Notes under the pieces: model-generated
Seen by the model: the letters and a program-made list of their open reading frames with translations, nothing else
What the model was told of the DNA's origin: nothing
Databases searched by the model: none
Translations under genes and position numbers: made by a program
From: Saprospiraceae bacterium
GTDB lineage: Bacteria; Bacteroidota; Bacteroidia; Chitinophagales; Saprospiraceae
DNA: 64,000 nt
Assembly: GCA_021604865.1 (NCBI GenBank)
Contig: BQJU01000021.1
Location: 1-64,000 of the forward strand
Direction: 5' to 3'
Shown here: positions 1 to 64,000 of the stretch, piece by piece
How the letters are laid out: every line of letters starts with the position of its first letter
How positions within the stretch are numbered: position 1 is the first letter of the stretch

Positions 1-90
1 GGGGATCACCTCTTACCATTCCGAACAGAGAAGTTAAGCCCCATTGCGCCGATGGTACTGCCCTTGGGTGGGAGAGTAGGTCGCTGCCAA
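1..90 (+). rRNA. rrf: 5S ribosomal RNA, 3' part (cut by window edge)
   Basis: The first 90 bases carry the conserved 3' two thirds of a bacterial 5S rRNA: the CCGAACAGAGAAGTTAAGCC block and the GGGAGAGTAGGTCGCTGCC 3' strand. The 5' end and presumably the 23S and 16S genes lie left of the window. The 3' boundary is estimated from the end of the closing-stem strand just before the T run at 92-99. Confidence 0.93.
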
Positions 91-126
91 CTTTTTTTTT
101 CTTAGCCTTTTGGCTTATTCATTTCA

Positions 127-167
127 CGAAGGCCCATTTGTTTATACAAATGGGCCTTCGTTGTTTT
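127..167 (+). terminator. intrinsic terminator of the rRNA operon
   Basis: A perfect 14-bp inverted repeat (127-140 with 147-160) has a 6-base loop TTTATA and is followed by TTGTTTT. It lies 37 bases after the 5S end and before any coding sequence, as expected for the end of the rRNA transcript. A second T run at 92-99 directly after the 5S may help. Confidence 0.85.
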
Positions 168-445
168 AAGAAATTCTTACCACTTTGAAAAAGAACAAGA
201 AAATTCCCATCTTTTTGAAAAACAGCTGAACACTCCTTATTTAAAGGCTTCACAACACCTTTCCAATTAAAAAAGAAAACCTCTCGTAAAATTTTTATAC
301 TTATTTTAACAGTTATATGTATCTTTTGCCAGAATTTGCGTCTAAAGGGAATAGATCGTATGTTTCCCAATTGGAGCAATTGAATTCTAGATCTCAGTCG
401 AATAAAAATCATTGTTTTACTTTGGAACAGACGTGTAATAAAAGT

Positions 446-997
446 ATGCAGGACCTTGAGGTAATTCATCATTATCTCGAAACTCAGGCTTCTAAATGTT
501 TTAGCCTGTTGTACACGCGCTACGCTGGAAAGATCTATAGCAAATGTATTTCCCTGCTGAAGGATGAAGCAATGGCGCAGGATGCAACTCAGGAAATCTT
601 TACCAAGATTTTTCTCAACCTTTCCCGTTTTAGTGAAAAGTCGAGATTTTCTACCTGGGTATATTCCATTACCTATAATTATTGCATTGATTTTATTCGA
701 AGAAAGAAAAAACAAAAAAATCTTTTTTCAGATGAAATTGAAAATGCTCCTGACCTGGCTGATGAAATTCCAGATGAAGCATTACTTCAGATGGAGGTCA
801 GGCAATTAAAAAAAGTATTAGAAGAAGTAGCAGACGGTGATAGGGCTATTCTCTTGATGAAATATCAAGATGATATGTCCATAAAAGAAATAGCAGACAT
901 TCTCGGGAAAACAGAAAGTGCAATTAAAATGCAACTCAAGCGAGCCAAGGAAAGGGCACAGCGCTTGAGGAATCAATTATTCCAAGAAAATGTCTAA
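446..997 (+). CDS. RNA polymerase ECF sigma factor (sigma-70 family)
   Basis: This is a group IV (ECF) sigma factor that directs RNA polymerase to a limited regulon. Region 2 is seen in the segment from LYTRYAGKIY through QDATQEIFTKIF to FSTWVYSITYNYCIDFIRRKKK, and region 4 in DRAILLMKYQDDMSIKEIADILGKTESAIKMQLKRAKER, a helix-turn-helix. The start at 446 (MQDLEVI) gives 183 residues, the usual ECF length. The frame is open back to an ATG at 317, but the extra 43 residues match nothing typical of the family. Two small genes follow closely (1010 and 1340), and the first may be a regulator. No classical anti-sigma (FecR or zinc-binding) gene is adjacent. Confidence 0.88.
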   Translation: MQDLEVIHHYLETQASKCFSLLYTRYAGKIYSKCISLLKDEAMAQDATQEIFTKIFLNLSRFSEKSRFSTWVYSITYNYCIDFIRRKKKQKNLFSDEIENAPDLADEIPDEALLQMEVRQLKKVLEEVADGDRAILLMKYQDDMSIKEIADILGKTESAIKMQLKRAKERAQRLRNQLFQENV

Positions 998-1009
998 CAG
1001 ACAGTTGCT

Positions 1010-1315
1010 ATGAACAACTTTCAACGCTTACAAGAAGAACAGGAGGAGGAGTTTTATAACGAAGCCAGACATGATCAGCTTCGTAGCGGCCTCCACCAAA
1101 CTCTCGGAACCTTCAGGTTTATCGGGCAAGTAATTGATATCTATCTGCCAAGGGTTGTCGATATGTTAATCGTCGCCACTGGAGGAAATTCAGGTAGGGA
1201 TGATGATGCCGTGACTCCCCGACTCCGTAGTCAGGATCCATCGTCGGGCCCGATAATGGATAGAAAAAACTTGGGCCCTAAAGGCCCTGATGGGGAAATT
1301 GCTCCCCCTAGATGA
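1010..1315 (+). CDS. small hypothetical protein downstream of ECF sigma
   Basis: This 101-residue protein starts 12 bases after the sigma-factor stop, so it is probably cotranscribed with it. The N-terminal third is strongly charged (FQRLQEEQEEEFYNEARHDQ). A stretch around residues 30-58 (LGTFRFIGQVIDIYLPRVVDMLIVATGG) is hydrophobic or amphipathic and could associate with the membrane. The C-terminus is a Gly/Pro/Asp-rich tail that looks disordered. I recognise no family. Its position suggests a role with the sigma factor, but nothing in the sequence shows anti-sigma activity. Confidence 0.6.
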   Translation: MNNFQRLQEEQEEEFYNEARHDQLRSGLHQTLGTFRFIGQVIDIYLPRVVDMLIVATGGNSGRDDDAVTPRLRSQDPSSGPIMDRKNLGPKGPDGEIAPPR

Positions 1316-1339
1316 TCTAATAACACTTAAAACTAAACG

Positions 1340-2155
1340 ATGGAGGATTTTACACTCATCGGGATTCTACAAGAACAGCTAGCCAATTTAGCCCAAATTA
1401 TTCCCAATCTTGTAGGGGCAATGGCCATCTTTTTTATTGGTTGGTTTATTGCCAAAATGCTGGCGCGAATCGTGAAGAAGCTATTGGTAAGTGTAGGGGT
1501 AGACTCTCTAGCTGAAAAACTCAACGAAATCGAAATTGTTGAAAAATCCAATATCAAAATTATTCCGAGCGTATTAATCTCCAAGATTCTCTATTATTTG
1601 ATTTTCTTTATTTCGATCATGGCTGCTACTGATGTGCTGGGTATGAAGGCAATTTCTGACCTCATGACAAACATCATGAACTACATTCCTAGCCTGATTT
1701 CAGCACTCGTGGTATTGATTATAGGGGTGGTCATTGCAGACGTTTTGAAAAAAATCGTGCAAACTACCTGCGATTCTTTGGGTATACCCGCTTCGAAAAT
1801 GATTTCAAACCTGGTCTTTTATTTCATTTTCCTCAATGTAATCATGATCACACTTAAGCAGGCCAGCTTGCAAACGGATTTCATAGAAACCAATATTTCC
1901 ATTATCCTGGCAGGTGTCGTACTTGCTTTTGCTATTGGTTATGGCATGGCTTCCAGAGGCTTGATGTCCAATATGTTATCTTCATTTTATAACAAGGAAA
2001 AAATAAAACTTGGCCATACCGTCATCATTGACGGAACCAAGGGCAAAATAATTTCTATTGATAGTACTACCCTTACTTTACAGGCAAGTAACAGCAAGGT
2101 GATTATACCGCTGAGCAAGTTAACTTCCGAAAAAGTAGAAATTTTGGAAGATTAA
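1340..2155 (+). CDS. mechanosensitive-channel-like membrane protein (conserved TM-helix repeats)
   Basis: This 271-residue inner-membrane protein has about five hydrophobic helices. Two copies of the 'conserved TM helix' motif are visible: one near residues 10-45 (LAQIIPNLVGAMAIFFIGWFIAKMLA) and one near 110-150 (YIPSLISALVVLIIGVVIADVLKKI). A small MscS-like beta segment closes the protein (KLGHTVIIDGTKGKIISID). It lacks the full cytoplasmic MscS cage, unlike the MscS at 23965-24774. It starts 24 bases after the preceding small gene. Function as an ion channel or in turgor sensing is inferred from the family only. Confidence 0.75.
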   Translation: MEDFTLIGILQEQLANLAQIIPNLVGAMAIFFIGWFIAKMLARIVKKLLVSVGVDSLAEKLNEIEIVEKSNIKIIPSVLISKILYYLIFFISIMAATDVLGMKAISDLMTNIMNYIPSLISALVVLIIGVVIADVLKKIVQTTCDSLGIPASKMISNLVFYFIFLNVIMITLKQASLQTDFIETNISIILAGVVLAFAIGYGMASRGLMSNMLSSFYNKEKIKLGHTVIIDGTKGKIISIDSTTLTLQASNSKVIIPLSKLTSEKVEILED

Positions 2156-2387
2156 TTGTTCTTATTTGATCTATTATTCGTCTTGAAAATTTTCTCAAAT
2201 CAAATTTTGTACCTAACGATTAGGCGTATCTCCTTTTGTCTCTATTCAACTGCTCAGTATTAAATTTTCTCCTTGTTTTAGCGCTAAAAGCCCAATAATT
2301 TATATTTAATCAAAGCCCACAAATATTTCCCCGGGAAAATATTTTGGTATCTAATGTTGCATTTTATTAACTATAATTTTGAGAACA

Positions 2388-3416
2388 ATGAATAAGTATT
2401 TGTACAGTTTTGTCGTCTTTATTATCCTGTTGGCTGGTAATATTAATCCGGTGGTCGCACAGGAAGAAGAAAAAAAAATAGAAGAAGGTTGGAAAAGCGG
2501 TGCCGGCATTGGCCTGGATTTTGCCCAACTCTTTCAATTGAATCCCAAGCAGGGAGCTGGATTGAATAGAATCGGACTGGGAGGTGCTACCAATTTTTTC
2601 GCCAATTACCGCAAAGATCGGTTGGCGTGGGATAACCAGGCTTCCTGGCAATTTGGTGTACAGCGCTTAGGAGCAGGAATCGTTGCTCAGGGACCAAATA
2701 CTGACAAGGTGCCCTTCCAAAAATCAATTGATGAACTGAGGATAAATTCCAAGGTCGGTTATGCCACCTCCGAAAATTCCAATTTTTTCTACGCAGCAGA
2801 CTTTTCCTTTTTAAGTCAGCTTACACCAACCTATGATAATCCCGACTATGCTGGCAACTTCCTCTCTGACGTATTTGGCAACAGCCGCGAATTGTCAAAG
2901 TTATTTTCACCGGCAACTATTGTATTGTCCCTTGGTATGAATTACAAACCCTCTGAGAAACTCAGTATCTACTATTCTCCTCTGGGTGCCAAGTGGATTA
3001 TCGTAGCCGATGATGCCATTGCAGCAAGAGGCGTACATGGTAATCCGGTAGAAGGAGAATTGGGGCCTGATGGGCTTTTTTTAGATTTTAAAAACGTAGA
3101 CAATCAGTTTGGATCTCTGCTTAAATTCAACTATGCCGATAAGTATTTTGCAGAAAAAGCAACGTTCACTTCTGTATTGTCTCTCTATTCCAACTATTTG
3201 AAAAATCCGGAAAATATAGATATAGATTGGACAAATGAATTTGCAGTAAGTATTGTAAAGGGACTCCAATTGGCCGTTACCGTAAATGTGTTCTACGACG
3301 ACGACGTAAATGTTCAGATCACCGACAAAGATCTCCCAAACGGAGTTAAGCCTTTTTTAGGAAAACGTGTGAGCTTGACCGAGCAATTGCTCATCAAATA
3401 TAGCCTCACATTCTAA
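2388..3416 (+). CDS. DUF3078 family secreted / outer-membrane protein
   Basis: The 342-residue product has a signal peptide (MNKYLYSFVVFIILLAGNINPVVAQ). A body with alternating hydrophobic residues and aromatic strand ends follows, typical of DUF3078 beta-barrel-like proteins common in Bacteroidota. Recognisable stretches are WKSGAGIGLDFAQ, the WDNQASWQFGVQRLG segment and YYSPLGAKWIIVADD. The ATG at 2388 was preferred over an in-frame TTG three codons upstream because it places a standard signal peptide at the N-terminus. Function is unknown. The gene is monocistronic, ending in a strong terminator at 3463. Confidence 0.82.
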   Translation: MNKYLYSFVVFIILLAGNINPVVAQEEEKKIEEGWKSGAGIGLDFAQLFQLNPKQGAGLNRIGLGGATNFFANYRKDRLAWDNQASWQFGVQRLGAGIVAQGPNTDKVPFQKSIDELRINSKVGYATSENSNFFYAADFSFLSQLTPTYDNPDYAGNFLSDVFGNSRELSKLFSPATIVLSLGMNYKPSEKLSIYYSPLGAKWIIVADDAIAARGVHGNPVEGELGPDGLFLDFKNVDNQFGSLLKFNYADKYFAEKATFTSVLSLYSNYLKNPENIDIDWTNEFAVSIVKGLQLAVTVNVFYDDDVNVQITDKDLPNGVKPFLGKRVSLTEQLLIKYSLTF

Positions 3417-3462
3417 AATATGGATGCTCTTAAACAAATGCTACTGTAAAGAAGAAATTCAC

Positions 3463-3496
3463 AAAAGCCTGTCTTCGGACGGGCTTTTCAGTTTTT
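3463..3496 (+). terminator. intrinsic terminator after the DUF3078 gene
   Basis: An 11-bp stem (3463-3473 with 3478-3488, one G-T pair) has a stable TTCG tetraloop and is followed by CAGTTTTT. It lies 46 bases after the stop codon and about 100 bases before polA. Confidence 0.85.
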
Positions 3497-3595
3497 CGAT
3501 CTTACGCAACAACTTTATTTGCTACATTGCTACCTTAAAAATTCAGTAAGGTTGCCCGAATTTCCCTATCTTGTTTTCCCAAATATTGAGAACCG

Positions 3596-6394
3596 ATGTC
3601 AGAAAAAAAGCTCTTCCTGCTAGACGGACACGCTTTGGTTTATAGGGCGCATTTTGCGTTTATTTCCCGCCCTCTTATCAACTCTAAAGGGTTTAACACC
3701 TCTGCGATTACGGGATTCACTCGTACACTTTGGGATTTGATGAAAAATCAGAGTCCTTCCCATATTGCCGTAGCATTTGACCCACATGGCCCTACTTTTC
3801 GGCATGAAATGTATGAGCCTTATAAAGCCAACCGGGAGGAACAACCCGATGATATCCGTAATTCCTTCCCCTACATTCACCGTATTGTGAAGGGATTTAA
3901 TATTCCAATTGTCACTGTTAACAATTATGAGGCGGATGATGTGATTGGCACTTTATCCAAACAAGCAGAAAAGGAAGGTTTTAGCGTTTACATGGTTACA
4001 CCTGACAAGGATTATTGTCAACTGGTATCGGAGAATATTTTTATGTACAAACCGTCCCGGCAAGGTAATGGTGTGGATATCTGGGGCCTAAATGAAGTTT
4101 GTGAAAATTGGGGCGTAAAACGTGCAGATCAGGTGATCGATATGCTGGGATTGAGTGGCGATAGTGTAGATAATATTCCGGGTATTCCGGGTATCGGCCT
4201 TAAAACCGCAGCCAAACTATTAGCCGAATATGATAGCATTGAAGGATTATTGGCCAATACGGATAAATTGAAAGGCAAACAAAAAGAAAAAGTGGAACAA
4301 TTCGCAGAACAAGGGCTACTCTCGAAAAGACTGGCTACCATTGATGTGAATGTACCCATTCAGTTTGATGCAAAGGCTTATGAAATAGAGCCATTTAATC
4401 GGGAAATACTTACCGAAGTTTTTAAAGAGTTGGAATTCCGTACATTAGCCCAGACCATTCTGGGAACAGAGGAGGAACAACCGGTTTCAAAAGCTGGTGT
4501 CCAGGGTAACTTATTTGGTGATGTTGTAACACCGGCATCTACCCGAAGCACAAAACCTGCTGCCCATTCCGTCGCAGATAACCACATAGGCAATACCGAA
4601 CACACTTATCACCTGACCAATAGTCCAGATAAAATTGCCGCCTTAATCGACCTGTTGTCCAAACAGAAAAGTATTTGTTTTGACACCGAAACAACCAATA
4701 TTGATGCCAATCAGGCTGAGTTGGTTGGCATGTCTTTTTCGGTGAAGGTAGGAGAAGCTTATTACGTACCTATTCCTGAAAAAAGAGCAGATGCAGAAGC
4801 ACTGGTGGAACAGTTTAAAGCAATTTTTGAAAATCCTGATATTGAAAAAACAGGGCAAAATATCAAATATGATGCTCTGGTGCTCAAATGGTACAACATT
4901 GAACTGAAAGGTATCTTTTTTGATACCATGGTGGTTCATTATTTGCTGGAACCTGAACTTCGCCACAATATGGACTACCTGGCGGAGACTTATCTCAAAT
5001 ACAAACCGGTTTCCATTACGACTCTTATCGGGAAAAAAGGTAAGCACCAGCTGACCATGCGGGATATTTCTGTTGAGAAGGTAGCAGACTATGCTGCCGA
5101 AGATGCCGACATTACGTTACAGTTAAGGGAGTTTCTTGCCCCAAAACTGGAAGAAGCTGGTCTGCAAAAACTGTATACTGAGCTGGAAGAGCCACTAATC
5201 AATGTATTGATTGACATCGAATTTGAAGGCATCAACTTGAATTCGGAATTACTGGAAACATATACAAAAGAACTGGAAGGTAATATTCTGTCTACAGAGC
5301 AGAAAATTTACGATACAGCAGGGACCCGGTTTAATATTGCCTCGCCCAAACAGGTGGGAGAAGTTCTATTTGATAAAATGGGCATTCCTTACCGTTGGCG
5401 CAAAACAAAAACCGGACAGTATTCTACAGATGAAGAAAAACTGACGGAATTGGCCAAAGAACAACCCATTGTGGACGATATTTTGCGGTTCCGGGGATTG
5501 TCAAAATTGAAATCAACCTATGTTGATGCCTTACCCCGAATGGTAAATCCTAAGACTGGCCGGGTGCATTCTTCTTTCAATCAAACCATTGCAGCTACGG
5601 GGCGATTGAGTTCCACCAATCCCAATATGCAAAATATCCCGATCCGTACCCCAGAAGGGGCCAAGGTACGGGAAGCTTTTATCCCGAGAGATAGTAACCA
5701 TCTGTTGTTGGCGGCCGATTATTCACAAATAGAGCTTAGACTGATTGCTGAAATTAGTGGCGACGCAAATATGTTGGAGGCTTTTCAGCAAAACCTGGAT
5801 ATTCATGCAGCAACAGCTGCGGGTGTTTTTGGCGTACCATACGATGAAGTGACCAAAGAACAGCGCTATCGGGCCAAAACCGTGAATTTTAGCATTACTT
5901 ATGGTGCCGGAGCAACCAATTTATCGCGTCAACTGGACATCAAACGTAGTGAAGCCAGTGAAATTATCGAGCAATATTTCCGACAATACCAGGGCTTGAA
6001 AAAATATATGGATGAAGTTGTTGAAAATGCACGGAGGGACGGATTCGTGACTACGTTGATGGGGCGGAAACGCTATTTGCGGGATATTAACTCTAAAAGC
6101 TCTCTTGCCCGTAGTAATGCCGAACGTATTGCCATTAATACCCCCATTCAAGGTACTGCCGCCGATATGATCAAAGTGGCCATGATCAATATACATCGAG
6201 TTTTAAAAGAAGGCAATTTCAAAACAAAAATGATCCTTCAGGTACATGACGAATTGGTTTTCGATGTTCCTAAAACGGAAATGGAAACCGTAAAACCCAT
6301 CATCCTGGATAAAATGAAAAATGCTATTCCCAATCTCAAGGTACCTATTCAGGTAGGCATGGATACTGGAGAGAATTGGTTGGAAGCACATTAA
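3596..6394 (+). CDS. polA: DNA polymerase I
   Basis: This is the full three-domain enzyme (932 residues) for gap filling, Okazaki-primer removal and repair. The 5' nuclease domain occupies about 1-300 (LFLLDGHALVYRAHFA at the start; YEADDVIGTL and GLSGDSVDNIPGIPGIG). The 3'-5' exonuclease domain is at about 335-530 and keeps its metal ligands: DTETT, NIKYD and the YxxxD of YAAEDADIT, so proofreading should be active. The polymerase domain holds motif A (DYSQIELR), motif B (RAKTVNFSITYG, with Phe at the position that discriminates against dideoxynucleotides) and motif C (VHDE). lpxD follows 24 bases downstream in the same direction, so the two may share a transcript. Confidence 0.97.
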   Translation: MSEKKLFLLDGHALVYRAHFAFISRPLINSKGFNTSAITGFTRTLWDLMKNQSPSHIAVAFDPHGPTFRHEMYEPYKANREEQPDDIRNSFPYIHRIVKGFNIPIVTVNNYEADDVIGTLSKQAEKEGFSVYMVTPDKDYCQLVSENIFMYKPSRQGNGVDIWGLNEVCENWGVKRADQVIDMLGLSGDSVDNIPGIPGIGLKTAAKLLAEYDSIEGLLANTDKLKGKQKEKVEQFAEQGLLSKRLATIDVNVPIQFDAKAYEIEPFNREILTEVFKELEFRTLAQTILGTEEEQPVSKAGVQGNLFGDVVTPASTRSTKPAAHSVADNHIGNTEHTYHLTNSPDKIAALIDLLSKQKSICFDTETTNIDANQAELVGMSFSVKVGEAYYVPIPEKRADAEALVEQFKAIFENPDIEKTGQNIKYDALVLKWYNIELKGIFFDTMVVHYLLEPELRHNMDYLAETYLKYKPVSITTLIGKKGKHQLTMRDISVEKVADYAAEDADITLQLREFLAPKLEEAGLQKLYTELEEPLINVLIDIEFEGINLNSELLETYTKELEGNILSTEQKIYDTAGTRFNIASPKQVGEVLFDKMGIPYRWRKTKTGQYSTDEEKLTELAKEQPIVDDILRFRGLSKLKSTYVDALPRMVNPKTGRVHSSFNQTIAATGRLSSTNPNMQNIPIRTPEGAKVREAFIPRDSNHLLLAADYSQIELRLIAEISGDANMLEAFQQNLDIHAATAAGVFGVPYDEVTKEQRYRAKTVNFSITYGAGATNLSRQLDIKRSEASEIIEQYFRQYQGLKKYMDEVVENARRDGFVTTLMGRKRYLRDINSKSSLARSNAERIAINTPIQGTAADMIKVAMINIHRVLKEGNFKTKMILQVHDELVFDVPKTEMETVKPIILDKMKNAIPNLKVPIQVGMDTGENWLEAH

Positions 6395-6418
6395 TAAGCA
6401 AACCGTTTTAATAGCAGC

Positions 6419-7351
6419 ATGAAGTTTGAAAAGGCTATCCCAGTAGAAGAAATTGCCCAAAAGATTGGCGCAAAAATTATAGGAGATAAAACATTGATGG
6501 CAACAGGTATCAACGAAATACACCAGGTGGAAGCCGGAGATATTACTTTCGTTGATGTTGAAAAATATTTCAGCAAATCCCTAAAGTCTGCGGCCACAAT
6601 TATCATCCTAAACAAAAAAACGAAGTGTCCGAAAGGCAAAGCTTTACTGCTTTGTGAAGAACCCTTTGATTCATATAACCAGCTAATCTTGGAGCAGCGC
6701 CCTGTCGATCCCTTAAGAGATTCGATCAGTCCCACGGCGGAAATTCACCCCACGGCAATCCTGGAACCCAATGTCGTAGTTGGCCATCATGTAAAAATTG
6801 GTGAATACACTCACATTCAAGCCAATGTTGTGATTGCGGAACATTGTACCATCGGCAAACATGTCAACATCCAGTCGGGTTGTATTATTGGTACGGATGC
6901 TTTTTATTTTAAACGCACCTCCCAAGGATATCAAAAATGGCGTTCTGGTGGTCGGGTAATTATTGAAGATCATGTAGATATCGGCGCTGCATGTACGATC
7001 AACAAGGGCGTTTCCGGAGATACTGTAATCGGGGAGGGAAGTAAGCTTGATTGCCAAATTCATATCGGTCATGATGTAAAAGTCGGCAAACGATGTTTGA
7101 TCGCCGGCCAGGTAGGTATTGGGGGCAACACCGAATTGGGTAATGAAGTGATCTTATACGGTCAGGTCGGCATTGTAAATAATTTGAAGATCGGGGCGAA
7201 TGCTATCGTATTGGCCGGTGCCGGTGTGACAAAAGATCTGGAAACTGGAAAAACCTACTTTGGATCCCCGGCAGCTGAAACCCGTACCAAATTCAGGGAA
7301 CTTGCAGCACTCCGGCATCTGCCTGAGTTTTTTGCAAAATATTATGAGTAA
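6419..7351 (+). CDS. lpxD: LpxD-type UDP-3-O-acylglucosamine N-acyltransferase
   Basis: The 310-residue protein has an N-terminal uridine-binding region (about 1-100, ending QLILEQRPVDPL) and a left-handed beta-helix of hexapeptide repeats from about 105 to 270 (IHPTAILEPNVVVGHHVKIGEYTHI and on). The catalytic His is expected in QIHIGHDVKVG and the acyl-binding turn in IAGQVGIGG. It would transfer an R-3-hydroxyacyl chain from ACP to UDP-acylglucosamine in lipid A synthesis. It is somewhat shorter than enterobacterial LpxD (about 340) and Bacteroidota often carry LpxD paralogues, so the exact substrate is not certain. It lies right after polA and ends in a shared terminator. Confidence 0.85.
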   Translation: MKFEKAIPVEEIAQKIGAKIIGDKTLMATGINEIHQVEAGDITFVDVEKYFSKSLKSAATIIILNKKTKCPKGKALLLCEEPFDSYNQLILEQRPVDPLRDSISPTAEIHPTAILEPNVVVGHHVKIGEYTHIQANVVIAEHCTIGKHVNIQSGCIIGTDAFYFKRTSQGYQKWRSGGRVIIEDHVDIGAACTINKGVSGDTVIGEGSKLDCQIHIGHDVKVGKRCLIAGQVGIGGNTELGNEVILYGQVGIVNNLKIGANAIVLAGAGVTKDLETGKTYFGSPAAETRTKFRELAALRHLPEFFAKYYE

Positions 7352-7398
7352 ATACAAAAAAAGCTCCTTCGTCAAACGAAGGAGCTTTTTTTGTATTT
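7350..7398. terminator. bidirectional terminator between convergent genes
   Basis: A perfect 22-bp inverted repeat (7350-7371 with 7377-7398) has a 5-base loop. The core is AGCTCCTTCG / CGAAGGAGCT, with an A tract on one side and a T tract on the other, so it works on both strands. It overlaps the last bases of lpxD (+) and lies 24 bases beyond the end of the minus-strand gene at 7422. Confidence 0.9.
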
Positions 7399-7421
7399 AC
7401 CTTACCCAGTAAAATGTAACC

Positions 7422-7754
7422 TTACCGTTTACTTACTCGCTGGGTAGTCAATATTTTATTTCGTTTATCGATCAATTGTACCAAGTACATCCCTTTGGGT
7501 AAATCACCGATATAATATTTTTCACCATTGACAAAGTCAAAGGATTTTACTTTTCTGCCAACCAGATTAAATACGTTGATTTCATTCACCAATTCATTGT
7601 CATTTACACTGAGGTGACTGGAAACCGGATTTGGGTATATCTGTAATTCAACGCGATCGGTTCGTTTGAGGGTCAGTTTTTCGCTAAAACTATTTTGAGA
7701 AAAAACAACATTGCACAAACAAAAAAATAAACATAGGAGTAACAATTGCTTCAT
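7422..7754 (-). CDS. very small T9SS-sorted protein (signal peptide plus sorting domain only)
   Basis: The product is 110 residues. Residues 1-20 are a signal peptide (MKQLLLLCLFFCLCNVVFSQ). From about residue 37 to the end it is a type IX secretion C-terminal sorting domain: the YPNPVSSHLSV motif, VNEINVFNLVGRKV, then LPKGMYLVQLIDKRN and a basic end. Only about 17 residues separate the two parts, so there is no separate cargo domain. It lies on the minus strand after thrS with a 231-base gap. It could be a small cell-surface peptide or a remnant of a larger secreted protein; I see no decay in the frame. Confidence 0.75.
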   Translation of the reverse strand: MKQLLLLCLFFCLCNVVFSQNSFSEKLTLKRTDRVELQIYPNPVSSHLSVNDNELVNEINVFNLVGRKVKSFDFVNGEKYYIGDLPKGMYLVQLIDKRNKILTTQRVSKR

Positions 7755-7924
7755 ATAAACTGGGAATTATCGGTAACGGTTAAATCACATATATTTTTTC
7801 TTGTAATTAATCATAATTGCAAATTAACGGAATAATGTTAAAGTATCAAGGATAAACGGGAATGTTTACGGATTATTTAACACTCTTTACATAATAAACT
7901 AAAAAAAGGATGGAAAGGTTCGTA

Positions 7925-7980
7925 ACATATTAGTAGATATTTGTATTGGAAAAACCCGATACAAACATCTACTAATGTGT
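7925..7980. repeat. long imperfect inverted repeat downstream of thrS
   Basis: Two 22-base arms (7925-7946 and 7959-7980) match at 20 of 22 positions around a 12-base loop. The two mismatches would form G-U pairs in RNA. It begins 5 bases after the thrS stop, so it is probably the 3' hairpin of the thrS transcript. There is no good U tract, so it may protect the 3' end or act as a weak terminator. The rest of 7755-7985 shows nothing further. Confidence 0.65.
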
Positions 7981-7985
7981 AATTG

Positions 7986-9905
7986 CTACAACAGTTCTTT
8001 AAAATATGCCGCAAAATCTTCAACACTCATAGCTCCAACATCTCCTTCACCCTGACGGCGAACAGACACCTGTTGATTGTCCACTTCTTTCTCTCCGACG
8101 ATGAGCATAAAAGGGATTTTCTTTAATTCCGTATCGCGGATTTTTCGTCCAATTTTTTCACTACGATCATCTATAATGCCTCGAATATCATGTTTGGCCA
8201 AGGCGCTTTCTACTTCGCGGGCATAATCGTTGAAGCGATCACTGATGGGTAGAATAGCAAATTGATCGGGAGTCAACCAGAGTGGGAATTTGCCACCGGT
8301 ATGTTCGATAAGGATACTGATAAAACGCTCCAATGAACCAAAAGGCGCCCGGTGAATCATCACTGGACGATGTTTTTGATCATCCGAACCGATGTATTCT
8401 AATTGAAACCTTTCAGGAAGGTTGTAATCCACCTGGATTGTACCCAACTGCCAGGAGCGGCCCAGCGCATCCTTGATCATGAAGTCGAGCTTGGGACCGT
8501 AAAAGGCTGCTTCCCCCTTTACTTGTACCGTTTCCAGGTCTACTTCTGCGGTAGCCTCAATAATAGCCCGTTCGGCATTATTCCAGTTTTCATCCGAACC
8601 GATGTATTTATCCGGATTGTTAGGATCGCGCAGGGAAATTTGGGCAGTAAAGTTATCAAAGCCCATTTTATGGATTACTGTTGTCGTCAGGTCAAGGACG
8701 TTCAGGAACTCATCTTTAAGCTGCTCTTCTGTACAGAAGATATGCGCGTCATCCTGTGTAAAGCCACGAACTCGGGACAAGCCGTGCAATTCTCCACTTT
8801 GCTCGTAGCGATATACCGTTCCAAATTCCCCGATGCGAATGGGTAGTTCTTTATAAGAATGTGGCTTATGGCCAAATATTTCACAATGATGTGGACAGTT
8901 CATCGGTTTCAATAAAAACTCTTCCCCTTCCTTTGGCGTATGAATGGGTTGGAAACTGTCTTCACCATATTTTTCGTAGTGCCCGGAAGTAACATAGAGC
9001 TGTTTTTGTCCAATGTGCGGGGTTACAACCATCTGATATCCCCGCTTTTCCTGTTCTGATCGCAGAAAGTTCATCAGGCGTTCGCGTAATTGAGTACCTT
9101 TTGGCAACCATATAGGTAACCCCTGCCCTACCTTTTCTGAAAACATAAATAATTCCAGTTCGGCTCCCAGTTTCCTGTGGTCCCGCTTTTTGGCTTCTTC
9201 CAGCATTTCCAGGTAGGCAGTCAATTCCTTTTGTTGTGGGAAAGTAACGCCATAGATACGGGTTAACTGCTTGCGTTTTTCATCTCCGCGCCAGTACGCG
9301 CCACCCACTTTCATCAATTTGATGGCCTTGATTTTTCCGGTATTCGGAATATGGGGTCCACGACAAAGATCAACGAAGTTGCCTTGCTGGTAAAACGTAA
9401 TCGTTCCATCTTCCAGGTCCTCCAGCAACTCCAATTTGTACTCGTCATCCTTTTCCTTGAAGTAATTGACAGCATCGGCTTTGCGGATTTCCTTGCGAAC
9501 AAAGTCGTTTTTTTGCCGGGCAAGTTCCAGCATTTTTTCTTCGATCTTCTTAAACTCATCGGAAGAAATGACTCGGTCTCCGGTATCAATGTCGTAATAA
9601 AAACCATCATCCACAGGTGGACCAATGCCAAATTTTGTGCCGGTATAGAGGGCTTCCAGCGCCTCGGCTAACAAATGGGCAGAAGAATGCCAGAACGTAG
9701 ACTTACCTTCCTTGTCATCCCAGGTCAATAATTGCAGCGTTACATCTTTTTCTATCTGGCGATTGGCATCCCAAACTTCACCATCCACTTTTGCTGAAAG
9801 TACATTCCTGGCAAGCCCTTGGCTAATCGATTGGGCTACCTCCATCGCAGTTACGCCTTTTTCATATTGGCGTACATTGCCATCGGGAAAGGTAATATTG
9901 ATCAT
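7986..9905 (-). CDS. thrS: threonyl-tRNA synthetase
   Basis: This is the full-length class II enzyme (639 residues) charging tRNA-Thr. It has a TGS domain (about 1-62), an editing domain with the HxxxH motif ([11 protein letters not shown]), and a catalytic domain with the zinc cysteine in [10 protein letters not shown]. Motif 2 lies in [27 protein letters not shown] and motif 3 in [13 protein letters not shown]-terminal anticodon-binding domain closes it (about 540-639). The start ATG lies before the standard TGS opening ([16 protein letters not shown]). It is transcribed divergently from the giant surface-protein gene. Confidence 0.97.
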
Positions 9906-10262
9906 TTCTACTAATTTATTTTATTTGCCTTACACGAATTCCTGAGAATAAGTTCTTAAAAAGGCCGCTAAATTACCCTTTTTTAAAAAAAAGGAGAAGA
10001 TATATCCTTCTTATATCAGGAATTGAGGCATCAGAGGATATTTTTGCCAATATGTTATATATTTGTGAACAGTTCGGTTTTTAAAAAATACCCCGGAAAA
10101 ACACTCCTCAACCGTTGGATTTCCCATATTTATAAGAAACAAGCAGTTTCTAATAATTAGCCATTGGTATGTAACCAGTTGCTAATAGTAAGGCTATCAT
10201 AATTAACTATCTTAACATCGCTACTGCGAACGAGATGGGATACAGTCCAAATTATAATCTTC
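9906..10262. other. divergent intergenic region thrS / giant HYR gene
   Basis: These 357 AT-rich bases separate two divergently transcribed genes, so promoters for both must lie here. I see no RNA gene. No T-box or other tRNA-sensing leader is recognisable in front of thrS. An A/T tract with an adjacent purine-rich segment lies at 9979-10015. I could not pin down either promoter with confidence. Confidence 0.4.
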
Positions 10263-13200
10263 ATGAAAGAATTTACAAATCGTTTAAAAGCAAAATCTTC
10301 ACTTGTTTATTTGCTCATCGGCTCCATGTCGGGGATTGCTATTATGACGCTGCAAGCCAGCGGTCTGTTTATGCCTCCTCCCCCCCCTCCAGTAGAAATA
10401 AGCTGCCCGCCCAATCAAAATATTGCCATAGACCAGGAATGTGATGGTCGGATACCCGATTTTCGCGCAAGCGCCACATTGGGTGATCATTGTAGTTTTC
10501 CGGACGGTGTTTCCATTACACAAATACCATTATCTGGTACCTTGATCAGTGGAGCCGGGACAGTGGAAACGGTTACCTTGACAGCCGATGATGGGCAGGG
10601 CAATACTGCTCAATGCTCCTTTGAAATTAGTACAACAGACCTTAGTCCGCCAAATATATCCTGTCCGGCATTGCTAACCATACCACTTGATGTCAACTGT
10701 GAAGCTACGCTTGATGATTTTACGGCGCTGGCGACCATATCAGACAATTGTACCCCACTGGCCAATATCAGCCTGAGTCAACAACCGGAAAGTGGAACCC
10801 TTTTAAGTGCTGCCAGTCCCAATCAGACATTGATTGTCACTGCAATGGATGGAAGTGGAAATACCGCTAATTGTACCCTTATTATTGTTTTGAAAGATGA
10901 AGAAATGCCGATCATCAATTGTCCGGAGAATCAAACCTTTGATCTGGATAACAAATGCCGCTTTTCTTTGCCGGACCTGAGAAGTCTAGCCACAGCTACG
11001 GATAATTGTAGCGATCCTGTTTTGATTACTCAAATGCCTTCACCAGGTATTCGTTATAGCGGGGATGGAACGGAGGTCTCCATTACCCTGACTGCTTTTG
11101 ATGAGCAAGGGAATAGCAATAATTGTACTTTTTTACTGAGCATGGAAGATAATGCTGCTCCCGTACTCGACTGTCCGGACGACCAGATTTTAGCCGTTGA
11201 CAATAATTGTGTGATTATGGTGCCGGATTTTGCAGATGCAATCACATTGACAGATAATTGCTCGGCAATAGAAAATAGCAGCATTACCCAATCTCCAGTA
11301 TCGGGAACGTTTATTAGTGGTCCGGGTCTAGTTACACCTATTACCATCAGCCTCACCGATGAAGCCGGTAATCATACGGATTGTAGTTTCAATGTAACCT
11401 TGGTTAATCAAACCACGCCGACTATAACCTGTCCTAGTGATCAATTACTTGAAGCTGATGAAAATTGTGAGGCCCTTCTCCCTGATTATACGTCCTTGGC
11501 AATTGCCAATAATCAATGTATGAATGTTGGTAACCTCATCTTGGATCAATTTCCGGTTGCAGGAAGCATAGTCAGTGGTTCCGCTACAGTGACCCCGATA
11601 ACTATCACCGTTAAGGACGAAAATGATAACGTTGTAGACTGTACTTTCGAGGTGACTTTAGTAGACCATCAAGATCCTCAACTGAGCTGCCCAGAAAACG
11701 AGGTGATTGGCCTGGATGCCAATTGTCACCATATTTTGGCCAATTACCTTGATGATATTATTTTATCAGATAACTGCTCGGCGAATTTGGATATAACTGT
11801 CACACAAATTCCAGCTGAAAATACAGTCCTTACTGGTCTGGATCATGTGGAAGTAATAACGATTGTTGCTACGGATCAATCGGGAAATATTGCGCAATGT
11901 GATTTTACTATTAGCCTGGAAGACCAAATCGACCCGGCAATTAATTGCCCGGAAAATCAGATCATTTCTCTGGATGAAACATGCAGCTTTTTGGTCCCTG
12001 ATTACCAATCTGAAGTTGTGTTTTCAGATCAATGCAATGCATTGGATAAACTGGTTTTTAGCCAGGATGTCGCTGCTGGAACGGCCTTGACCGGACACAA
12101 TACATCCCAATTGATCAATCTACAAGTGGAAGATCAAAGTGGCAATAACATGAATTGTGATTTCACGATTACATTAGTGGACGATTCTGCTCCACAGATT
12201 CTTTGTCCTACCAATCAAACCATTTCGCTCAACGACAATTGTGAGGCTGTTGTACCTGATTATACGCTTTTGGCGAATGTTGCAGATTATTGTGTTTCAA
12301 ATGGAGCCCTAGCCTTAAGTCAATCTGTGGCTTCGGGATCAACTATCTCCGGAAATGATGCCAGTGAGGTCATAACGCTAACGGTAAATGATGGTCATGG
12401 CAATGAAAACAATTGTTCCTTTACCCTTACTGTTTTTGATTGTATGCCTCCTGCGATTACCTGCCCTGCCAATCAGATTTTGGAAGTAAATGCCAATTGC
12501 GAAGCCACATTGCCTGACTATAGGGATCAGGCAATTGTCAGTGATAATTGCACCCAAGTCAATGAAATTGTTGTCAGCCAGAATATCGAACCGGCCACGC
12601 TGCTCAATGGACCGATGATCTCTTTACTGACGCTTAGTGCTGATGATGGAAACGGTAATATTGAAAGTTGTAGTTTTCAGGTTCAGGTATCCGATCTTAC
12701 CCCTCCAGAAGTAAATTGCCCGGAAAATCAAACTTTGGTGACTGGCCCGAATTGCCAAGCCAGTATTCCCAATTATAGTGACTTGGTTCAAGCTACGGAT
12801 AATTGTGCTTCTCCAGCAATGATTGGTTATACCCAAACACCACCAGAAGGAACCATCATGAGTGGTGTGGGGATCAATACGACCTTAACTATCGTAGTCA
12901 ATGATGGCCATGGAAATAGCATAAGCTGCAACTTTGAACTAAGCTTAGAGGATGCGAGTGCCCCTAACCTAACTTGTCCTGAAAATCAGGTTATACTATT
13001 GGATGATGATTGTGAAGTAGCCCTTCCCGACTATCGGAATGAAGTCATGGTAACCGATAATTGTGCTATAACGGGAGCAATCATTCTGACACAAACGCCT
13101 CCTTTAGGAACACTGATAGGCGATGATGGAAGTACCCAGGAGATCAGCATTACTGCCGATGATGGACAGGGCAATTTGGTCAATTGTAGCTTTAACCTTA

Positions 13201-16200
13201 CCCTGGAAGATGAGGCTGCTCCTGAGATTATTTGTCCAACAAATCAGGAAGTTGCTGTTGACCTCAATTGCACATTCATGGTCCCTGATTATTCAGCATT
13301 TGTATCGGTTTTAGATAATTGTGCTGATTTGGGTGAGATCGCTATCACACAAACGCCCGTTGTTGGTACTGTTCTCAATGGCGATCAAACGATACAGGAA
13401 ATAACCGTCGGTGCTGCCGATGGACAGGGTAATACGGCACAATGTGTTTTTGCCTTAACATTAATAGACGAAACGGGCCCTATTATCAGCTGTCCGGAAG
13501 GTCAGGAATTAGCGCTGGGGTTAAATTGTGAAATTTTGCTGCCCGACTTTACCGGTGCGGCTTCTATTACTGACAATTGTTCCGACAACGGCAATATTCT
13601 GATTATCCAGACGCCACCCGCTGGTTTGCTACTTACAGATCCGGGGGCAATGGAAACAATTAGCTTAGAAATATTTGATGAGCAGGGTAATATATCGGAA
13701 TGCAGTTTCAGCTTACTTATTGCCGATCAAAGTTCGCCCAATATAATTTGCCCAGGTGATCAGGTATTGAATGTCACAGAAGATTGTCAAGTGCCCCTAC
13801 CCGATTACCGGATAGCTGCTGAAATTACCGATAATTGTACGGTTGCCTCCAATTTGACACTCAGTCAAGTGCCAGCACCTGGCACTTTGGTGAATCTAGG
13901 AGATACCCCTATCAATATCACCTTAAGTGCTGATGATGGTCATGGCAATCAACAGCAATGTACCTTCAGTCTTGAATTGACAGATGCTATTTTACCGAGT
14001 ATAACCTGTCCAGGCAATAAGGTTGTAGCAGTGAATGACAATTGTAATTTTGGCATTCCGGATTATACCGATGATGCTATTGTATCTCAGGATTGTGTGG
14101 TAGGTTCCCTTTCGGTAGTGCAGTCTCCTCCAGCCGGAACGATCATGAATGGGCACAACGTTTTTCAAGTCATTACCCTAACGGCTGACAACACTTCTTC
14201 TTGTACCTTCGAAATCGTCTTGAAAGATTTACAGCTACCATCTATTTCCTGTCCTGAAGATCAACTTGTCGATCTTGATATGAATTGTGAATTTTCTATG
14301 CCGGATTATACGGCGCTAGTGACTTCTTCTGATAATTGTACCGCTGATAATAACTTGATCATTAGCCAAAACATTGCTCCCGGGACGCTTCTTTCAGGGG
14401 CGACCTTTTCCAGGCTTATCTTGCTTACGGTCGATGATGGTAATGGCAATCAACGGCAATGTGCTTTTACGCTTTCGCTAAATGACGATAGCAATCCGAG
14501 TATCAGTTGCCCCGAGGACCAACTACTCCATGTCGATGATCAATGTACCGCCCAGGTCCCTGATTTCACCCATTTGGCGACAGCCACTGACAATTGCAAT
14601 ACGAACATTAATATTACCCAAAGTATAGCTGTAGGTACTTTGCTCTCTGGTCACAATACTTCTCAATTGGTTACCTTAACTGCTGAAGATGACCAGGGCA
14701 ATCAAAGTCAATGTGATTTCAATTTAAGCCTTTCCGATGCCAATGCACCAACGATCCATTGTCCCAGTCAACAAATGCTTGTGGTCAATAACGATTGTGA
14801 GGGTATCGTTTTGGATTATCGAAACCTGGCAACATTAGCCGATCATTGTAGTGACAATATTGCACTCACTCAAAGTCCCGCAGTAGGAAATACCCTGAAT
14901 GGCTTGAGTAGTGCAGAGACCATTACCTTAACTGCCGATGATGGCAATGGCAACACGGCCTCCTGTACCTTCAATCTCATTTTACGGGATGTTAAAGCGC
15001 CACAAATTACTTGTCCGATTGACCAGGAAATCAATCTGGCTGCCAATTGCGAGGTAGAGGTTCCGGATTTCAGGGCACAAGTTGTCGTAAATGACAATTG
15101 TAGCGCTTTAGAGGATATCACGCTTTCGCAAATGGTATTACCTGGTACGATCTTGGGGGGAACTATTTCTACGCAAGTGATCACGATGACGGCAACGGAC
15201 GACAATAACAATACTGCCCAATGTACGTTCAATCTAAGCATCAAAGACCAAAATCCTCCTAGCATAACCTGTCCGGTAGATCATTTGCTGACCGTGGATG
15301 ATCAATGTGAAATTTTTCTACCAAACTATGCCTTTTCTGCACCCGTTGCTGATAATTGTACGGCCACTGCATCCATTTTAAAAACCCAAAGCCCGGCTGC
15401 GGGCACCCTGATTAGTGGAGATGGAACAAGTGTTACCATTACTTTGAGGGCTACAGATCTCCATGGGAACATGGGTAGTTGTACCTTCCTGGTCAGTTTG
15501 GAAGACAATACTGCTCCTACGTTAATTTGTCCGGAAGGCCAGGTCATCAATGTGGACGGTAATTGTCCAGTGCAAATACCGGATTATGGAAGTACAGCAG
15601 CGCTTTATGATAACTGTACCTCCAATGCCAATTTATTGACCAGCCTTACCCAGGCCCCGCCTGTCGGCACTACAGTCAGTGGCGTGGGTACAACAACGAT
15701 TATTACACTCAGCGTTGATGATGATAATGGCAATAACCAAGCTTGTGAATTTACTTTACGACTAGAGGAGGCCAACCATCCTTCCATTACTTGCCCGGGA
15801 GCCCAACTGGTTCAGGTAGATGAGGATTGTGCTTTTTCAATTCCTGATTATACTCAGGAAGCCATTGCATTCAGCCATTGTAGCAGCGACCAAATTACAA
15901 TTACTCAATTGCCCATGGCTTCTACTGAAATTAGCGGCCATGCAACAACACAGGTGATTACCTTAACGGCTACAGACCAAAATGGAGGCTCCGAATCCTG
16001 TTCCTTTTTATTAAATCTGGAAGACGATACCGCGCCGACCATCATTTGCCCTCCAGATAATGAAGTGATTATTGATGAGCAATGTGAGTACCTCGTCCCC
16101 GATTTTACAAGCCTGGCCATAGTAGCCGACAATTGTAGCCCGACCAATGGGATTGAAATAAGTCAAAATATCAGCGTATTCACCATCTTAAGCGGATCTC

Positions 16201-19200
16201 AAACGACCCAGGAAGTGGTACTTACTGCCGATGATGGCAATGGAAACATGAACCAATGTGTTTTTTCTATTTTATTGCTGGATATGGACGATCCAACGAT
16301 TAGTTGTCCACCAAATCAAACCCTATTCCTAGATAATGATTGCCAAAGGATATTACCTGATTTTCGCAATCAAGCCAATCTGGATGATAATTGTGCTCCG
16401 GCAAATAATATGGTGGTTACCCAGACACCAGATGCCGGGACAATCCTGAATGGCCATAGTTCTATTACTACAGTGACCTTAAGTGTGATGGACGAAAATG
16501 AGAACAGTGCAGATTGCATTTTTGGCGTGCAGTTGATCGATGCCATAGGGCCGACAATCAGTTGCCCAGCAAACCAGATCTTGGTCCTTGATGAGGCGTG
16601 TGAAGCATTGATTCCCGACTATACGACCCTTGTACTGACAAACGATAATTGCACCCCTGAAAATGAACTTCAAGTGAATCAATCTCCGGTAGCTGGAACG
16701 GTATTAAACAGCCCTGGGAATCTACAGGAAGTCATCCTGAGCACGATGGACGCTGCGGGAAATACTGCCAGCTGTAGTTTAATTATTACACTGGAGGATC
16801 ATACGCCACCAACCATTATGTGTCCTCAGGATGTAAGTTTAACGCTCGATGACAACTGCGAAATAAGCTTGCCCAGTTATACCGATGCCGCTACCATTAC
16901 AGACAACTGTGCACCGGAATCAGAACTGACCCTTACTCAAACCCCGCAAGCTGGAACGATCCTTGCCGGTCATGGGGTTCATCAGGAAGTCCTGTTGCGT
17001 TTGTCAGATGGCCATGGACAGCAATCGAGCTGTTCACTAAGGGTCAGTCTGATAGATGAAACAAGCCCATTCATCGTGTGTCCCGCTAATCAAGTTTTGA
17101 CCGTTGATGAAAATTGCGAAGCCCTGCTTCCCGGCTATTCACAGGAAGCACAGGTGACTGACAATTGTAGTTTGCCCCAAGAAATTAGCGTCAGTCAGGA
17201 TATTCCGGCAGGAACGCTACTCAGTGGACACAATAGTTCGGCATTTGTTACCCTTACCGCGGATGATGGTCACGGCAATTCCAATTTCTGTAGCTTTACC
17301 GTTACCCTGGAAGATCAAACCGTACCAGAAATTACTTGCCCGACAGCCCAGGATTTAAACCTGAATAATTTCTGCCAGGTGGAACTTCCTGATTTTAAGG
17401 ATTTGGTTTTGGTTAGCGATTATTGTGGTGCCGATCCTATTCTTACACAAATGCCTGACCCTGGTAGTATTATTACTGTCGATTCGACGATCACCATCAC
17501 TGTAGATGACGGCAATGGAAATACCAACCAGTGTACCTTTTTAGTGCGCCTACATGATATGACGCCTCCATTTATTTCCGGCTGTTACGCTAATCTGGTG
17601 ATCAGCAATGTTCCTGGCATGTGTCATGGTTTAGTGCCTGACTTGATAAGTTTTATTGATGCTATCGACAATTGCGGAGTTGCCACTATTGTCCAGGATT
17701 CTTTGCCAGGCACCATTTTCGGAAATGAGGATGGTGATACCCAGGAAGTTAATGTCACGGTGACCGATATCAACGGAAATACACGGGTTTGCCACACCCG
17801 GCTTTTTTTGGAAGACAGCGAAGCTCCTGAAGCAGTTTGTAACAATTTTACGGTCAATTTGAATGCCAATGGCCAGGCTGATATTGTTACGGCGAATATC
17901 AACGGAGGTAGTACGGATAATTGTGGTATAGCCAGCCGTAGTATTTCTGACGACACCTTTGATTGTGGCGATACCGGACCCAATCTGGTGACTTTAAGTA
18001 TAACCGATATTAACGGTAATATGTCAAGTTGTGTTTCCACCGTTACTGTTGTAGACAATACGCCGCCCATTGCGCATTGTCAGAGTCTGACCGTTACACT
18101 GTTGCCTCCTTCTGCAGTAGCAACGGTTAATGGAGCACAAATAAATAATGGCAGTATAGATCTCTGTGGTATTCAATCATACAGTCTAAGTCAGGAACTT
18201 TTCAATTGTACGGATATCGGTGGTACTGTGGTTATATTGACCGTCACGGATGTGAATGGTAATACCGCTAATTGTCAAGCGGTAGTGAATGTAAATGGCG
18301 ATGAAGTATTGCCTGAAGCTTATGCGGGAGAAGATGCCATTATTTGTGCTTCCGAATCAGCTTTTGTTTTTGTTGACCAGGATTTTGCGCCTGTTATCAA
18401 CCTGGGGGATGGAATATGGAGTACTAATGGAACGGGGACGTTTAGCAACCCCGAAGCATTTCAGCCTGTCTATTTTCCCAGCCAGGGAGATATTGATAAT
18501 GGTCAGGTGACTTTAACTCTAACCGTGACCAGTAACGTCGGAAGCTGTAGCGGAATGCAGGCACAGGATGACTTAATCCTGATTTTGGATAATACGGATA
18601 CTGACGGTGATGGACTTTGCGATAGCCAGGACCCATGCCCGGATTGTTTATCAGACATCTACCTGGGTAACGACCCCGACATTAGTGATCCTTGCAGCTG
18701 TTTGAATAATGCCACTAATTTATTTGATGGCCAATTCAGTGAAATAATTACCGTTGCAGGCCCGGAAGGATTGACCTGGATGGTTACGGTTGCTGATGGA
18801 TTGTTTGAACCCAATAGCCCGGAACCTCCGGTATTACCCAATCCTATTCCATTGGGCACCATTCTGGAAGAGACTTCTCCGGGGATTTATCAGCTTTCGG
18901 CTCGCCATATTGATGAAATCGGTTTTTTTATTACTGTAGAAAATGAATTTGGTGATGTATTGAGCATTGGATCTACCTGCTATTATCCCAATCCAGCCAT
19001 TATAGGGTTGAATGACGTCTATTGTGTGTATAGCGGCCCGGTTGAGTTGGTCGGTGATGCAGAAGGAGCAGCGGGTAGTGGAAGCTTTACAATTGACGGG
19101 CTACCGGCAACAATTTTCGAACCCAATATTCTGGGGGCGGGCACTTATGAGGTAGCCTATACTTTTGATGCAGAAGAAGCCAGTATGGACGACCCTACTG

Positions 19201-22200
19201 ATCCTGGGTGTCAATTAACGATATACCAAACAGTAACGGTAGAAGACATAAACTCTATTGCTACCAATAACAATATTTCTGTTACGCTCGACCAAAATTG
19301 TGAGGCCGTTATTATCCCGGATATGATCCTGGAGGGCGAATATACTTGTATCGATGATTTTATTGTCAATGTTTATGCTCCCAATGGCACCAATCTTGGA
19401 GATACTATTCCCTCCGATTATTCCGGACAAACCCTCAATGTAATCCTCACAACCCAGGCCGGACCCTATGTAGCTTTTAGTACGATAACGCTTTATGATT
19501 ACTCTGCTCCAATGATTGACTGTCCCGACAACACCGACCGAATTTCGGTGGAGGAAGATATTCAATTCATTAATGGTGCATTGGGAGGCAGTGATCTTGC
19601 ATTGGATCTTAATAATTATTCTTGCTATCAAAACCTCATTACACCAGGCGCAGGCGATCATTATTACGATGTTTTTAGCTTCACGGTAAGTGAGACAGAC
19701 ATTTATTTTTTTGAATTAAATGCCACGTTTGGAGAAGGCATTGGCAGTTTATACCAGGGGAGTTTTGATCCTGCCAATGGGATTTGTGCCGATATTATCA
19801 TACAAAGCAATAACACAACAAGTGGAATTGGTTATTTTAACACGGTTGCTCCTGTTTCCAAGTTTGCCTTGCAATTGGTGCCTGGACAAACTTACCTCCT
19901 TTTTACCTCTTCCAAGGATGTAAACCTGACAGGGGCTTACCAATGGGCCATGTATAGTGAAGGAGATGGTTTGATCAACAACGTGCCAGCTCAAAATCTG
20001 TCGATAGTTCGCAAATTGTATTGCGATGATCTCAACGGGATACTCAACAGACCCAGTAGTTTGGCACTAACAGGCAACCCATTTGTGAGCGACAACTGTT
20101 CCACTGTCGATTTCCTATTTAGCGATCAGGTACAACAAAGCGGACAATGCGGAGATTACGTTATTACCCGTACGTTTACGGCGACAGATGGAGCGGGCTT
20201 GTCCAACAGTTGTGCACAAACCATTACCTTACGGCAACCAACACTCGATGATTTAATCCTACCGCCATTGATTTATATTACAGAGTGTGATGAGACCTTT
20301 CCTACCACCGATGATGGTCATCCACATCCATTGGCCAGTGGTTATCCATTTATTCAAGCTGGTCTTGGAGTCTATAATCTCGATCCCTTGTTTTGTGGTT
20401 TGGCAGCGTCCTTTGAAGACCAACCTACTATCGAAACCTGTGAAAGTGGTTATAAGGTGGTTCGGGAATGGACCTTGCTCAATGGTTGTAATCCAATTGA
20501 CTTGAGGTATTATAACCAAATCATCAATGTTGATGACTTTACGCCTCCCGTCATTGTTTGCCCACCCAATAATGAGGATGACGGCATCGTCTATTCTACG
20601 GATCCTTTTGACTGTACCGCGAGTTTTAATGCCCCCTTGCCGGAAGTGACGGACAATTGTTCTTCCTGGGAAATAAACACAAAAATTGTAACGGATGTAG
20701 AAGTGCCTATTATTGATCAATGGGGGCAAGTCATTGGAACAACTATCGAAACGGTAGTTTTGGCTACCATTGCCGATGGCGCGTCGAGGTATATTACTGG
20801 GATTCAACCAGGATGCCATCGTTTCCGCTATACGGTGACGGATGCTTGTGGCAATGCTAATGTTTTAGAATGTGATTTCTGCGTAGAAGATCGGATTGAA
20901 CCTTCCGCAATTTGTGATGACGACCTGACTATTTCGCTGGGCGGCGCTGGTTACGGCCGAATTTTTGCCACAGATGTTGATGAAGGTAGTTCTGACAATT
21001 GTGCGCTCGACCGATTGGAGGTACGTCGACTTGTTAACCAAAATCCGAACTCCTGTGAACCCGTGCCTGAATACTTTACGGCCTGGGGAGCGTTTGTAGA
21101 GTTTTATTGCTGTGATGTGAATCAGATCGTGACGGTTCAGCTTAGAGTTGTTGATACGGTAGGCAATCAAAATATCTGCACAATGGAAATTTTTGTAGAA
21201 GACAAAATCCGGCCTTTCTGTTCGGCTCCGCAAGATATAGATGTAGCTTGTAATACATTGCCCTATAATTTTGTCGCCACCGATACCACTCAGTTGAAGC
21301 AATTGTTTGGTACCTCAACCGTTCAGGACAATTGTCCAATGGCTTATAATCAGGAGCTAGCCCCAATTGTCAATCTTGACGATTGTGGTTTTGGGAGCAT
21401 TGTACGTCGCTTTCGATCTATTGATCATGCAGGAAATATTTCTACCAATACCTGCCAACAAGTGGTCAATATACTACCGATACACAATTATGAAATTCGT
21501 TTTCCACGGGATACCCAGGCCAATTGCGGTGATGTGGAACCCGATTCCCTGGAAATTAACGCCCTGGCTTGTGATCAATTTGCTATTGGTGTCGATGATC
21601 AAATCTTCTCGGCATCTGGTGACGATTGTTATAAGATATTTCGGACCTACCGCGTAGTCAACTGGTGTGAATACGACGATATCTCTCCGGCACGCGTTGT
21701 GAGCCGGGACGAAGATTGTGATGGCAACCCCGGCGATGAAGACGTTTGGGTTATCGTGCGGCCCAATGGTGTGGTTTATCTGGATCGGGATATTAATGAA
21801 TTCAATAATAACCCGGTGGCTTTCGCCAAAGGTAATAGCTGTGATGGCCTCTCCAATCCAACCGGGCACTGGATCAATAGCAACATTAGTGGTAATGCCA
21901 GCCCGGCACGTAACTTGAGCTCAGTTGGGTTTTGGATATACGAACAACACATCAGTGTTTATGACAATACGCCACCCTTGATTACTGTCGGGTCTCCGGA
22001 TCCATTCTGTAGCGAAGATGGCACGAACTGTACGGCTACCGCTACGATAGACTTTAGCTTATCTGAAAACTGTACCCCTGGAGACCTTACTATTCAAATT
22101 TTCGAGGAAGGAAACCCCAACCAAAATATTGCCAATGAAATCTTAAATGGCGCTTATCCAGATTTTCAAATTTCTGGAGATTTCCCGATTGGTTTGCATC

Positions 22201-23909
22201 AACTCAATATTGTTGTTGAAGACGGTTGTAACAATACCGCTGCCCAAATGGTTTCTTTCGAAATAGTAGATTGTGTTGCGCCTACACCCGTGTGTATCCA
22301 TGGGCTCTCTGTGGAATTGGCCCTTCAACTACCCAATACTGATGCTGATGGTGATGGTGATGAAGACTTGGGAGCAGCCACCATTTGGGCCAACAATTTT
22401 GTGTCTAGCCCCACGGGTGATTGTAGTGACCCTATACGGTATTCCATCCAACGAGCCGACAGTGTGGCTATTGGGGTAGAAATTCCTAACCCCAATCAGG
22501 ATAGCCTGGTGGTTACTTGTGATGAAATTGGCAATTTTTCTATTCGCATTTATGCCTGGGACAGTGCTAATAACCCTTATGCCTTACAACCTGATGGAAC
22601 CTTGGGTGGCCCCAATTATGATTATTGTACCACGGTATTACTGGTCCAGGACAATCAGGGCGTTTGCATTGATATGGCCACAATTAGCGGGCGCATTGCT
22701 ACAGAAGAAGACAATCCGCTAGAGGGCGTGCATGTAGCGCTGAGTGGCCAATCAACCCTTGATATGTATACAACAGAAGGGGGCACCTATCAATTTGAAG
22801 AACTTCCTTATGGGGGCGACTATACGATTACGCCACATTTGGATTCGGCAGCAAACAATGGGGTTTCTACCTTCGATATGATTGTCATCAAGCAACATAT
22901 CTTAGGTACCAACTTGCTGGATAGCCCTTATAAAATCCTTGCGGCCGATGCTACAAATAATGGCACCGTTAGTACCGCTGACTTAATTCAGATTCGGCGA
23001 ATCATTCTAGGTGTTTGGACCCACTTTCCAACCAATACCAGTTGGCGCTTTATTCCAAGTGCTTATGAATTCCCGGATCCAACGAATCCTTGGCTAGAAG
23101 ATTTTCCGGAGGTTATTAGTTACAACAACCTGAGTGGTGATGATCTTCAAGCCGATTTTGTAGCCATAAAGATTGGGGATGTCAACCTCAATGCTTCAAC
23201 CAACAATCTCTCTGATCCGGACCACCGTTTTGGCGGCGAAAGCCTGTTTTTTGAAATGCAGGATGTCGATCTCCACAAAGGACAGACCTACGCAATCCCG
23301 ATTAGGGTGCCTCAATTAAAGGATGTTCTGGGGTATCAATTTACGCTGGCTTTTGATCCACAAGAACTAACCATTGTGGATGTTCTTCCAGGGATAGCTG
23401 GACCGGAGCATTTTGGAAAAATATTTTTGGAACAAGGATTATTGACGACCAGCTGGTTTAGGGAGGACGCTTTGATTTCTATTGATGACTCGCCAATGTT
23501 TACCTTGATGATTCGGGCTGAAACTTCCGGTCTGTTAAGGGATCGGCTGACGATTAATTCCAGGATTACCCCTACCGAAGCATACCACCGGAAAGGCAAT
23601 TGGATGGAGCCTGTCCTTTTCTTCGGTAATTATTCTGCAAAAGCTGGAGCATTTGAATTATTCCAGAATTTACCCAATCCATTTAGTCATAAAACAACAA
23701 TTGGGTTTAATCTTCCGGAAACCGATGATGTTCACCTAAGTATCCATACCATAGAAGGTAAATTGCTACGCGAATGGCGGGGTGAGTATAGTGCCGGTAT
23801 GCACTATATTGAGGTTGATGGTAAGGATTTGCCCACTGGAGTAGTCTTATATTACACCCTGGAATCAGGAGCCAACACTGCGAGCAAAAAAATGGTAAAG
23901 TTGCGGTAA
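10263..23909 (+). CDS. giant HYR-repeat surface protein with dockerin and T9SS sorting domain
   Basis: The 4548-residue exported protein starts with a signal-like hydrophobic segment (residues 13-35) and a run of six prolines. About residues 46-2437 are 28 tandem HYR modules of about 85 residues, each with the pattern CPxNQxLxLDxNCE, LPDY, DNC, GTxLSG, ITLTAxDGxGN, C. A divergent 29th and two related DNC/VTDxNGN modules follow. A thrombospondin-3-like DTDGDGLCDSQDPC segment is near 2776. Further Ig-like modules run to about 4135. Then come a carboxypeptidase-regulatory-like fold and dockerin repeats (about 4139-4315), a cohesin-like segment (about 4322-4456) and a T9SS tail (about 4459-4548, FQNLPNPFSHKTTIGF to MVKLR). 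Cysteine pairs probably form a disulfide per module, placing it outside the cell. Adhesion or a matrix role is inferred. Confidence 0.9.
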   Translation: MKEFTNRLKAKSSLVYLLIGSMSGIAIMTLQASGLFMPPPPPPVEISCPPNQNIAIDQECDGRIPDFRASATLGDHCSFPDGVSITQIPLSGTLISGAGTVETVTLTADDGQGNTAQCSFEISTTDLSPPNISCPALLTIPLDVNCEATLDDFTALATISDNCTPLANISLSQQPESGTLLSAASPNQTLIVTAMDGSGNTANCTLIIVLKDEEMPIINCPENQTFDLDNKCRFSLPDLRSLATATDNCSDPVLITQMPSPGIRYSGDGTEVSITLTAFDEQGNSNNCTFLLSMEDNAAPVLDCPDDQILAVDNNCVIMVPDFADAITLTDNCSAIENSSITQSPVSGTFISGPGLVTPITISLTDEAGNHTDCSFNVTLVNQTTPTITCPSDQLLEADENCEALLPDYTSLAIANNQCMNVGNLILDQFPVAGSIVSGSATVTPITITVKDENDNVVDCTFEVTLVDHQDPQLSCPENEVIGLDANCHHILANYLDDIILSDNCSANLDITVTQIPAENTVLTGLDHVEVITIVATDQSGNIAQCDFTISLEDQIDPAINCPENQIISLDETCSFLVPDYQSEVVFSDQCNALDKLVFSQDVAAGTALTGHNTSQLINLQVEDQSGNNMNCDFTITLVDDSAPQILCPTNQTISLNDNCEAVVPDYTLLANVADYCVSNGALALSQSVASGSTISGNDASEVITLTVNDGHGNENNCSFTLTVFDCMPPAITCPANQILEVNANCEATLPDYRDQAIVSDNCTQVNEIVVSQNIEPATLLNGPMISLLTLSADDGNGNIESCSFQVQVSDLTPPEVNCPENQTLVTGPNCQASIPNYSDLVQATDNCASPAMIGYTQTPPEGTIMSGVGINTTLTIVVNDGHGNSISCNFELSLEDASAPNLTCPENQVILLDDDCEVALPDYRNEVMVTDNCAITGAIILTQTPPLGTLIGDDGSTQEISITADDGQGNLVNCSFNLTLEDEAAPEIICPTNQEVAVDLNCTFMVPDYSAFVSVLDNCADLGEIAITQTPVVGTVLNGDQTIQEITVGAADGQGNTAQCVFALTLIDETGPIISCPEGQELALGLNCEILLPDFTGAASITDNCSDNGNILIIQTPPAGLLLTDPGAMETISLEIFDEQGNISECSFSLLIADQSSPNIICPGDQVLNVTEDCQVPLPDYRIAAEITDNCTVASNLTLSQVPAPGTLVNLGDTPINITLSADDGHGNQQQCTFSLELTDAILPSITCPGNKVVAVNDNCNFGIPDYTDDAIVSQDCVVGSLSVVQSPPAGTIMNGHNVFQVITLTADNTSSCTFEIVLKDLQLPSISCPEDQLVDLDMNCEFSMPDYTALVTSSDNCTADNNLIISQNIAPGTLLSGATFSRLILLTVDDGNGNQRQCAFTLSLNDDSNPSISCPEDQLLHVDDQCTAQVPDFTHLATATDNCNTNINITQSIAVGTLLSGHNTSQLVTLTAEDDQGNQSQCDFNLSLSDANAPTIHCPSQQMLVVNNDCEGIVLDYRNLATLADHCSDNIALTQSPAVGNTLNGLSSAETITLTADDGNGNTASCTFNLILRDVKAPQITCPIDQEINLAANCEVEVPDFRAQVVVNDNCSALEDITLSQMVLPGTILGGTISTQVITMTATDDNNNTAQCTFNLSIKDQNPPSITCPVDHLLTVDDQCEIFLPNYAFSAPVADNCTATASILKTQSPAAGTLISGDGTSVTITLRATDLHGNMGSCTFLVSLEDNTAPTLICPEGQVINVDGNCPVQIPDYGSTAALYDNCTSNANLLTSLTQAPPVGTTVSGVGTTTIITLSVDDDNGNNQACEFTLRLEEANHPSITCPGAQLVQVDEDCAFSIPDYTQEAIAFSHCSSDQITITQLPMASTEISGHATTQVITLTATDQNGGSESCSFLLNLEDDTAPTIICPPDNEVIIDEQCEYLVPDFTSLAIVADNCSPTNGIEISQNISVFTILSGSQTTQEVVLTADDGNGNMNQCVFSILLLDMDDPTISCPPNQTLFLDNDCQRILPDFRNQANLDDNCAPANNMVVTQTPDAGTILNGHSSITTVTLSVMDENENSADCIFGVQLIDAIGPTISCPANQILVLDEACEALIPDYTTLVLTNDNCTPENELQVNQSPVAGTVLNSPGNLQEVILSTMDAAGNTASCSLIITLEDHTPPTIMCPQDVSLTLDDNCEISLPSYTDAATITDNCAPESELTLTQTPQAGTILAGHGVHQEVLLRLSDGHGQQSSCSLRVSLIDETSPFIVCPANQVLTVDENCEALLPGYSQEAQVTDNCSLPQEISVSQDIPAGTLLSGHNSSAFVTLTADDGHGNSNFCSFTVTLEDQTVPEITCPTAQDLNLNNFCQVELPDFKDLVLVSDYCGADPILTQMPDPGSIITVDSTITITVDDGNGNTNQCTFLVRLHDMTPPFISGCYANLVISNVPGMCHGLVPDLISFIDAIDNCGVATIVQDSLPGTIFGNEDGDTQEVNVTVTDINGNTRVCHTRLFLEDSEAPEAVCNNFTVNLNANGQADIVTANINGGSTDNCGIASRSISDDTFDCGDTGPNLVTLSITDINGNMSSCVSTVTVVDNTPPIAHCQSLTVTLLPPSAVATVNGAQINNGSIDLCGIQSYSLSQELFNCTDIGGTVVILTVTDVNGNTANCQAVVNVNGDEVLPEAYAGEDAIICASESAFVFVDQDFAPVINLGDGIWSTNGTGTFSNPEAFQPVYFPSQGDIDNGQVTLTLTVTSNVGSCSGMQAQDDLILILDNTDTDGDGLCDSQDPCPDCLSDIYLGNDPDISDPCSCLNNATNLFDGQFSEIITVAGPEGLTWMVTVADGLFEPNSPEPPVLPNPIPLGTILEETSPGIYQLSARHIDEIGFFITVENEFGDVLSIGSTCYYPNPAIIGLNDVYCVYSGPVELVGDAEGAAGSGSFTIDGLPATIFEPNILGAGTYEVAYTFDAEEASMDDPTDPGCQLTIYQTVTVEDINSIATNNNISVTLDQNCEAVIIPDMILEGEYTCIDDFIVNVYAPNGTNLGDTIPSDYSGQTLNVILTTQAGPYVAFSTITLYDYSAPMIDCPDNTDRISVEEDIQFINGALGGSDLALDLNNYSCYQNLITPGAGDHYYDVFSFTVSETDIYFFELNATFGEGIGSLYQGSFDPANGICADIIIQSNNTTSGIGYFNTVAPVSKFALQLVPGQTYLLFTSSKDVNLTGAYQWAMYSEGDGLINNVPAQNLSIVRKLYCDDLNGILNRPSSLALTGNPFVSDNCSTVDFLFSDQVQQSGQCGDYVITRTFTATDGAGLSNSCAQTITLRQPTLDDLILPPLIYITECDETFPTTDDGHPHPLASGYPFIQAGLGVYNLDPLFCGLAASFEDQPTIETCESGYKVVREWTLLNGCNPIDLRYYNQIINVDDFTPPVIVCPPNNEDDGIVYSTDPFDCTASFNAPLPEVTDNCSSWEINTKIVTDVEVPIIDQWGQVIGTTIETVVLATIADGASRYITGIQPGCHRFRYTVTDACGNANVLECDFCVEDRIEPSAICDDDLTISLGGAGYGRIFATDVDEGSSDNCALDRLEVRRLVNQNPNSCEPVPEYFTAWGAFVEFYCCDVNQIVTVQLRVVDTVGNQNICTMEIFVEDKIRPFCSAPQDIDVACNTLPYNFVATDTTQLKQLFGTSTVQDNCPMAYNQELAPIVNLDDCGFGSIVRRFRSIDHAGNISTNTCQQVVNILPIHNYEIRFPRDTQANCGDVEPDSLEINALACDQFAIGVDDQIFSASGDDCYKIFRTYRVVNWCEYDDISPARVVSRDEDCDGNPGDEDVWVIVRPNGVVYLDRDINEFNNNPVAFAKGNSCDGLSNPTGHWINSNISGNASPARNLSSVGFWIYEQHISVYDNTPPLITVGSPDPFCSEDGTNCTATATIDFSLSENCTPGDLTIQIFEEGNPNQNIANEILNGAYPDFQISGDFPIGLHQLNIVVEDGCNNTAAQMVSFEIVDCVAPTPVCIHGLSVELALQLPNTDADGDGDEDLGAATIWANNFVSSPTGDCSDPIRYSIQRADSVAIGVEIPNPNQDSLVVTCDEIGNFSIRIYAWDSANNPYALQPDGTLGGPNYDYCTTVLLVQDNQGVCIDMATISGRIATEEDNPLEGVHVALSGQSTLDMYTTEGGTYQFEELPYGGDYTITPHLDSAANNGVSTFDMIVIKQHILGTNLLDSPYKILAADATNNGTVSTADLIQIRRIILGVWTHFPTNTSWRFIPSAYEFPDPTNPWLEDFPEVISYNNLSGDDLQADFVAIKIGDVNLNASTNNLSDPDHRFGGESLFFEMQDVDLHKGQTYAIPIRVPQLKDVLGYQFTLAFDPQELTIVDVLPGIAGPEHFGKIFLEQGLLTTSWFREDALISIDDSPMFTLMIRAETSGLLRDRLTINSRITPTEAYHRKGNWMEPVLFFGNYSAKAGAFELFQNLPNPFSHKTTIGFNLPETDDVHLSIHTIEGKLLREWRGEYSAGMHYIEVDGKDLPTGVVLYYTLESGANTASKKMVKLR
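10396..17575 (+). repeat. tandem array of 28 HYR-module coding repeats
   Basis: Inside the giant gene, 28 successive units of about 255 bases encode the same module, each recognisable by a Cys-Pro codon pair, a downstream PDY/PDF and a DNC. The units have diverged at DNA level (different codons for the same motif), so this is an old array rather than a fresh expansion. A 29th, more divergent unit begins near 17575. Confidence 0.85.
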
Positions 23910-23923
23910 TAATGCGAAACAAA

Positions 23924-23954
23924 TTCAGGAGCCCGTGGAAAACGGGCTCCTGAA
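23924..23954. terminator. hairpin between convergent genes
   Basis: A perfect 13-bp inverted repeat (23924-23936 with 23942-23954) has the loop GGAAA. It lies between the convergent ends of the giant HYR gene and the MscS gene. There is no long T tract on either side, so termination efficiency is uncertain. Confidence 0.65.
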
Positions 23955-23964
23955 AGACAAGCGC

Positions 23965-24774
23965 TTAGTCCTTATCCATGTGCACATCCATTTGTGGAAA
24001 TGGAATGCTCACACCACCCTTATCAAATTCCTTCTTCACGTGCTCTTGCATGTAGAAAAAGGTTGCCCAATAATTTTCGCTATTGGCGAAAGGACGGGTA
24101 GCTAGATTCACGGAACTATCACCCAGTTCGGCAACGACTACCGCCTGTTTGGGTTCATCCAGAATATAGGGACATTCTTTGCCCACTTTCAGAATTATTT
24201 CTCTGGCTTTATCAATACTATCATTATAGCCAATGCCATAAGTCAACTCTACTCCAATGATCCCCTGGCCAGAAATATTGGTAATTACGTTACTCGTTAC
24301 AACACCATTGGGAACAAGAATCTTTTTATTATCCAGGGTCAACAGTATGGTGTTGAATACCTGTATTTCCTGAACAGTGCCGGTTTGTCCTCCTCCGATT
24401 TCTACCAGGTCACCTACCTTGTATGGCTTGAATACCAGCAATAAAACGCCGCTGGCAAAATGCCCAAGACTGCCTTGTAAGGCCAACCCAATAGCGAAGG
24501 CAAGGGCGCCAAAAATCGCGATGAATGAGGTGGTTTCGATGCCGAATTGATTGGCCACACTCAGCAGCACCAATACTTTTAGACCTACACTTACAATAGA
24601 AACCAAGAAAGGGCGAATAGTGGGATCAACATTGCGCTTTTCCAGGGTTTTTCTTAAATAACCGGCCAGCCAGCCAATAATCCAGAATCCAATGATTAAG
24701 GTTAACAGAGCACCCGCAACTCTTGGGAGGTATTCAATTAACATTTCCGAAATTTTGTCTAAATCAAAATTCAT
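23965..24774 (-). CDS. small-conductance mechanosensitive channel, MscS family
   Basis: The 269-residue inner-membrane channel releases solutes on osmotic downshock. It has three N-terminal TM helices (LLTLIIGFWIIGWLAGYL; VGLKVLVLLSVANQFGI; the pore-lining TM3 AIFGALAFAIGLALQGSLG). The MscS beta domain follows (FKPYKVGDLVEIGGGQTGTVQEI, then ILVPNGVVTSNVITNIS) and then the C-terminal cage. The start at 24774 (MNFDLDKISEML) gives the usual length. An in-frame ATG 21 codons further up would add a segment that does not look like family sequence. Confidence 0.92.
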   Translation of the reverse strand: MNFDLDKISEMLIEYLPRVAGALLTLIIGFWIIGWLAGYLRKTLEKRNVDPTIRPFLVSIVSVGLKVLVLLSVANQFGIETTSFIAIFGALAFAIGLALQGSLGHFASGVLLLVFKPYKVGDLVEIGGGQTGTVQEIQVFNTILLTLDNKKILVPNGVVTSNVITNISGQGIIGVELTYGIGYNDSIDKAREIILKVGKECPYILDEPKQAVVVAELGDSSVNLATRPFANSENYWATFFYMQEHVKKEFDKGGVSIPFPQMDVHMDKD

Positions 24775-24932
24775 AATGGTTGGTATTAGGTTGTAAAATT
24801 GTATGTTTCTAACACGGATAATACTCTTTAACAGCAACTTTCTGTTGAAGAAAAAATGATAGGGAATGACTTTCTGATTATACCTCTTTAGATGCAGGAA
24901 ACGAAAAAAGTCACACCATTCAACTTATTGGA

Positions 24933-26078
24933 TTAGAGTTTTTGTAACAAAACAGCCGCTTGTTCCAGCGTATCATTGGTCTTGGCAAAACACAGCCGAA
25001 TGACCCGGTCACTTTTTTGTTGATGGTAGAAAGCGGATACCGGAATCGCTGCTACGCCAATATTTTTAGTCATCCAAATCGCAAATTCATGCTCTGGCAG
25101 CTCACTAATGGCACTGTAATCAAACAAGTGGAAGTAAGTGCCGCGGCAAGCTAATGGACGGAGAGAGCTACCCTTCATTTCTGCCAGAAAAAAATCCCGT
25201 TTTTCCTGAAAAAAGGTCGATAAACTCAGGTATTCTTCCGGGCTTTCCATAAACTTTGCCAGGGCGTACTGCATCGGCGTATTCACCGAAAATACATTAA
25301 ACTGATGCACCTTGCGAAACTCTTTCATCAGTTCTGGCGGTGCCACACAATAGCCGATCTTCCAGCCGGTATTGTGAAAGGTTTTGCCAAAAGAATACAC
25401 GGCCAAGCTGCGGCTTCTTAATGCCGGATATCGCAGAATACTTTGATGTTGCTCCTTATCATAAATCAGGTGTTCGTATACCTCATCACTTAACACCAGG
25501 ATTTCTGTGTCACGAGTAAGTTGGTCGAGCTTCTGCAAATCTTCCGCTTCCAAAATCGAGCCTGTAGGGTTGTGTGGTGTATTGATGATGATCATACGGG
25601 TGGACGGGGTAATCAATTTGGCGAAAGCCTCCCAGTCAATTTGGTAATCCGGGGCGCCGAGTTGATAAGGTACTACCTGGGCGCCCATCACTTCAATAGA
25701 TGGTCCATAAGAATCGTAAGCAGGTTCTACAATAATGACTTCATCTCCAGCGCTCACAAAAGCAGCGATTGCCGTAAATAAAGCCTGGGTAGCTCCGGCT
25801 GTGACCGTAATTTCCTGATCGGGATCAACCTCTATCTGATATAAATGATGGATTTTAGCGGCAATTTGTGCCCGCAATTCCGGGACACCGGGCATCGGAG
25901 CGTACTGATTGTAACCCTCGCGCATATATTGAGCAACCAGTTCTGTCAAACGGGAAGAAGAAGGGAAATTTGGGAATCCCTGTGAAAGATTGATGGCTCC
26001 ACATTCGTTGGCCAATGCTGACATGACCGTAAAAATGGTCGTTCCTGTCTGAGGCAATTTGGATTGGATAGATAACAC
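24933..26078 (-). CDS. PLP-dependent aminotransferase, methionine/kynurenine type
   Basis: A fold-type I class I/II aminotransferase of 381 residues. It opens like the YbdL/kynurenine aminotransferase group (KLPQTGTTIFTVMSALANECGAINLSQGFPNFP). The cofactor pocket is recognisable in TVTAGATQALF, NTPHNPTG and SDEVYEHLIYD, with the PLP lysine in YSFGKTFHNTGWKIGY. The C-terminal substrate Arg is expected in RVIRLCFAK. Members of this group transaminate methionine, aromatic residues or kynurenine, and the precise substrate cannot be read here. It reads in the same direction as the MscS gene, 158 bases upstream of its start. Confidence 0.87.
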   Translation of the reverse strand: MLSIQSKLPQTGTTIFTVMSALANECGAINLSQGFPNFPSSSRLTELVAQYMREGYNQYAPMPGVPELRAQIAAKIHHLYQIEVDPDQEITVTAGATQALFTAIAAFVSAGDEVIIVEPAYDSYGPSIEVMGAQVVPYQLGAPDYQIDWEAFAKLITPSTRMIIINTPHNPTGSILEAEDLQKLDQLTRDTEILVLSDEVYEHLIYDKEQHQSILRYPALRSRSLAVYSFGKTFHNTGWKIGYCVAPPELMKEFRKVHQFNVFSVNTPMQYALAKFMESPEEYLSLSTFFQEKRDFFLAEMKGSSLRPLACRGTYFHLFDYSAISELPEHEFAIWMTKNIGVAAIPVSAFYHQQKSDRVIRLCFAKTNDTLEQAAVLLQKL

Positions 26079-26144
26079 TCGCTGCTATTTGTAAAGACTA
26101 TTGAATCTAATATTTTCTAATGCTGGTATTTCTTTTAAAATACC

Positions 26145-26200
26145 TTTTTGTCACCGCGGAGGCGCGAAGAAGGCTGAGTTTTCGCGGAGTGTTTTTTGAT
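26145..26200 (-). repeat. dispersed intergenic palindromic repeat, copy 1
   Basis: On the minus strand this reads ACTCCGCGAAAACTC, a CTTCTTCGCGCC middle and CTCCGCGGTGA followed by an A run. A related copy with the same ends lies at 36061-36107 on the plus strand. The arms carry CTCCGCG and CGCGGAG, so it can fold. It sits between the aminotransferase and pterin-dehydratase genes and encodes nothing. Confidence 0.6.
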
Positions 26201-26245
26201 TAGGAGGCTATGGGTCGTGCTATCGGGTGACCACGAGAAAAGCCT

Positions 26246-26491
26246 CTACTCTTTCATTCTCTGATAAACTTCATCAATTGCCTTAGCTAGCTTCCTGTCT
26301 TTATCGGTCACTTTCCCTCCGGCATCATGGGTATTCAACTCAAATTCTACTGTGTTATACACATTGGTCCAATTGGGGTGATGCCCTTGAGCTTCCGCAT
26401 GAAAGGCCACCTCTGTCATAAAAGAAAAGGCCTGGATGAAGTTTTTAAATTTAAAAGTCGCTTTTAACCGGTCATTTTCTTCTTTCCACAT
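26246..26491 (-). CDS. phhB: pterin-4a-carbinolamine dehydratase
   Basis: The 81-residue protein carries the family signature: AFHAEAQGHHPNWTNVYNTVEFELNTHDAGGKVTDKDRKLAKAID in outline, with the catalytic His pair in HHPNW and the late His in THDAGG. It dehydrates 4a-hydroxytetrahydrobiopterin in pterin recycling after aromatic hydroxylation, and related proteins also act as partners of transcription factors. It starts 12 bases after the stop of the upstream M42 peptidase on the same strand, so the two are probably cotranscribed. It is slightly shorter than the usual 95-105 residues, mostly at the N-terminus. Confidence 0.9.
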   Translation of the reverse strand: MWKEENDRLKATFKFKNFIQAFSFMTEVAFHAEAQGHHPNWTNVYNTVEFELNTHDAGGKVTDKDRKLAKAIDEVYQRMKE

Positions 26492-26503
26492 AATCTTTTG
26501 GTT

Positions 26504-27580
26504 TTAAATCCAATCTTCTTCAGAAGGCAATTCCGCAAAGCCCCATTTGTAGGTATGCAATTGACTCAGACATACCTTCAACAATTCGATGCAATTTTTG
26601 ATATCTTCTTTATGGGCCATTTCAATGGTTTGGTGCATATTCCGCAGCGGTATGGAAATGGCTCCAGAGATAGCTCCTCTTTTTCCGTAGCGTTGTATGC
26701 CAGCAGTATCTGTTCCTCCCGCTGGAAGTATTTCTGGTTGCCATTTGATGCTGTGTTGGTTGGCCACCTTTTTCATATAATCAACCATGCGATAATCGGA
26801 AATCACTGATCCGTCCATGATTTTGATAGCCGCGCCATGCCCCAGTCGGGTGACCACTTCGTGGCCCTGTGCTCCGGGTACGTCAAAGGCAATGGTCACA
26901 TCCAGGCCAAAACCAAAATCAGGGTCAATTAAATGTGCTGCCGAAATGGCCCCTCGCAAACCAACCTCTTCCTGTACCGTAAATACGGCATAAATATCGT
27001 AAGGAACAGTTTCTTCCTTTAATTCCCGCAAGGTTTCCAATAAAATGAATACCGATACCCGATTGTCGAGGGATTTGCTGTTTACACAGTCGCCCATTTC
27101 AATCAACCCCCGTTCGCGAGTCACTGAGTCACCGATGTTGACAATTTCTTTGACGGCTTCTTTGGTCATGCCCAGGTCGATAAAATACTCAGAAATGGGC
27201 ATTTGTTTTGTCCGTTCCTCGGGTTTCATCAGATGGATGGGTTTACACCCCATAACCCCAATGACGTCTTTTTTTCCGTGTACAATCACTCGTTGTGAAG
27301 TCAGTGTTTTCGGATCAAAACCACCCAAGGTATGGAAACGCAAAAAGCCATCATCGTCAATATGGGTTACCACAAAGGCAATCTCATCCATATGGGCTGC
27401 CACCATGGCTTTTTTTCGCTCTTTGCCTTTTTTTATGGCAATTACATTGCCCATATTGTCAATCGAAACCTCGTCGACAAGTGGGCGTACTTCCTGGATC
27501 ACCATTTCACGGATTCGTTGTTCAAATCCTGGTGCTCCGGCAGTCTGACAAATTTTTTTCAGTAACTCAACATTGATCAT
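26504..27580 (-). CDS. M42 family metallo-aminopeptidase
   Basis: The 358-residue cytosolic aminopeptidase belongs to the M42 (glutamyl aminopeptidase / FrvX / YsdC) family, which forms dodecameric tetrahedral particles. Metal ligands and catalytic residues are visible: His and Asp in AAHMDEIAF, Asp in SKSLDNRVS, the Glu-Glu pair in TVQEEVGLRGA, Asp in TIAFDVPG, and the C-terminal His in RNMHQTIEMAH. The start at 27580 (MINVELLKKIC) puts the family's usual first helix at the N-terminus. An upstream in-frame ATG adds 18 residues unlike the family. It probably forms a two-gene unit with the pterin dehydratase. Confidence 0.9.
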   Translation of the reverse strand: MINVELLKKICQTAGAPGFEQRIREMVIQEVRPLVDEVSIDNMGNVIAIKKGKERKKAMVAAHMDEIAFVVTHIDDDGFLRFHTLGGFDPKTLTSQRVIVHGKKDVIGVMGCKPIHLMKPEERTKQMPISEYFIDLGMTKEAVKEIVNIGDSVTRERGLIEMGDCVNSKSLDNRVSVFILLETLRELKEETVPYDIYAVFTVQEEVGLRGAISAAHLIDPDFGFGLDVTIAFDVPGAQGHEVVTRLGHGAAIKIMDGSVISDYRMVDYMKKVANQHSIKWQPEILPAGGTDTAGIQRYGKRGAISGAISIPLRNMHQTIEMAHKEDIKNCIELLKVCLSQLHTYKWGFAELPSEEDWI

Positions 27581-27775
27581 AGTTCGTCGGTTTTCCCAAA
27601 GTAATGCGCTGTGATCTGCAGCGTTTTTATACAAATTGCTCGCTAGTCACGCGGTGAAAAAGCAAAAAATATTTGCGCCAAATTAGCACTAATTTGGTGA
27701 GGCATAAAATTTTTGTCAGCTTTATGGCACTTTTGCCACAATTTAACCAAGCAGGCAGTCTCAATTGTATCGAAA

Positions 27776-29266
27776 ATGTCGCTAATCAAAAGCTTAGCTA
27801 AAGAAACAGCCGTTTATGGAGTGAGCAATATACTCAACCGTTTGCTCAATTACATTATCGTCACGCCTTACCTCACCCGTGTTTTTGATAATGATCAGGG
27901 GGAATATGGTATTCACGGTCTGATGTACGCATTTTCTGCACTATTGTTGGTAATGCTGACTTATGGGATGGAAACCGCCTTTTTTCGCTTTGGACACCGC
28001 ACTGAAGACCGACCTAATGCTTTTTCCACGGCATGTATTTCCCTATTGGCCAGCACACTAGGTTTTGTGGTCCTACTACTACTCTTTTCCTCTGATATTG
28101 CCGCCATGCTGACTAGCGCTGACGATGGTATTTATGTGATTTATTTTACGTTTATCATTGCCTTTGATGTATTGGTGGCTATCCCTTTCGCCCGGCTGAG
28201 GTTGGAGAATCGACCCATCTTATTTGCTTTTCTCAAGGTCATCAACATCCTGGTCAATGCAGGTATGCTGCTCTTTTTCCTGGAATTGTGCCCTGTATTG
28301 ATCAGCCATGACTATGGTGCCATTGAGGCCATTTACGATCCTTCCCGCAAGCTGGATTATGTGTTTATTGCCAATTTGATTGCTAGTGCAGTCACATTGA
28401 TGCTGTTATTACCCACCTATTTTCGCATCAAGCTCCGATTTGATTGGGTACTTTGGAAACGCATGTTCCGTTATGCTTTTCCATTGATTATCGTTGGCAT
28501 CACGGGTATGTTCAGCCAGCTGGCCGACCGGTATTTACTCAAGGAATGGTTGCCGGGTAGCCTGGATGAAAATCTAATACAGCTCGGTATTTATAATGCT
28601 TGTATCAAGATCGCCGTATTAATGAATCTCTTTACTCAGGCCTTCAAATTTGCTGCCGAGCCTTTTTTCTTCCGCCATGCCGATCGTGAGGACTCACGCT
28701 TGATTTACGCTCGGGTCGGTCAGGCGTTTGCACTGGTGGGTAGCCTAGCAATGTTGGGTATCCTGCTTTATCTCGATCTGGTGCAATACCTTATTGCGCC
28801 TTCTTTTCGAGGTGGCCTTAATATCGTGCCTTTGCTGTTGCTGGCCTATCTTTTTCTTGGCATATATTACAGTTTCTCCATCTGGTACAAACTCACCGAT
28901 CAGACCAAATTTGGGGCCTATATTTCCACTGCTGGTGCCATTCTTGTTTTGGTGCTCAACTACTTGCTGATTCCACGCATCGGTTATATGGGCTCGGCCT
29001 GGGCTTCGCTGGCCTGTTTCGCCTTTATGACTGTCGTTAGTTATTTGGTTGGTCAACGATATTACCCGGTACCTTATCCGATTGGGAAGATGATCTTTTA
29101 CATTCTTTCAGCGCTTGGCGTGTATGGGCTTAGTCTGTGGCTGCGACCGGATGTTTTGTGGCAGATTTTATTGGTGAATACCGGGCTGATGGTTGGATAT
29201 TTGGGTATCGTGGTTTGGATGGAGAGGAAGGCTTTTAAGGCCATATTAGGTGGAAAACAGGTTTAG
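27776..29266 (+). CDS. Wzx-like polysaccharide / lipid flippase
   Basis: The 496-residue polytopic membrane protein (12-14 hydrophobic helices) belongs to the MOP superfamily, oligosaccharide flippase branch. It begins MSLIKSLAKETAVYGVSNILNRLLNYIIVTPYLTRVF, the standard amphipathic opening, and has the GEYGIHGLMYAFSALLLVMLTYGMETAFFRF stretch seen in Bacteroidota Wzx-like proteins. It would move lipid-linked saccharide or a similar substrate across the inner membrane. The ATG at 27776 was chosen over 27713 because the extra 21 residues are not family-like. No glycosyltransferases are adjacent, so the substrate is unknown. It is divergent from the M42 peptidase. Confidence 0.85.
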   Translation: MSLIKSLAKETAVYGVSNILNRLLNYIIVTPYLTRVFDNDQGEYGIHGLMYAFSALLLVMLTYGMETAFFRFGHRTEDRPNAFSTACISLLASTLGFVVLLLLFSSDIAAMLTSADDGIYVIYFTFIIAFDVLVAIPFARLRLENRPILFAFLKVINILVNAGMLLFFLELCPVLISHDYGAIEAIYDPSRKLDYVFIANLIASAVTLMLLLPTYFRIKLRFDWVLWKRMFRYAFPLIIVGITGMFSQLADRYLLKEWLPGSLDENLIQLGIYNACIKIAVLMNLFTQAFKFAAEPFFFRHADREDSRLIYARVGQAFALVGSLAMLGILLYLDLVQYLIAPSFRGGLNIVPLLLLAYLFLGIYYSFSIWYKLTDQTKFGAYISTAGAILVLVLNYLLIPRIGYMGSAWASLACFAFMTVVSYLVGQRYYPVPYPIGKMIFYILSALGVYGLSLWLRPDVLWQILLVNTGLMVGYLGIVVWMERKAFKAILGGKQV

Positions 29267-29281
29267 CAGGTGATTCGAGCA

Positions 29282-29818
29282 TTATTCTTTTTCTAATTGT
29301 TGAATAATTTTTTCTATTTCAAGAATAATAGTGGGGATATCAACTTTTGCTGTCTCCCAAACAGTGCCTAAGTCAACATCGAAATAGTCATGAATCAGTT
29401 TATCTCTCATACCTGCAACTGCTCTCCATGGAATATTATCGAATCTCTGTCTCAACTCAATGCTAATCCGTTTTGTTGCTTCGCCTGACACTTCTATTTT
29501 CCTTATTACCGCGTCTTGTTTCTCCTCATCAATTAAAAAATCATCGTAGCTTACCTGTTCCGTATTCTCAGAGCTTGTTTGGAGGTCGGCTTTGCATCGC
29601 CGTCGGCAAGCCTATGGCGGCCGATGGGAGGCGAAAAGCGTCAGTTTTTTGATGAGATAAGGCTTTTTTTGAAGTTCATACCCGGAGGTACGGACGAGAA
29701 AAGTAACGAAGTATCATCGAAAAAGTGATCCTTTGCAGCCCAATGGTTGGCCTCCAAACATGCTCTCAATTACCTTTGTCAGACTTTGCAGGATGTGGTC
29801 AAGATATATATAGGTCGC
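29282..29818 (-). pseudogene. hepT: hepT (DUF86 / HEPN) toxin gene split by a MITE-like insertion
   Basis: Two minus-strand pieces make one HepT protein. The first (29818-29765) reads ATYIYLDHILQSLTKVIE. The second (29566-29282) reads [20 protein letters not shown] to the C-terminus QQLEKE and contains the HEPN RxxxxH-like motif in [11 protein letters not shown]. Between them lies a 194-bp element (29571-29764) flanked by CTCA on both sides. Removing the element and one CTCA joins the pieces in the same frame ([11 protein letters not shown]), giving 112 residues, the normal HepT size. No ATG, GTG or TTG is in frame just upstream, so there may be a second lesion at the 5' end. HepT is a MntA-neutralised RNase-type toxin; this copy should be inactive. 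Confidence 0.85.
29567..29768. mobile_element. MITE-like element, copy A (inserted in hepT)
   Basis: The 194-bp core (29571-29764) is flanked by the direct repeat CTCA (29567-29570 and 29765-29768). Its ends are inverted: GAGCTTGTTTGGAGG on the left, and AGCATGTTTGGAGG read inward from the right. It has no significant open reading frame. A second copy (B) lies in opposite orientation at 32162-32519. They share, among others, a perfect 25-base block (29659-29683 with 32278-32302) and a perfect 21-base block (29709-29729 with 32197-32217). Non-autonomous terminal-inverted-repeat elements of this size need a transposase in trans, and none is in the window. Confidence 0.8.
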
Positions 29819-29985
29819 TCTTCTTCTTTGAAAATAGGTATTAAATCTTGGTAAATAAAAGTCATTAATCGAGGATTCTTCAGACTGTTTTCGGTGACTA
29901 AATCTACTTTTATTCCTAGTTTGTCGGAAAGCTCTTGTTGAATTTGAACCAACCTTAAAAGGCTAATTTTCTCTTTGAAAAAAAT
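29779..29985 (-). pseudogene. mntA: mntA (minimal nucleotidyltransferase antitoxin), 3' fragment
   Basis: The minus-strand frame between stops at 29986-29988 and 29779-29781 encodes KEKISLLRLVQIQQELSDKL, then GIKVDLVTENSLKNPRLMTF and a short tail. This is the C-terminal third of a MNT-family nucleotidyltransferase, the antitoxin partner normally just upstream of hepT. The N-terminal catalytic part (GSF/DxD motifs) is absent: an in-frame stop lies just before, and the speD gene begins within about 20 bases. The pair is therefore a decayed toxin-antitoxin system with both genes broken. Confidence 0.75.
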
Positions 29986-29998
29986 TCAGCTCTCCACT

Positions 29999-30373
29999 CT
30001 ACCCTACGACCTTACTAACCACCTCCGGCCCCCGCCCAAATAACTGCCGCTCACTTCGGCCAGCCTTCAACTGTTTCATCAAATAATCTGCTCCAGCAGG
30101 CAAATCAATCTGCCCACAAGTAAAGATATCAATGGCCGCATAACCATGCTCCGGCCAGCTATGAATGGTAAGGTGACTTTCCTGAATAATTACTACGCCG
30201 GAAACACCGTAGGGAGAAAAAGTATGGAAGTTGGAAGTCACAACTGTGGCTCCCATGAGTTCGGCGGCCTGACACAGGCTGCTTTCCAGAAAAGTAGTAT
30301 CCTTCAGAATATGCTCCGGGCAGTCGTGTAGCTCCAGGAGCAGATGTCGGCCGAGTGTTTTGGGACATTCCAT
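29999..30373 (-). CDS. speD: S-adenosylmethionine decarboxylase proenzyme
   Basis: The 124-residue proenzyme of the short prokaryotic class self-cleaves to form a pyruvoyl group and makes decarboxylated AdoMet, the aminopropyl donor for spermidine. The cleavage serine and neighbours are in ESHLTIHSWPEHGYAAIDIFTCG, which is diagnostic. The start at 30373 (MECPKTLGRHLLLELHDC) is right for the family; the frame is open further up, but that part is antisense-like sequence within the neighbouring gene. It begins 10 bases after the stop of the glutathionylspermidine-synthase-like gene, so the three minus-strand genes form one operon. Confidence 0.93.
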   Translation of the reverse strand: MECPKTLGRHLLLELHDCPEHILKDTTFLESSLCQAAELMGATVVTSNFHTFSPYGVSGVVIIQESHLTIHSWPEHGYAAIDIFTCGQIDLPAGADYLMKQLKAGRSERQLFGRGPEVVSKVVG

Positions 30374-30383
30374 ACTGGTAAAA

Positions 30384-31607
30384 TTAGGGTTCAATAAAAT
30401 GGCTGACAAATTCGGCATCATCATCCACAATGTGGTCATCCTGACGGCGGAAACAAAGGGCAGAAGCATCGCCACTCCAAAAGACGCTGGGCTGGTAGAT
30501 ATCGCCATCTTCGTCTTTGTCAAATTGGGCCAAAGCCTGGTAAATAACCGGAAAATCACCATAATCACCGTCATTTTCGGCAAAAGGACGGTTCGCCTGA
30601 TAGAAGAGCGCCACATTATCCCCAGTACGCCCAAAGATCGGCTTGCGGGCGAAATGACCCGTTGGGAAATCGACCTGATGCAGGCTTGTTTTTAATAAGG
30701 CTGGATGATTTTTATTTTGCTCGTACAGTAGAGGTAACAGGCCCTTGGATTGTAAAAGCATGGTCCAGGCCGGATTGATCACAATGGCTAATTTATTGGT
30801 GATAATAGATGTCAGCATCTCCATGAGCTCCGGTTCTTCGTAGGCAATAAACTCCCAGGGAACCATCTTATACCAAAAATCGAAACGCACAAAATTGTCC
30901 GGGCCCTTTTCTACAAAAAGGCCTTCATCTGGCGAAAAAATAACCCGCTCCAATTCCACGGTCATGATTTCCTCAAACCCGGCATTTTTTGCTGCCAGGG
31001 CTATTAGTTCCAGATTGATCCAGTCTTCGGGATGGCCTAGTCCGGAAAGTAGCAAAGCAGGAAATTTATCGGGATTGCCCTGGATCAGCTGCTCAAAATG
31101 TTTGGTGAGCTTTGGTAACAGGGAATTGAACTGGCCGGCATTTTTTCGCAACTTACGGGGTAGGTTATCTATCTGGCCAGCCTGGACGTGCACCGTTTCC
31201 GGCATCAGGGAACAAGTATCGGCATTAAATTCCAGCAGCTTTAAAGGGGCCTTGCCCAATCCACCTGCAAAATCAAAACGCCCGACCAAATGCAGGTGTT
31301 GTTCGTGCTGCATCGACCAGGCTACCAGCTTTTGTGCATTGGCAGGCACACCCACCTGATGCCAAAGCTGGTGTTGCACAATGTGTCTGGCTGTCGCAAG
31401 CATTTTTTCATAAATGGCTTCAGTAACTTCTTTAAAGGCGCGGGCTTCATCGCGGCTCACCTGAATCATTTCGGGAGCAAGATAGTCCTCGTTTTCGCCT
31501 TTAATAAACCACTCCAGTCCGTGTTTTCTCAAAAAACGAGCTGGTGGTCTTCCGGTTTCGATGAGTCGATTATCCACCAAAAGAACGGCTTGATTTAGAG
31601 GAACCAT
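30384..31607 (-). CDS. glutathionylspermidine synthase-like ATP-grasp ligase
   Basis: The 407-residue protein has the synthetase (ATP-grasp) domain only, without the N-terminal CHAP amidase of E. coli Gss, so it resembles YgiC/YjfC. Visible signatures are KLLEFNADTCSLMPE near the N-terminal third, NPAWTMLLQSKGLLPLLYEQ, and the ATP-grasp loop ARKPIFGRTGDNV. Family members form amide bonds between a carboxylate peptide and an amine. It starts inside the 3' end of the upstream YgiB-like gene (38-base overlap), implying translational coupling, and is followed by speD. Substrates are unknown: free glutathione and spermidine, or a protein C-terminus, are possibilities. Confidence 0.87.
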   Translation of the reverse strand: MVPLNQAVLLVDNRLIETGRPPARFLRKHGLEWFIKGENEDYLAPEMIQVSRDEARAFKEVTEAIYEKMLATARHIVQHQLWHQVGVPANAQKLVAWSMQHEQHLHLVGRFDFAGGLGKAPLKLLEFNADTCSLMPETVHVQAGQIDNLPRKLRKNAGQFNSLLPKLTKHFEQLIQGNPDKFPALLLSGLGHPEDWINLELIALAAKNAGFEEIMTVELERVIFSPDEGLFVEKGPDNFVRFDFWYKMVPWEFIAYEEPELMEMLTSIITNKLAIVINPAWTMLLQSKGLLPLLYEQNKNHPALLKTSLHQVDFPTGHFARKPIFGRTGDNVALFYQANRPFAENDGDYGDFPVIYQALAQFDKDEDGDIYQPSVFWSGDASALCFRRQDDHIVDDDAEFVSHFIEP

Positions 31608-32109
31608 AACCGGACTTACCCGTTGAAGGCCGACGTACAGTCTGCCGGTTGGCCGTATTACGCAGATTTTGACCAGCATTATTGTTGACGCGATCATAGG
31701 TGCGCTGATCCATATAGGCGCCTGACATCGGCGGTCTGCTCATACTGCGGCCCAGCATATAACCCATTAATCCATAAGAAACAGCCCGGTATATGTAGCG
31801 ATTACTGCCCTGGTAATCTCCTTCGGTGCCGATAGAGCTAAGCTTGGCCTCTTCGAGAGTAAGGGTATCAACGGTATTGTCGAGATGTTTGGCGATAATG
31901 CGGCTTTCTTCCGGAGTGGGTACCGTTTGCTCATCTTCAATTTTGTAGGTGCTGTCGCTAACTTGCTGTACTGTAGTAATCAACCCTTGGGTAGGCGTTA
32001 CAATTTCTTCATTTTCGTAGCTTTCTCCGTTAGCACTATCGCTACCTGAATAAACGTAGAAGAGTACCACCATTCCTAACACACCATAGAGGATCCACTT
32101 AAGTTTCAT
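31570..32109 (-). CDS. YgiB-like (UPF0441/DUF1190-type) membrane-anchored protein ending in Gly-Gly
   Basis: The 179-residue protein has one N-terminal membrane helix (ILYGVLGMVVLFYVYSG), a polar middle, a GLMGYMLGRSMSRPP segment followed by AYMDQRTYDRV, and a Ser/Arg/Gly-rich tail ending SSKSSRSFGG. The GYMxGR segment and SSRSxGG end recall E. coli YgiB, whose gene also precedes a YgiC-type ligase. I am comparing from memory, not by alignment. It overlaps the ligase gene by 38 bases. The start at 32109 places the membrane helix at the N-terminus; a longer frame reaches 32166. The exposed Gly-Gly end could be a ligase substrate, which is inference. Confidence 0.7.
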   Translation of the reverse strand: MKLKWILYGVLGMVVLFYVYSGSDSANGESYENEEIVTPTQGLITTVQQVSDSTYKIEDEQTVPTPEESRIIAKHLDNTVDTLTLEEAKLSSIGTEGDYQGSNRYIYRAVSYGLMGYMLGRSMSRPPMSGAYMDQRTYDRVNNNAGQNLRNTANRQTVRRPSTGKSGYGSSKSSRSFGG

Positions 32110-32157
32110 TTGTTTATATTTTGTTTGAAAAATTCTCTTATTTCCTTGAAATGCACT

Positions 32158-32523
32158 TAAGTGCATGTTTGGAGGTCAAACCTCGGGCTGTGAAACATCA
32201 CTTTTTCGATGATACTTTCCCGACCTAGCGGTTTCCCTTCGGCGGGACAGGCTGATACTTTTCTTGTCCGTGCCTTTGGGTATGAACTTCAAAAAAAGCC
32301 TTGCAGCATCAAAAAGTTGATACTTTTCACCATCCATCGGCCGCCATGCGTCTACTCTGCCTTCGCGAAGCTACGGCGAAGCAAGGTGCTGAGTCCTTCG
32401 CCAAAGGCTACGGCCGCGCGCCGTCGTCGAAGCCTTTCGCTTGCGCCGAAGCTTCAGCGAAGGAGCATGGCACAGACGCCCGGGGAACGGCGATGCAAAT
32501 CCGACCTCCAAACAAGCACTAAG
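32158..32523. mobile_element. MITE-like element, copy B (inverted relative to A)
   Basis: The core at 32162-32519 (358 bp) has inverted ends: TGCATGTTTGGAGG on the left, and GTGCTTGTTTGGAGG read inward from the right. TAAG occurs on both sides (32158-32161, 32520-32523). Its sequence aligns along its whole length with the reverse complement of copy A; most of the extra length is a GC-rich block (about 32350-32470). It fills the space between the divergent YgiB-like operon and the membrane spermidine synthase gene, so it must lie in or next to their promoters. The left edge also forms a perfect 14-base palindrome (TGCACTTAAGTGCA, 32152-32165). Confidence 0.75.
32350..32470. repeat. GC-rich nested palindromic block inside element B
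   Basis: This block, absent from copy A, is far richer in GC than its surroundings. It is built from repeats of CCTTCGC...AAGCTACGGC (32359 onward and again from 32395) and the inverted form GCGAAG / CTTCAGCGAAGG. Short open frames across it have no family resemblance. It looks like a second repeat family inserted in, or expanded within, the element. Confidence 0.6.
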
Positions 32524-32597
32524 CCTGAAATTACCAAATTAAAATACAAAATGGACTTACTAATACCAATTTTCTAAATTTGCCACAAAGATTCAAT

Positions 32598-34148
32598 ATG
32601 ACCAACTGGAACAAAGAAAAGGGGATACTCGGCTTTGCCATTTTTATCGCGGGCCTTTGTTCCATTGTTTATGAGTTGCTCATCAGCACCACTACATCCT
32701 ATTTTTTGGGGGATAGCATCCGGCAGTTTTCATTGACTATAGGTATATACATGGCCGCCATGGGGTTTGGTTCCTTCCTCAGCCGTTATTTTTCGGAGAA
32801 GGGTTTATTGACGTCATTTATTGCCGTAGAGATTGCATTAGGATTAATTGGTGGTAGCAGCGTGCCACTATTGTATTATTTTTTTGAGCGGCTTTCGCCA
32901 AATAACTACCTTCTGCTGATGATCGTGCTGACGGGATTGATTGGCGTACTGACCGGTTTTGAAATTCCACTGCTGGCACGCATTATGAAAAAGTATTACT
33001 CCCTGCGTGAAAATCTGGCCAATGTGCTTGGACTGGATTATCTGGGCGCTTTATTGGCCACTTTACTTTTTCCTTTTCTGCTGCTACCCTTTTGGGGCAT
33101 CTTTCGCACTTCCGTTTTTTTTGGATTGATCAATATTTTGCTTGGAATTTTTATATTGGGATTTGTGCGCAAAGAAATGGCCAAAGACTTGAAAATCAGC
33201 TTTTTTAGCTTGTCTGTACTCATTGCAGGGGCCTTTGCAGCGCTTTTTTATTTTTCAAAACCCATCCTTCAACGTTGGGATGACCAGTTGTTTACGCATA
33301 GGGTCGTTTATTCAGAACAGACGCCTTATCAACATTTGGTGCTCACCCGCAATAAGTCGGATTTAAGGTTGTACATCAACCGAGTCATCCAGTTTTCTTC
33401 TCTGGACGAATACCGGTATCATGAAGCCCTGGCTTTAGTGCCGCTACAATTGGCACCTTACCGAAAGCGGGTATTGGTACTAGGCGGTGGAGAAGGGTTG
33501 CTGGTCAGAGAATTATTAAAAGATTCTTCTATCCAAAAAATTACGGTCGTAGATCTCGACCCCGCAGTTTTTGCCCTGGCCCGCAATAATGTACACCTAC
33601 GCACACTCAATGAAGGTGTATTGGATAACCCCAGGGTAGAAACGCTCAGCCTGGATGCTGCCGAATATTTACGTGAAACAACCGAACTATTCGACCTGAT
33701 CATCTCCGACCTGCCCGACCCAACTAACGAAGCGGTGGCCCGGTTGTATAGCACCCATTTTTTTCGCGCAGCTAAAAATCGGCTGACACCAAACGGCATC
33801 TTTGCCACTCAGGCTTCCAGTCCTTTCCATACGCGTAATGCTTATTGGTGCATTTATGAAACCCTTAAGGCCAGCGGTTTTGCAGAGGTCCTTCCATACC
33901 ACGCCTATGTGCCCTCCTTTGGCGATTGGGGATTCCTGATAGCTGCTGATATTCCCTTGCCGACGGCAGCTATTCAGTTGCGCTATCCTACCAAATTTCT
34001 GGAAAATGGCATGCTGAATCAGCTATTTTATTTCACAAAAGATATTGAAAATCCTGGCGGGCTTTCGCCCAATAGGCTAGATCAATTACCCTTGTTGCAA
34101 TATTATTTGGAGGATTGGGCGCAATGGAGCCGGGAGAAGGTGAAGTGA
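32598..34148 (+). CDS. speE: membrane-bound spermidine synthase (polyamine aminopropyltransferase with TM domain)
   Basis: The 516-residue protein has about seven TM helices in residues 8-220 (LGFAIFIAGLCSIVYELLI opens the domain) followed by a spermidine-synthase Rossmann domain. The latter shows YQHLVLTR, the AdoMet loop VLVLGGGEGLLVRELL, ITVVDLDPAVF and LIISDLPDPTNEAVARLYS with the catalytic Asp. It would transfer the aminopropyl group of decarboxylated AdoMet (made by the SpeD at 29999) to an amine. The ATG at 32598 is preferred over a TTG at 32580. It is divergent from the YgiB-like/ligase/speD operon across element B, so the locus is functionally one unit. Confidence 0.88.
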   Translation: MTNWNKEKGILGFAIFIAGLCSIVYELLISTTTSYFLGDSIRQFSLTIGIYMAAMGFGSFLSRYFSEKGLLTSFIAVEIALGLIGGSSVPLLYYFFERLSPNNYLLLMIVLTGLIGVLTGFEIPLLARIMKKYYSLRENLANVLGLDYLGALLATLLFPFLLLPFWGIFRTSVFFGLINILLGIFILGFVRKEMAKDLKISFFSLSVLIAGAFAALFYFSKPILQRWDDQLFTHRVVYSEQTPYQHLVLTRNKSDLRLYINRVIQFSSLDEYRYHEALALVPLQLAPYRKRVLVLGGGEGLLVRELLKDSSIQKITVVDLDPAVFALARNNVHLRTLNEGVLDNPRVETLSLDAAEYLRETTELFDLIISDLPDPTNEAVARLYSTHFFRAAKNRLTPNGIFATQASSPFHTRNAYWCIYETLKASGFAEVLPYHAYVPSFGDWGFLIAADIPLPTAAIQLRYPTKFLENGMLNQLFYFTKDIENPGGLSPNRLDQLPLLQYYLEDWAQWSREKVK

Positions 34149-34322
34149 ACTACTGATTTTCTAAAAAAAGTAAAAAGCGAAAGGTGAAAAGTGGTAGAGC
34201 CTATCCAATATTTCTTCCAATAAAACAGGTTTTAGACTTCGATGATCAAGGACAATAGCGTAGTCCCCTTATGTTGGCCCGAATGTATACATAGTTGTCG
34301 ACTACAGAGAAGTCGCACCCGC

Positions 34323-34889
34323 TCAAATCACCTCCCCCACCACCTGCTTCAAATAAGGCAATACCTCCACCGCAAACCACGGATTCTTTCGTTCCCAAAT
34401 CTGATTCCTGGGAGAAGGATGAGGTAATGGCAAATAATCCGGCACAAATTCCTGCCAATTTCTCACCGTTTCCGTCAGGTTTTTCCGGCGTTTATCTCCC
34501 AGGTACCTTGCCTGTGCATATTGGCCAAATAATAATGTCAACTGGATATCCGGCATCATATTGATCAGTACTTCATGCCATTGGGGGGCACATTCCGGAC
34601 GGGGTGGAAGGTCGCCGGATTTGCCAGTGCCTGGAAAACAAAATCCCATTGGAAGAATAGAGAATATTTCGGAATTGTAGAAGGTTTCGTTGTCAACGCC
34701 CATCCAGTCGCGCAGTCGTTTGCCGCTGGCATCGGCCCATGGGATGCCACTTTCGTGTACCTTACGGCCTGGCGCCTGACCAATGATGAGGATTTTTGCC
34801 TTAGGGTGTACCGTAAAAACGGGATTGGTGCCATGTGGCAGGTATGGTGCGCAGATGGTGCAGGATTTGGCTTGTTGGATGATGTCCAT
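34323..34889 (-). CDS. uracil-DNA glycosylase superfamily protein
   Basis: The 188-residue protein belongs to the UDG superfamily (family 4/5-like). The N-terminus has paired cysteines (CTICAPYLPHGTNP) followed by ILIIGQAPGRKVHESGIPW, the uracil-binding and water-activating motif, and a C-terminal HPSPRNQ motif. It likely removes uracil or related damaged bases. Only two of the cysteines expected of an iron-sulfur family 4 enzyme are evident, so cluster binding is doubtful. It is convergent with the spermidine synthase and divergent from the sigma factor that starts 95 bases away. Confidence 0.85.
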   Translation of the reverse strand: MDIIQQAKSCTICAPYLPHGTNPVFTVHPKAKILIIGQAPGRKVHESGIPWADASGKRLRDWMGVDNETFYNSEIFSILPMGFCFPGTGKSGDLPPRPECAPQWHEVLINMMPDIQLTLLFGQYAQARYLGDKRRKNLTETVRNWQEFVPDYLPLPHPSPRNQIWERKNPWFAVEVLPYLKQVVGEVI

Positions 34890-34984
34890 GTTGATTGCTT
34901 ATTAATTCATAAATTTCTAATAAAAAGTTGTACTTTCCTAAAGTAATTTCGTCGCACCTTCGTCTCCAAGAGCAAAGGAGTATT

Positions 34985-35548
34985 ATGTCAACACCAATGA
35001 CCAAACAGCGCGATAAGACTATTACGGAGGCCATGGCGGACTATGGCAAGCGACTGTTCCGGTTTATCCGTGGCAGGGTAGCGACTCAGGCCGATGCGGA
35101 GGATATCCTGCAGGAGGTGTGGTACCAGTTCAGCAAGGTGATCGATACGGAGCCGATTGAACAGGTGAGTGGTTGGTTGTTTCGGGTAGCCCGTAATAAA
35201 GTGACGGATAACTACCGCAAAAAAAAGCCCGATTTGCTGGAAGATTATGCCTATGAAGACGAAGACGGCGACCATTTCTTCAAGGAAATCCTGCTGGCAG
35301 ATGATCCATCACCTGAGATGGAAAACCTGAAAGAACTTTTCTGGGAAGCATTAATGACGGCATTGGATGAATTGCCGGAAGCTCAACGACAAGTATTTAT
35401 CTGGAATGAACTTGAAGCTCAAACCTTCCAGGAAATATCCGACCGAACCGGCGAAAATATCAAAACCCTAATTTCAAGAAAGCGGTACGCTGTGCAACAT
35501 TTACGTAAAGAATTGCAATGGTTGTACCTCGAATTTTTAGCATCGTAA
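34985..35548 (+). CDS. RNA polymerase ECF sigma factor (second copy type)
   Basis: The 187-residue ECF sigma factor has region 2 in YGKRLFRFIRGRVATQADAEDILQEVWYQF and VSGWLFRVARNKVTDNYRKKK. Region 4 is in LDELPEAQRQVFIWNELEAQTFQEISDRTGENIKTLISRKRYAVQHLRKEL. The start at 34985 is supported by an AAAGGAG ribosome-binding site 4-5 bases upstream, which is unusually good for this genome. The gene at 35569 follows after 20 bases and should be cotranscribed. No anti-sigma factor of a known class is adjacent; the downstream membrane protein is the only candidate. Confidence 0.9.
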   Translation: MSTPMTKQRDKTITEAMADYGKRLFRFIRGRVATQADAEDILQEVWYQFSKVIDTEPIEQVSGWLFRVARNKVTDNYRKKKPDLLEDYAYEDEDGDHFFKEILLADDPSPEMENLKELFWEALMTALDELPEAQRQVFIWNELEAQTFQEISDRTGENIKTLISRKRYAVQHLRKELQWLYLEFLAS

Positions 35549-35568
35549 AACTGACAAAAAATAAGATT

Positions 35569-35925
35569 ATGTTTCGCAATAAAATGTCTAACCAAAAAAG
35601 ATTCCGCCCCTTGAAGGTCTTGTTTTTTGCATCGATGGCCATCGCCTTTGGGGCTTTATTTGGCTATATCGTAATGTTCCTCTGGAATGCCATTCTCCCT
35701 GAGGTAGTTGGTGCCCAGCCACTCAGCTTCTGGCAGGCAGTAGGTTTACTCATCCTGTCCCGCATCCTCTTTGGCAGTTTTCGCTATGGGCCCCGTGGCG
35801 GTTATGGAGGTGGCCCCCGAAGAAAATACTGGAAGGAAAAATGGATGGATATGAGCGAGGAGGAACGTGCGGAGTTTAAGAGCAAGTGGAAGGAACGGTG
35901 TGGATGGAAACGGGAGGAAGACTAG
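35569..35925 (+). CDS. small membrane protein cotranscribed with ECF sigma
   Basis: The 118-residue protein has two likely membrane helices (VLFFASMAIAFGALFGYIVMFLW and AVGLLILSRILFGSF), then a Gly/Arg-rich linker (YGPRGGYGGGPRRKYW). It ends in a charged helical tail, MDMSEEERAEFKSKWKERCG. The tail pattern (SEEERxxFxxKWxxRC) is common in small proteins next to ECF sigma genes in Bacteroidota, from memory. Residue 1 could instead be the Met five codons later (35584). A regulatory role is only suggested by context. Confidence 0.7.
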   Translation: MFRNKMSNQKRFRPLKVLFFASMAIAFGALFGYIVMFLWNAILPEVVGAQPLSFWQAVGLLILSRILFGSFRYGPRGGYGGGPRRKYWKEKWMDMSEEERAEFKSKWKERCGWKREED

Positions 35926-36060
35926 AAGGGGAGGAAGTTATATTGTGAGATAGAGAGATAGTGATGTGGTGTGTCACCTCAAGGGAGTGCCCAGCAAAGT
36001 GTGTCTACCTCAGAATCTTCAATGCCCAGCAAGTGTATAAAGAATTGGATTTCAATAAAT

Positions 36061-36107
36061 TACTCCGCGAAACTCCGCGTCCCCCGCACCTCTGTGGTGA
36101 AAAAAAC
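36061..36107 (+). repeat. dispersed intergenic palindromic repeat, copy 2
   Basis: It starts ACTCCGCGAAACTCCGCG and ends CTCTGTGGTGA plus an A run, matching both ends of the minus-strand copy at 26145-26200. The middle differs (CCCCCGCAC against CTTCTTCGCGC). Confidence 0.55.
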
Positions 36108-37320
36108 ACACTTTTCGTACACCCCCGCCTCAACAATCTCCCATTCTGAAACCCAAGAGGCTGAAAGTCGATACGCTACCAATCCCAATATGTCTGGACT
36201 TTTGTACTTGTGATGAGATTTATGGGGCAAGACAACATTGATAAAATTGAAAAACACCAACGTTAAAACACCGCATTCTCACAATATCGGCAAAATCAGA
36301 CCCGGTCAGCATATTGTTTGTAGAGGTCGCAACGCCGCATTTTTATTGGTTTGCGGGGCTTTAGTTTGGCCAAATAAAAAATCTTTTCAAAAATATGTTT
36401 TTTTTTTTGGGATTAAACAAGAATCTTTTACCTTGTGGCCAGTCGAAGGGGCTTAGCTATTAAATAAGTCCTTTTGTAAGTCTAACCTTCTTGTTCAACT
36501 CATACTTAAGAACGCTAACTGTTGATTAAAATTACTTAGGCAGAGCAATATAGATTGTTCTGAATAAAGGTTTAATACATGACGATGCTGTGTTTTTTTA
36601 ATTCATGTCATTGCTACCTGTATTAACCCATACGCGCATACCCGGTTTTTCGGGTAATTGTTAACGTTCTATGATGTGTTGAGTTTTACCTCATTACTTT
36701 ATTACGAAGAGTTTGTTTGTAGTCTATCTGTGAATTTGGCCTCCAAACAATTTCTTAAACCTCGGGTAAAATATTATTGAATAACGAGAGTTATTACAGT
36801 AATGAAACTTGAGTTCAACCATCAATTCAGCAAACTCCTTATCTTGAAAAAGTGGATTAATGCTCATTGGGCAATCCGGCTTTTTTGACAAACCTCAGTT
36901 CTAACGCTAGGATGTTTTAAAACCCACCTAAGGTTCAGAAATACACTGAATTTTGGATGTTTTTTTAAGTGCTTTTTTTTAATCACACGACTGTTTTCTA
37001 AAGGATATTTCAATTAAGTTTCCAAATCACAAGATGGTATTGGAAGAACAGATATTTGATGTCTATTATAAAGATTTGATTAAAAAAATAATGATTAAAA
37101 AAAAATAAACGCTTGAAATTTTGTTAATGTGTGTTGGCACAATTTAGCCGCCATAAAATAATCGGAATTGTCCTGCCTACCTATGCTGACCTTATGTTTT
37201 AGGGTATAGGATTCTCTACTGCTAGCTTTTTTGGCAGGTAGAACAGGCTTAGATTATTTGTGTTATTGCCGGTTGACCGAAAGGTGCCTGTTATGCTTCA
37301 TTTTTTATGATTACTGTTTT

Positions 37321-37339
37321 CTACACGACAATCGTGTAG
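37321..37339. promoter_or_regulatory. perfect palindrome upstream of the NRPS operon
   Basis: CTACACGA and TCGTGTAG form 8-base arms around CAA. It lies 230 bases before the NusG-like gene. It could be a dimeric regulator's operator or a small RNA hairpin. There is no T tract, so termination is unlikely. Confidence 0.4.
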
Positions 37340-37469
37340 GGGCAAAGGTATTTAGTCAATCCAGAGGATGGGACTGAGGTGGCGGAGCTCTGCCCAATAG
37401 AAGCTTATCCAACAATAGAAACCCAGGATTTAACCAAAACAGCCAAAACCCTATATTTACTAATATCGC

Positions 37470-37490
37470 GGTCATTCTTTTTGAATGGCC
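37470..37490 (+). promoter_or_regulatory. leader hairpin ahead of the NusG-like gene
   Basis: GGTCATTC pairs with GAATGGCC (8 bp, one G-T) around a TTTTT loop, 78 bases upstream of the start codon. It is a candidate RNA element in the 5' leader that a specialised NusG factor could recognise. That role is inferred from position only. Confidence 0.35.
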
Positions 37491-37568
37491 TGGGAGATCT
37501 TTTCCCGTATATCAAAGAACCACACGCTCACAATAGCAACAAACTCTAAATCGTAAAACAAGCTGCTT

Positions 37569-38060
37569 ATGCAAACAGAAAACTGGTACGTCGCTTATAC
37601 TTACCCAAGGTGTGAAAAGAAAGTAGAAAAACGAGTTAAAGAAATGGGGATCGATTGTTACTTGCCGTTAAAAACGGTGTTCCGAAAATGGAGTGATCGG
37701 GTAAAAAAAGTAGAAATCCCCTTGTTTATGAACTACATCTTTGTCCGGTCCCAGCCCCATGAAATCTTTCGGGTGAAGGAAATTGATGGCCTGGCTAACT
37801 TTATATATTTCGGAAACGAGCCAGCGACTGTTAAACCCAAAGAGATTGAATGGATAAAGAAAATGATGTATAATGGAAGTGAGGTTGAGGTAGCCACTGA
37901 TTCCTTTAAAAGAGGGCAGCGGGTAACGGTCCAGAAAGGTCCTTTTATGGGGTTGGAAGGCGTGCTCCTCGAAGAATATGGAAAGCATCGGTTTATTGTT
38001 GAATTTAAGGGTATTGAACAAAAGTTAGCGGTGAATATCCCCGTCCATTATCTAGCCTAA
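37569..38060 (+). CDS. NusG-family specialised antitermination factor (UpxY/LoaP-like)
   Basis: The 163-residue protein has an NGN domain (ENWYVAYTYPRCEKKVEKRVKEMGIDCYLPL; KVEIPLFMNYIFVR) and a C-terminal KOW domain (FKRGQRVTVQKGPFMGLEGVL). It binds RNA polymerase. Specialised paralogues (UpxY in Bacteroides capsules, LoaP in Bacillus polyketide operons, RfaH) allow read-through of long, often terminator-containing operons. It is the first gene of a same-strand series running more than 26 kb, and the thioesterase gene begins 7 bases after its stop. It is not the housekeeping nusG, which normally sits with secE and ribosomal genes. The start follows the usual opening WYVAYT. Confidence 0.88.
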   Translation: MQTENWYVAYTYPRCEKKVEKRVKEMGIDCYLPLKTVFRKWSDRVKKVEIPLFMNYIFVRSQPHEIFRVKEIDGLANFIYFGNEPATVKPKEIEWIKKMMYNGSEVEVATDSFKRGQRVTVQKGPFMGLEGVLLEEYGKHRFIVEFKGIEQKLAVNIPVHYLA

Positions 38061-38067
38061 AGTTTAC

Positions 38068-38793
38068 ATGGAAATGCAAAATAGAATTAAACTTATTGGA
38101 TTGCCTTATGCCGGTGGAAACAAATTTTCTTTCAATGAATTTTATCAATATTTAGGAGATTCTGTTGAAAGCATTACGCTTGAGTTACCCGGCCGGGGCA
38201 AAAGAATAAGTGAGCGTCTTTTGGATGATTTGGATTCCATGACAGACGATTTATATCTACAAATCAGGCCTTATTTGCAGGACGATTATATTCTGTATGG
38301 CCATTCCATGGGTGGAATTCTAGGAAATTTATTGATCCGCAAAATACTATCTAACAATAAGAAACCGCCTTCTGTTTTTTTAATAACGGGTTGTGCAGCA
38401 CCCCAATTTAGAAAAAAAGAGGCCCATTTACACGTACTCACGGATGCTAAATTAAAGGATGAATTAGGAAAACTTGGAGGATTTCCTGACGAAATCATGC
38501 ATAATGACGAACTCATGGAGTTTCTTTTGCCCATCATCCGGGCAGATATTAAAGCACTGGAAACCTATGCTTATCAACAAGACCCCAGGTATAAGGTACC
38601 TGTGACAATAATCATAGGGGATAACGAGGATATTAGTGACGAACAATTGTATGGTTGGGAGCTGGAAACTTCAGGTCCCTTTGAAGCACATAAATTTGAA
38701 GGCAACCATTTTTTTATCCTGGATCATTTTGAGGCTCTGGCCGACTTGGTTCATGAAAAAGTAGATGCCATCAGAGGGAAAGTAGTTTTATGA
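38068..38793 (+). CDS. type II thioesterase of the NRPS cluster
   Basis: The 241-residue alpha/beta hydrolase belongs to the external (type II) thioesterase family that clears mis-primed carrier domains. It opens KLIGLPYAGGNKFSFNEFY and has the ELPGRGKRISE segment. The nucleophile is in YGHSMGGILGN, the acidic residue is in VTIIIGDNED, and the catalytic His is in FEGNHFFIL, all in the usual order and spacing. It starts 7 bases after the NusG-like gene. Confidence 0.92.
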   Translation: MEMQNRIKLIGLPYAGGNKFSFNEFYQYLGDSVESITLELPGRGKRISERLLDDLDSMTDDLYLQIRPYLQDDYILYGHSMGGILGNLLIRKILSNNKKPPSVFLITGCAAPQFRKKEAHLHVLTDAKLKDELGKLGGFPDEIMHNDELMEFLLPIIRADIKALETYAYQQDPRYKVPVTIIIGDNEDISDEQLYGWELETSGPFEAHKFEGNHFFILDHFEALADLVHEKVDAIRGKVVL

Positions 38794-38836
38794 TATAAAT
38801 AATTCTTGTTTTTTTGTCCAAGTAAAAATAAATGCC

Positions 38837-41230
38837 ATGGTTACCAGATTTTCTGTATTGTTTATTTCACTGTTGGTGACAACTACCCTGTTGGCACAAA
38901 GTACAATTCAAGGTACCGTAAAGGATATGGATAATCAAGGGGTGTTTTTTGCTACCGTGGCACTCTACCGTACCTCGGATAGCACCATTGTCAAAGCAAA
39001 TACCTCAGAGGAAGATGGCAGTTTCGTGCTTAGTGGCATTATGGACGGAGCCTATTTTCTGAAAGTTAATATGTTAGGCTATGCAGATTCTGAAGGAAAA
39101 CCCTTAACCTTCCCTACTGACCATAACAAATCGGTGGAAGTGACACTGGAAGAAGCCATTACCACACTCGATGAAGTGGTGGTCAAGTCCAGGCTTCCTA
39201 CCATCCAACAAAAATCAGACCGGCTGATCGTAAATATCGAAAACAGCCTGATTGGTTCTAGTGGTAGCCTATTAGACGCTTTAAAAAATGTTCCCGGTAT
39301 GATCGTTAGCAGCAGTGGCCTGCAAATGGCTGGTCAAAGCAATATTACCATTCTCCTCAATGGCCGATCTACACAGTACATGAATATTCAGGAGCTTTTG
39401 AAGGATATGCCTGCTGATAATATCAAGCAAGTAGAAGTGATTCATCAACCAGGAGCGGAATTTGATGCGAGTGGTACAGGGCCCATCATTAATATCATTT
39501 TAAAGAAAAATAATACGTTGGGCACCAATGGACGGGCAACACTGCGGGTTGAAAAAGATTACAAATGGCTTTATTGGACCGGATTGTCCCTGAACCACTA
39601 CAATAAGGGGCTCAATATAAATGGATATGCCGGCTATTCTCAAAAAGCAGTACAGGAAAGTATGGATATTACCAGAAAGGTAGCTGATGATACCTATACC
39701 CAGAGTAGTTTTACCCCGAATGATGCCAGTACTTTCGGAACCAATTTATCGCTTGACTGGGACATTAATGACAAACAACGGTTGGGTTTTGCTGGCCAGT
39801 TTTGGAATTCAATTACGGATCAGGTTCAAACCAGTACCACCAATATAGACTACCAGGATAACAGCCTTGAAGACCTGAGTCTGGCCACCGATAATACGCG
39901 TGATGGCTCCTGGAATTATTTTGCCCTCAGCCCTTATTATTCGATCGTTTTTGATACATCTGCTCACAAATTGGATATTGACGTGAACTTATTCAGCATG
40001 GATTCGGATGCGACCAATACCCTCCTTACCCAGAATGTCAAAGACCCTAGCAATTTTTTTGCAGGTAAGCGTTTTGACCAGCCGGGCGACACAAAAATTG
40101 CAGCCATTAAAGTGGATTATTCCAAACCACTCTCTGCTTCTTTCTCATTGGATGCCGGGCTGAAATATAGCATTGCCAATCTGGAAAACAACCTGGGCGT
40201 ATTTGATGAAACGGTGGAAGGCATGTGGATAAAAAATGCCGAACAGAGTAATCTATTTACATTTGAAGAAGACATTAAGGCCGCCTATATGAAGCTAAAC
40301 TTTGCTTTGGCAGGTTGGACCGGATCAATGGGATTACGTTGGGAAGATAGTTACTCTCTGGGTAAGTCCGTTTCGCTTGGGACTACACTGGATCGACGGA
40401 TTAACAAACTTTTTCCAAGTTTCAGCCTACAACGGCAAATAGCTGGCCCGATTGGTGCATCAGTGGCCTATAGCTATCGCATAGACCGCCCGGGATACTC
40501 CAGTCTAAATCCTTTCACAACAAGTTTAGACCCCTTTACCGGCTTTAGAGGAAACCCGATATTGATACCCGCACTGACACATAGCATGAAACTAAATCTG
40601 CTTTGGGAAAATTATCCCTTTCTAACTGCAGAATACAAACTGATCAATGATCCATTGGTAGAAGTGACGGAACAAAATGATGAAACGGGAGAAACATTCC
40701 TTCAAACCCTTAACCTGAATCAACAGCGACTTTTTAATATTCAAATGTTTGTGCCCCTCGAATATATTCTGGGTAATGTACCCGGCTATATAGGTGGAAT
40801 TTTAAACTATAATGAATATGATTCCGAATATTTGGGTCAGCGATTTAACCCGAGCCGCTGGACTTATACCCTATTTATGCGAACCGGTTTTACCCTTCCC
40901 GGAAAGATCAGAACCGAGATCGTTGGGTCGTATGTTAGCGGCGTGCTGGACGGAATCGTTAATCTGGAACATTTTTATCGGATGGAGATCAGCTTTGGAA
41001 GAAAATTCCTAAACGACCGATTGGCCATCCAAATAGGTATTGATGATATTCCTTATCGGTTTAGACACGGAAAGATAAAATACGCCAATATGGACATTGA
41101 TATACTAGATAGCTGGTATGTTCGTGAAATTAACCTGAATATAGCCTACCAATTTGGAAATCGCTTTTTGAAAGAAAAGCAACTGCGCAAATTAAGTGCA
41201 GAAGAAGAAATTAACAGGACACAGAATTAG
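38837..41230 (+). CDS. outer-membrane beta-barrel protein (OMP_b-brl_3 / TonB-receptor-like)
   Basis: The 797-residue protein has a signal peptide (VLFISLLVTTTLLAQ), a carboxypeptidase-regulatory-like domain (about 22-115: STIQGTVKDMDNQGVFFATVALY) and a plug domain (about 130-235: LLDALKNVPGMIVSSSGLQMAG, VEVIHQPGAEFDASGTGPIINIILKK). A large C-terminal barrel follows. It resembles the 'outer membrane beta-barrel family' relatives of TonB-dependent receptors. Inside the NRPS cluster it may move the product or its metal complex across the outer membrane. No TonB box is obvious. A terminator-like hairpin follows at 41248. Confidence 0.85.
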   Translation: MVTRFSVLFISLLVTTTLLAQSTIQGTVKDMDNQGVFFATVALYRTSDSTIVKANTSEEDGSFVLSGIMDGAYFLKVNMLGYADSEGKPLTFPTDHNKSVEVTLEEAITTLDEVVVKSRLPTIQQKSDRLIVNIENSLIGSSGSLLDALKNVPGMIVSSSGLQMAGQSNITILLNGRSTQYMNIQELLKDMPADNIKQVEVIHQPGAEFDASGTGPIINIILKKNNTLGTNGRATLRVEKDYKWLYWTGLSLNHYNKGLNINGYAGYSQKAVQESMDITRKVADDTYTQSSFTPNDASTFGTNLSLDWDINDKQRLGFAGQFWNSITDQVQTSTTNIDYQDNSLEDLSLATDNTRDGSWNYFALSPYYSIVFDTSAHKLDIDVNLFSMDSDATNTLLTQNVKDPSNFFAGKRFDQPGDTKIAAIKVDYSKPLSASFSLDAGLKYSIANLENNLGVFDETVEGMWIKNAEQSNLFTFEEDIKAAYMKLNFALAGWTGSMGLRWEDSYSLGKSVSLGTTLDRRINKLFPSFSLQRQIAGPIGASVAYSYRIDRPGYSSLNPFTTSLDPFTGFRGNPILIPALTHSMKLNLLWENYPFLTAEYKLINDPLVEVTEQNDETGETFLQTLNLNQQRLFNIQMFVPLEYILGNVPGYIGGILNYNEYDSEYLGQRFNPSRWTYTLFMRTGFTLPGKIRTEIVGSYVSGVLDGIVNLEHFYRMEISFGRKFLNDRLAIQIGIDDIPYRFRHGKIKYANMDIDILDSWYVREINLNIAYQFGNRFLKEKQLRKLSAEEEINRTQN

Positions 41231-41247
41231 TAGAATTGTGCAGAGAT

Positions 41248-41272
41248 GGGGCCATAATTGGCCTCCATTTTT
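41248..41272 (+). terminator. intrinsic terminator-like hairpin inside the NRPS operon
   Basis: GGGGCCA (41248-41254) pairs with TGGCCTC (41259-41265) around the loop TAAT, with one G-T pair. The run ATTTTT follows at 41267-41272. It lies 17 bases after the beta-barrel gene stop and 128 bases before the exporter gene. It could reduce expression of the downstream genes unless antitermination occurs. Confidence 0.55.
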
Positions 41273-41399
41273 CTCCCCTTAATCCCTGCACTACGCGCTA
41301 AAAATTCCATCATTTATTTTCGATTTAGTTCGTTTACCTGCTCCCGAGAGAAACAGGTGAATCAAAATCCTATTTTATTTAAACATCTGAATTTATAAT

Positions 41400-43076
41400 A
41401 TGAATATTTTAAATATTCTAAATAAGCGATCCCGGTTTTTCTACGTTTTCCTTGCTTTTTTTGGTATCATCAATAGTACGATGGCTTCCAGCATTTTGTA
41501 TTTTATCAATACCAAGCTGGTAGGCAATCCACTTCCATTTTTGGACCAGTACGATTTGGAAATTTTTGCTGGGATACTCCTGTTCTCCTTATTGGTGAGC
41601 TACCGGTTTGAAATGTATATGATCGGGCTAACCGAACGCATAGGCGTGGATATGCAGAAGTACATCTTCGAATATCTAAGGTATTCGGATTATGAGCGGT
41701 ATCTGAAACTATCAGAAGAGAAAGTGCGGACAGCATTCATGGATGTCAGCAAGTTACAGTCTATCCCTCATACCTATGTAGCGGTGCTCAACAACCTCAT
41801 ATTGGTGGTGACGGGTATTACATATCTGTTTATAACCAATTGGGTAGCTGCTTCCATGCTTTTGTCGATCATCGGCATTACAACGGCTTATTTTCTTTAT
41901 GAATTCAAGTCGATCCAGGCCGATAAAAATAAAGTTCGAGATCTGGTGGATGTTTTTATCCGGATTTTGAACGATTTTTTACGGGGATTTCGGGAGTTAA
42001 AAATGAGTGTTAAACGCAGCGACAATATCTTCGCCAAATTTGTCATAGTCCAGTTGACAGATATCATGTTATTGAAACTGAAATACCTGTCCAAATACAT
42101 CCTGAACAGGATCCTGGGGCGTTATTCGATTTACTTGATTATTGGCGTTATTTTATTTGTCCTGCCCGGTGTGGCCAATCTGGACGTCAAATCCATGATG
42201 GTTTTTATTACTACGGCATTGTTTATTGCTGGGCCGATCAGTGATTTGATCACCCAATCTGACGCTTTGAGTAATATAGCCATTTCTGTGAATCGTCTGG
42301 ATGAGTTTGAAAAGGTATTAAAAGCGAATATGCCTCCTAAGGAGGGCTTAGAAAAATTGCCTGTTTTCTCCGAGCCTTTCAAAAATATCCGCCTAGAAAA
42401 CATTGAATTTGAATACCTCAACAGGGATAAGGCTTCCAATTTCAAATTGGCTCAATTGAATTTGAAAATCGAGAAAGGAGACGTCATTTTTATAACAGGT
42501 GGCAATGGAAGTGGAAAAAGTACCTTCATCAATTTGCTCACTGGATTGTACCGGCCTACAAAAGGTCATATTTATTATAACGACCATTTAATAGAAACGG
42601 ATCATTATCCGAATTATCGGAATTTGCTCTCCTGTGTTTTTGCCGATAATTATCTATTCACCGAAAACTACGATGATTTTGATATCGGCGAGGAGAATGA
42701 ATATTTCTTCGAGCTTCTCGAACAAATGCAGCTTCGGAATGTGATCCATATTGACAAGGAAAACAATAGGGTTGGAACTTCCCTGTCAAAAGGCCAGCAG
42801 AAGCGGTTGGCGTTGATTTTTGCTTTGATGGAAGGAAATGAATTTTTTGTATTTGACGAATGGGCTGCGGAACAAGATCCTTCTTTCCGAAAATACTTTT
42901 ACCGCACCATTATCCCCCAGCTAAAAGCTATGGGTAAAACGGTGATCGCCATTACACATGATGATGCTTACTTCGATTGTGCAGACCGTATTATCAAGTT
43001 TGAATTTGGTGTGATCGTTAAAAACGAGATGCTTCCCGAGAAACTTCACGCACTCGATGTAGAGGTGGAAAGCTAA
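41400..43076 (+). CDS. cyclic-peptide-export type ABC transporter (SyrD/PvdE-like)
   Basis: The 558-residue half-transporter has six N-terminal TM helices (about 1-290) and a C-terminal ATPase. Walker A is GGNGSGKST, the signature is SLSKGQQKRLAL and Walker B is FFVFDEWAAEQDP, with the switch His in ITHDD. The DEWAAEQDP Walker B is typical of SyrD/PvdE exporters, which move non-ribosomal peptides or their precursors to the periplasm. It is therefore the likely inner-membrane exporter of the cluster product. A 169-base gap upstream contains a terminator-like hairpin and possibly a secondary promoter. Confidence 0.9.
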   Translation: MNILNILNKRSRFFYVFLAFFGIINSTMASSILYFINTKLVGNPLPFLDQYDLEIFAGILLFSLLVSYRFEMYMIGLTERIGVDMQKYIFEYLRYSDYERYLKLSEEKVRTAFMDVSKLQSIPHTYVAVLNNLILVVTGITYLFITNWVAASMLLSIIGITTAYFLYEFKSIQADKNKVRDLVDVFIRILNDFLRGFRELKMSVKRSDNIFAKFVIVQLTDIMLLKLKYLSKYILNRILGRYSIYLIIGVILFVLPGVANLDVKSMMVFITTALFIAGPISDLITQSDALSNIAISVNRLDEFEKVLKANMPPKEGLEKLPVFSEPFKNIRLENIEFEYLNRDKASNFKLAQLNLKIEKGDVIFITGGNGSGKSTFINLLTGLYRPTKGHIYYNDHLIETDHYPNYRNLLSCVFADNYLFTENYDDFDIGEENEYFFELLEQMQLRNVIHIDKENNRVGTSLSKGQQKRLALIFALMEGNEFFVFDEWAAEQDPSFRKYFYRTIIPQLKAMGKTVIAITHDDAYFDCADRIIKFEFGVIVKNEMLPEKLHALDVEVES

Positions 43077-43131
43077 GCAATATTATTTTTTAGTCTTTGG
43101 ACTTACAGCAAGTCTACATAATATCCCTTCA

Positions 43132-44394
43132 ATGAGAAGAGTTGTCGTAACGGGTTTGGGTGTCCTTGCTCCTAATGGCCGCAATGTTGATGATTTTTTA
43201 GATTCATTACAAACGGGTAAATCCGGCATTAGATATCTTGAGAAGTTAAAAGAGCTCAAATTTAGATGTCATGTAGCGGGTATACCCGAGATGGATGAAT
43301 CTGTATTGAAGCACTTCTTTTCGGATGCTGCTTTTCAGAACATTGTCAGCCTGAGTATCAAATACGGCTGTATTGCCACCCAAGAAGCGCTTTTGGATGC
43401 CAATTTACCGATCAATCCCGAAGAAACCGATTGGGATATGGGTTGTGTATATGGGCATTGTATTGGTGATTTCCTCGCGATGAAAGAGATGATTACTCAT
43501 GTGGATGCCGGTAGGTGCAGAAATATGGGTTCCAAGTTCACCTCTCAGGCTATGAATAGTGGTCCGGCTGCCATGCTTACGCAATTGTTTGGCCCTGGAA
43601 GTCGGGTGATTACCAATTCTTCAGCTTGTTCAACAGGTACGGAAAGTATCCTCATGGCTTATGAACTAATCAAAAGCGGAAAGGCCCTCCGGATGATTGC
43701 CGGTAGTGCAGAATCCGCTAATGAATATACCTGGGGTGGATTTGATTCTATGCGTGTGCTATCGGCAAAATACAATGATCAGCCCGAGCAAGCCACGCGC
43801 CCATTAAGTGCCAGCTCCTGTGGATTTGCACCCGGATCGGGGGCTGCCACCCTTATTCTGGAAGAACTGGAATCTGCACAGGCAAGAGGGGCAAAAATTT
43901 ACTGCGAAATTAAGGGTGGCGATTACAATAGCGGCGGACAACGCAATGGAGGCTCCATGACCGCTCCAAATGTAGAAGGGGTACAAAGGTGTATCAAAAA
44001 CACCCTCGATGATGCAAATATAAAACCCCAGGACATTGACCTCATCTCAGGCCATCTTACAGCAACATTTGCTGATAAAATAGAGGTCAACAATTGGGTC
44101 AGTGCATTAGGGCTAGGCCAATCAGACTTTCCTCATATCAATTCTATGAAATCCATGACGGGCCATTGTGTTGGCGCTGCCGGATCTATAGAATCGGTGG
44201 GAGCCATTTTGCAAATGCAACACAGTTTTATTCATCCAAGCCTCAATTGTGAGGATCTCAATCCGGAAATTGCCGATATGATCGATCCGGAATGTATACC
44301 ACATCATCGTATTGATAAGGCATTGAATACCGTGATTTCTGCAAACTTTGGCTTTGGTGATGTTAATTCCTGCATCGTTTTTCAAAAAATCTAG
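43132..44394 (+). CDS. beta-ketoacyl-ACP synthase (FabF-like)
   Basis: The 420-residue thiolase-fold condensing enzyme opens RRVVVTGLGVLAPNGRNVDDFL. The active-site Cys is in NSSACSTGTESIL. The first His lies in ISGHLTATFADKIEV, where FabF has NAHGTST; the second is in KSMTGHCVGAAG. The altered first motif sets it apart from housekeeping FabF. It is followed after 29 bases by an ACP gene and then a PPTase gene, so it probably extends or makes an acyl chain on that ACP for loading onto NRPS1. No dedicated ketoreductase or dehydratase gene is in the window; fatty-acid enzymes could supply those steps. Confidence 0.9.
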   Translation: MRRVVVTGLGVLAPNGRNVDDFLDSLQTGKSGIRYLEKLKELKFRCHVAGIPEMDESVLKHFFSDAAFQNIVSLSIKYGCIATQEALLDANLPINPEETDWDMGCVYGHCIGDFLAMKEMITHVDAGRCRNMGSKFTSQAMNSGPAAMLTQLFGPGSRVITNSSACSTGTESILMAYELIKSGKALRMIAGSAESANEYTWGGFDSMRVLSAKYNDQPEQATRPLSASSCGFAPGSGAATLILEELESAQARGAKIYCEIKGGDYNSGGQRNGGSMTAPNVEGVQRCIKNTLDDANIKPQDIDLISGHLTATFADKIEVNNWVSALGLGQSDFPHINSMKSMTGHCVGAAGSIESVGAILQMQHSFIHPSLNCEDLNPEIADMIDPECIPHHRIDKALNTVISANFGFGDVNSCIVFQKI

Positions 44395-44423
44395 TTTTAT
44401 CACCTTCATAAAACCTTGTAAAG

Positions 44424-44678
44424 ATGAGCATTGAAAATTCTTTCCAAAATGTAAAAAAGTTGATCCTTCCCTATCTTGAAGATGATTCTTTAGCTGATTC
44501 CATCGAGATGGATTCTGACTTTATCAAAGATTTAAAAATTAACTCCGTCCATATTGTCGATTTTGTCATCGACTTAGAAAATGCTTATGACATTGTAGTT
44601 GATGACGATACCCTCTCAAAGCTATCCACCGTGAGAGAAGTTATTGACATCCTGGAAGCACGAAAGCCTGTAATTTGA
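44424..44678 (+). CDS. acyl carrier protein
   Basis: The 84-residue acidic protein has a four-helix ACP pattern. The phosphopantetheine serine is predicted in DLKINSVHIVDFVIDLE, where the usual DSL is replaced by NSV. Helix 2 continues FVIDLENAYDIVVDDD, as in ordinary ACPs. It lies between the KS and PPTase genes and overlaps the latter by 4 bases (TTGA). It presumably carries the acyl chain handed to the first condensation domain. Confidence 0.88.
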   Translation: MSIENSFQNVKKLILPYLEDDSLADSIEMDSDFIKDLKINSVHIVDFVIDLENAYDIVVDDDTLSKLSTVREVIDILEARKPVI

Positions 44679-45322
44679 TTGGCAATGATATCGTAGCTGT
44701 CCAGCAAGGGAAATCCTTCAGAAGACTGGAGCAATATATGCGTCGGATTTGTGAAGACAGTGAAAAAACACTTCAGATCGACCTTCACCCTGCTATGCTT
44801 TTAGCACTGACATGGTCTATCAAGGAAGCTGCTTTTAAATATTGCCGGAGGAGCTACGATATCAAATTTTATCCTAAAAAATTCCAAATTTCCCGGATTA
44901 AAGGGCTTGAATTGTTACAAAGCAAAAAATGGAACCGTTCTCCAAAAATACAGCATCGGGGATTTGCGGATTTACCTCATCTGAATATACAAATTGAATC
45001 CGAGTTCGGGACCCTGCTAGGTAAAACGATAGGCTGCGAAAATTATATACATTCCATTGTTAGCCAGGATAAAGATTGTTTTAGTGCGGTTCATTGGGGA
45101 ATTGTCGAGATAGGTTCTCCCCTATACAAACATCAATCCAGGGCCGTACGCATCCATGCATTGCGCCATTTTAAAAATTTCACCAACCAGTCTGGTCCCG
45201 AAGGTTTTGAATTTATAAAAAACGAGAACAACGTACCGGTTTTATATATCAATGGTCAGCAAAGTCCATTGGCTTTTTCTTTTTCACACCATGATCAGTT
45301 TGTCGCTTATGCCTGGTGTTGA
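44675..45322 (+). CDS. 4'-phosphopantetheinyl transferase
   Basis: The 215-residue PPTase would activate the ACP and the NRPS carrier domains by moving phosphopantetheine from CoA. It has the N-terminal metal motif GNDIVAV (as GxDIV) and the LTWSIKEAAFKYC motif with the catalytic Glu and Lys. The C-terminal FSFSHHDQFVAYAW segment is also typical. The order (GxDIV near residue 2) resembles AcpS, but the length is Sfp-like, so it is a hybrid-looking member. The start is a TTG that shares four bases with the ACP stop (TTGA), suggesting coupled translation. Confidence 0.85.
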   Translation: MIGNDIVAVQQGKSFRRLEQYMRRICEDSEKTLQIDLHPAMLLALTWSIKEAAFKYCRRSYDIKFYPKKFQISRIKGLELLQSKKWNRSPKIQHRGFADLPHLNIQIESEFGTLLGKTIGCENYIHSIVSQDKDCFSAVHWGIVEIGSPLYKHQSRAVRIHALRHFKNFTNQSGPEGFEFIKNENNVPVLYINGQQSPLAFSFSHHDQFVAYAWC

Positions 45323-45347
45323 TTTTGTTAAAACACGTCAAGAATAA

Positions 45348-48300
45348 ATGTTTCATTCGAACGATTACATACCCATGCAGCCCGCTCAACTGGAGTATTA
45401 CTTCGACCAGATGAGAGATCCACATAGCCCCCACTATAATATTGGCGGTTATGTTGATATGGTTGGGCTATTGGACTACGACAAGATGGTGGCGGCCATC
45501 CAGGCAATGGTAAATGTTTTCGATATTCACAAGGTCTCTATTGAAACGCCAGCCGATAAACCTCTTTGGCAATACGATTCCACTCCGAATGAATCAGACA
45601 TTCGCTACTTCGATTTCAGTGCAGCTGCCGATCCGGAGGTACACGCCCAAACCTGGATGAAAGAACGATTCAACCAATCTTTTGATCTAACAAAGGGGCC
45701 GCTATGGGAGACCGCCCTAATTCGCACAGCTCCTGACCGGGTAAAACTCTTTTTGAGGTACCATCACTTGTTGACCGATGCATTTGGGTTTACTATTGGC
45801 ATAAAGTTCCTCGCGAAAAAATATTCCGAATTATTACGAGGAATCGACCAGGAATCTGGACAGAAATCTTACCTGGCGGAAATCCTTAAAACTCAGGACT
45901 ACCTATCTTCCGAAAGATATACAAAGGATTTACAATATTGGCTCAACCAGTTTGATAATATTCCCACACCAACCCTAAGCAAAAAACACACTACAACGGG
46001 TTCGGCAACCACAAAGGCGGGTAGAACGGTCTATATTATTTCTTCGGAAAGGCGGGACCATTACATGGCTCTCAGCGAAAGCATGGGGAGTAGCATTCAC
46101 CATTTGTTGCTGATGGCTTTGTATATTTATTACGGTCGTATCCGGACGGAAAAAGAAATGATTTTTGGCTCTACGATCTTTAAAAGAAGAAAAGAACAGT
46201 GGGAAACATTTGGGTTATTTGCCGGAGCGTTGCCCTTTAAAATGCACTATAATTCCTCCCTTTCTCTATCGGAATTAGCGAAACAGGTTAAATCGCAGTT
46301 ATTAAAAGATTATCGCCACCAGCATCTGCCGGTCAGCCATTTGAATCGGGAATTGAACCTGATTCAGCGTGACCGGGATATGTTATTTGAAATTATCGTT
46401 AATTACCTCCTGGTCGATTTTGGTACTGAATTTGAAGACCAAAAGACCGAAATTATTGATTTGGCCAGTGATCATTCCAATGTTCCGATGATGTTGTGGT
46501 GGAGGGATTATAACACTCAGCGCAACATGGAACTGCGGGTTGATTTCAACCTGGCTTATCTGCAAAAAGAAGAAGTATCCCTACTGCTGGATCGGTGGTT
46601 TTATATCATGGATCAGTTTGATGCCAATTCCGGGGAATCCATTGCGGAAATTGATATTATCCCTCCTACTGAAAAAGAACTATTTAAAAGTTTTAATCAA
46701 ACGGAGGCAATTTCCGTTGATGAAGGAAATCTTATTCAGCAATTTGAAAAACAGGCAAAAGAGACACCTCATCAGCCTGCAGTGAAGAGCGAAAAGGAGG
46801 TCTTAAGTTATGATGAATTAAATCGTCTGGCCAATCAGATTAGTGCTTTCCTGATTCAGCAATACCATATTGAAAAGGAGGAAAGCGTGGCGATCCAATT
46901 GCATAGAGGTCCCTGGATGATTGCTTCCATATTGGGGGTACTAAAATCAGGCGCAGCATACCTACCCCTTGATTTGGACACCCCCAAAGATCGCCTTCAC
47001 TATATCCTGGAAGACAGCTCTTGTAAAATAGTATTGGATGAGGTTGTATTAGAGCAGTTTCGCAAGCAACAAACGACCTTCAATGAAAACAACCCCAATA
47101 CTTCTATTCAACCGGAGCACCTTGCTTATATCATTTATACTTCCGGGTCAACCGGAAAACCCAAGGGGGTGATGATTGAACATCATAATTTGTTGGACTA
47201 CGCCACTACTTTTAAAAACCATTTTTCCCTGGCTCCTGATGATGTGGTCTTACAACAGGCAAGTATTGCCTTTGACACTTCTATTGAAGAAATCTTTCCT
47301 GTCTTATTATCGGGAGGAACCTTGGTTGTTGCAAAAGATCCAAAGGACCTGGAAGGGATGTTACAAGCGTGTGAGACTTATGGGGTTACTTTGCTCAGCA
47401 CCAATCCCTATATACTTGATTATCTCAATGACGTCCATACAAATTATCAATTCAATTTCAGGGTGTTGATCAGTGGCGGTGATGTGCTAAAGCCGGCACA
47501 CCTCAACAATCTATATAAAAAATACAGTGTTTTTAACACCTATGGCCCTACCGAGAGCACCGTTTGTGCTACTTATCACAAAGTCGAGCTATTGGAGCCT
47601 TTGATCCCCATTGGTACGGCTATCAGAAATCGTCAGGTATACATTTTGAAACCAGGCACTACCCAGCAACAACCACTAGAAGTAGAAGGTGAAATTTGTA
47701 TTGCCGGGCAGGGAGTGGCCAGAGGTTATTTGAATCGCCAGGATCTTACAGACCAGCAGTTTGTTTCGAATCCTTTTTCCAATGATCCCAATGCGCGCAT
47801 GTATCGCACGGGAGATTTGGGGTATCAAAGGAGGGATGGAGTCATTGGCTTTACCGGCAGGATGGATGATCAGGTAAAAATTCGGGGTTTCCGTATTGAA
47901 TTGGGGGAAATAGAGTCTGTTATTGCAGTCTCAGGAATTGCTCGACAGTGTGTCGTAACGGCAATAGATGACCATCATGGCAATAAACAATTAGTCGCTT
48001 ATATCGTACCACAAGGGGATTTTGATAAAGCTGAAATACAGCAAAAGTTAGCGCGTCAACTTCCCGCCTATATGGTGCCTTTGTTTATTTTGGAATTGGC
48101 TGATCTTCCGCTTACCAGCAATGGCAAAGTGAATAAAAAAGCCTTACCTCAACCCAATACTTCCGAATGCCAGGAGGCAAATTTTGTTGCGCCAAAAAAT
48201 TTGCTGGAAACGCAGTTGCAAAATATTTGGCAGGAAGTACTCGGTCTGCCAAAAATCAACGTCAATGCCCACTTTTTTGATTTGGGAGGGCATTCGCTAC

Positions 48301-49814
48301 TGGCCACCAGAGTGGTGACGGCCATTAAACAAGAGTTGGGTATAGCAGCCCAATTGAATGACCTGTTTGCCAAGCCTAGTATCCGTGAATTAGCTACTCA
48401 TCTGAATGACCAAGATCGCACCTCTCCCGGGCCAGCAATTGGGGTGGTAGACAATCGGCCCGATAAAATTCCGCTTTCCTATTCTCAGGAATTTATTTGG
48501 TTTGTTGATAAGCGGGAAGGCAGCCAACACCACCATATTCCGGCAATGGCCAAATTTGAAGGCGAATTGGATAGGGCAGCGTTGGAGGAGGCCTTTAAGC
48601 TTGTTGTTTACCGCCATGAAGTGTTAAGAACGGTAGTTTGTGAAGAGGATGGCGAAGTTGTACAAAAAGTAATGGATGGGGATAGCTGGTCTATGAAATA
48701 TTCTCAGGCTGGGTATATGAATCAGGAGGAGGTTGACCGTTTGGCCCAGGACGAATTGAATATCACTTTTGACCTCTCTCGGGATTATATGCTGCGGGTA
48801 CATCTGATGAAGACTGGAAAACGGGAGCATCTATTGGTGGTGGTGATGCACCATATTGCATCTGATGGATGGTCTATAGCCATCTTGGTTCGCGAAACAT
48901 TGGAAATATATGATTCAATAGTTAACAATCGCCCTGTTTCCCTGCCAGATATTTCTCACCAATATATTGACTTTGTATTTTGGCAGCGCCAGGCCTTGGA
49001 AGCTCCCTGGATGCAGAAGAAATTAAGTTACTGGAAAGAAAAATTGGCTGGAGTCCCCTATACCAGTTTGGTGACAGATTACCCACGGGGAGAAGATCGC
49101 CCTACTCATGGCAAGACGCATTATTTCGCCCTGGATGACCTCACTAACAGAGCCTTGCGACAACTGGCCCGGCAGGAGGGCGTCACTGTTTTTATGACTC
49201 TCTTGGCTCTATTGAAAGTATTGTTGTTCCGGTACACCGGACAGGAAGATATTTGTATCGGTAGCCCCATTGTCAATCGTACCCGAAAAGAATTAGAGGG
49301 GCTTATCGGATATTTTTTGAATACCATCGCACTGCGAACAGCTTTAAGTGGGCAACCCACCTTTCTGGAATTATTGACCCGCATCAAACAAACCACGCTG
49401 GAAGCTTATGCCAATCAGGAGATGCCTTTTGAAAAGGTAATAGAAGCGGTAAACCCGGGGCGCCATTCGAATCAAACGCCCCTGTTTCAGGTATTTTTCA
49501 ATTTATTAAATCATCCCCGCGAATCTATGGACATGGGGGAGCTGAAAATCGAATTGCTGGAACTGGAAGAAACCGCCTCTAAGTTTGACCTTTCTTTTTA
49601 TGTGAATGACCTGGCTGATCAGATAACATTTACAATTATTTACGATCACACTCTATTTGCAAAAGAGCGCATCGTTAATCTGACCAATCACTATCAGGAA
49701 TTGGCGAAGGCCATATTGGAAAACCCTGGTGATGCAATTTCACAATACAATTTCCTGTCAGTATTGGAACTTCAGGACCAATCCGAAACGCTAGAAGATT
49801 TTTTCAACGACTGA
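45348..49814 (+). CDS. non-ribosomal peptide synthetase 1 (C-A-T-C)
   Basis: 1488 residues. C1 occupies about 1-440 with HHLLTDA near 138 (last Gly of HHxxxDG replaced by Ala). As the first domain of the assembly line it is probably a starter C that N-acylates residue 1. The A domain (about 460-945) has YIIYTSGSTGKPKG near 594, YGPTEST near 731, YRTGDL and NGKVNKKAL. T is at about 965-1030 (FFDLGGHSLL). C2 is at about 1060-1470, MHHIASDGW near 1167, and the protein stops after it, so the next A domain is on NRPS2. Reading the pocket by eye against PheA gives D-T-E-L-I-G-T-V-C, for which I have no confident substrate. No epimerisation domain is present. Confidence 0.93.
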   Translation: MFHSNDYIPMQPAQLEYYFDQMRDPHSPHYNIGGYVDMVGLLDYDKMVAAIQAMVNVFDIHKVSIETPADKPLWQYDSTPNESDIRYFDFSAAADPEVHAQTWMKERFNQSFDLTKGPLWETALIRTAPDRVKLFLRYHHLLTDAFGFTIGIKFLAKKYSELLRGIDQESGQKSYLAEILKTQDYLSSERYTKDLQYWLNQFDNIPTPTLSKKHTTTGSATTKAGRTVYIISSERRDHYMALSESMGSSIHHLLLMALYIYYGRIRTEKEMIFGSTIFKRRKEQWETFGLFAGALPFKMHYNSSLSLSELAKQVKSQLLKDYRHQHLPVSHLNRELNLIQRDRDMLFEIIVNYLLVDFGTEFEDQKTEIIDLASDHSNVPMMLWWRDYNTQRNMELRVDFNLAYLQKEEVSLLLDRWFYIMDQFDANSGESIAEIDIIPPTEKELFKSFNQTEAISVDEGNLIQQFEKQAKETPHQPAVKSEKEVLSYDELNRLANQISAFLIQQYHIEKEESVAIQLHRGPWMIASILGVLKSGAAYLPLDLDTPKDRLHYILEDSSCKIVLDEVVLEQFRKQQTTFNENNPNTSIQPEHLAYIIYTSGSTGKPKGVMIEHHNLLDYATTFKNHFSLAPDDVVLQQASIAFDTSIEEIFPVLLSGGTLVVAKDPKDLEGMLQACETYGVTLLSTNPYILDYLNDVHTNYQFNFRVLISGGDVLKPAHLNNLYKKYSVFNTYGPTESTVCATYHKVELLEPLIPIGTAIRNRQVYILKPGTTQQQPLEVEGEICIAGQGVARGYLNRQDLTDQQFVSNPFSNDPNARMYRTGDLGYQRRDGVIGFTGRMDDQVKIRGFRIELGEIESVIAVSGIARQCVVTAIDDHHGNKQLVAYIVPQGDFDKAEIQQKLARQLPAYMVPLFILELADLPLTSNGKVNKKALPQPNTSECQEANFVAPKNLLETQLQNIWQEVLGLPKINVNAHFFDLGGHSLLATRVVTAIKQELGIAAQLNDLFAKPSIRELATHLNDQDRTSPGPAIGVVDNRPDKIPLSYSQEFIWFVDKREGSQHHHIPAMAKFEGELDRAALEEAFKLVVYRHEVLRTVVCEEDGEVVQKVMDGDSWSMKYSQAGYMNQEEVDRLAQDELNITFDLSRDYMLRVHLMKTGKREHLLVVVMHHIASDGWSIAILVRETLEIYDSIVNNRPVSLPDISHQYIDFVFWQRQALEAPWMQKKLSYWKEKLAGVPYTSLVTDYPRGEDRPTHGKTHYFALDDLTNRALRQLARQEGVTVFMTLLALLKVLLFRYTGQEDICIGSPIVNRTRKELEGLIGYFLNTIALRTALSGQPTFLELLTRIKQTTLEAYANQEMPFEKVIEAVNPGRHSNQTPLFQVFFNLLNHPRESMDMGELKIELLELEETASKFDLSFYVNDLADQITFTIIYDHTLFAKERIVNLTNHYQELAKAILENPGDAISQYNFLSVLELQDQSETLEDFFND

Positions 49815-49835
49815 TAACCGGAAATTAACAAAACC

Positions 49836-50573
49836 ATGAAGGACCGTGACATTCTAGGTGTCGTTGGCGGTATGGGCCCTATAGCCAGTGCCGAATTTGT
49901 GAGCCGGGTGTATCAAAAATTCGCTTTCGCAACGGAAGAACAAGAAGCTCCTTGCGTTATCCAATATTCTGACCCGACCATTCCTGATAGAACCACCCAT
50001 TTTTTGCAGGGCCAAACCGAAGAGATATACAATCGCCTCTTAAATGCCTTGACCATACTGGACAAAGCAGGGGCGACACAGTTCGTAATCTGTTGTTTCA
50101 CCATACATCATATCGTTCCTTTATTACCCATTTATTTCAGAAATCGACTTATTTCACTCGTTGATGTCGCTTTGCAGGAGGTCGCGAATTCGGATAAAAA
50201 GTATCTTTTTCTATCTACAACAGGTGCCCGAAAAATGCGGATTTTAGAGGCTAATGCTCTTTGGCCTTTAGTGGAAGATCAAATCTGTTTTCTATCCGAT
50301 CAAGACCAGGTGGTGATCCATGATTTTATATACAGCCATTTGAAATTGGGGCATTATCCCTACTCCATCGTCGAACAATTGTTGGCGATTTTAGATAAAT
50401 ATGACGTGAGTGGTGTCATTGCTGGATGTACGGAAATCCATTTGCTTACCGGAGATGAAAAAACGATTTTACATCCTTTTCAGATTATTGACCCCCTCAA
50501 TATAATTGCTTGCCACCCATTTGGTTGGATTCACCATCAGGCTTCCAATCATAAGCTAAAATTTTCAAAATGA
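49836..50573 (+). CDS. aspartate/glutamate racemase family protein
   Basis: The 245-residue cofactor-independent racemase fold opens ILGVVGGMGPIASAEF. The two catalytic cysteines are expected in FVICCFTIHHIV and VIAGCTEIHLL, in symmetric halves as in Asp/Glu racemases. It lies 21 bases after NRPS1 and overlaps the hydroxylase gene by 4 bases (ATGA). Since no epimerisation domain is visible in the NRPS modules, it may supply a free D-amino acid for incorporation. Which amino acid (Asp, Glu or another) cannot be told. Confidence 0.87.
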   Translation: MKDRDILGVVGGMGPIASAEFVSRVYQKFAFATEEQEAPCVIQYSDPTIPDRTTHFLQGQTEEIYNRLLNALTILDKAGATQFVICCFTIHHIVPLLPIYFRNRLISLVDVALQEVANSDKKYLFLSTTGARKMRILEANALWPLVEDQICFLSDQDQVVIHDFIYSHLKLGHYPYSIVEQLLAILDKYDVSGVIAGCTEIHLLTGDEKTILHPFQIIDPLNIIACHPFGWIHHQASNHKLKFSK

Positions 50574-51520
50574 ATACGATGAATGCAACTGCCAATTTTG
50601 CTTACGTATGGCGTAAGGAAGACACCAATACCCATTCTTTGCCGGAATTCTTCAAGGAAAATTATCCTGAAATCAAGGCGAAACTACTGAAGCACGGAGC
50701 GGTGCTTTTTAAATCATTCGGTATCGATGATATGGATAAGTTGGAAGCATGTGTAAATGCTTTTCCCGGAGACCCTCTGGACTACGTCGATGGAAATTCA
50801 CCAAGGACAAAACTACAAGGTAAGGTATATACCTCTACGGAACATCCGGCAGAAGCATATATTTCCTTACACAATGAATTGTCGTATGCCAGCCGATGGC
50901 CAAAGGTTATCTTTTTTTGCTGTGTTACGCCCGCATTGGAAGGTGGCAATACTTCAATAGCCGACAGCCGTAGAATATTAAAGGATTTGTCACCCGAAGT
51001 AGCCAATTCCTTTAGGGAGAAAGGGGTTCAATACATTCGAAATCTGCATGGCGGAGTAGGCCCTGGCCCATCCTGGCAGGATACTTTTGAAACAGAGGAC
51101 ATGAAAGAAGTAGAAAACCACTGCCGGGCTAATGATATACAGTTTGAGTGGAATGGCCGGGATAATCTACGGCTGATCCAACATAGAAAAGCCGTTATTC
51201 AACACCCCGAAACCAAGGAGGAAGTGTGGTTTAATCAGGCCGATCAATTCCATCCATCAACAAATTCAGAGGATATCTTTGAAGCGTTGATGGAGTTATA
51301 CAGCGACAATTTATTTGCATTGCCACAATACGCCTGCTTTAGTGACGGCAGCGAAATCCCCTTGTCCATGCTGGAAGAAGTGCGAGCCGTTGCCAACAAA
51401 AACACAGCCCTCTTCACCTGGGAAAAAGGTGACATCATGCTCGTAGATAATGTACTGACTGCCCACGGAAGAACCCCCTTTAAAGGGCCGAGGAAAATCC
51501 TGGTTTCTATGTCTGCCTGA
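50570..51520 (+). CDS. Fe(II)/2-oxoglutarate dioxygenase, TauD/SyrP/AsnO-like amino acid hydroxylase
   Basis: The 316-residue protein has the facial-triad residues in SLHNELSYA (HxE instead of the common HxD) and the distal His in LVDNVLTAHGRTP. The 2-oxoglutarate-binding Arg is probably in AHGR or GPRK. HxE is known in the AsnO/VioC group that hydroxylates the beta carbon of Asn or Arg, and SyrP-type members act on NRPS-bound Asp. A beta-hydroxylated residue in the peptide is the likely outcome. It is translationally coupled to the racemase gene by ATGA overlap. The ATG at 50570 is used; another lies three codons later. Confidence 0.9.
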   Translation: MNTMNATANFAYVWRKEDTNTHSLPEFFKENYPEIKAKLLKHGAVLFKSFGIDDMDKLEACVNAFPGDPLDYVDGNSPRTKLQGKVYTSTEHPAEAYISLHNELSYASRWPKVIFFCCVTPALEGGNTSIADSRRILKDLSPEVANSFREKGVQYIRNLHGGVGPGPSWQDTFETEDMKEVENHCRANDIQFEWNGRDNLRLIQHRKAVIQHPETKEEVWFNQADQFHPSTNSEDIFEALMELYSDNLFALPQYACFSDGSEIPLSMLEEVRAVANKNTALFTWEKGDIMLVDNVLTAHGRTPFKGPRKILVSMSA

Positions 51521-51574
51521 TATGATATCCTTTAACTATCCGCCCATTTTTTTAGCCCTTCAACAGGAAATAAT

Positions 51575-54500
51575 ATGAGTTTTGCCAATGTAATAGATTT
51601 ATTTAGAGCAACTGCTTTAAAGTATCCTTTGGCTACAGCTGTAAGCACTCCGGACCAGACCTGCACTTATCAGGATTTGGATCGGGAGACAGATACGCTG
51701 GCGGCCCATCTGACCCAATTTGGAGCAGAAAGAGGCGAGCTGTGTTTTGTATTTGTTTCCTCCCCGCTTGCAAGTGTTAAATCTTTGCTGAGCATTTTCA
51801 AGGCAGGAAAAATTTACGTCCCCATCAGCCTGGATTTTCAGGATCAGGCGATCGGTGATTTATTACAGGAATACAAACCTGATTGGGTCATTTTAGATCA
51901 AAGTACCCTCAAGCGATTTGGTAAAATAAGCCAGGAACTTACTGATACTCAATTCAAAACCTGTTTTTTCGACCTGGCAGACATCGCAGAGCAAACGATC
52001 ATAAAATGTGGTAGTTTTATTTCCTGTCATTCAGCTGTTGAAGAGGCTTGTCTAGAGCAAATTGTTTTAGCTCCCGAAGATCCCTGCTACATCTATTTCA
52101 CTTCCGGAACCAGTGGTAAACCCAAAGGTATCTTGGGCGCATTTAAAGGCATTGACCATTTTATTGATTGGGAAATCAATTTCCTCAATCTGGGAGCCAG
52201 TGTCCGGGTAAGTCAGTTTACCTCACCTACATTTGACGCATTCCTAAGGGACCTGTTTGTGCCCATTTGTAGTGGCGGCACCTTGTGTATCCCCCCAAAG
52301 GTGGGTGGTGTTTTAAAATTGGAAGACCTGTTGTCCTGGATTAAAGATCAAAAAATTAACCTGATCCATTGTGTGCCTTCTCTTTTCCGGGAGCTGATAA
52401 ATCTCGGCGAATCACCTACTGAACTCCCCGATCTGCAGTATGTCCTTTTATCCGGTGAGCGTTTATTTGGAGAAGATGTAAAAAGTTGGTGTTCAGCGTA
52501 TGGAAAGCAGGTGAAATTGGTCAATCTATACGGCCCTTCAGAAACGACGATGATCAAGTTTGCTTATCCGGTAGATTTATCAGCGCCATTGCCTGAGGCT
52601 ATCCCTATTGGCCAACCCATTAGCGGGTGCAAAGCGATACTGCTGGACGGTGAATTGAGGCCTGTGAAAGCAGGAAATGTTGGTGAGATATACCTCCGTA
52701 CCTCCTATCGCACTTTAGGGTATTACAAAAATGAAACCCTTACAAAAAAAGCCTTTGTCAGACACCCTCTAGCCAAATCTGACGATGATCTATTGTATAA
52801 AACAGGCGATCTGGCCATCAAGGGAATAGACGGCAATTATCACTTTAAAGGCCGGAAAGACTTACAGGTAAAAATCAATGGCATCCGGGTGGAATTGGAG
52901 GCTATAGAGTCAATTTTGCAAGGTTTACCGGAACTGGAAGATGCTGTGGTCCTTTATGATGAATCCTCATCGATGCTAGCCGCTTGTCTGAAAACAAAAG
53001 TACCGGCAGAGTCGGCCTATTTTAGGGAAATACTGGCCTTGAAACTTCCGGCCTATATGGTTCCTGGTTTTTTCACTTTTATGGATCAGTTTCCTAAAAA
53101 CAGCAATGGCAAAACCAATCGCAACAAACTAGCTGAAACTGTACAGCAATTAATCAAGGAGCAGAACATTCAATACATCGCACCCCGCAACCAAACGGAG
53201 ACTGCCCTTGTGGAAATATGGGAAAGGTTGCTCAAGCGCGAAAAAGTAGGCATCCTGGATAACTTCTTTGAAATAGGTGGCCATTCTTTGATGGCAATCC
53301 GGGTAGTAGCGCAGATCAGGAAAACGTTGGGTATTGAAATTACTATTAAAGATGTTTTTAATTATCCGACCATTGAAACGCTGGCGGGCATTTTAATTTC
53401 GCCTACCGATGAAGAGGCTTTGCCTGCAATTGAAGTCGTCAAAAATCGGCCCGAAAGAATTCCACTTTCCTATTCCCAGGAACGCCTTTGGTTTGTTGAT
53501 CAACTTGGCGGAAGCGTGGAATATCACATGCCCTATGTACAGACCTTTGGCAGAGACCTGAATCCTGAAGCGCTGGAATACGCGCTAAAGACACTAGTGG
53601 AGCGGCATGAAATTTTACGCACCCGCATCAGAGAAGAAGCCGGCATTGCCTATCAGGAAATAATGCCTGCCGACAACTGGCAATGGTCGATTGAAAAAAT
53701 AAAATCATCTGGCATACCGACAGATTGGGATACACTCATTTCCAAAGAGATTAACCGCCCCTTTGATCTAAAAAAAGATTATACTCTCCGGGCCAAACTA
53801 TTCCAAATAGAGGATAACGGTTATGTATTTGTGTTGGTGATGCACCATATTGCCTCTGATGGCTGGTCTACAGGAATAGCTTTGTCCGAAATCCTGGAGT
53901 TGTATCAATCGTATGCAACCAACCGGCCGGCCAGATTAGCTGCCCTGGAAATTCAATATGCCGATTTTACACTTTGGCAACGCAACCACCTCAATAATGA
54001 AATTCTGGAAAAGAAAATCGATTATTGGGAGGAGCGATTAAAAGGAATAGAACCACTTAATTTGACGTTGGATTATCTGCGGCCGCAACAGCAGAGCGTT
54101 CGAGGAGAGGCATACAGCTTTGAGCTAAATCCAGATTTGACGGCTAGCCTATATGCACTTGCCAAGACCCACGGAGCTACTTTGTACATGCTGTTGTTGG
54201 CAGCTTTTAAAGTCTTATTATCGAAATACAGTGGCCAATCAGATATTTGTGTGGGAAGCCCGATTGCCAATCGGGAACAAAAAGAACTGGAAGGCCTGAT
54301 CGGCTTTTTTGCCAATACAATTGCTTTGCGCAGCAACCTGGAAAACAATCCCTCATTTATCGAATTCCTGGCTCAGATCAAGCAGGAAACCTTGAATGCT
54401 TATGCGCATCAGGATGCTCCCTTTGAAAAAATCGTAGACCGTGTTTCTGCCGAGCGGGATATGAGTATGAGTCCCATTTTTCAGGTCATGTTTGTTTTAC

Positions 54501-57500
54501 AAAATGCCCCAAGTGAAATAAAATTATATCAGGCAGAAAAGGCGATTACCGACCAGGTAGCCAGCAAAGGGGAGCTGGATTTGGCTCATTTAAATCAAAG
54601 CTATAGAACCTCCAAGTTTGATTTGTCTCTGCATGCCCTGGAAGCAGGAGAGCAGCTGCAATTTGAAATTGAATACTGTGTCGATCTGTTTAAAAGGGAA
54701 ACCATTGAGCGTTTTGGCGGGCATTTTCTGAATATCCTTTCCGCTATCGCCGAAGCACCTCAGACAGGGGTCGACACACTGAATATATTGTCGACAGAAG
54801 AGCAAAATATATTGTTACTGGACTGGAACGACACAGCCGTTTCGCTACCCCAAGACCAAACGTTTATCGACCTGTTTATAGAACAGGTGCTACGTCGGCC
54901 AATGGCCATTGCCTTGAAATATCAGGAACACACGATCAGTTATAGCGAGCTGGATGAAAGGTCAAATCAACTAGCGCATTGGATTCGCTCAAGTGGACAA
55001 AAAGAGGAGTCCCTGGTAGCATTATTCCTGGATCGGTCGGTGGATATGATCATCGGTATTTTAGGCGTATTGAAGTCAGGTGCGGCCTATGTTCCCATCG
55101 ACCTGAATTACCCCCAGGATCGCATTGAGTATATCCTGGACTCTCTGGCTTGTAACCTGATACTTACCCAGGATCAATGGCAAACCCAACTGCCAAAAAG
55201 AGAAGGGCTTGAAATATGGTGTCTGGATCAGGCTACTGATAAAATGGGAGATTTCCCAAGAACACTACCCTTAACCTCTCTGAGGCCATCAAATCTGGCC
55301 TATACTATTTTCACGTCAGGCTCTACGGGTAAACCCAAAGGAGCGATGGTCGAACACCTGGGTATGCTGAACCACCTGCTGGCAAAAGTTGAAGCTTTTG
55401 GCATGAATGAGGATACGGTTATGGCATTTACAGCGCCCTACACTTTTGATATTTCCGTTTGGCAAATCCTAAGTACCTTAATAACAGGTGGCCAGGTTGT
55501 CGTTTATGACGACAAGCAAATTAAAAATCCCGCCACAATTCTATCTTGCTTTCAGGAAGACCAAATCAACTTATTACAACTTGTTCCTTCTTACCTGCTC
55601 GCCTTACTCGAAACCTTACCCGGAAAACCACTGAGTGGTTTGACACATATATCCGTTACAGGTGAGGCGGTTAGTAAAGCCTTATTAGAACAATGGTTTG
55701 ATCGTTATCCTTCGATTCCCGTTTTGAATGCTTATGGCCCTACCGAAGCATCAGATGACGTGACCCACTACCTCATGCATCAGGCACCGGACAATATAGA
55801 TGTTCCTATAGGGAAACCCTTGCGGAACTTCAAGATATACATTGTAGACAAAGCTGGTCAGATATGTCCGATAGGTGTTCCTGGCGAATTGTGGGTAGCA
55901 GGCATTGGTGTGGGCCGCGGTTATTTGAATAATCCTGAAAAAACAGCAGCAAATTTTATTCAGAATCCCTTTGTGAAGGGCAATGAGCGCTTGTACAAAA
56001 CCGGAGATTTGGCACGCTGGCGGGCCGATGGAGATCTGGAGTATTTTGGTCGTTTAGACGATCAGGTCAAAATCAATGGCAATCGCATTGAATTGGGTGA
56101 AATAGAAAGTGCCCTACAAGAGATGCCAGAAGTGTACCAGAATGTAGTGGTTGCCAAAAAAGAATCCAATGGCACCAAATTTCTGGTGGCTTATGTTGTG
56201 CCGGAAAATGAATTTGACCGGGAAGTAATTCTGGATTATTTAAAGTCCAGGTTGCCCAAATTTATGGTGCCCTCACTAATTATTGAATTGGCGGCTTTAC
56301 CGCTAACACCAAATGGTAAAGTCAATAAAAAGGCCCTGCCGGCTCCTGATACTTCCCCGATGGGACGCGAAAACTTTGTAGCACCAAGAAACGACCGAGA
56401 AACACAACTTGCACAAATTTGGAAGCGGTTTTTGGGTGTTGAACGCGTTGGCGCTTTTGACAACTTCTTCGAATTGGGTGGCCATTCCTTATTAGTCATG
56501 CGCGTTATTGCCGCCATGCGGAATGAAATGGGTTATGGTTTGGAAATTCGAGATTTTTTTGTGAATCCCAATATTGCTGCATTGGCCGCCTATATGGAAA
56601 GTGAACCGGCAGGCATGTTGCTGCCGCCCGTCACTGCTATTGCAGAAAGACCACAAAAAACACCCCTTTCTTATGCTCAGGAAAGGCTTTGGTTTATTGA
56701 TAAACTTAACGGAAGTACCCATTATCACGTTCCTTATGTCCAAGGGTTTATCAGAGGTTTGAATCTTGACGCCCTGGAATATGCCTTTCAACAGATCGTG
56801 AATCGCCATGAATTATTACGGTCGGTAATCAAAGAAGAAGACGGTGTTGCCTATCAGGAAGTGCTGCCCCGTGATAGCTGGAAATTGGGATTTCAAAAGG
56901 TAGCGGAAGATATATCTCCTGAAGAACTTGAGCAGTTGATTTATCAAGAAATCAGCCGACCATTCGATTTTAGCACGGACTATATGTTACGGGCCAAGAT
57001 TCTGGATCTGGGGCAGAAGGGATTTGTTTTAGTGTTAGTTATGCACCATATCGCTTCGGATGCGTGGTCGAATAATATCCTGATAAATGAGCTGTATGAA
57101 TTATACTTATCAAAAGTGGAAGGCAGAAGTTCCAGCCTGAAAACCCTGGAAATCCAATACGTTGATTATGCCTTGTGGCAGCGCAATTACCTCACTGGTG
57201 ATTTATTGGAAAACAAGTTGGCCTATTGGGAAACCCAACTTCGGGGTGTCCAGCCATTAAATTTACCCTTGGATTTTGTCCGCCCTAGAATTCAAAGCAG
57301 CAAAGGAGATACCCTTGCTTTTAAATTTGATAAAACAACTACACAACGTATTCATGCACTTTGTCAGCAGGAAGGGGTAACTCTTTTCATGTTTTTGTTG
57401 ACGGGATTCAAAGTACTTTTGCATCGGTATAGCGGTCAGACAGATATCTGTGTAGGTACGCCAATGGCCAACAGAGGGCAAAAAGAATTGGAAGCCCTGG

Positions 57501-60500
57501 CAGGATTATTTATCAATTCCGTTGCTTTAAGAAGTGACCTGAGCGGCAACCCCGCTTTCGCGAAATTACTTTCCGAGGTTAAAACCAGGACACAAGAGGC
57601 CTACAATCACCAGGACACTCCTTTTGAGAAGGTTGTTGACCGAATCGTTAAAGAACGGGATATGGGAATCAGTCCCATCTTCCAGGTGATGTTGATTTTG
57701 GAAAATATTTCCAATCACGATAGTAGCACAGAAGACAATGTACTACAAACACTAGAGTTACCAATTGATCATTTCGGCCTGGAAGAAGCCTATGGAGAAT
57801 ATAAAAATTCGAAGTTTGATCTGACATTTAAGGTGGTTGATGGCACGGAGGAGATTCTTTTCAATATTGATTATTGTACGGATCTGTTTAGACAGTCAAC
57901 GATTGAACGCATGGGGGCACATTTCAAAACCTTACTCTCCGCAGTGATTGAAAGCCCAAATGCCCGGTTGTCTGACCTTGAAATGTTGAGTCCTCTTGAA
58001 ACCCAACAATTACTTGAAGTATTTAATGATACTCAATATCCCTTCCCTACCGATAAAACCATCCTCGACCTCTTTTTGGAGCAGGTCACACAAACACCGG
58101 ATAAAACGGCTATCGTTTTTGAAGGCCAGGAGCTGAGTTATGTTGAATTGCATGAGCGCTCCAATCAATTAGGCCACTACCTTCGAAAAAGAGGAGTATG
58201 GCCGGAGTCTCCAGTAGGAATATGTATTGACCGGTCACTGGAAATGATGATCGGCCTTTTGGGCATTGTAAAAGCAGGAGGAGCTTATTTGCCTATTGAT
58301 CCCGAATACCCGCAGGAAAGAATCAGCTATATGCTGGAGGATGCTGGCATAACATTAGTCCTCGGTAACCAGTCCAGCAAATCGCTTCTTGAGGGTCTGG
58401 AGTACATTTTGCTGGATGAAGATTGGCAGACTATTGGTCTGGAATCCAAGGAGATGCCACAGCACAACTTAACACCGGAAAATCTCTTTTATATCATCTA
58501 TACTTCGGGGTCTACCGGGCATCCCAAAGGGGTCATGAATCAGCATTCAGGAGTTGTCAATCGCTTGTTGTGGGCACAGCAGGAATACGGCCTGGACAGC
58601 GAAGTTGACATCGTTTTGCAGAAAACAAACTTCTGCTTTGACGTTTCCGTTTGGGAGTTATTCTGGCCAATTATTACAGGTGTGAAATTGGTCTTTGCCC
58701 GGCCAGGTGGTCATAAAGACAGCAATTATCTAAAATCCTTGATTGAAAAGGAAGGCATTACCACCATGCACTTCGTCCCCTCTATGTTGGAGGTATTTTT
58801 GTTGGATATCCATGCTGGGGACTGTAAAGACCTGGTACGGGTATTGTGTAGCGGAGAAGCTTTGAAACCTGTTCATGTAAAAACCTTCCTGGAAAAATTG
58901 CCAACAGTAGCCTTGCATAACCTTTACGGGCCAACAGAGGCAGCAATTGATGTGACCTATTGGCAGGTACCAGGTAATGTAGCCGAAGTTCCGGTGGTGC
59001 CCATCGGTAAGCCGGTGGCCAACACCCAATTATACGTGTTGGATGCCTATGATGCCCTAGTACCAACTGGCGTTATCGGAGAGCTCCATATCGGAGGCAT
59101 ACAGGTTGCCAGAGGTTATTGGAATCGCCCCGAGTTGACGGCACAGAAGTTTATCCCCAATAAATTCATGAGCAACCCGGCGACTAAATTGTACCGCACA
59201 GGGGATCTGGTTCGTTGGCTACCCGATGGCAATATTGAGTATTTAGGTCGGAAAGACCATCAAGTCAAGATGCGGGGTTATCGGATAGAACTCGGCGAAA
59301 TAGAAGCCGTTCTAAGCAATCATAAGCTAGTAGCCCAGTGTGTGGTATTGGCCAATGAAGACAAAAATGGCGTCAAAAGGCTGGTCGCTTATATCGTACC
59401 GGCAGCGGAATTTGATAAGGCCGGTATACAGACGTATTTACAAGCCCACTTACCCGAATATATGGTCCCGGCGCTGATGGTCGAGTTGCAGACTATGCCG
59501 CTTAACGCAAATGGAAAAATTGACCGCAAAGCATTGCCTGATCCGGATGCATCTGCCTTGGTCAGCCATAATACATACGCAGCACCAAACACCCCAATTG
59601 AAACGAAATTAGTACAAATCTGGAAGGAGTTGTTGGAGGTTGACCAAGTAGGTATTAAAGATGATTTCTTTGAGTTGGGAGGTTATTCCCTTTTGGCGAC
59701 GAGGGTCGTTTCTGCTGTCAAAAAATCCATGGAAGTGGAGATTGGCACACAGGATATTTTCATGTATCCCACCATTGAAGAATTGGCGGAATTAATTGGC
59801 GAAACAGGAAAAGGTCTCGCACTACCTGCCATTAAGAAAATGGAACCAAGGCCAGCCAAAATACCACTGTCTTATGCACAGGAACGCCTCTGGATCATCG
59901 ATCAGTTGACAGGCAGCACGCATTATCACCTACCGCTGATACAAGAATTTGCAGAAGATACAGATATTACAATGCTTGCTTTTGCCTTAAAGGAGGTTGT
60001 CAATCGGCATGAAGCATTGAGAACCGTTATTCGTGAAAGCGGAGAGCAAGCTTACCAGGAACTACTTCCAGCAGATAACTGGGAGGCTGATATCGTGCAA
60101 TTGAGTGACGATGCTGGCCTCTCCGATATGGTCTCCGATGTTATTCAGCTCCCTTTTGATTTACAGCTGGATTATATGCTACGTGCCAAAATATATCATC
60201 TTCCCAACAAGGGATATCTGTTGGTGCTGGTGCTTCACCATATTGCTTCAGATGGATGGTCGCTCAATGTGCTGATCAGGGAAGCGCTGGAAATTTATCG
60301 GGCAAAGCAGGCCGGCCGAGATGTTGAACTGCCCATTTTGGCTATGCAATACGGTGATTATTCGGTGTGGGAACGCGAGCACTTGAATGGCGAATTACTG
60401 GAAAGTAAACTGACCTTTTGGGAACAGCAATTAAGCGGAGGCAAACCACTGAACTTACCCCTTGATTTTGCCCGCCCGCCCATTCAGAGTACCCGGGGTG

Positions 60501-63500
60501 GTGCCAAACAATTTGAAATATCTGCCGAACTGACATCGACCTTGAATGCGATTTGCAGAGAAGAGGGAGTCACCTTGTTTATGTTGTTGTTGACTGCATT
60601 CAAGGTATTACTGCACCGGTACAGTGGTCAGGATGATATCTGCGTGGGAAGCCCCATCGCAAACAGAAGGCAGAAAGAATTGGAAGATTTAATTGGCTTT
60701 TTTGCCAATACTATTGCGTTGCGAAGCGATTTGGGTGGCAACCCCAGTTTTAAAGCACTCCTGGCACAGGTGAAAGCCATGACCTTAAATGCATACGTAC
60801 ACCAGGATACACCTTTTGCCAAAATAGTAGAGCGGGTAGTAGACAAACGGGACATGAGTATTAGCCCCATTTTCCAGGTGATGTTTGTTTTACAAAATGC
60901 GCCAAATGAAGTAAAAATTGAAGGTGAAAATAATTCCGCCTCTGGGGATACATTGCTGAAATCCAGAACGGAGTTCAGTGAATCCATCGGTGGAGAAAGG
61001 GCTTCCAAGTTTGACCTGACACTGAGTGCCATTGAAACGGGTGAAAAAGTCCTTTTTGATTTGGAATACGGCGCGGATATTTTCCATCCTGATACGATCA
61101 ATCGTTTACAGCAACACTTTACCCAATTGCTTCAGTCCATTGCCGCAGATATTCAACAACCTATTGGTTGTTCGAATTTACTCACACAGGATGAGCAGAA
61201 ACAATTAGTAGAAGATTTTAATGCAACCACAAGTGTATATCCTAAAACACAAAGTATTGCCAGCCTGATATCAAAACAAGCGGTTAGCAGCCCAAAATCA
61301 ATCGCACTGGCATTTGAAGGCGATACCCTGACCTACCAGGAACTTGAAGAAAAGTCAAATCAATTTGCCCGGCATTTAATGTCAAATGGTGCCCGGCCAG
61401 GTTCCATAATCGGTATTTGTGTTGATCGTTCCATGGAAATGGTCATCGCCCTTTTGGGAATCCTGAAGTCAGGCAGTGCCTATATCCCCTTAGATCCGAC
61501 CTATCCCAAAGACCGGATCGGCTATATCATGGTCGATGCACAAGCCAGTTATCTGGTGAGTACCCGTGAATTGGCGTCGAGCTTTGACGTAGAGGATGGT
61601 TTGAAACTGATCCTGCTAGATGATGATTGGTCGGGTGAAGCCACCACTAAGGTATCGGCTACCACGGGTGCTAATGATTTGGCATACATTATTTACACTT
61701 CCGGTTCCACAGGCCGCCCGAAGGGAGTTATGATTGAACACCAGTCATTGGTGAACTTTCTGTATGGTATGCAGGAAAACTTCCAATTGGGTCAAAATTC
61801 CAGTCTACTTGCTGTAACTACTTTTAGTTTTGACATCGCCTATCTGGAATTATTCCTTCCACTATTGACCGGCGCAAAAGTAGTATTGGCTAGCAGCGCG
61901 GATGCGATTGATGGATTGGCTTTGCAGCAACTCATCAGACAGCACCGCCCTACCCACCTCCAGGCCACTCCTGCCACCTGGCAATTGCTGGTAGATAGCG
62001 GATGGCGAAATGAAGAAGAGGTCGTTATACTGACGGGTGGCGAAGCAATCAAGGAATCGCTAAAAACCGCACTGACGAAGCTAAGCGACGCAGGAGTGTG
62101 GAATATGTATGGCCCTACCGAAACAACCATCTGGTCAACGATGCAGGAATTGAAGGCTGACGACCAGGTGATGATTGGTCGGCCCATTGCCAATACGCAA
62201 ATTTATATTCTGGACAAACAAGATCAATTATGTCCGATTGGTATAGCAGGAGAATTGTGTATCGGTGGTGATGGACTGGCAAGGGGTTATTTGAACCGCC
62301 AGGAGTTGACGGATGAAAAATTTGTAATAAATCCGGTTTCAGGACAAGGGAAGGTATATCGCACTGGGGATTTAGCGAGATGGTCGTCCAATGGTCAGCT
62401 CGAATATTTAGGCCGCATCGACGATCAGGTAAAAATCCGGGGTTATCGGATTGAATTGGGCGAAATTGAGGCTGTATTGAATGAAAGCCCACACGTACGC
62501 CAATGCAAAGTAATAGCCCGCGAAGATGTAAATGGCATTCAACGCCTGGTTGCTTATATTATTCCGGAAGGTCCCTTTGACAAAACGGCTATTCGGACAT
62601 TATTAAAAGGCAAATTGCCGGAATATATGGTGCCTGGTCTGATTCTGGAATTAGCGGCTTTCCCGCTAACGCCCAATGGTAAACTGGACAAAAATGCACT
62701 ACCCAATCCGACAACTGCTGACTTTTCTTCTCATGCCTTTGTCGCACCGGAAAGCCCGGCCGAAAAACAAATGGCCACCATCTGGCAAAAGCTGCTTGGC
62801 CTTGAGCAGATCGGGATTTACGACGACTTCTTTGAACTGGGTGGTCATTCCTTATTGGCTACCCGCGTAGTATCGTCCGTACGCAAAGAGCTACACCTGG
62901 ATATCAGTATTAGAGATTTATTCCTCCATTCGACGATCAAGGAATTGGTTTTGGCAATGGAAGGCAAAGCCTATTTGTCCTCAACGCCGGATATCCAACA
63001 AAACGCAAGTTCCAATCAGCCCATTCCACTTTCTTATTCGCAGGAGCGGATCTGGTTTTTGGATAAATTGAATGGCAGTACGGAGTATCACATGCCTTAT
63101 GTCCAGTATTTTGACCAGGAATTGATGATACCCGCACTGGAACATGCTTTGACGACCATCATAGATCGGCATTCCATCCTGCGAACAGTTATTAGAGAGG
63201 AAGAAGGAATTGCTTGCCAGGAGATATTGGATGTTAATAACTGGCAGTTGGTCATAGAACAACAAGGGGATAAGTCACTGCAATCCATGATAGAGGCGAT
63301 GATCGAAAAACCTTTCGATTTGGCCAATGATTATATGTTTCGGGCCAGCCTGATTAATTTGAAAGAAGAAGGTCATCTGTTGCTGATGGTGGCTCATCAT
63401 ATTGCTTATGATGCCTGGTCTAGCAATATATTAACCAACGAATTATCTGAGTTGTACCTGGCAAAAACCAACGGAAGGCCGCCTGTTCTCCAACCATTGA

Positions 63501-64000
63501 CCTTTCAATATGCTGACTTTGCCAGATGGCAACGGCAAAACCTGTCCGGTACAGCATTAGATAAAAAGTTAACTTATTGGGAAGCCAAACTGGCCGACTT
63601 AAGCCCTTTAAATTTACCAGTTGACTACCCTCGGCCAAAAGTGCAGAGTAAACATGGGGCCCTATCAAATTTTGTTATTGCTGAAGCATTAACAGACGAG
63701 TTAAAAGCGATCTGTCAACAAGAGGGCGTCACTTTGTTTATGCTGCTGCTGACGGCATTCAAAGTACTATTGTATAAATACACGGGGCAAAAGGATATCT
63801 GCATCGGAACCGTTACCGCAAACCGGGATCAACAGGAGCTTGAAAACCTGATCGGGTTCTTTGTGAATACCATTGCTTTACGTAGCAATTTGGAGGGCAA
63901 CCCCGAATTCAGACAGTTGCTAACTGCCGTAAAGGAGACGACGATCGATGCGTATAGCCACCAAGATGCTCCGTTTGAGAAGGTCATTGATCGCTTGATC
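51575..64000 (+). CDS. non-ribosomal peptide synthetase 2 (A-T-C-A-T-C-A-T-C-A-T-C...), open at window edge
   Basis: 4142 codons without a stop, continuing past the edge. It opens with an A domain and no C, so it accepts its partner C from NRPS1. Key positions are residues: A 170 and 320, T 568, C 757; A 1243 and 1387, T 1635, C 1824; A 2307 and 2450, T 2702 (GGYSL), C 2888; A 3370 and 3511, T 3755, C 3940 (cut). Active-site His-His-Asp is kept in all C domains, but two read HHIASDA and HHIAYDA. Pocket codes by eye: DARHLSLMI (unassigned), DIWQSTADD (unassigned, acidic pocket end), DVWHLSLID (standard Ser code), DILQLGMIW (Gly code but for one position). No E or TE domain is in view. The ATG at 51575 follows AACAGGAAATAAT. 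Confidence 0.94.
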   Translation, partial: MSFANVIDLFRATALKYPLATAVSTPDQTCTYQDLDRETDTLAAHLTQFGAERGELCFVFVSSPLASVKSLLSIFKAGKIYVPISLDFQDQAIGDLLQEYKPDWVILDQSTLKRFGKISQELTDTQFKTCFFDLADIAEQTIIKCGSFISCHSAVEEACLEQIVLAPEDPCYIYFTSGTSGKPKGILGAFKGIDHFIDWEINFLNLGASVRVSQFTSPTFDAFLRDLFVPICSGGTLCIPPKVGGVLKLEDLLSWIKDQKINLIHCVPSLFRELINLGESPTELPDLQYVLLSGERLFGEDVKSWCSAYGKQVKLVNLYGPSETTMIKFAYPVDLSAPLPEAIPIGQPISGCKAILLDGELRPVKAGNVGEIYLRTSYRTLGYYKNETLTKKAFVRHPLAKSDDDLLYKTGDLAIKGIDGNYHFKGRKDLQVKINGIRVELEAIESILQGLPELEDAVVLYDESSSMLAACLKTKVPAESAYFREILALKLPAYMVPGFFTFMDQFPKNSNGKTNRNKLAETVQQLIKEQNIQYIAPRNQTETALVEIWERLLKREKVGILDNFFEIGGHSLMAIRVVAQIRKTLGIEITIKDVFNYPTIETLAGILISPTDEEALPAIEVVKNRPERIPLSYSQERLWFVDQLGGSVEYHMPYVQTFGRDLNPEALEYALKTLVERHEILRTRIREEAGIAYQEIMPADNWQWSIEKIKSSGIPTDWDTLISKEINRPFDLKKDYTLRAKLFQIEDNGYVFVLVMHHIASDGWSTGIALSEILELYQSYATNRPARLAALEIQYADFTLWQRNHLNNEILEKKIDYWEERLKGIEPLNLTLDYLRPQQQSVRGEAYSFELNPDLTASLYALAKTHGATLYMLLLAAFKVLLSKYSGQSDICVGSPIANREQKELEGLIGFFANTIALRSNLENNPSFIEFLAQIKQETLNAYAHQDAPFEKIVDRVSAERDMSMSPIFQVMFVLQNAPSEIKLYQAEKAITDQVASKGELDLAHLNQSYRTSKFDLSLHALEAGEQLQFEIEYCVDLFKRETIERFGGHFLNILSAIAEAPQTGVDTLNILSTEEQNILLLDWNDTAVSLPQDQTFIDLFIEQVLRRPMAIALKYQEHTISYSELDERSNQLAHWIRSSGQKEESLVALFLDRSVDMIIGILGVLKSGAAYVPIDLNYPQDRIEYILDSLACNLILTQDQWQTQLPKREGLEIWCLDQATDKMGDFPRTLPLTSLRPSNLAYTIFTSGSTGKPKGAMVEHLGMLNHLLAKVEAFGMNEDTVMAFTAPYTFDISVWQILSTLITGGQVVVYDDKQIKNPATILSCFQEDQINLLQLVPSYLLALLETLPGKPLSGLTHISVTGEAVSKALLEQWFDRYPSIPVLNAYGPTEASDDVTHYLMHQAPDNIDVPIGKPLRNFKIYIVDKAGQICPIGVPGELWVAGIGVGRGYLNNPEKTAANFIQNPFVKGNERLYKTGDLARWRADGDLEYFGRLDDQVKINGNRIELGEIESALQEMPEVYQNVVVAKKESNGTKFLVAYVVPENEFDREVILDYLKSRLPKFMVPSLIIELAALPLTPNGKVNKKALPAPDTSPMGRENFVAPRNDRETQLAQIWKRFLGVERVGAFDNFFELGGHSLLVMRVIAAMRNEMGYGLEIRDFFVNPNIAALAAYMESEPAGMLLPPVTAIAERPQKTPLSYAQERLWFIDKLNGSTHYHVPYVQGFIRGLNLDALEYAFQQIVNRHELLRSVIKEEDGVAYQEVLPRDSWKLGFQKVAEDISPEELEQLIYQEISRPFDFSTDYMLRAKILDLGQKGFVLVLVMHHIASDAWSNNILINELYELYLSKVEGRSSSLKTLEIQYVDYALWQRNYLTGDLLENKLAYWETQLRGVQPLNLPLDFVRPRIQSSKGDTLAFKFDKTTTQRIHALCQQEGVTLFMFLLTGFKVLLHRYSGQTDICVGTPMANRGQKELEALAGLFINSVALRSDLSGNPAFAKLLSEVKTRTQEAYNHQDTPFEKVVDRIVKERDMGISPIFQVMLILENISNHDSSTEDNVLQTLELPIDHFGLEEAYGEYKNSKFDLTFKVVDGTEEILFNIDYCTDLFRQSTIERMGAHFKTLLSAVIESPNARLSDLEMLSPLETQQLLEVFNDTQYPFPTDKTILDLFLEQVTQTPDKTAIVFEGQELSYVELHERSNQLGHYLRKRGVWPESPVGICIDRSLEMMIGLLGIVKAGGAYLPIDPEYPQERISYMLEDAGITLVLGNQSSKSLLEGLEYILLDEDWQTIGLESKEMPQHNLTPENLFYIIYTSGSTGHPKGVMNQHSGVVNRLLWAQQEYGLDSEVDIVLQKTNFCFDVSVWELFWPIITGVKLVFARPGGHKDSNYLKSLIEKEGITTMHFVPSMLEVFLLDIHAGDCKDLVRVLCSGEALKPVHVKTFLEKLPTVALHNLYGPTEAAIDVTYWQVPGNVAEVPVVPIGKPVANTQLYVLDAYDALVPTGVIGELHIGGIQVARGYWNRPELTAQKFIPNKFMSNPATKLYRTGDLVRWLPDGNIEYLGRKDHQVKMRGYRIELGEIEAVLSNHKLVAQCVVLANEDKNGVKRLVAYIVPAAEFDKAGIQTYLQAHLPEYMVPALMVELQTMPLNANGKIDRKALPDPDASALVSHNTYAAPNTPIETKLVQIWKELLEVDQVGIKDDFFELGGYSLLATRVVSAVKKSMEVEIGTQDIFMYPTIEELAELIGETGKGLALPAIKKMEPRPAKIPLSYAQERLWIIDQLTGSTHYHLPLIQEFAEDTDITMLAFALKEVVNRHEALRTVIRESGEQAYQELLPADNWEADIVQLSDDAGLSDMVSDVIQLPFDLQLDYMLRAKIYHLPNKGYLLVLVLHHIASDGWSLNVLIREALEIYRAKQAGRDVELPILAMQYGDYSVWEREHLNGELLESKLTFWEQQLSGGKPLNLPLDFARPPIQSTRGGAKQFEISAELTSTLNAICREEGVTLFMLLLTAFKVLLHRYSGQDDICVGSPIANRRQKELEDLIGFFANTIALRSDLGGNPSFKALLAQVKAMTLNAYVHQDTPFAKIVERVVDKRDMSISPIFQVMFVLQNAPNEVKIEGENNSASGDTLLKSRTEFSESIGGERASKFDLTLSAIETGEKVLFDLEYGADIFHPDTINRLQQHFTQLLQSIAADIQQPIGCSNLLTQDEQKQLVEDFNATTSVYPKTQSIASLISKQAVSSPKSIALAFEGDTLTYQELEEKSNQFARHLMSNGARPGSIIGICVDRSMEMVIALLGILKSGSAYIPLDPTYPKDRIGYIMVDAQASYLVSTRELASSFDVEDGLKLILLDDDWSGEATTKVSATTGANDLAYIIYTSGSTGRPKGVMIEHQSLVNFLYGMQENFQLGQNSSLLAVTTFSFDIAYLELFLPLLTGAKVVLASSADAIDGLALQQLIRQHRPTHLQATPATWQLLVDSGWRNEEEVVILTGGEAIKESLKTALTKLSDAGVWNMYGPTETTIWSTMQELKADDQVMIGRPIANTQIYILDKQDQLCPIGIAGELCIGGDGLARGYLNRQELTDEKFVINPVSGQGKVYRTGDLARWSSNGQLEYLGRIDDQVKIRGYRIELGEIEAVLNESPHVRQCKVIAREDVNGIQRLVAYIIPEGPFDKTAIRTLLKGKLPEYMVPGLILELAAFPLTPNGKLDKNALPNPTTADFSSHAFVAPESPAEKQMATIWQKLLGLEQIGIYDDFFELGGHSLLATRVVSSVRKELHLDISIRDLFLHSTIKELVLAMEGKAYLSSTPDIQQNASSNQPIPLSYSQERIWFLDKLNGSTEYHMPYVQYFDQELMIPALEHALTTIIDRHSILRTVIREEEGIACQEILDVNNWQLVIEQQGDKSLQSMIEAMIEKPFDLANDYMFRASLINLKEEGHLLLMVAHHIAYDAWSSNILTNELSELYLAKTNGRPPVLQPLTFQYADFARWQRQNLSGTALDKKLTYWEAKLADLSPLNLPVDYPRPKVQSKHGALSNFVIAEALTDELKAICQQEGVTLFMLLLTAFKVLLYKYTGQKDICIGTVTANRDQQELENLIGFFVNTIALRSNLEGNPEFRQLLTAVKETTIDAYSHQDAPFEKVIDRLI

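Follow-up and report, generated by a model that had tools for sequence, protein, structure and literature searches.

In a genome of the Saprospiraceae, a gene for a predicted membrane protein ending in Gly-Gly overlaps a gene for a glutathionylspermidine-synthase-like ATP-grasp ligase, and this arrangement raises the question of whether the ligase joins a polyamine to the C-terminus of the neighbouring protein. The possibility had been put forward in an earlier note on the same DNA, which is considered here over its whole length (the window, a stretch of 64,000 nucleotides). The elements on which the proposal was built are all in place (Table 1): the open reading frame with the Gly-Gly tail, the ligase gene next to it (GSP_synth, PF03738; 266.3 bits, cut-off 29.3), and speD after the ligase gene (TIGR03330; 129.3 bits, cut-off 75.65). 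The earlier note did not mention the divergent gene for a membrane/spermidine-synthase fusion, which matches PRK03612 with 562.8 bits (cut-off 472).

Table 1. Features of the ligase locus, with positions counted from the first letter of the window
Feature	Positions	Strand	Remarks
Gene of the partner protein (candidate substrate)	31570..32109	-	ATG at 32109; 179 aa; ends SSKSSRSFGG
Partner residues 36-92, small domain of four strands and a helix	31834..32004	-	predicted structure
Partner residues 104-123, Gly-rich helix (G-L-M-G-Y-M-L-G-R), possible second membrane segment	31741..31800	-	
Partner residues 161-179, conserved tail PSTGKSGYGSSKSSRSFGG	31573..31629	-	best-conserved stretch in its family
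Overlap of the partner end (F-G-G-stop) with the probable ligase start TTG 31580	31570..31580	-	
GSP_synth family ATP-grasp ligase of the YjfC/YgiC kind	30384..31607	-	start at 31580 or 31607
speD, S-adenosylmethionine decarboxylase	29999..30373	-	TIGR03330 match
Divergent gene fusing a membrane domain to a spermidine-synthase domain (PRK03612)	32580..34148	+	score over cut-off

With moderate confidence, we consider that partner and ligase constitute a membrane-protein C-terminal amidation system, in which an amine, most likely spermidine, is placed on the C-terminal carboxylate of the partner. In such a system, the ATP-grasp ligase would activate this carboxylate as an acyl phosphate, and the activated tail would be joined to a primary amine, either spermidine or an aminopropyl amine akin to it. 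The chemistry would be that of glutathionylspermidine synthetase, the enzyme that links glutathione, through its glycine carboxylate, to spermidine, but carried out on a protein C-terminus. To reach the active site, the tail would have to end in a residue of very small size (Gly or, in some partners, Ser or Ala), and the added positive charges may allow the tail to bind anionic lipids or nucleic acids, or to report polyamine supply to the membrane. The carboxylate, the amine and the purpose are those that we infer from the family of the ligase, the fold predicted for it, its intact conserved residues, its co-occurrence with the partner, and the tail itself.

The ligase and its partner protein

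Judged by its profile match, which covers positions 5-371 of 371, the window ligase is a member of GSP_synth. Its nearest solved relatives by sequence are E. coli YjfC (E 8.6e-26; 27% identity over 378 columns) and YgiC (6.1e-19). The structure predicted for the window ligase (407 aa, pLDDT 92.5) has YjfC as its top fold match (Z 47.7, rmsd 2.0, 374 residues), with GspSA (Z 42.6) and trypanothione synthetase (Z 34.9) among the other matches, and the model corresponds to a stand-alone synthetase fold without the amidase domain. Among 121 ligases, a set that excludes three with broken or cut reading frames (L062, L072 and L073), the equivalents of YjfC R101, D103, E116, N118, D120, K265 and K302 are identical in all 121 and that of R367 is kept in 119; we take these residues to serve in ATP and Mg binding. 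By modelled fold and residues, the window ligase is of the YgiC/YjfC kind.

Peptides are reportedly substrates of YgiC and YjfC, and the RefSeq name of both enzymes is peptide--spermidine ligase, so that a polyamine, the amine suggested in the earlier note, is the probable choice by analogy with these E. coli relatives. Excerpts from PMC12568646 describe YgiC and YjfC as recently characterised peptidylpolyamine synthetases, and a passage of PMC12506659, citing Sui 2012, states that YgiC lacks glutathionylspermidine synthase activity. The excerpts that made up the literature searched name no physiological substrate of YgiC or YjfC, describe no modified partner protein, and contain no statement on the partner C-terminus as an acyl substrate, their scope lying outside Pederick 2023, Li 2019, Sui 2012 and doi 10.1039/b917682a.

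The partner protein is predicted to consist of an N-terminal hydrophobic anchor, a small beta domain, the Gly-rich helix and a basic, disordered tail. Residues 41-90 are confidently modelled (block means of pLDDT 81-92), and the tail is predicted to be disordered (block means of about 40-50, from a 14-sequence alignment). In 39 family proteins, the last 19 residues are nevertheless the best conserved, with a mean top-residue fraction of 0.72 vs 0.33-0.59 elsewhere; in all 117 window-type proteins, the corresponding values are 0.55 vs 0.31-0.49.

The description of this protein as YgiB-like, also from the earlier note, holds as a distant relationship and not as a family assignment. Against Pfam, the window partner has no DUF1190 (PF06693) match, and DUF1190 was found in none of 296 genomes of the window's phylum, the window genome included. 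Its sole match in Pfam and NCBIfam is PRK04081 (NF003146), at 21.2 bits and below the cut-off of 194. When profiles are compared by hhalign, however, the window-type family matches DUF1190 (96.9%, E 1.5e-10) at profile columns 126-205, the region of the Gly-rich helix and the C-terminal tail. The partner of C. jejuni 414, whose gene adjoins that of a ligase, is PRK04081 proper (312.9 bits, cut-off 194). Measured against the cut-offs of DUF1190 and PRK04081, the window partner falls outside both families, although it is related to them.

Association of ligase and tail across genomes

The association was followed at 141 loci, comprising 44 family loci, 78 non-duplicate named loci, E. coli ygiC and yjfC, and 17 plasmid regions. 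The family loci come from 150 genomes that were themselves sampled from a larger group. The named loci go back to the top 80 among 587 relatives from an alignment-based scan (a scan with a single ligase as query gave none), less two duplicates (L076 and L155, with the same genomes as L041 and L061), and the plasmid regions were picked for variety from match lists of 164 and 140 records. A second partner at one locus (L213) was counted as a row and not as a locus. The sample is without DUF4247 proteins, a further partner type according to passages of PMC11237479.

In the 150 family genomes, a GSP_synth match is present in 44 and the partner in 38: both occur in 38 genomes, the ligase only in six, the partner only in none, and neither in 106 (Fisher p 1.3e-29, a value that ignores kinship). 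Three of the six ligase-only genomes (G045, G066 and G099) encode upstream of the ligase another lipoprotein-like protein, whose tail has RGGFG; in the others, the ligase is interrupted by two stops (G049), the GSP_synth match is weak and below the cut-off (G101), or the stretches read hold no tail protein (G145). Over all loci, 137 of 141 ligases are paired with a tail-bearing protein, usually encoded just upstream and otherwise elsewhere in the genome, and none was found for L031, L072, L084 (neighbourhood only) and L167, the last being the one of the 17 plasmid loci where no tail-bearing neighbour was seen beside the ligase. Although 11 of the 80 named loci have no partner beside the ligase, it was found elsewhere in the genome in all 10 of these that could be searched; at L077, L128 and L138, counted as unlinked, the ligase lies near a contig end and the partner may in fact be linked. 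One family genome (G055) carries two partner genes on another contig than the ligase. Partners with Ser/Gly/Arg/Lys-rich tails span Bacteroidota, Campylobacterota and Proteobacteria, with four further phyla added by a few plasmid loci.

The tails themselves were set against 779 neighbouring open reading frames from the same loci (at least 120 aa, taken longest first). The last residue of the 138 partners is Gly in 107, Ser in 29 and Ala in two, so that all of them end in one of these three, compared with 142 of the 779 background frames; Gly-Gly ends are found in 104 partners and 3 background frames. The last 20 residues are rich in Gly, Ser, Thr, Arg and Lys and close on a small residue in 136 partners and 4 background frames. 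These counts depend in part on the idea of the tail, since seven rows classed as other and three of group B were chosen by position upstream of the ligase and judged by eye, and the profiles used for the remaining rows include the tail. Many tails share a layout in which a core such as SG[FY][FG] or RGGFG is followed by a Ser/Gly/Lys/Arg-rich stretch up to the end. Similar ends occur upstream of plasmid ligases in Deinococcus, Acinetobacter, Bacillus, Virgibacillus, Sphingomonas, Leptolyngbya (the least clear) and Tsukamurella, on seven proteins that are otherwise unlike-looking; those of Virgibacillus and Bacillus, the two that were put to Pfam, gave nothing over the cut-off. Further substrates in the window genome were sought with the single pattern R-S-[FY]-G-G-stop, which occurs at 3 places vs 5 in a reversed control, the partner being the only one of the three that is a gene end.

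Such a tail could also serve the ligase without being its substrate. The ligase may make a small peptide-polyamine metabolite, with the partner as a regulator or anchor whose unmodified tail docks the ligase or senses its product. The nearest characterised relatives use small peptides (glutathione for GspSA, peptides for YgiC and YjfC), a low-complexity basic tail could be a docking site, and the core [SKR]G[FY][FG], found among the final 45 residues in 86 of the 138 partners and 5 of the 779 background frames, means that recognition need not involve the terminus. A docking tail, however, would require neither Gly, Ser or Ala as the last residue of every partner nor an extreme C-terminal place on unlike-looking proteins, and this arrangement is considered rather unlikely.

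The last residues of the tail

The earlier note had proposed that homologues be compared to see whether Gly-Gly is invariant beside the ligase, and it is not: 34 of the 138 partners are without it, ending instead in Ser, Ala or a single Gly (for example SS, RS and HS in Cytophagales, and IS, VS, SS, TS, GS and GA in Helicobacter). On a tree of 136 ligases, the Gly-Gly label changes 16 times, of which at least 12 are forced by well-supported branches, and the exceptions and these changes together rule out strict invariance. The share of Gly-Gly ends falls with the distance between the genes, from 47 of 54 where they overlap to 34 of 43 at 0-20 bases, 18 of 27 at more than 20 bases, and 5 of 14 where the partner is unlinked or lies on the other side of the ligase. 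This is the direction expected from a cause at the DNA level and weighs against a role of the residues; a comparison of Gly-Gly with gene adjacency on the tree yields 12 independent pairs (median p 0.625).

A cause of this kind is readily seen where the genes overlap. All 34 overlapping pairs of the Saprospiraceae family end in Gly-Gly, and in 25 of them the codons for [FY]-G-G-stop hold a start in the ligase frame (ATG in 23, TTG in 2), as in TATGGTGGATAA, which holds ATG GTG GAT AA. In the window, TTT GGT GGA TAA reads TTG GTG GAT AAT when shifted by one base. Given the in-frame ATG or TTG of the relatives at that position, the window ligase likely starts at TTG 31580, with an overlap of 11 bases; the 38 bases given in the earlier note apply if the ATG at 31607 is used. 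Outside the family overlaps, the Gly-Gly codons may act as a ribosome-binding site: in the Campylobacterota/Gammaproteobacteria group, GGAGG occurs in the last 12 bases of 17 of 27 Gly-Gly partners that lie 0-20 bases before the ligase and in none of 9 partners without Gly-Gly. In-frame ligase starts and a possible ribosome-binding site imply that part of the Gly-Gly conservation has other causes than the protein.

Taken to its limit, this line of thought would make Gly-Gly a by-product of gene packing, its codons doubling as ligase start or Shine-Dalgarno sequence and its residues without a role, and the low share among unlinked or other-side partners speaks in its favour. Several observations make such an account improbable. 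The 9 overlapping family pairs without such a start still end in Gly-Gly; two thirds of the partners more than 20 bases away do so as well (the 18 of 27 above); 15 different terminal codon pairs are in use, with GGAGG in only 37 of 104; a Sulfitobacter partner encoded downstream of its ligase ends in GFGG; and the remainder of the tail is conserved too. Overlap with a Shine-Dalgarno sequence or start codon is accordingly rejected as a full account of Gly-Gly, although it can explain part of the conservation.

Among partners that are distant (more than 20 bases), unlinked or on the other side, every one of the 41 closes on Gly, Ser or Ala; the protein end itself thus appears to be constrained. 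The constraint appears to be a very small last residue and not strictly Gly-Gly. Attachment of a polyamine to the partner C-terminus, as suggested in the earlier note, gains support from a tail, predicted to be disordered, that follows the ligase across phyla and closes on a small residue in every partner examined, and from the names of the E. coli relatives. The observation given in that note as refuting, homologues beside the ligase without a Gly-Gly end, applies to part of the partners.

Membrane topology, amine supply and known systems

For the proposed amidation, the tail would have to lie where ATP is available, and its position can be approached from the distribution of charge. The segments were assigned with a simple scan of hydropathy that puts the second one wrongly in some proteins. 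Of the 138 partners, 137 carry a net positive charge beyond the Gly-rich segment, and 130 carry a net negative charge between the first hydrophobic segment and the Gly-rich one. This pattern suits a protein with an N-terminal anchor and an outside domain that crosses the membrane a second time and leaves its tail in the cytoplasm, near ATP, a topology inferred from sequence. The median hydropathy of the second segment is 1.61 in the Campylobacterota group, 0.75 in the window family and 0.89 in DUF1190.

The same charge pattern, being that of membrane topology, would also suit a tail that is its own sorting or anchoring signal (a C-terminal sorting tag or a membrane-binding basic tail) only incidentally associated with the ligase, which is very unlikely, given that known tags carry a hydrophobic helix past the motif whereas the window protein ends at it, and that none of the 150 genomes has the partner without the ligase. 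The GlyGly-CTERM tag in particular, in which Gly-Gly is followed by a hydrophobic helix and a basic end, was rejected for the window protein, whose last 34 residues are hydrophilic and predicted to be disordered.

A lipoprotein signal is present, by a loose pattern, in 90 of 138 partners, and the hydropathy scan gives no second hydrophobic segment in the short partners of Virgibacillus and Bacillus plasmids; together these features suggest that some tails may lie outside the cytoplasm, away from ATP. The C. jejuni protein Cj0371, which we take to be a PRK04081 member, is a relative of the window partner. Passages of PMC4944492 report fluorescence at the cell poles when cj0371 without its stop codon was fused to GFP, so that the C-terminus of this relative would seem to lie in the cytoplasm, and an excerpt from PMC6104132 calls Cj0371 a transmembrane protein.

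Polyamine genes around the ligase bear on the choice of amine. The window genome contains nspC of the carboxyspermidine route (522 bits, cut-off 409), and its sole AdoMet_dc match is the speD at the ligase locus; with spermidine available through nspC, the single AdoMet decarboxylase may be free for the ligase locus. In the surroundings of the ligase, taken as up to about 7 kb and less where a contig ended, 27 of 45 family loci have a SpeD relative, and 29 of 47 (27 of 45 without two duplicates) have the membrane-fused spermidine synthase. At the level of the 150 genomes, with kinship ignored, an AdoMet decarboxylase is found in 34 of 44 ligase genomes vs 12 of 106 others, and a fusion over the cut-off in 35 of 44 vs 15 of 106. 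SpeD and the divergent fusion protein would supply or extend the aminopropyl part in the window family. At none of the 77 named loci outside the Saprospiraceae, however, was a SpeD relative or a fusion found within about 4 kb of the ligase, and the amine may therefore be ordinary spermidine in most bacteria, with the local supply possibly a family-specific addition. A single-sequence search, a weak one, found no DUF350, PspA, YjfI or YjfK near the ligase at E 1e-3 in 124 loci.

A wider reading can be offered tentatively, as a possibility of rather low probability: bacteria would widely polyaminate the C-terminus of a class of membrane proteins; in Saprospiraceae, the fusion aminopropyltransferase would lengthen the amine at the membrane, with SpeD supplying the donor; and the tail would be a general tag gained by unlike proteins. 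If C-terminal modification of the partner does take place, it could explain the presence of an AdoMet decarboxylase and a fused aminopropyltransferase beside the ligases in spite of the nspC route in the genome.

Among known systems, the closest are those of E. coli itself. The ligase family and predicted fold of the window enzyme are shared with YgiC and YjfC (PDB 7uk6, 7uk7, 7uk8, 7uka), and the DUF1190 proteins YgiB and YjfM precede their ligases in the same order, partner then ligase. Like the window partner, YgiB and YjfM have a lipobox-like or membrane start, a Gly-rich segment and a basic Gly-Gly tail (SSRSMGG in YgiB, ARGHWGG in YjfM). The differences lie in the modest identity between YjfC and the window ligase, in the lack of a Pfam DUF1190 match for the window partner, and in the neighbourhood, where genes for DUF350, PspA and DUF2491 accompany yjfM/yjfC, while speD and the spermidine-synthase fusion take their place in the window. 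A tail that travels with the ligase family across phyla points to a candidate substrate in E. coli K-12 itself, and the Gly-Gly ends of YgiB and YjfM make the idea of tail amidation testable there.

PRK04081 proteins of Campylobacterota have the same architecture and tail as the window partner, which scores far under their cut-off; the C. jejuni protein ends in FGS, whereas the window protein ends in FGG. GspSA and trypanothione synthetase share the synthetase fold and a sequence relation with the window ligase, but GspSA has an amidase domain that is absent from the window enzyme, and its acyl substrate is glutathione, in contrast to the protein C-terminus proposed here. A further parallel is provided by the PSP-linked polyamine operons described in passages of PMC11237479 (Ravi 2024), which combine a GSPS-like ATP-grasp enzyme with a DUF1190 or DUF4247 lipoprotein and an AdoMet decarboxylase; no PspA or DUF350 match was obtained in the window by a single-sequence search. 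For these operons, the same passages propose polyamine monitoring or aminopropylation of other substrates, not of partner C-termini.

The nearest counterpart of the product itself is found in eukaryotes. As reported in excerpts of PMC12270671, spermidine is joined to the C-terminal Gly-Gly carboxylate of SUMO and ubiquitin, as proposed for the window partner, but by E1 and E2 enzymes and not by an ATP-grasp ligase; for SUMO, a mass gain of +127.15 Da, equal to spermidine less water, is given there. If the favoured reading is correct, the partner and its ligase would represent a bacterial C-terminal polyamination by an ATP-grasp enzyme, comparable with the spermidine conjugates of SUMO.

Partner genes distant from the ligase

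Although a hydrolase-like gene separates partner and ligase by 1290 bases at one sampled locus (L040, G014:C205), the partner there still ends in RSSGG. A tandem pair of partner genes was found in one genome of the family (G055) on a contig different from that of the ligase, with the C-terminal ends RSSYGG in one protein and SSSSHSG in the other.

Repeats around the window operon

The arms of the two intergenic repeat copies are 81-92% complementary, and the copy next to the partner gene has 64 matching pieces in the same genome, itself included.

Coordinates of the repeats, tandem partner genes and plasmid loci
Feature	Position	Description
Intergenic repeat, copy 1	window 29567-29777	flanks three-gene operon; opposite orientation to copy 2
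Intergenic repeat, copy 2	window 32149-32523	flanks three-gene operon; opposite orientation to copy 1
Tandem partner genes, G055	L213:1131-1910 and 1944-2891	
Roseomonas haemaphysalidis plasmid	L166:2209-4559	two consecutive GSP_synth ligases, then DUF350 and DUF1190 genes
Azospirillum brasilense plasmid	L167:3516-4607	distant GSP_synth ligase
Bacillus subtilis plasmid	L170:2910-5225	small lipoprotein-like gene with tail, ligase, then poly-gamma-glutamate hydrolase family gene

Variant plasmid loci

The paired ligases of the Roseomonas plasmid perhaps serve two amines or two substrates, and the hydrolase family gene of the Bacillus plasmid might encode a peptidase undoing the ligase-made bond. 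On the Azospirillum plasmid, no tail-bearing protein lies directly upstream of the ligase, and none is suggested among the annotated neighbours of the 8-kb region; this ligase compares at 26% with YjfC, a peptide--spermidine ligase of E. coli by RefSeq name.
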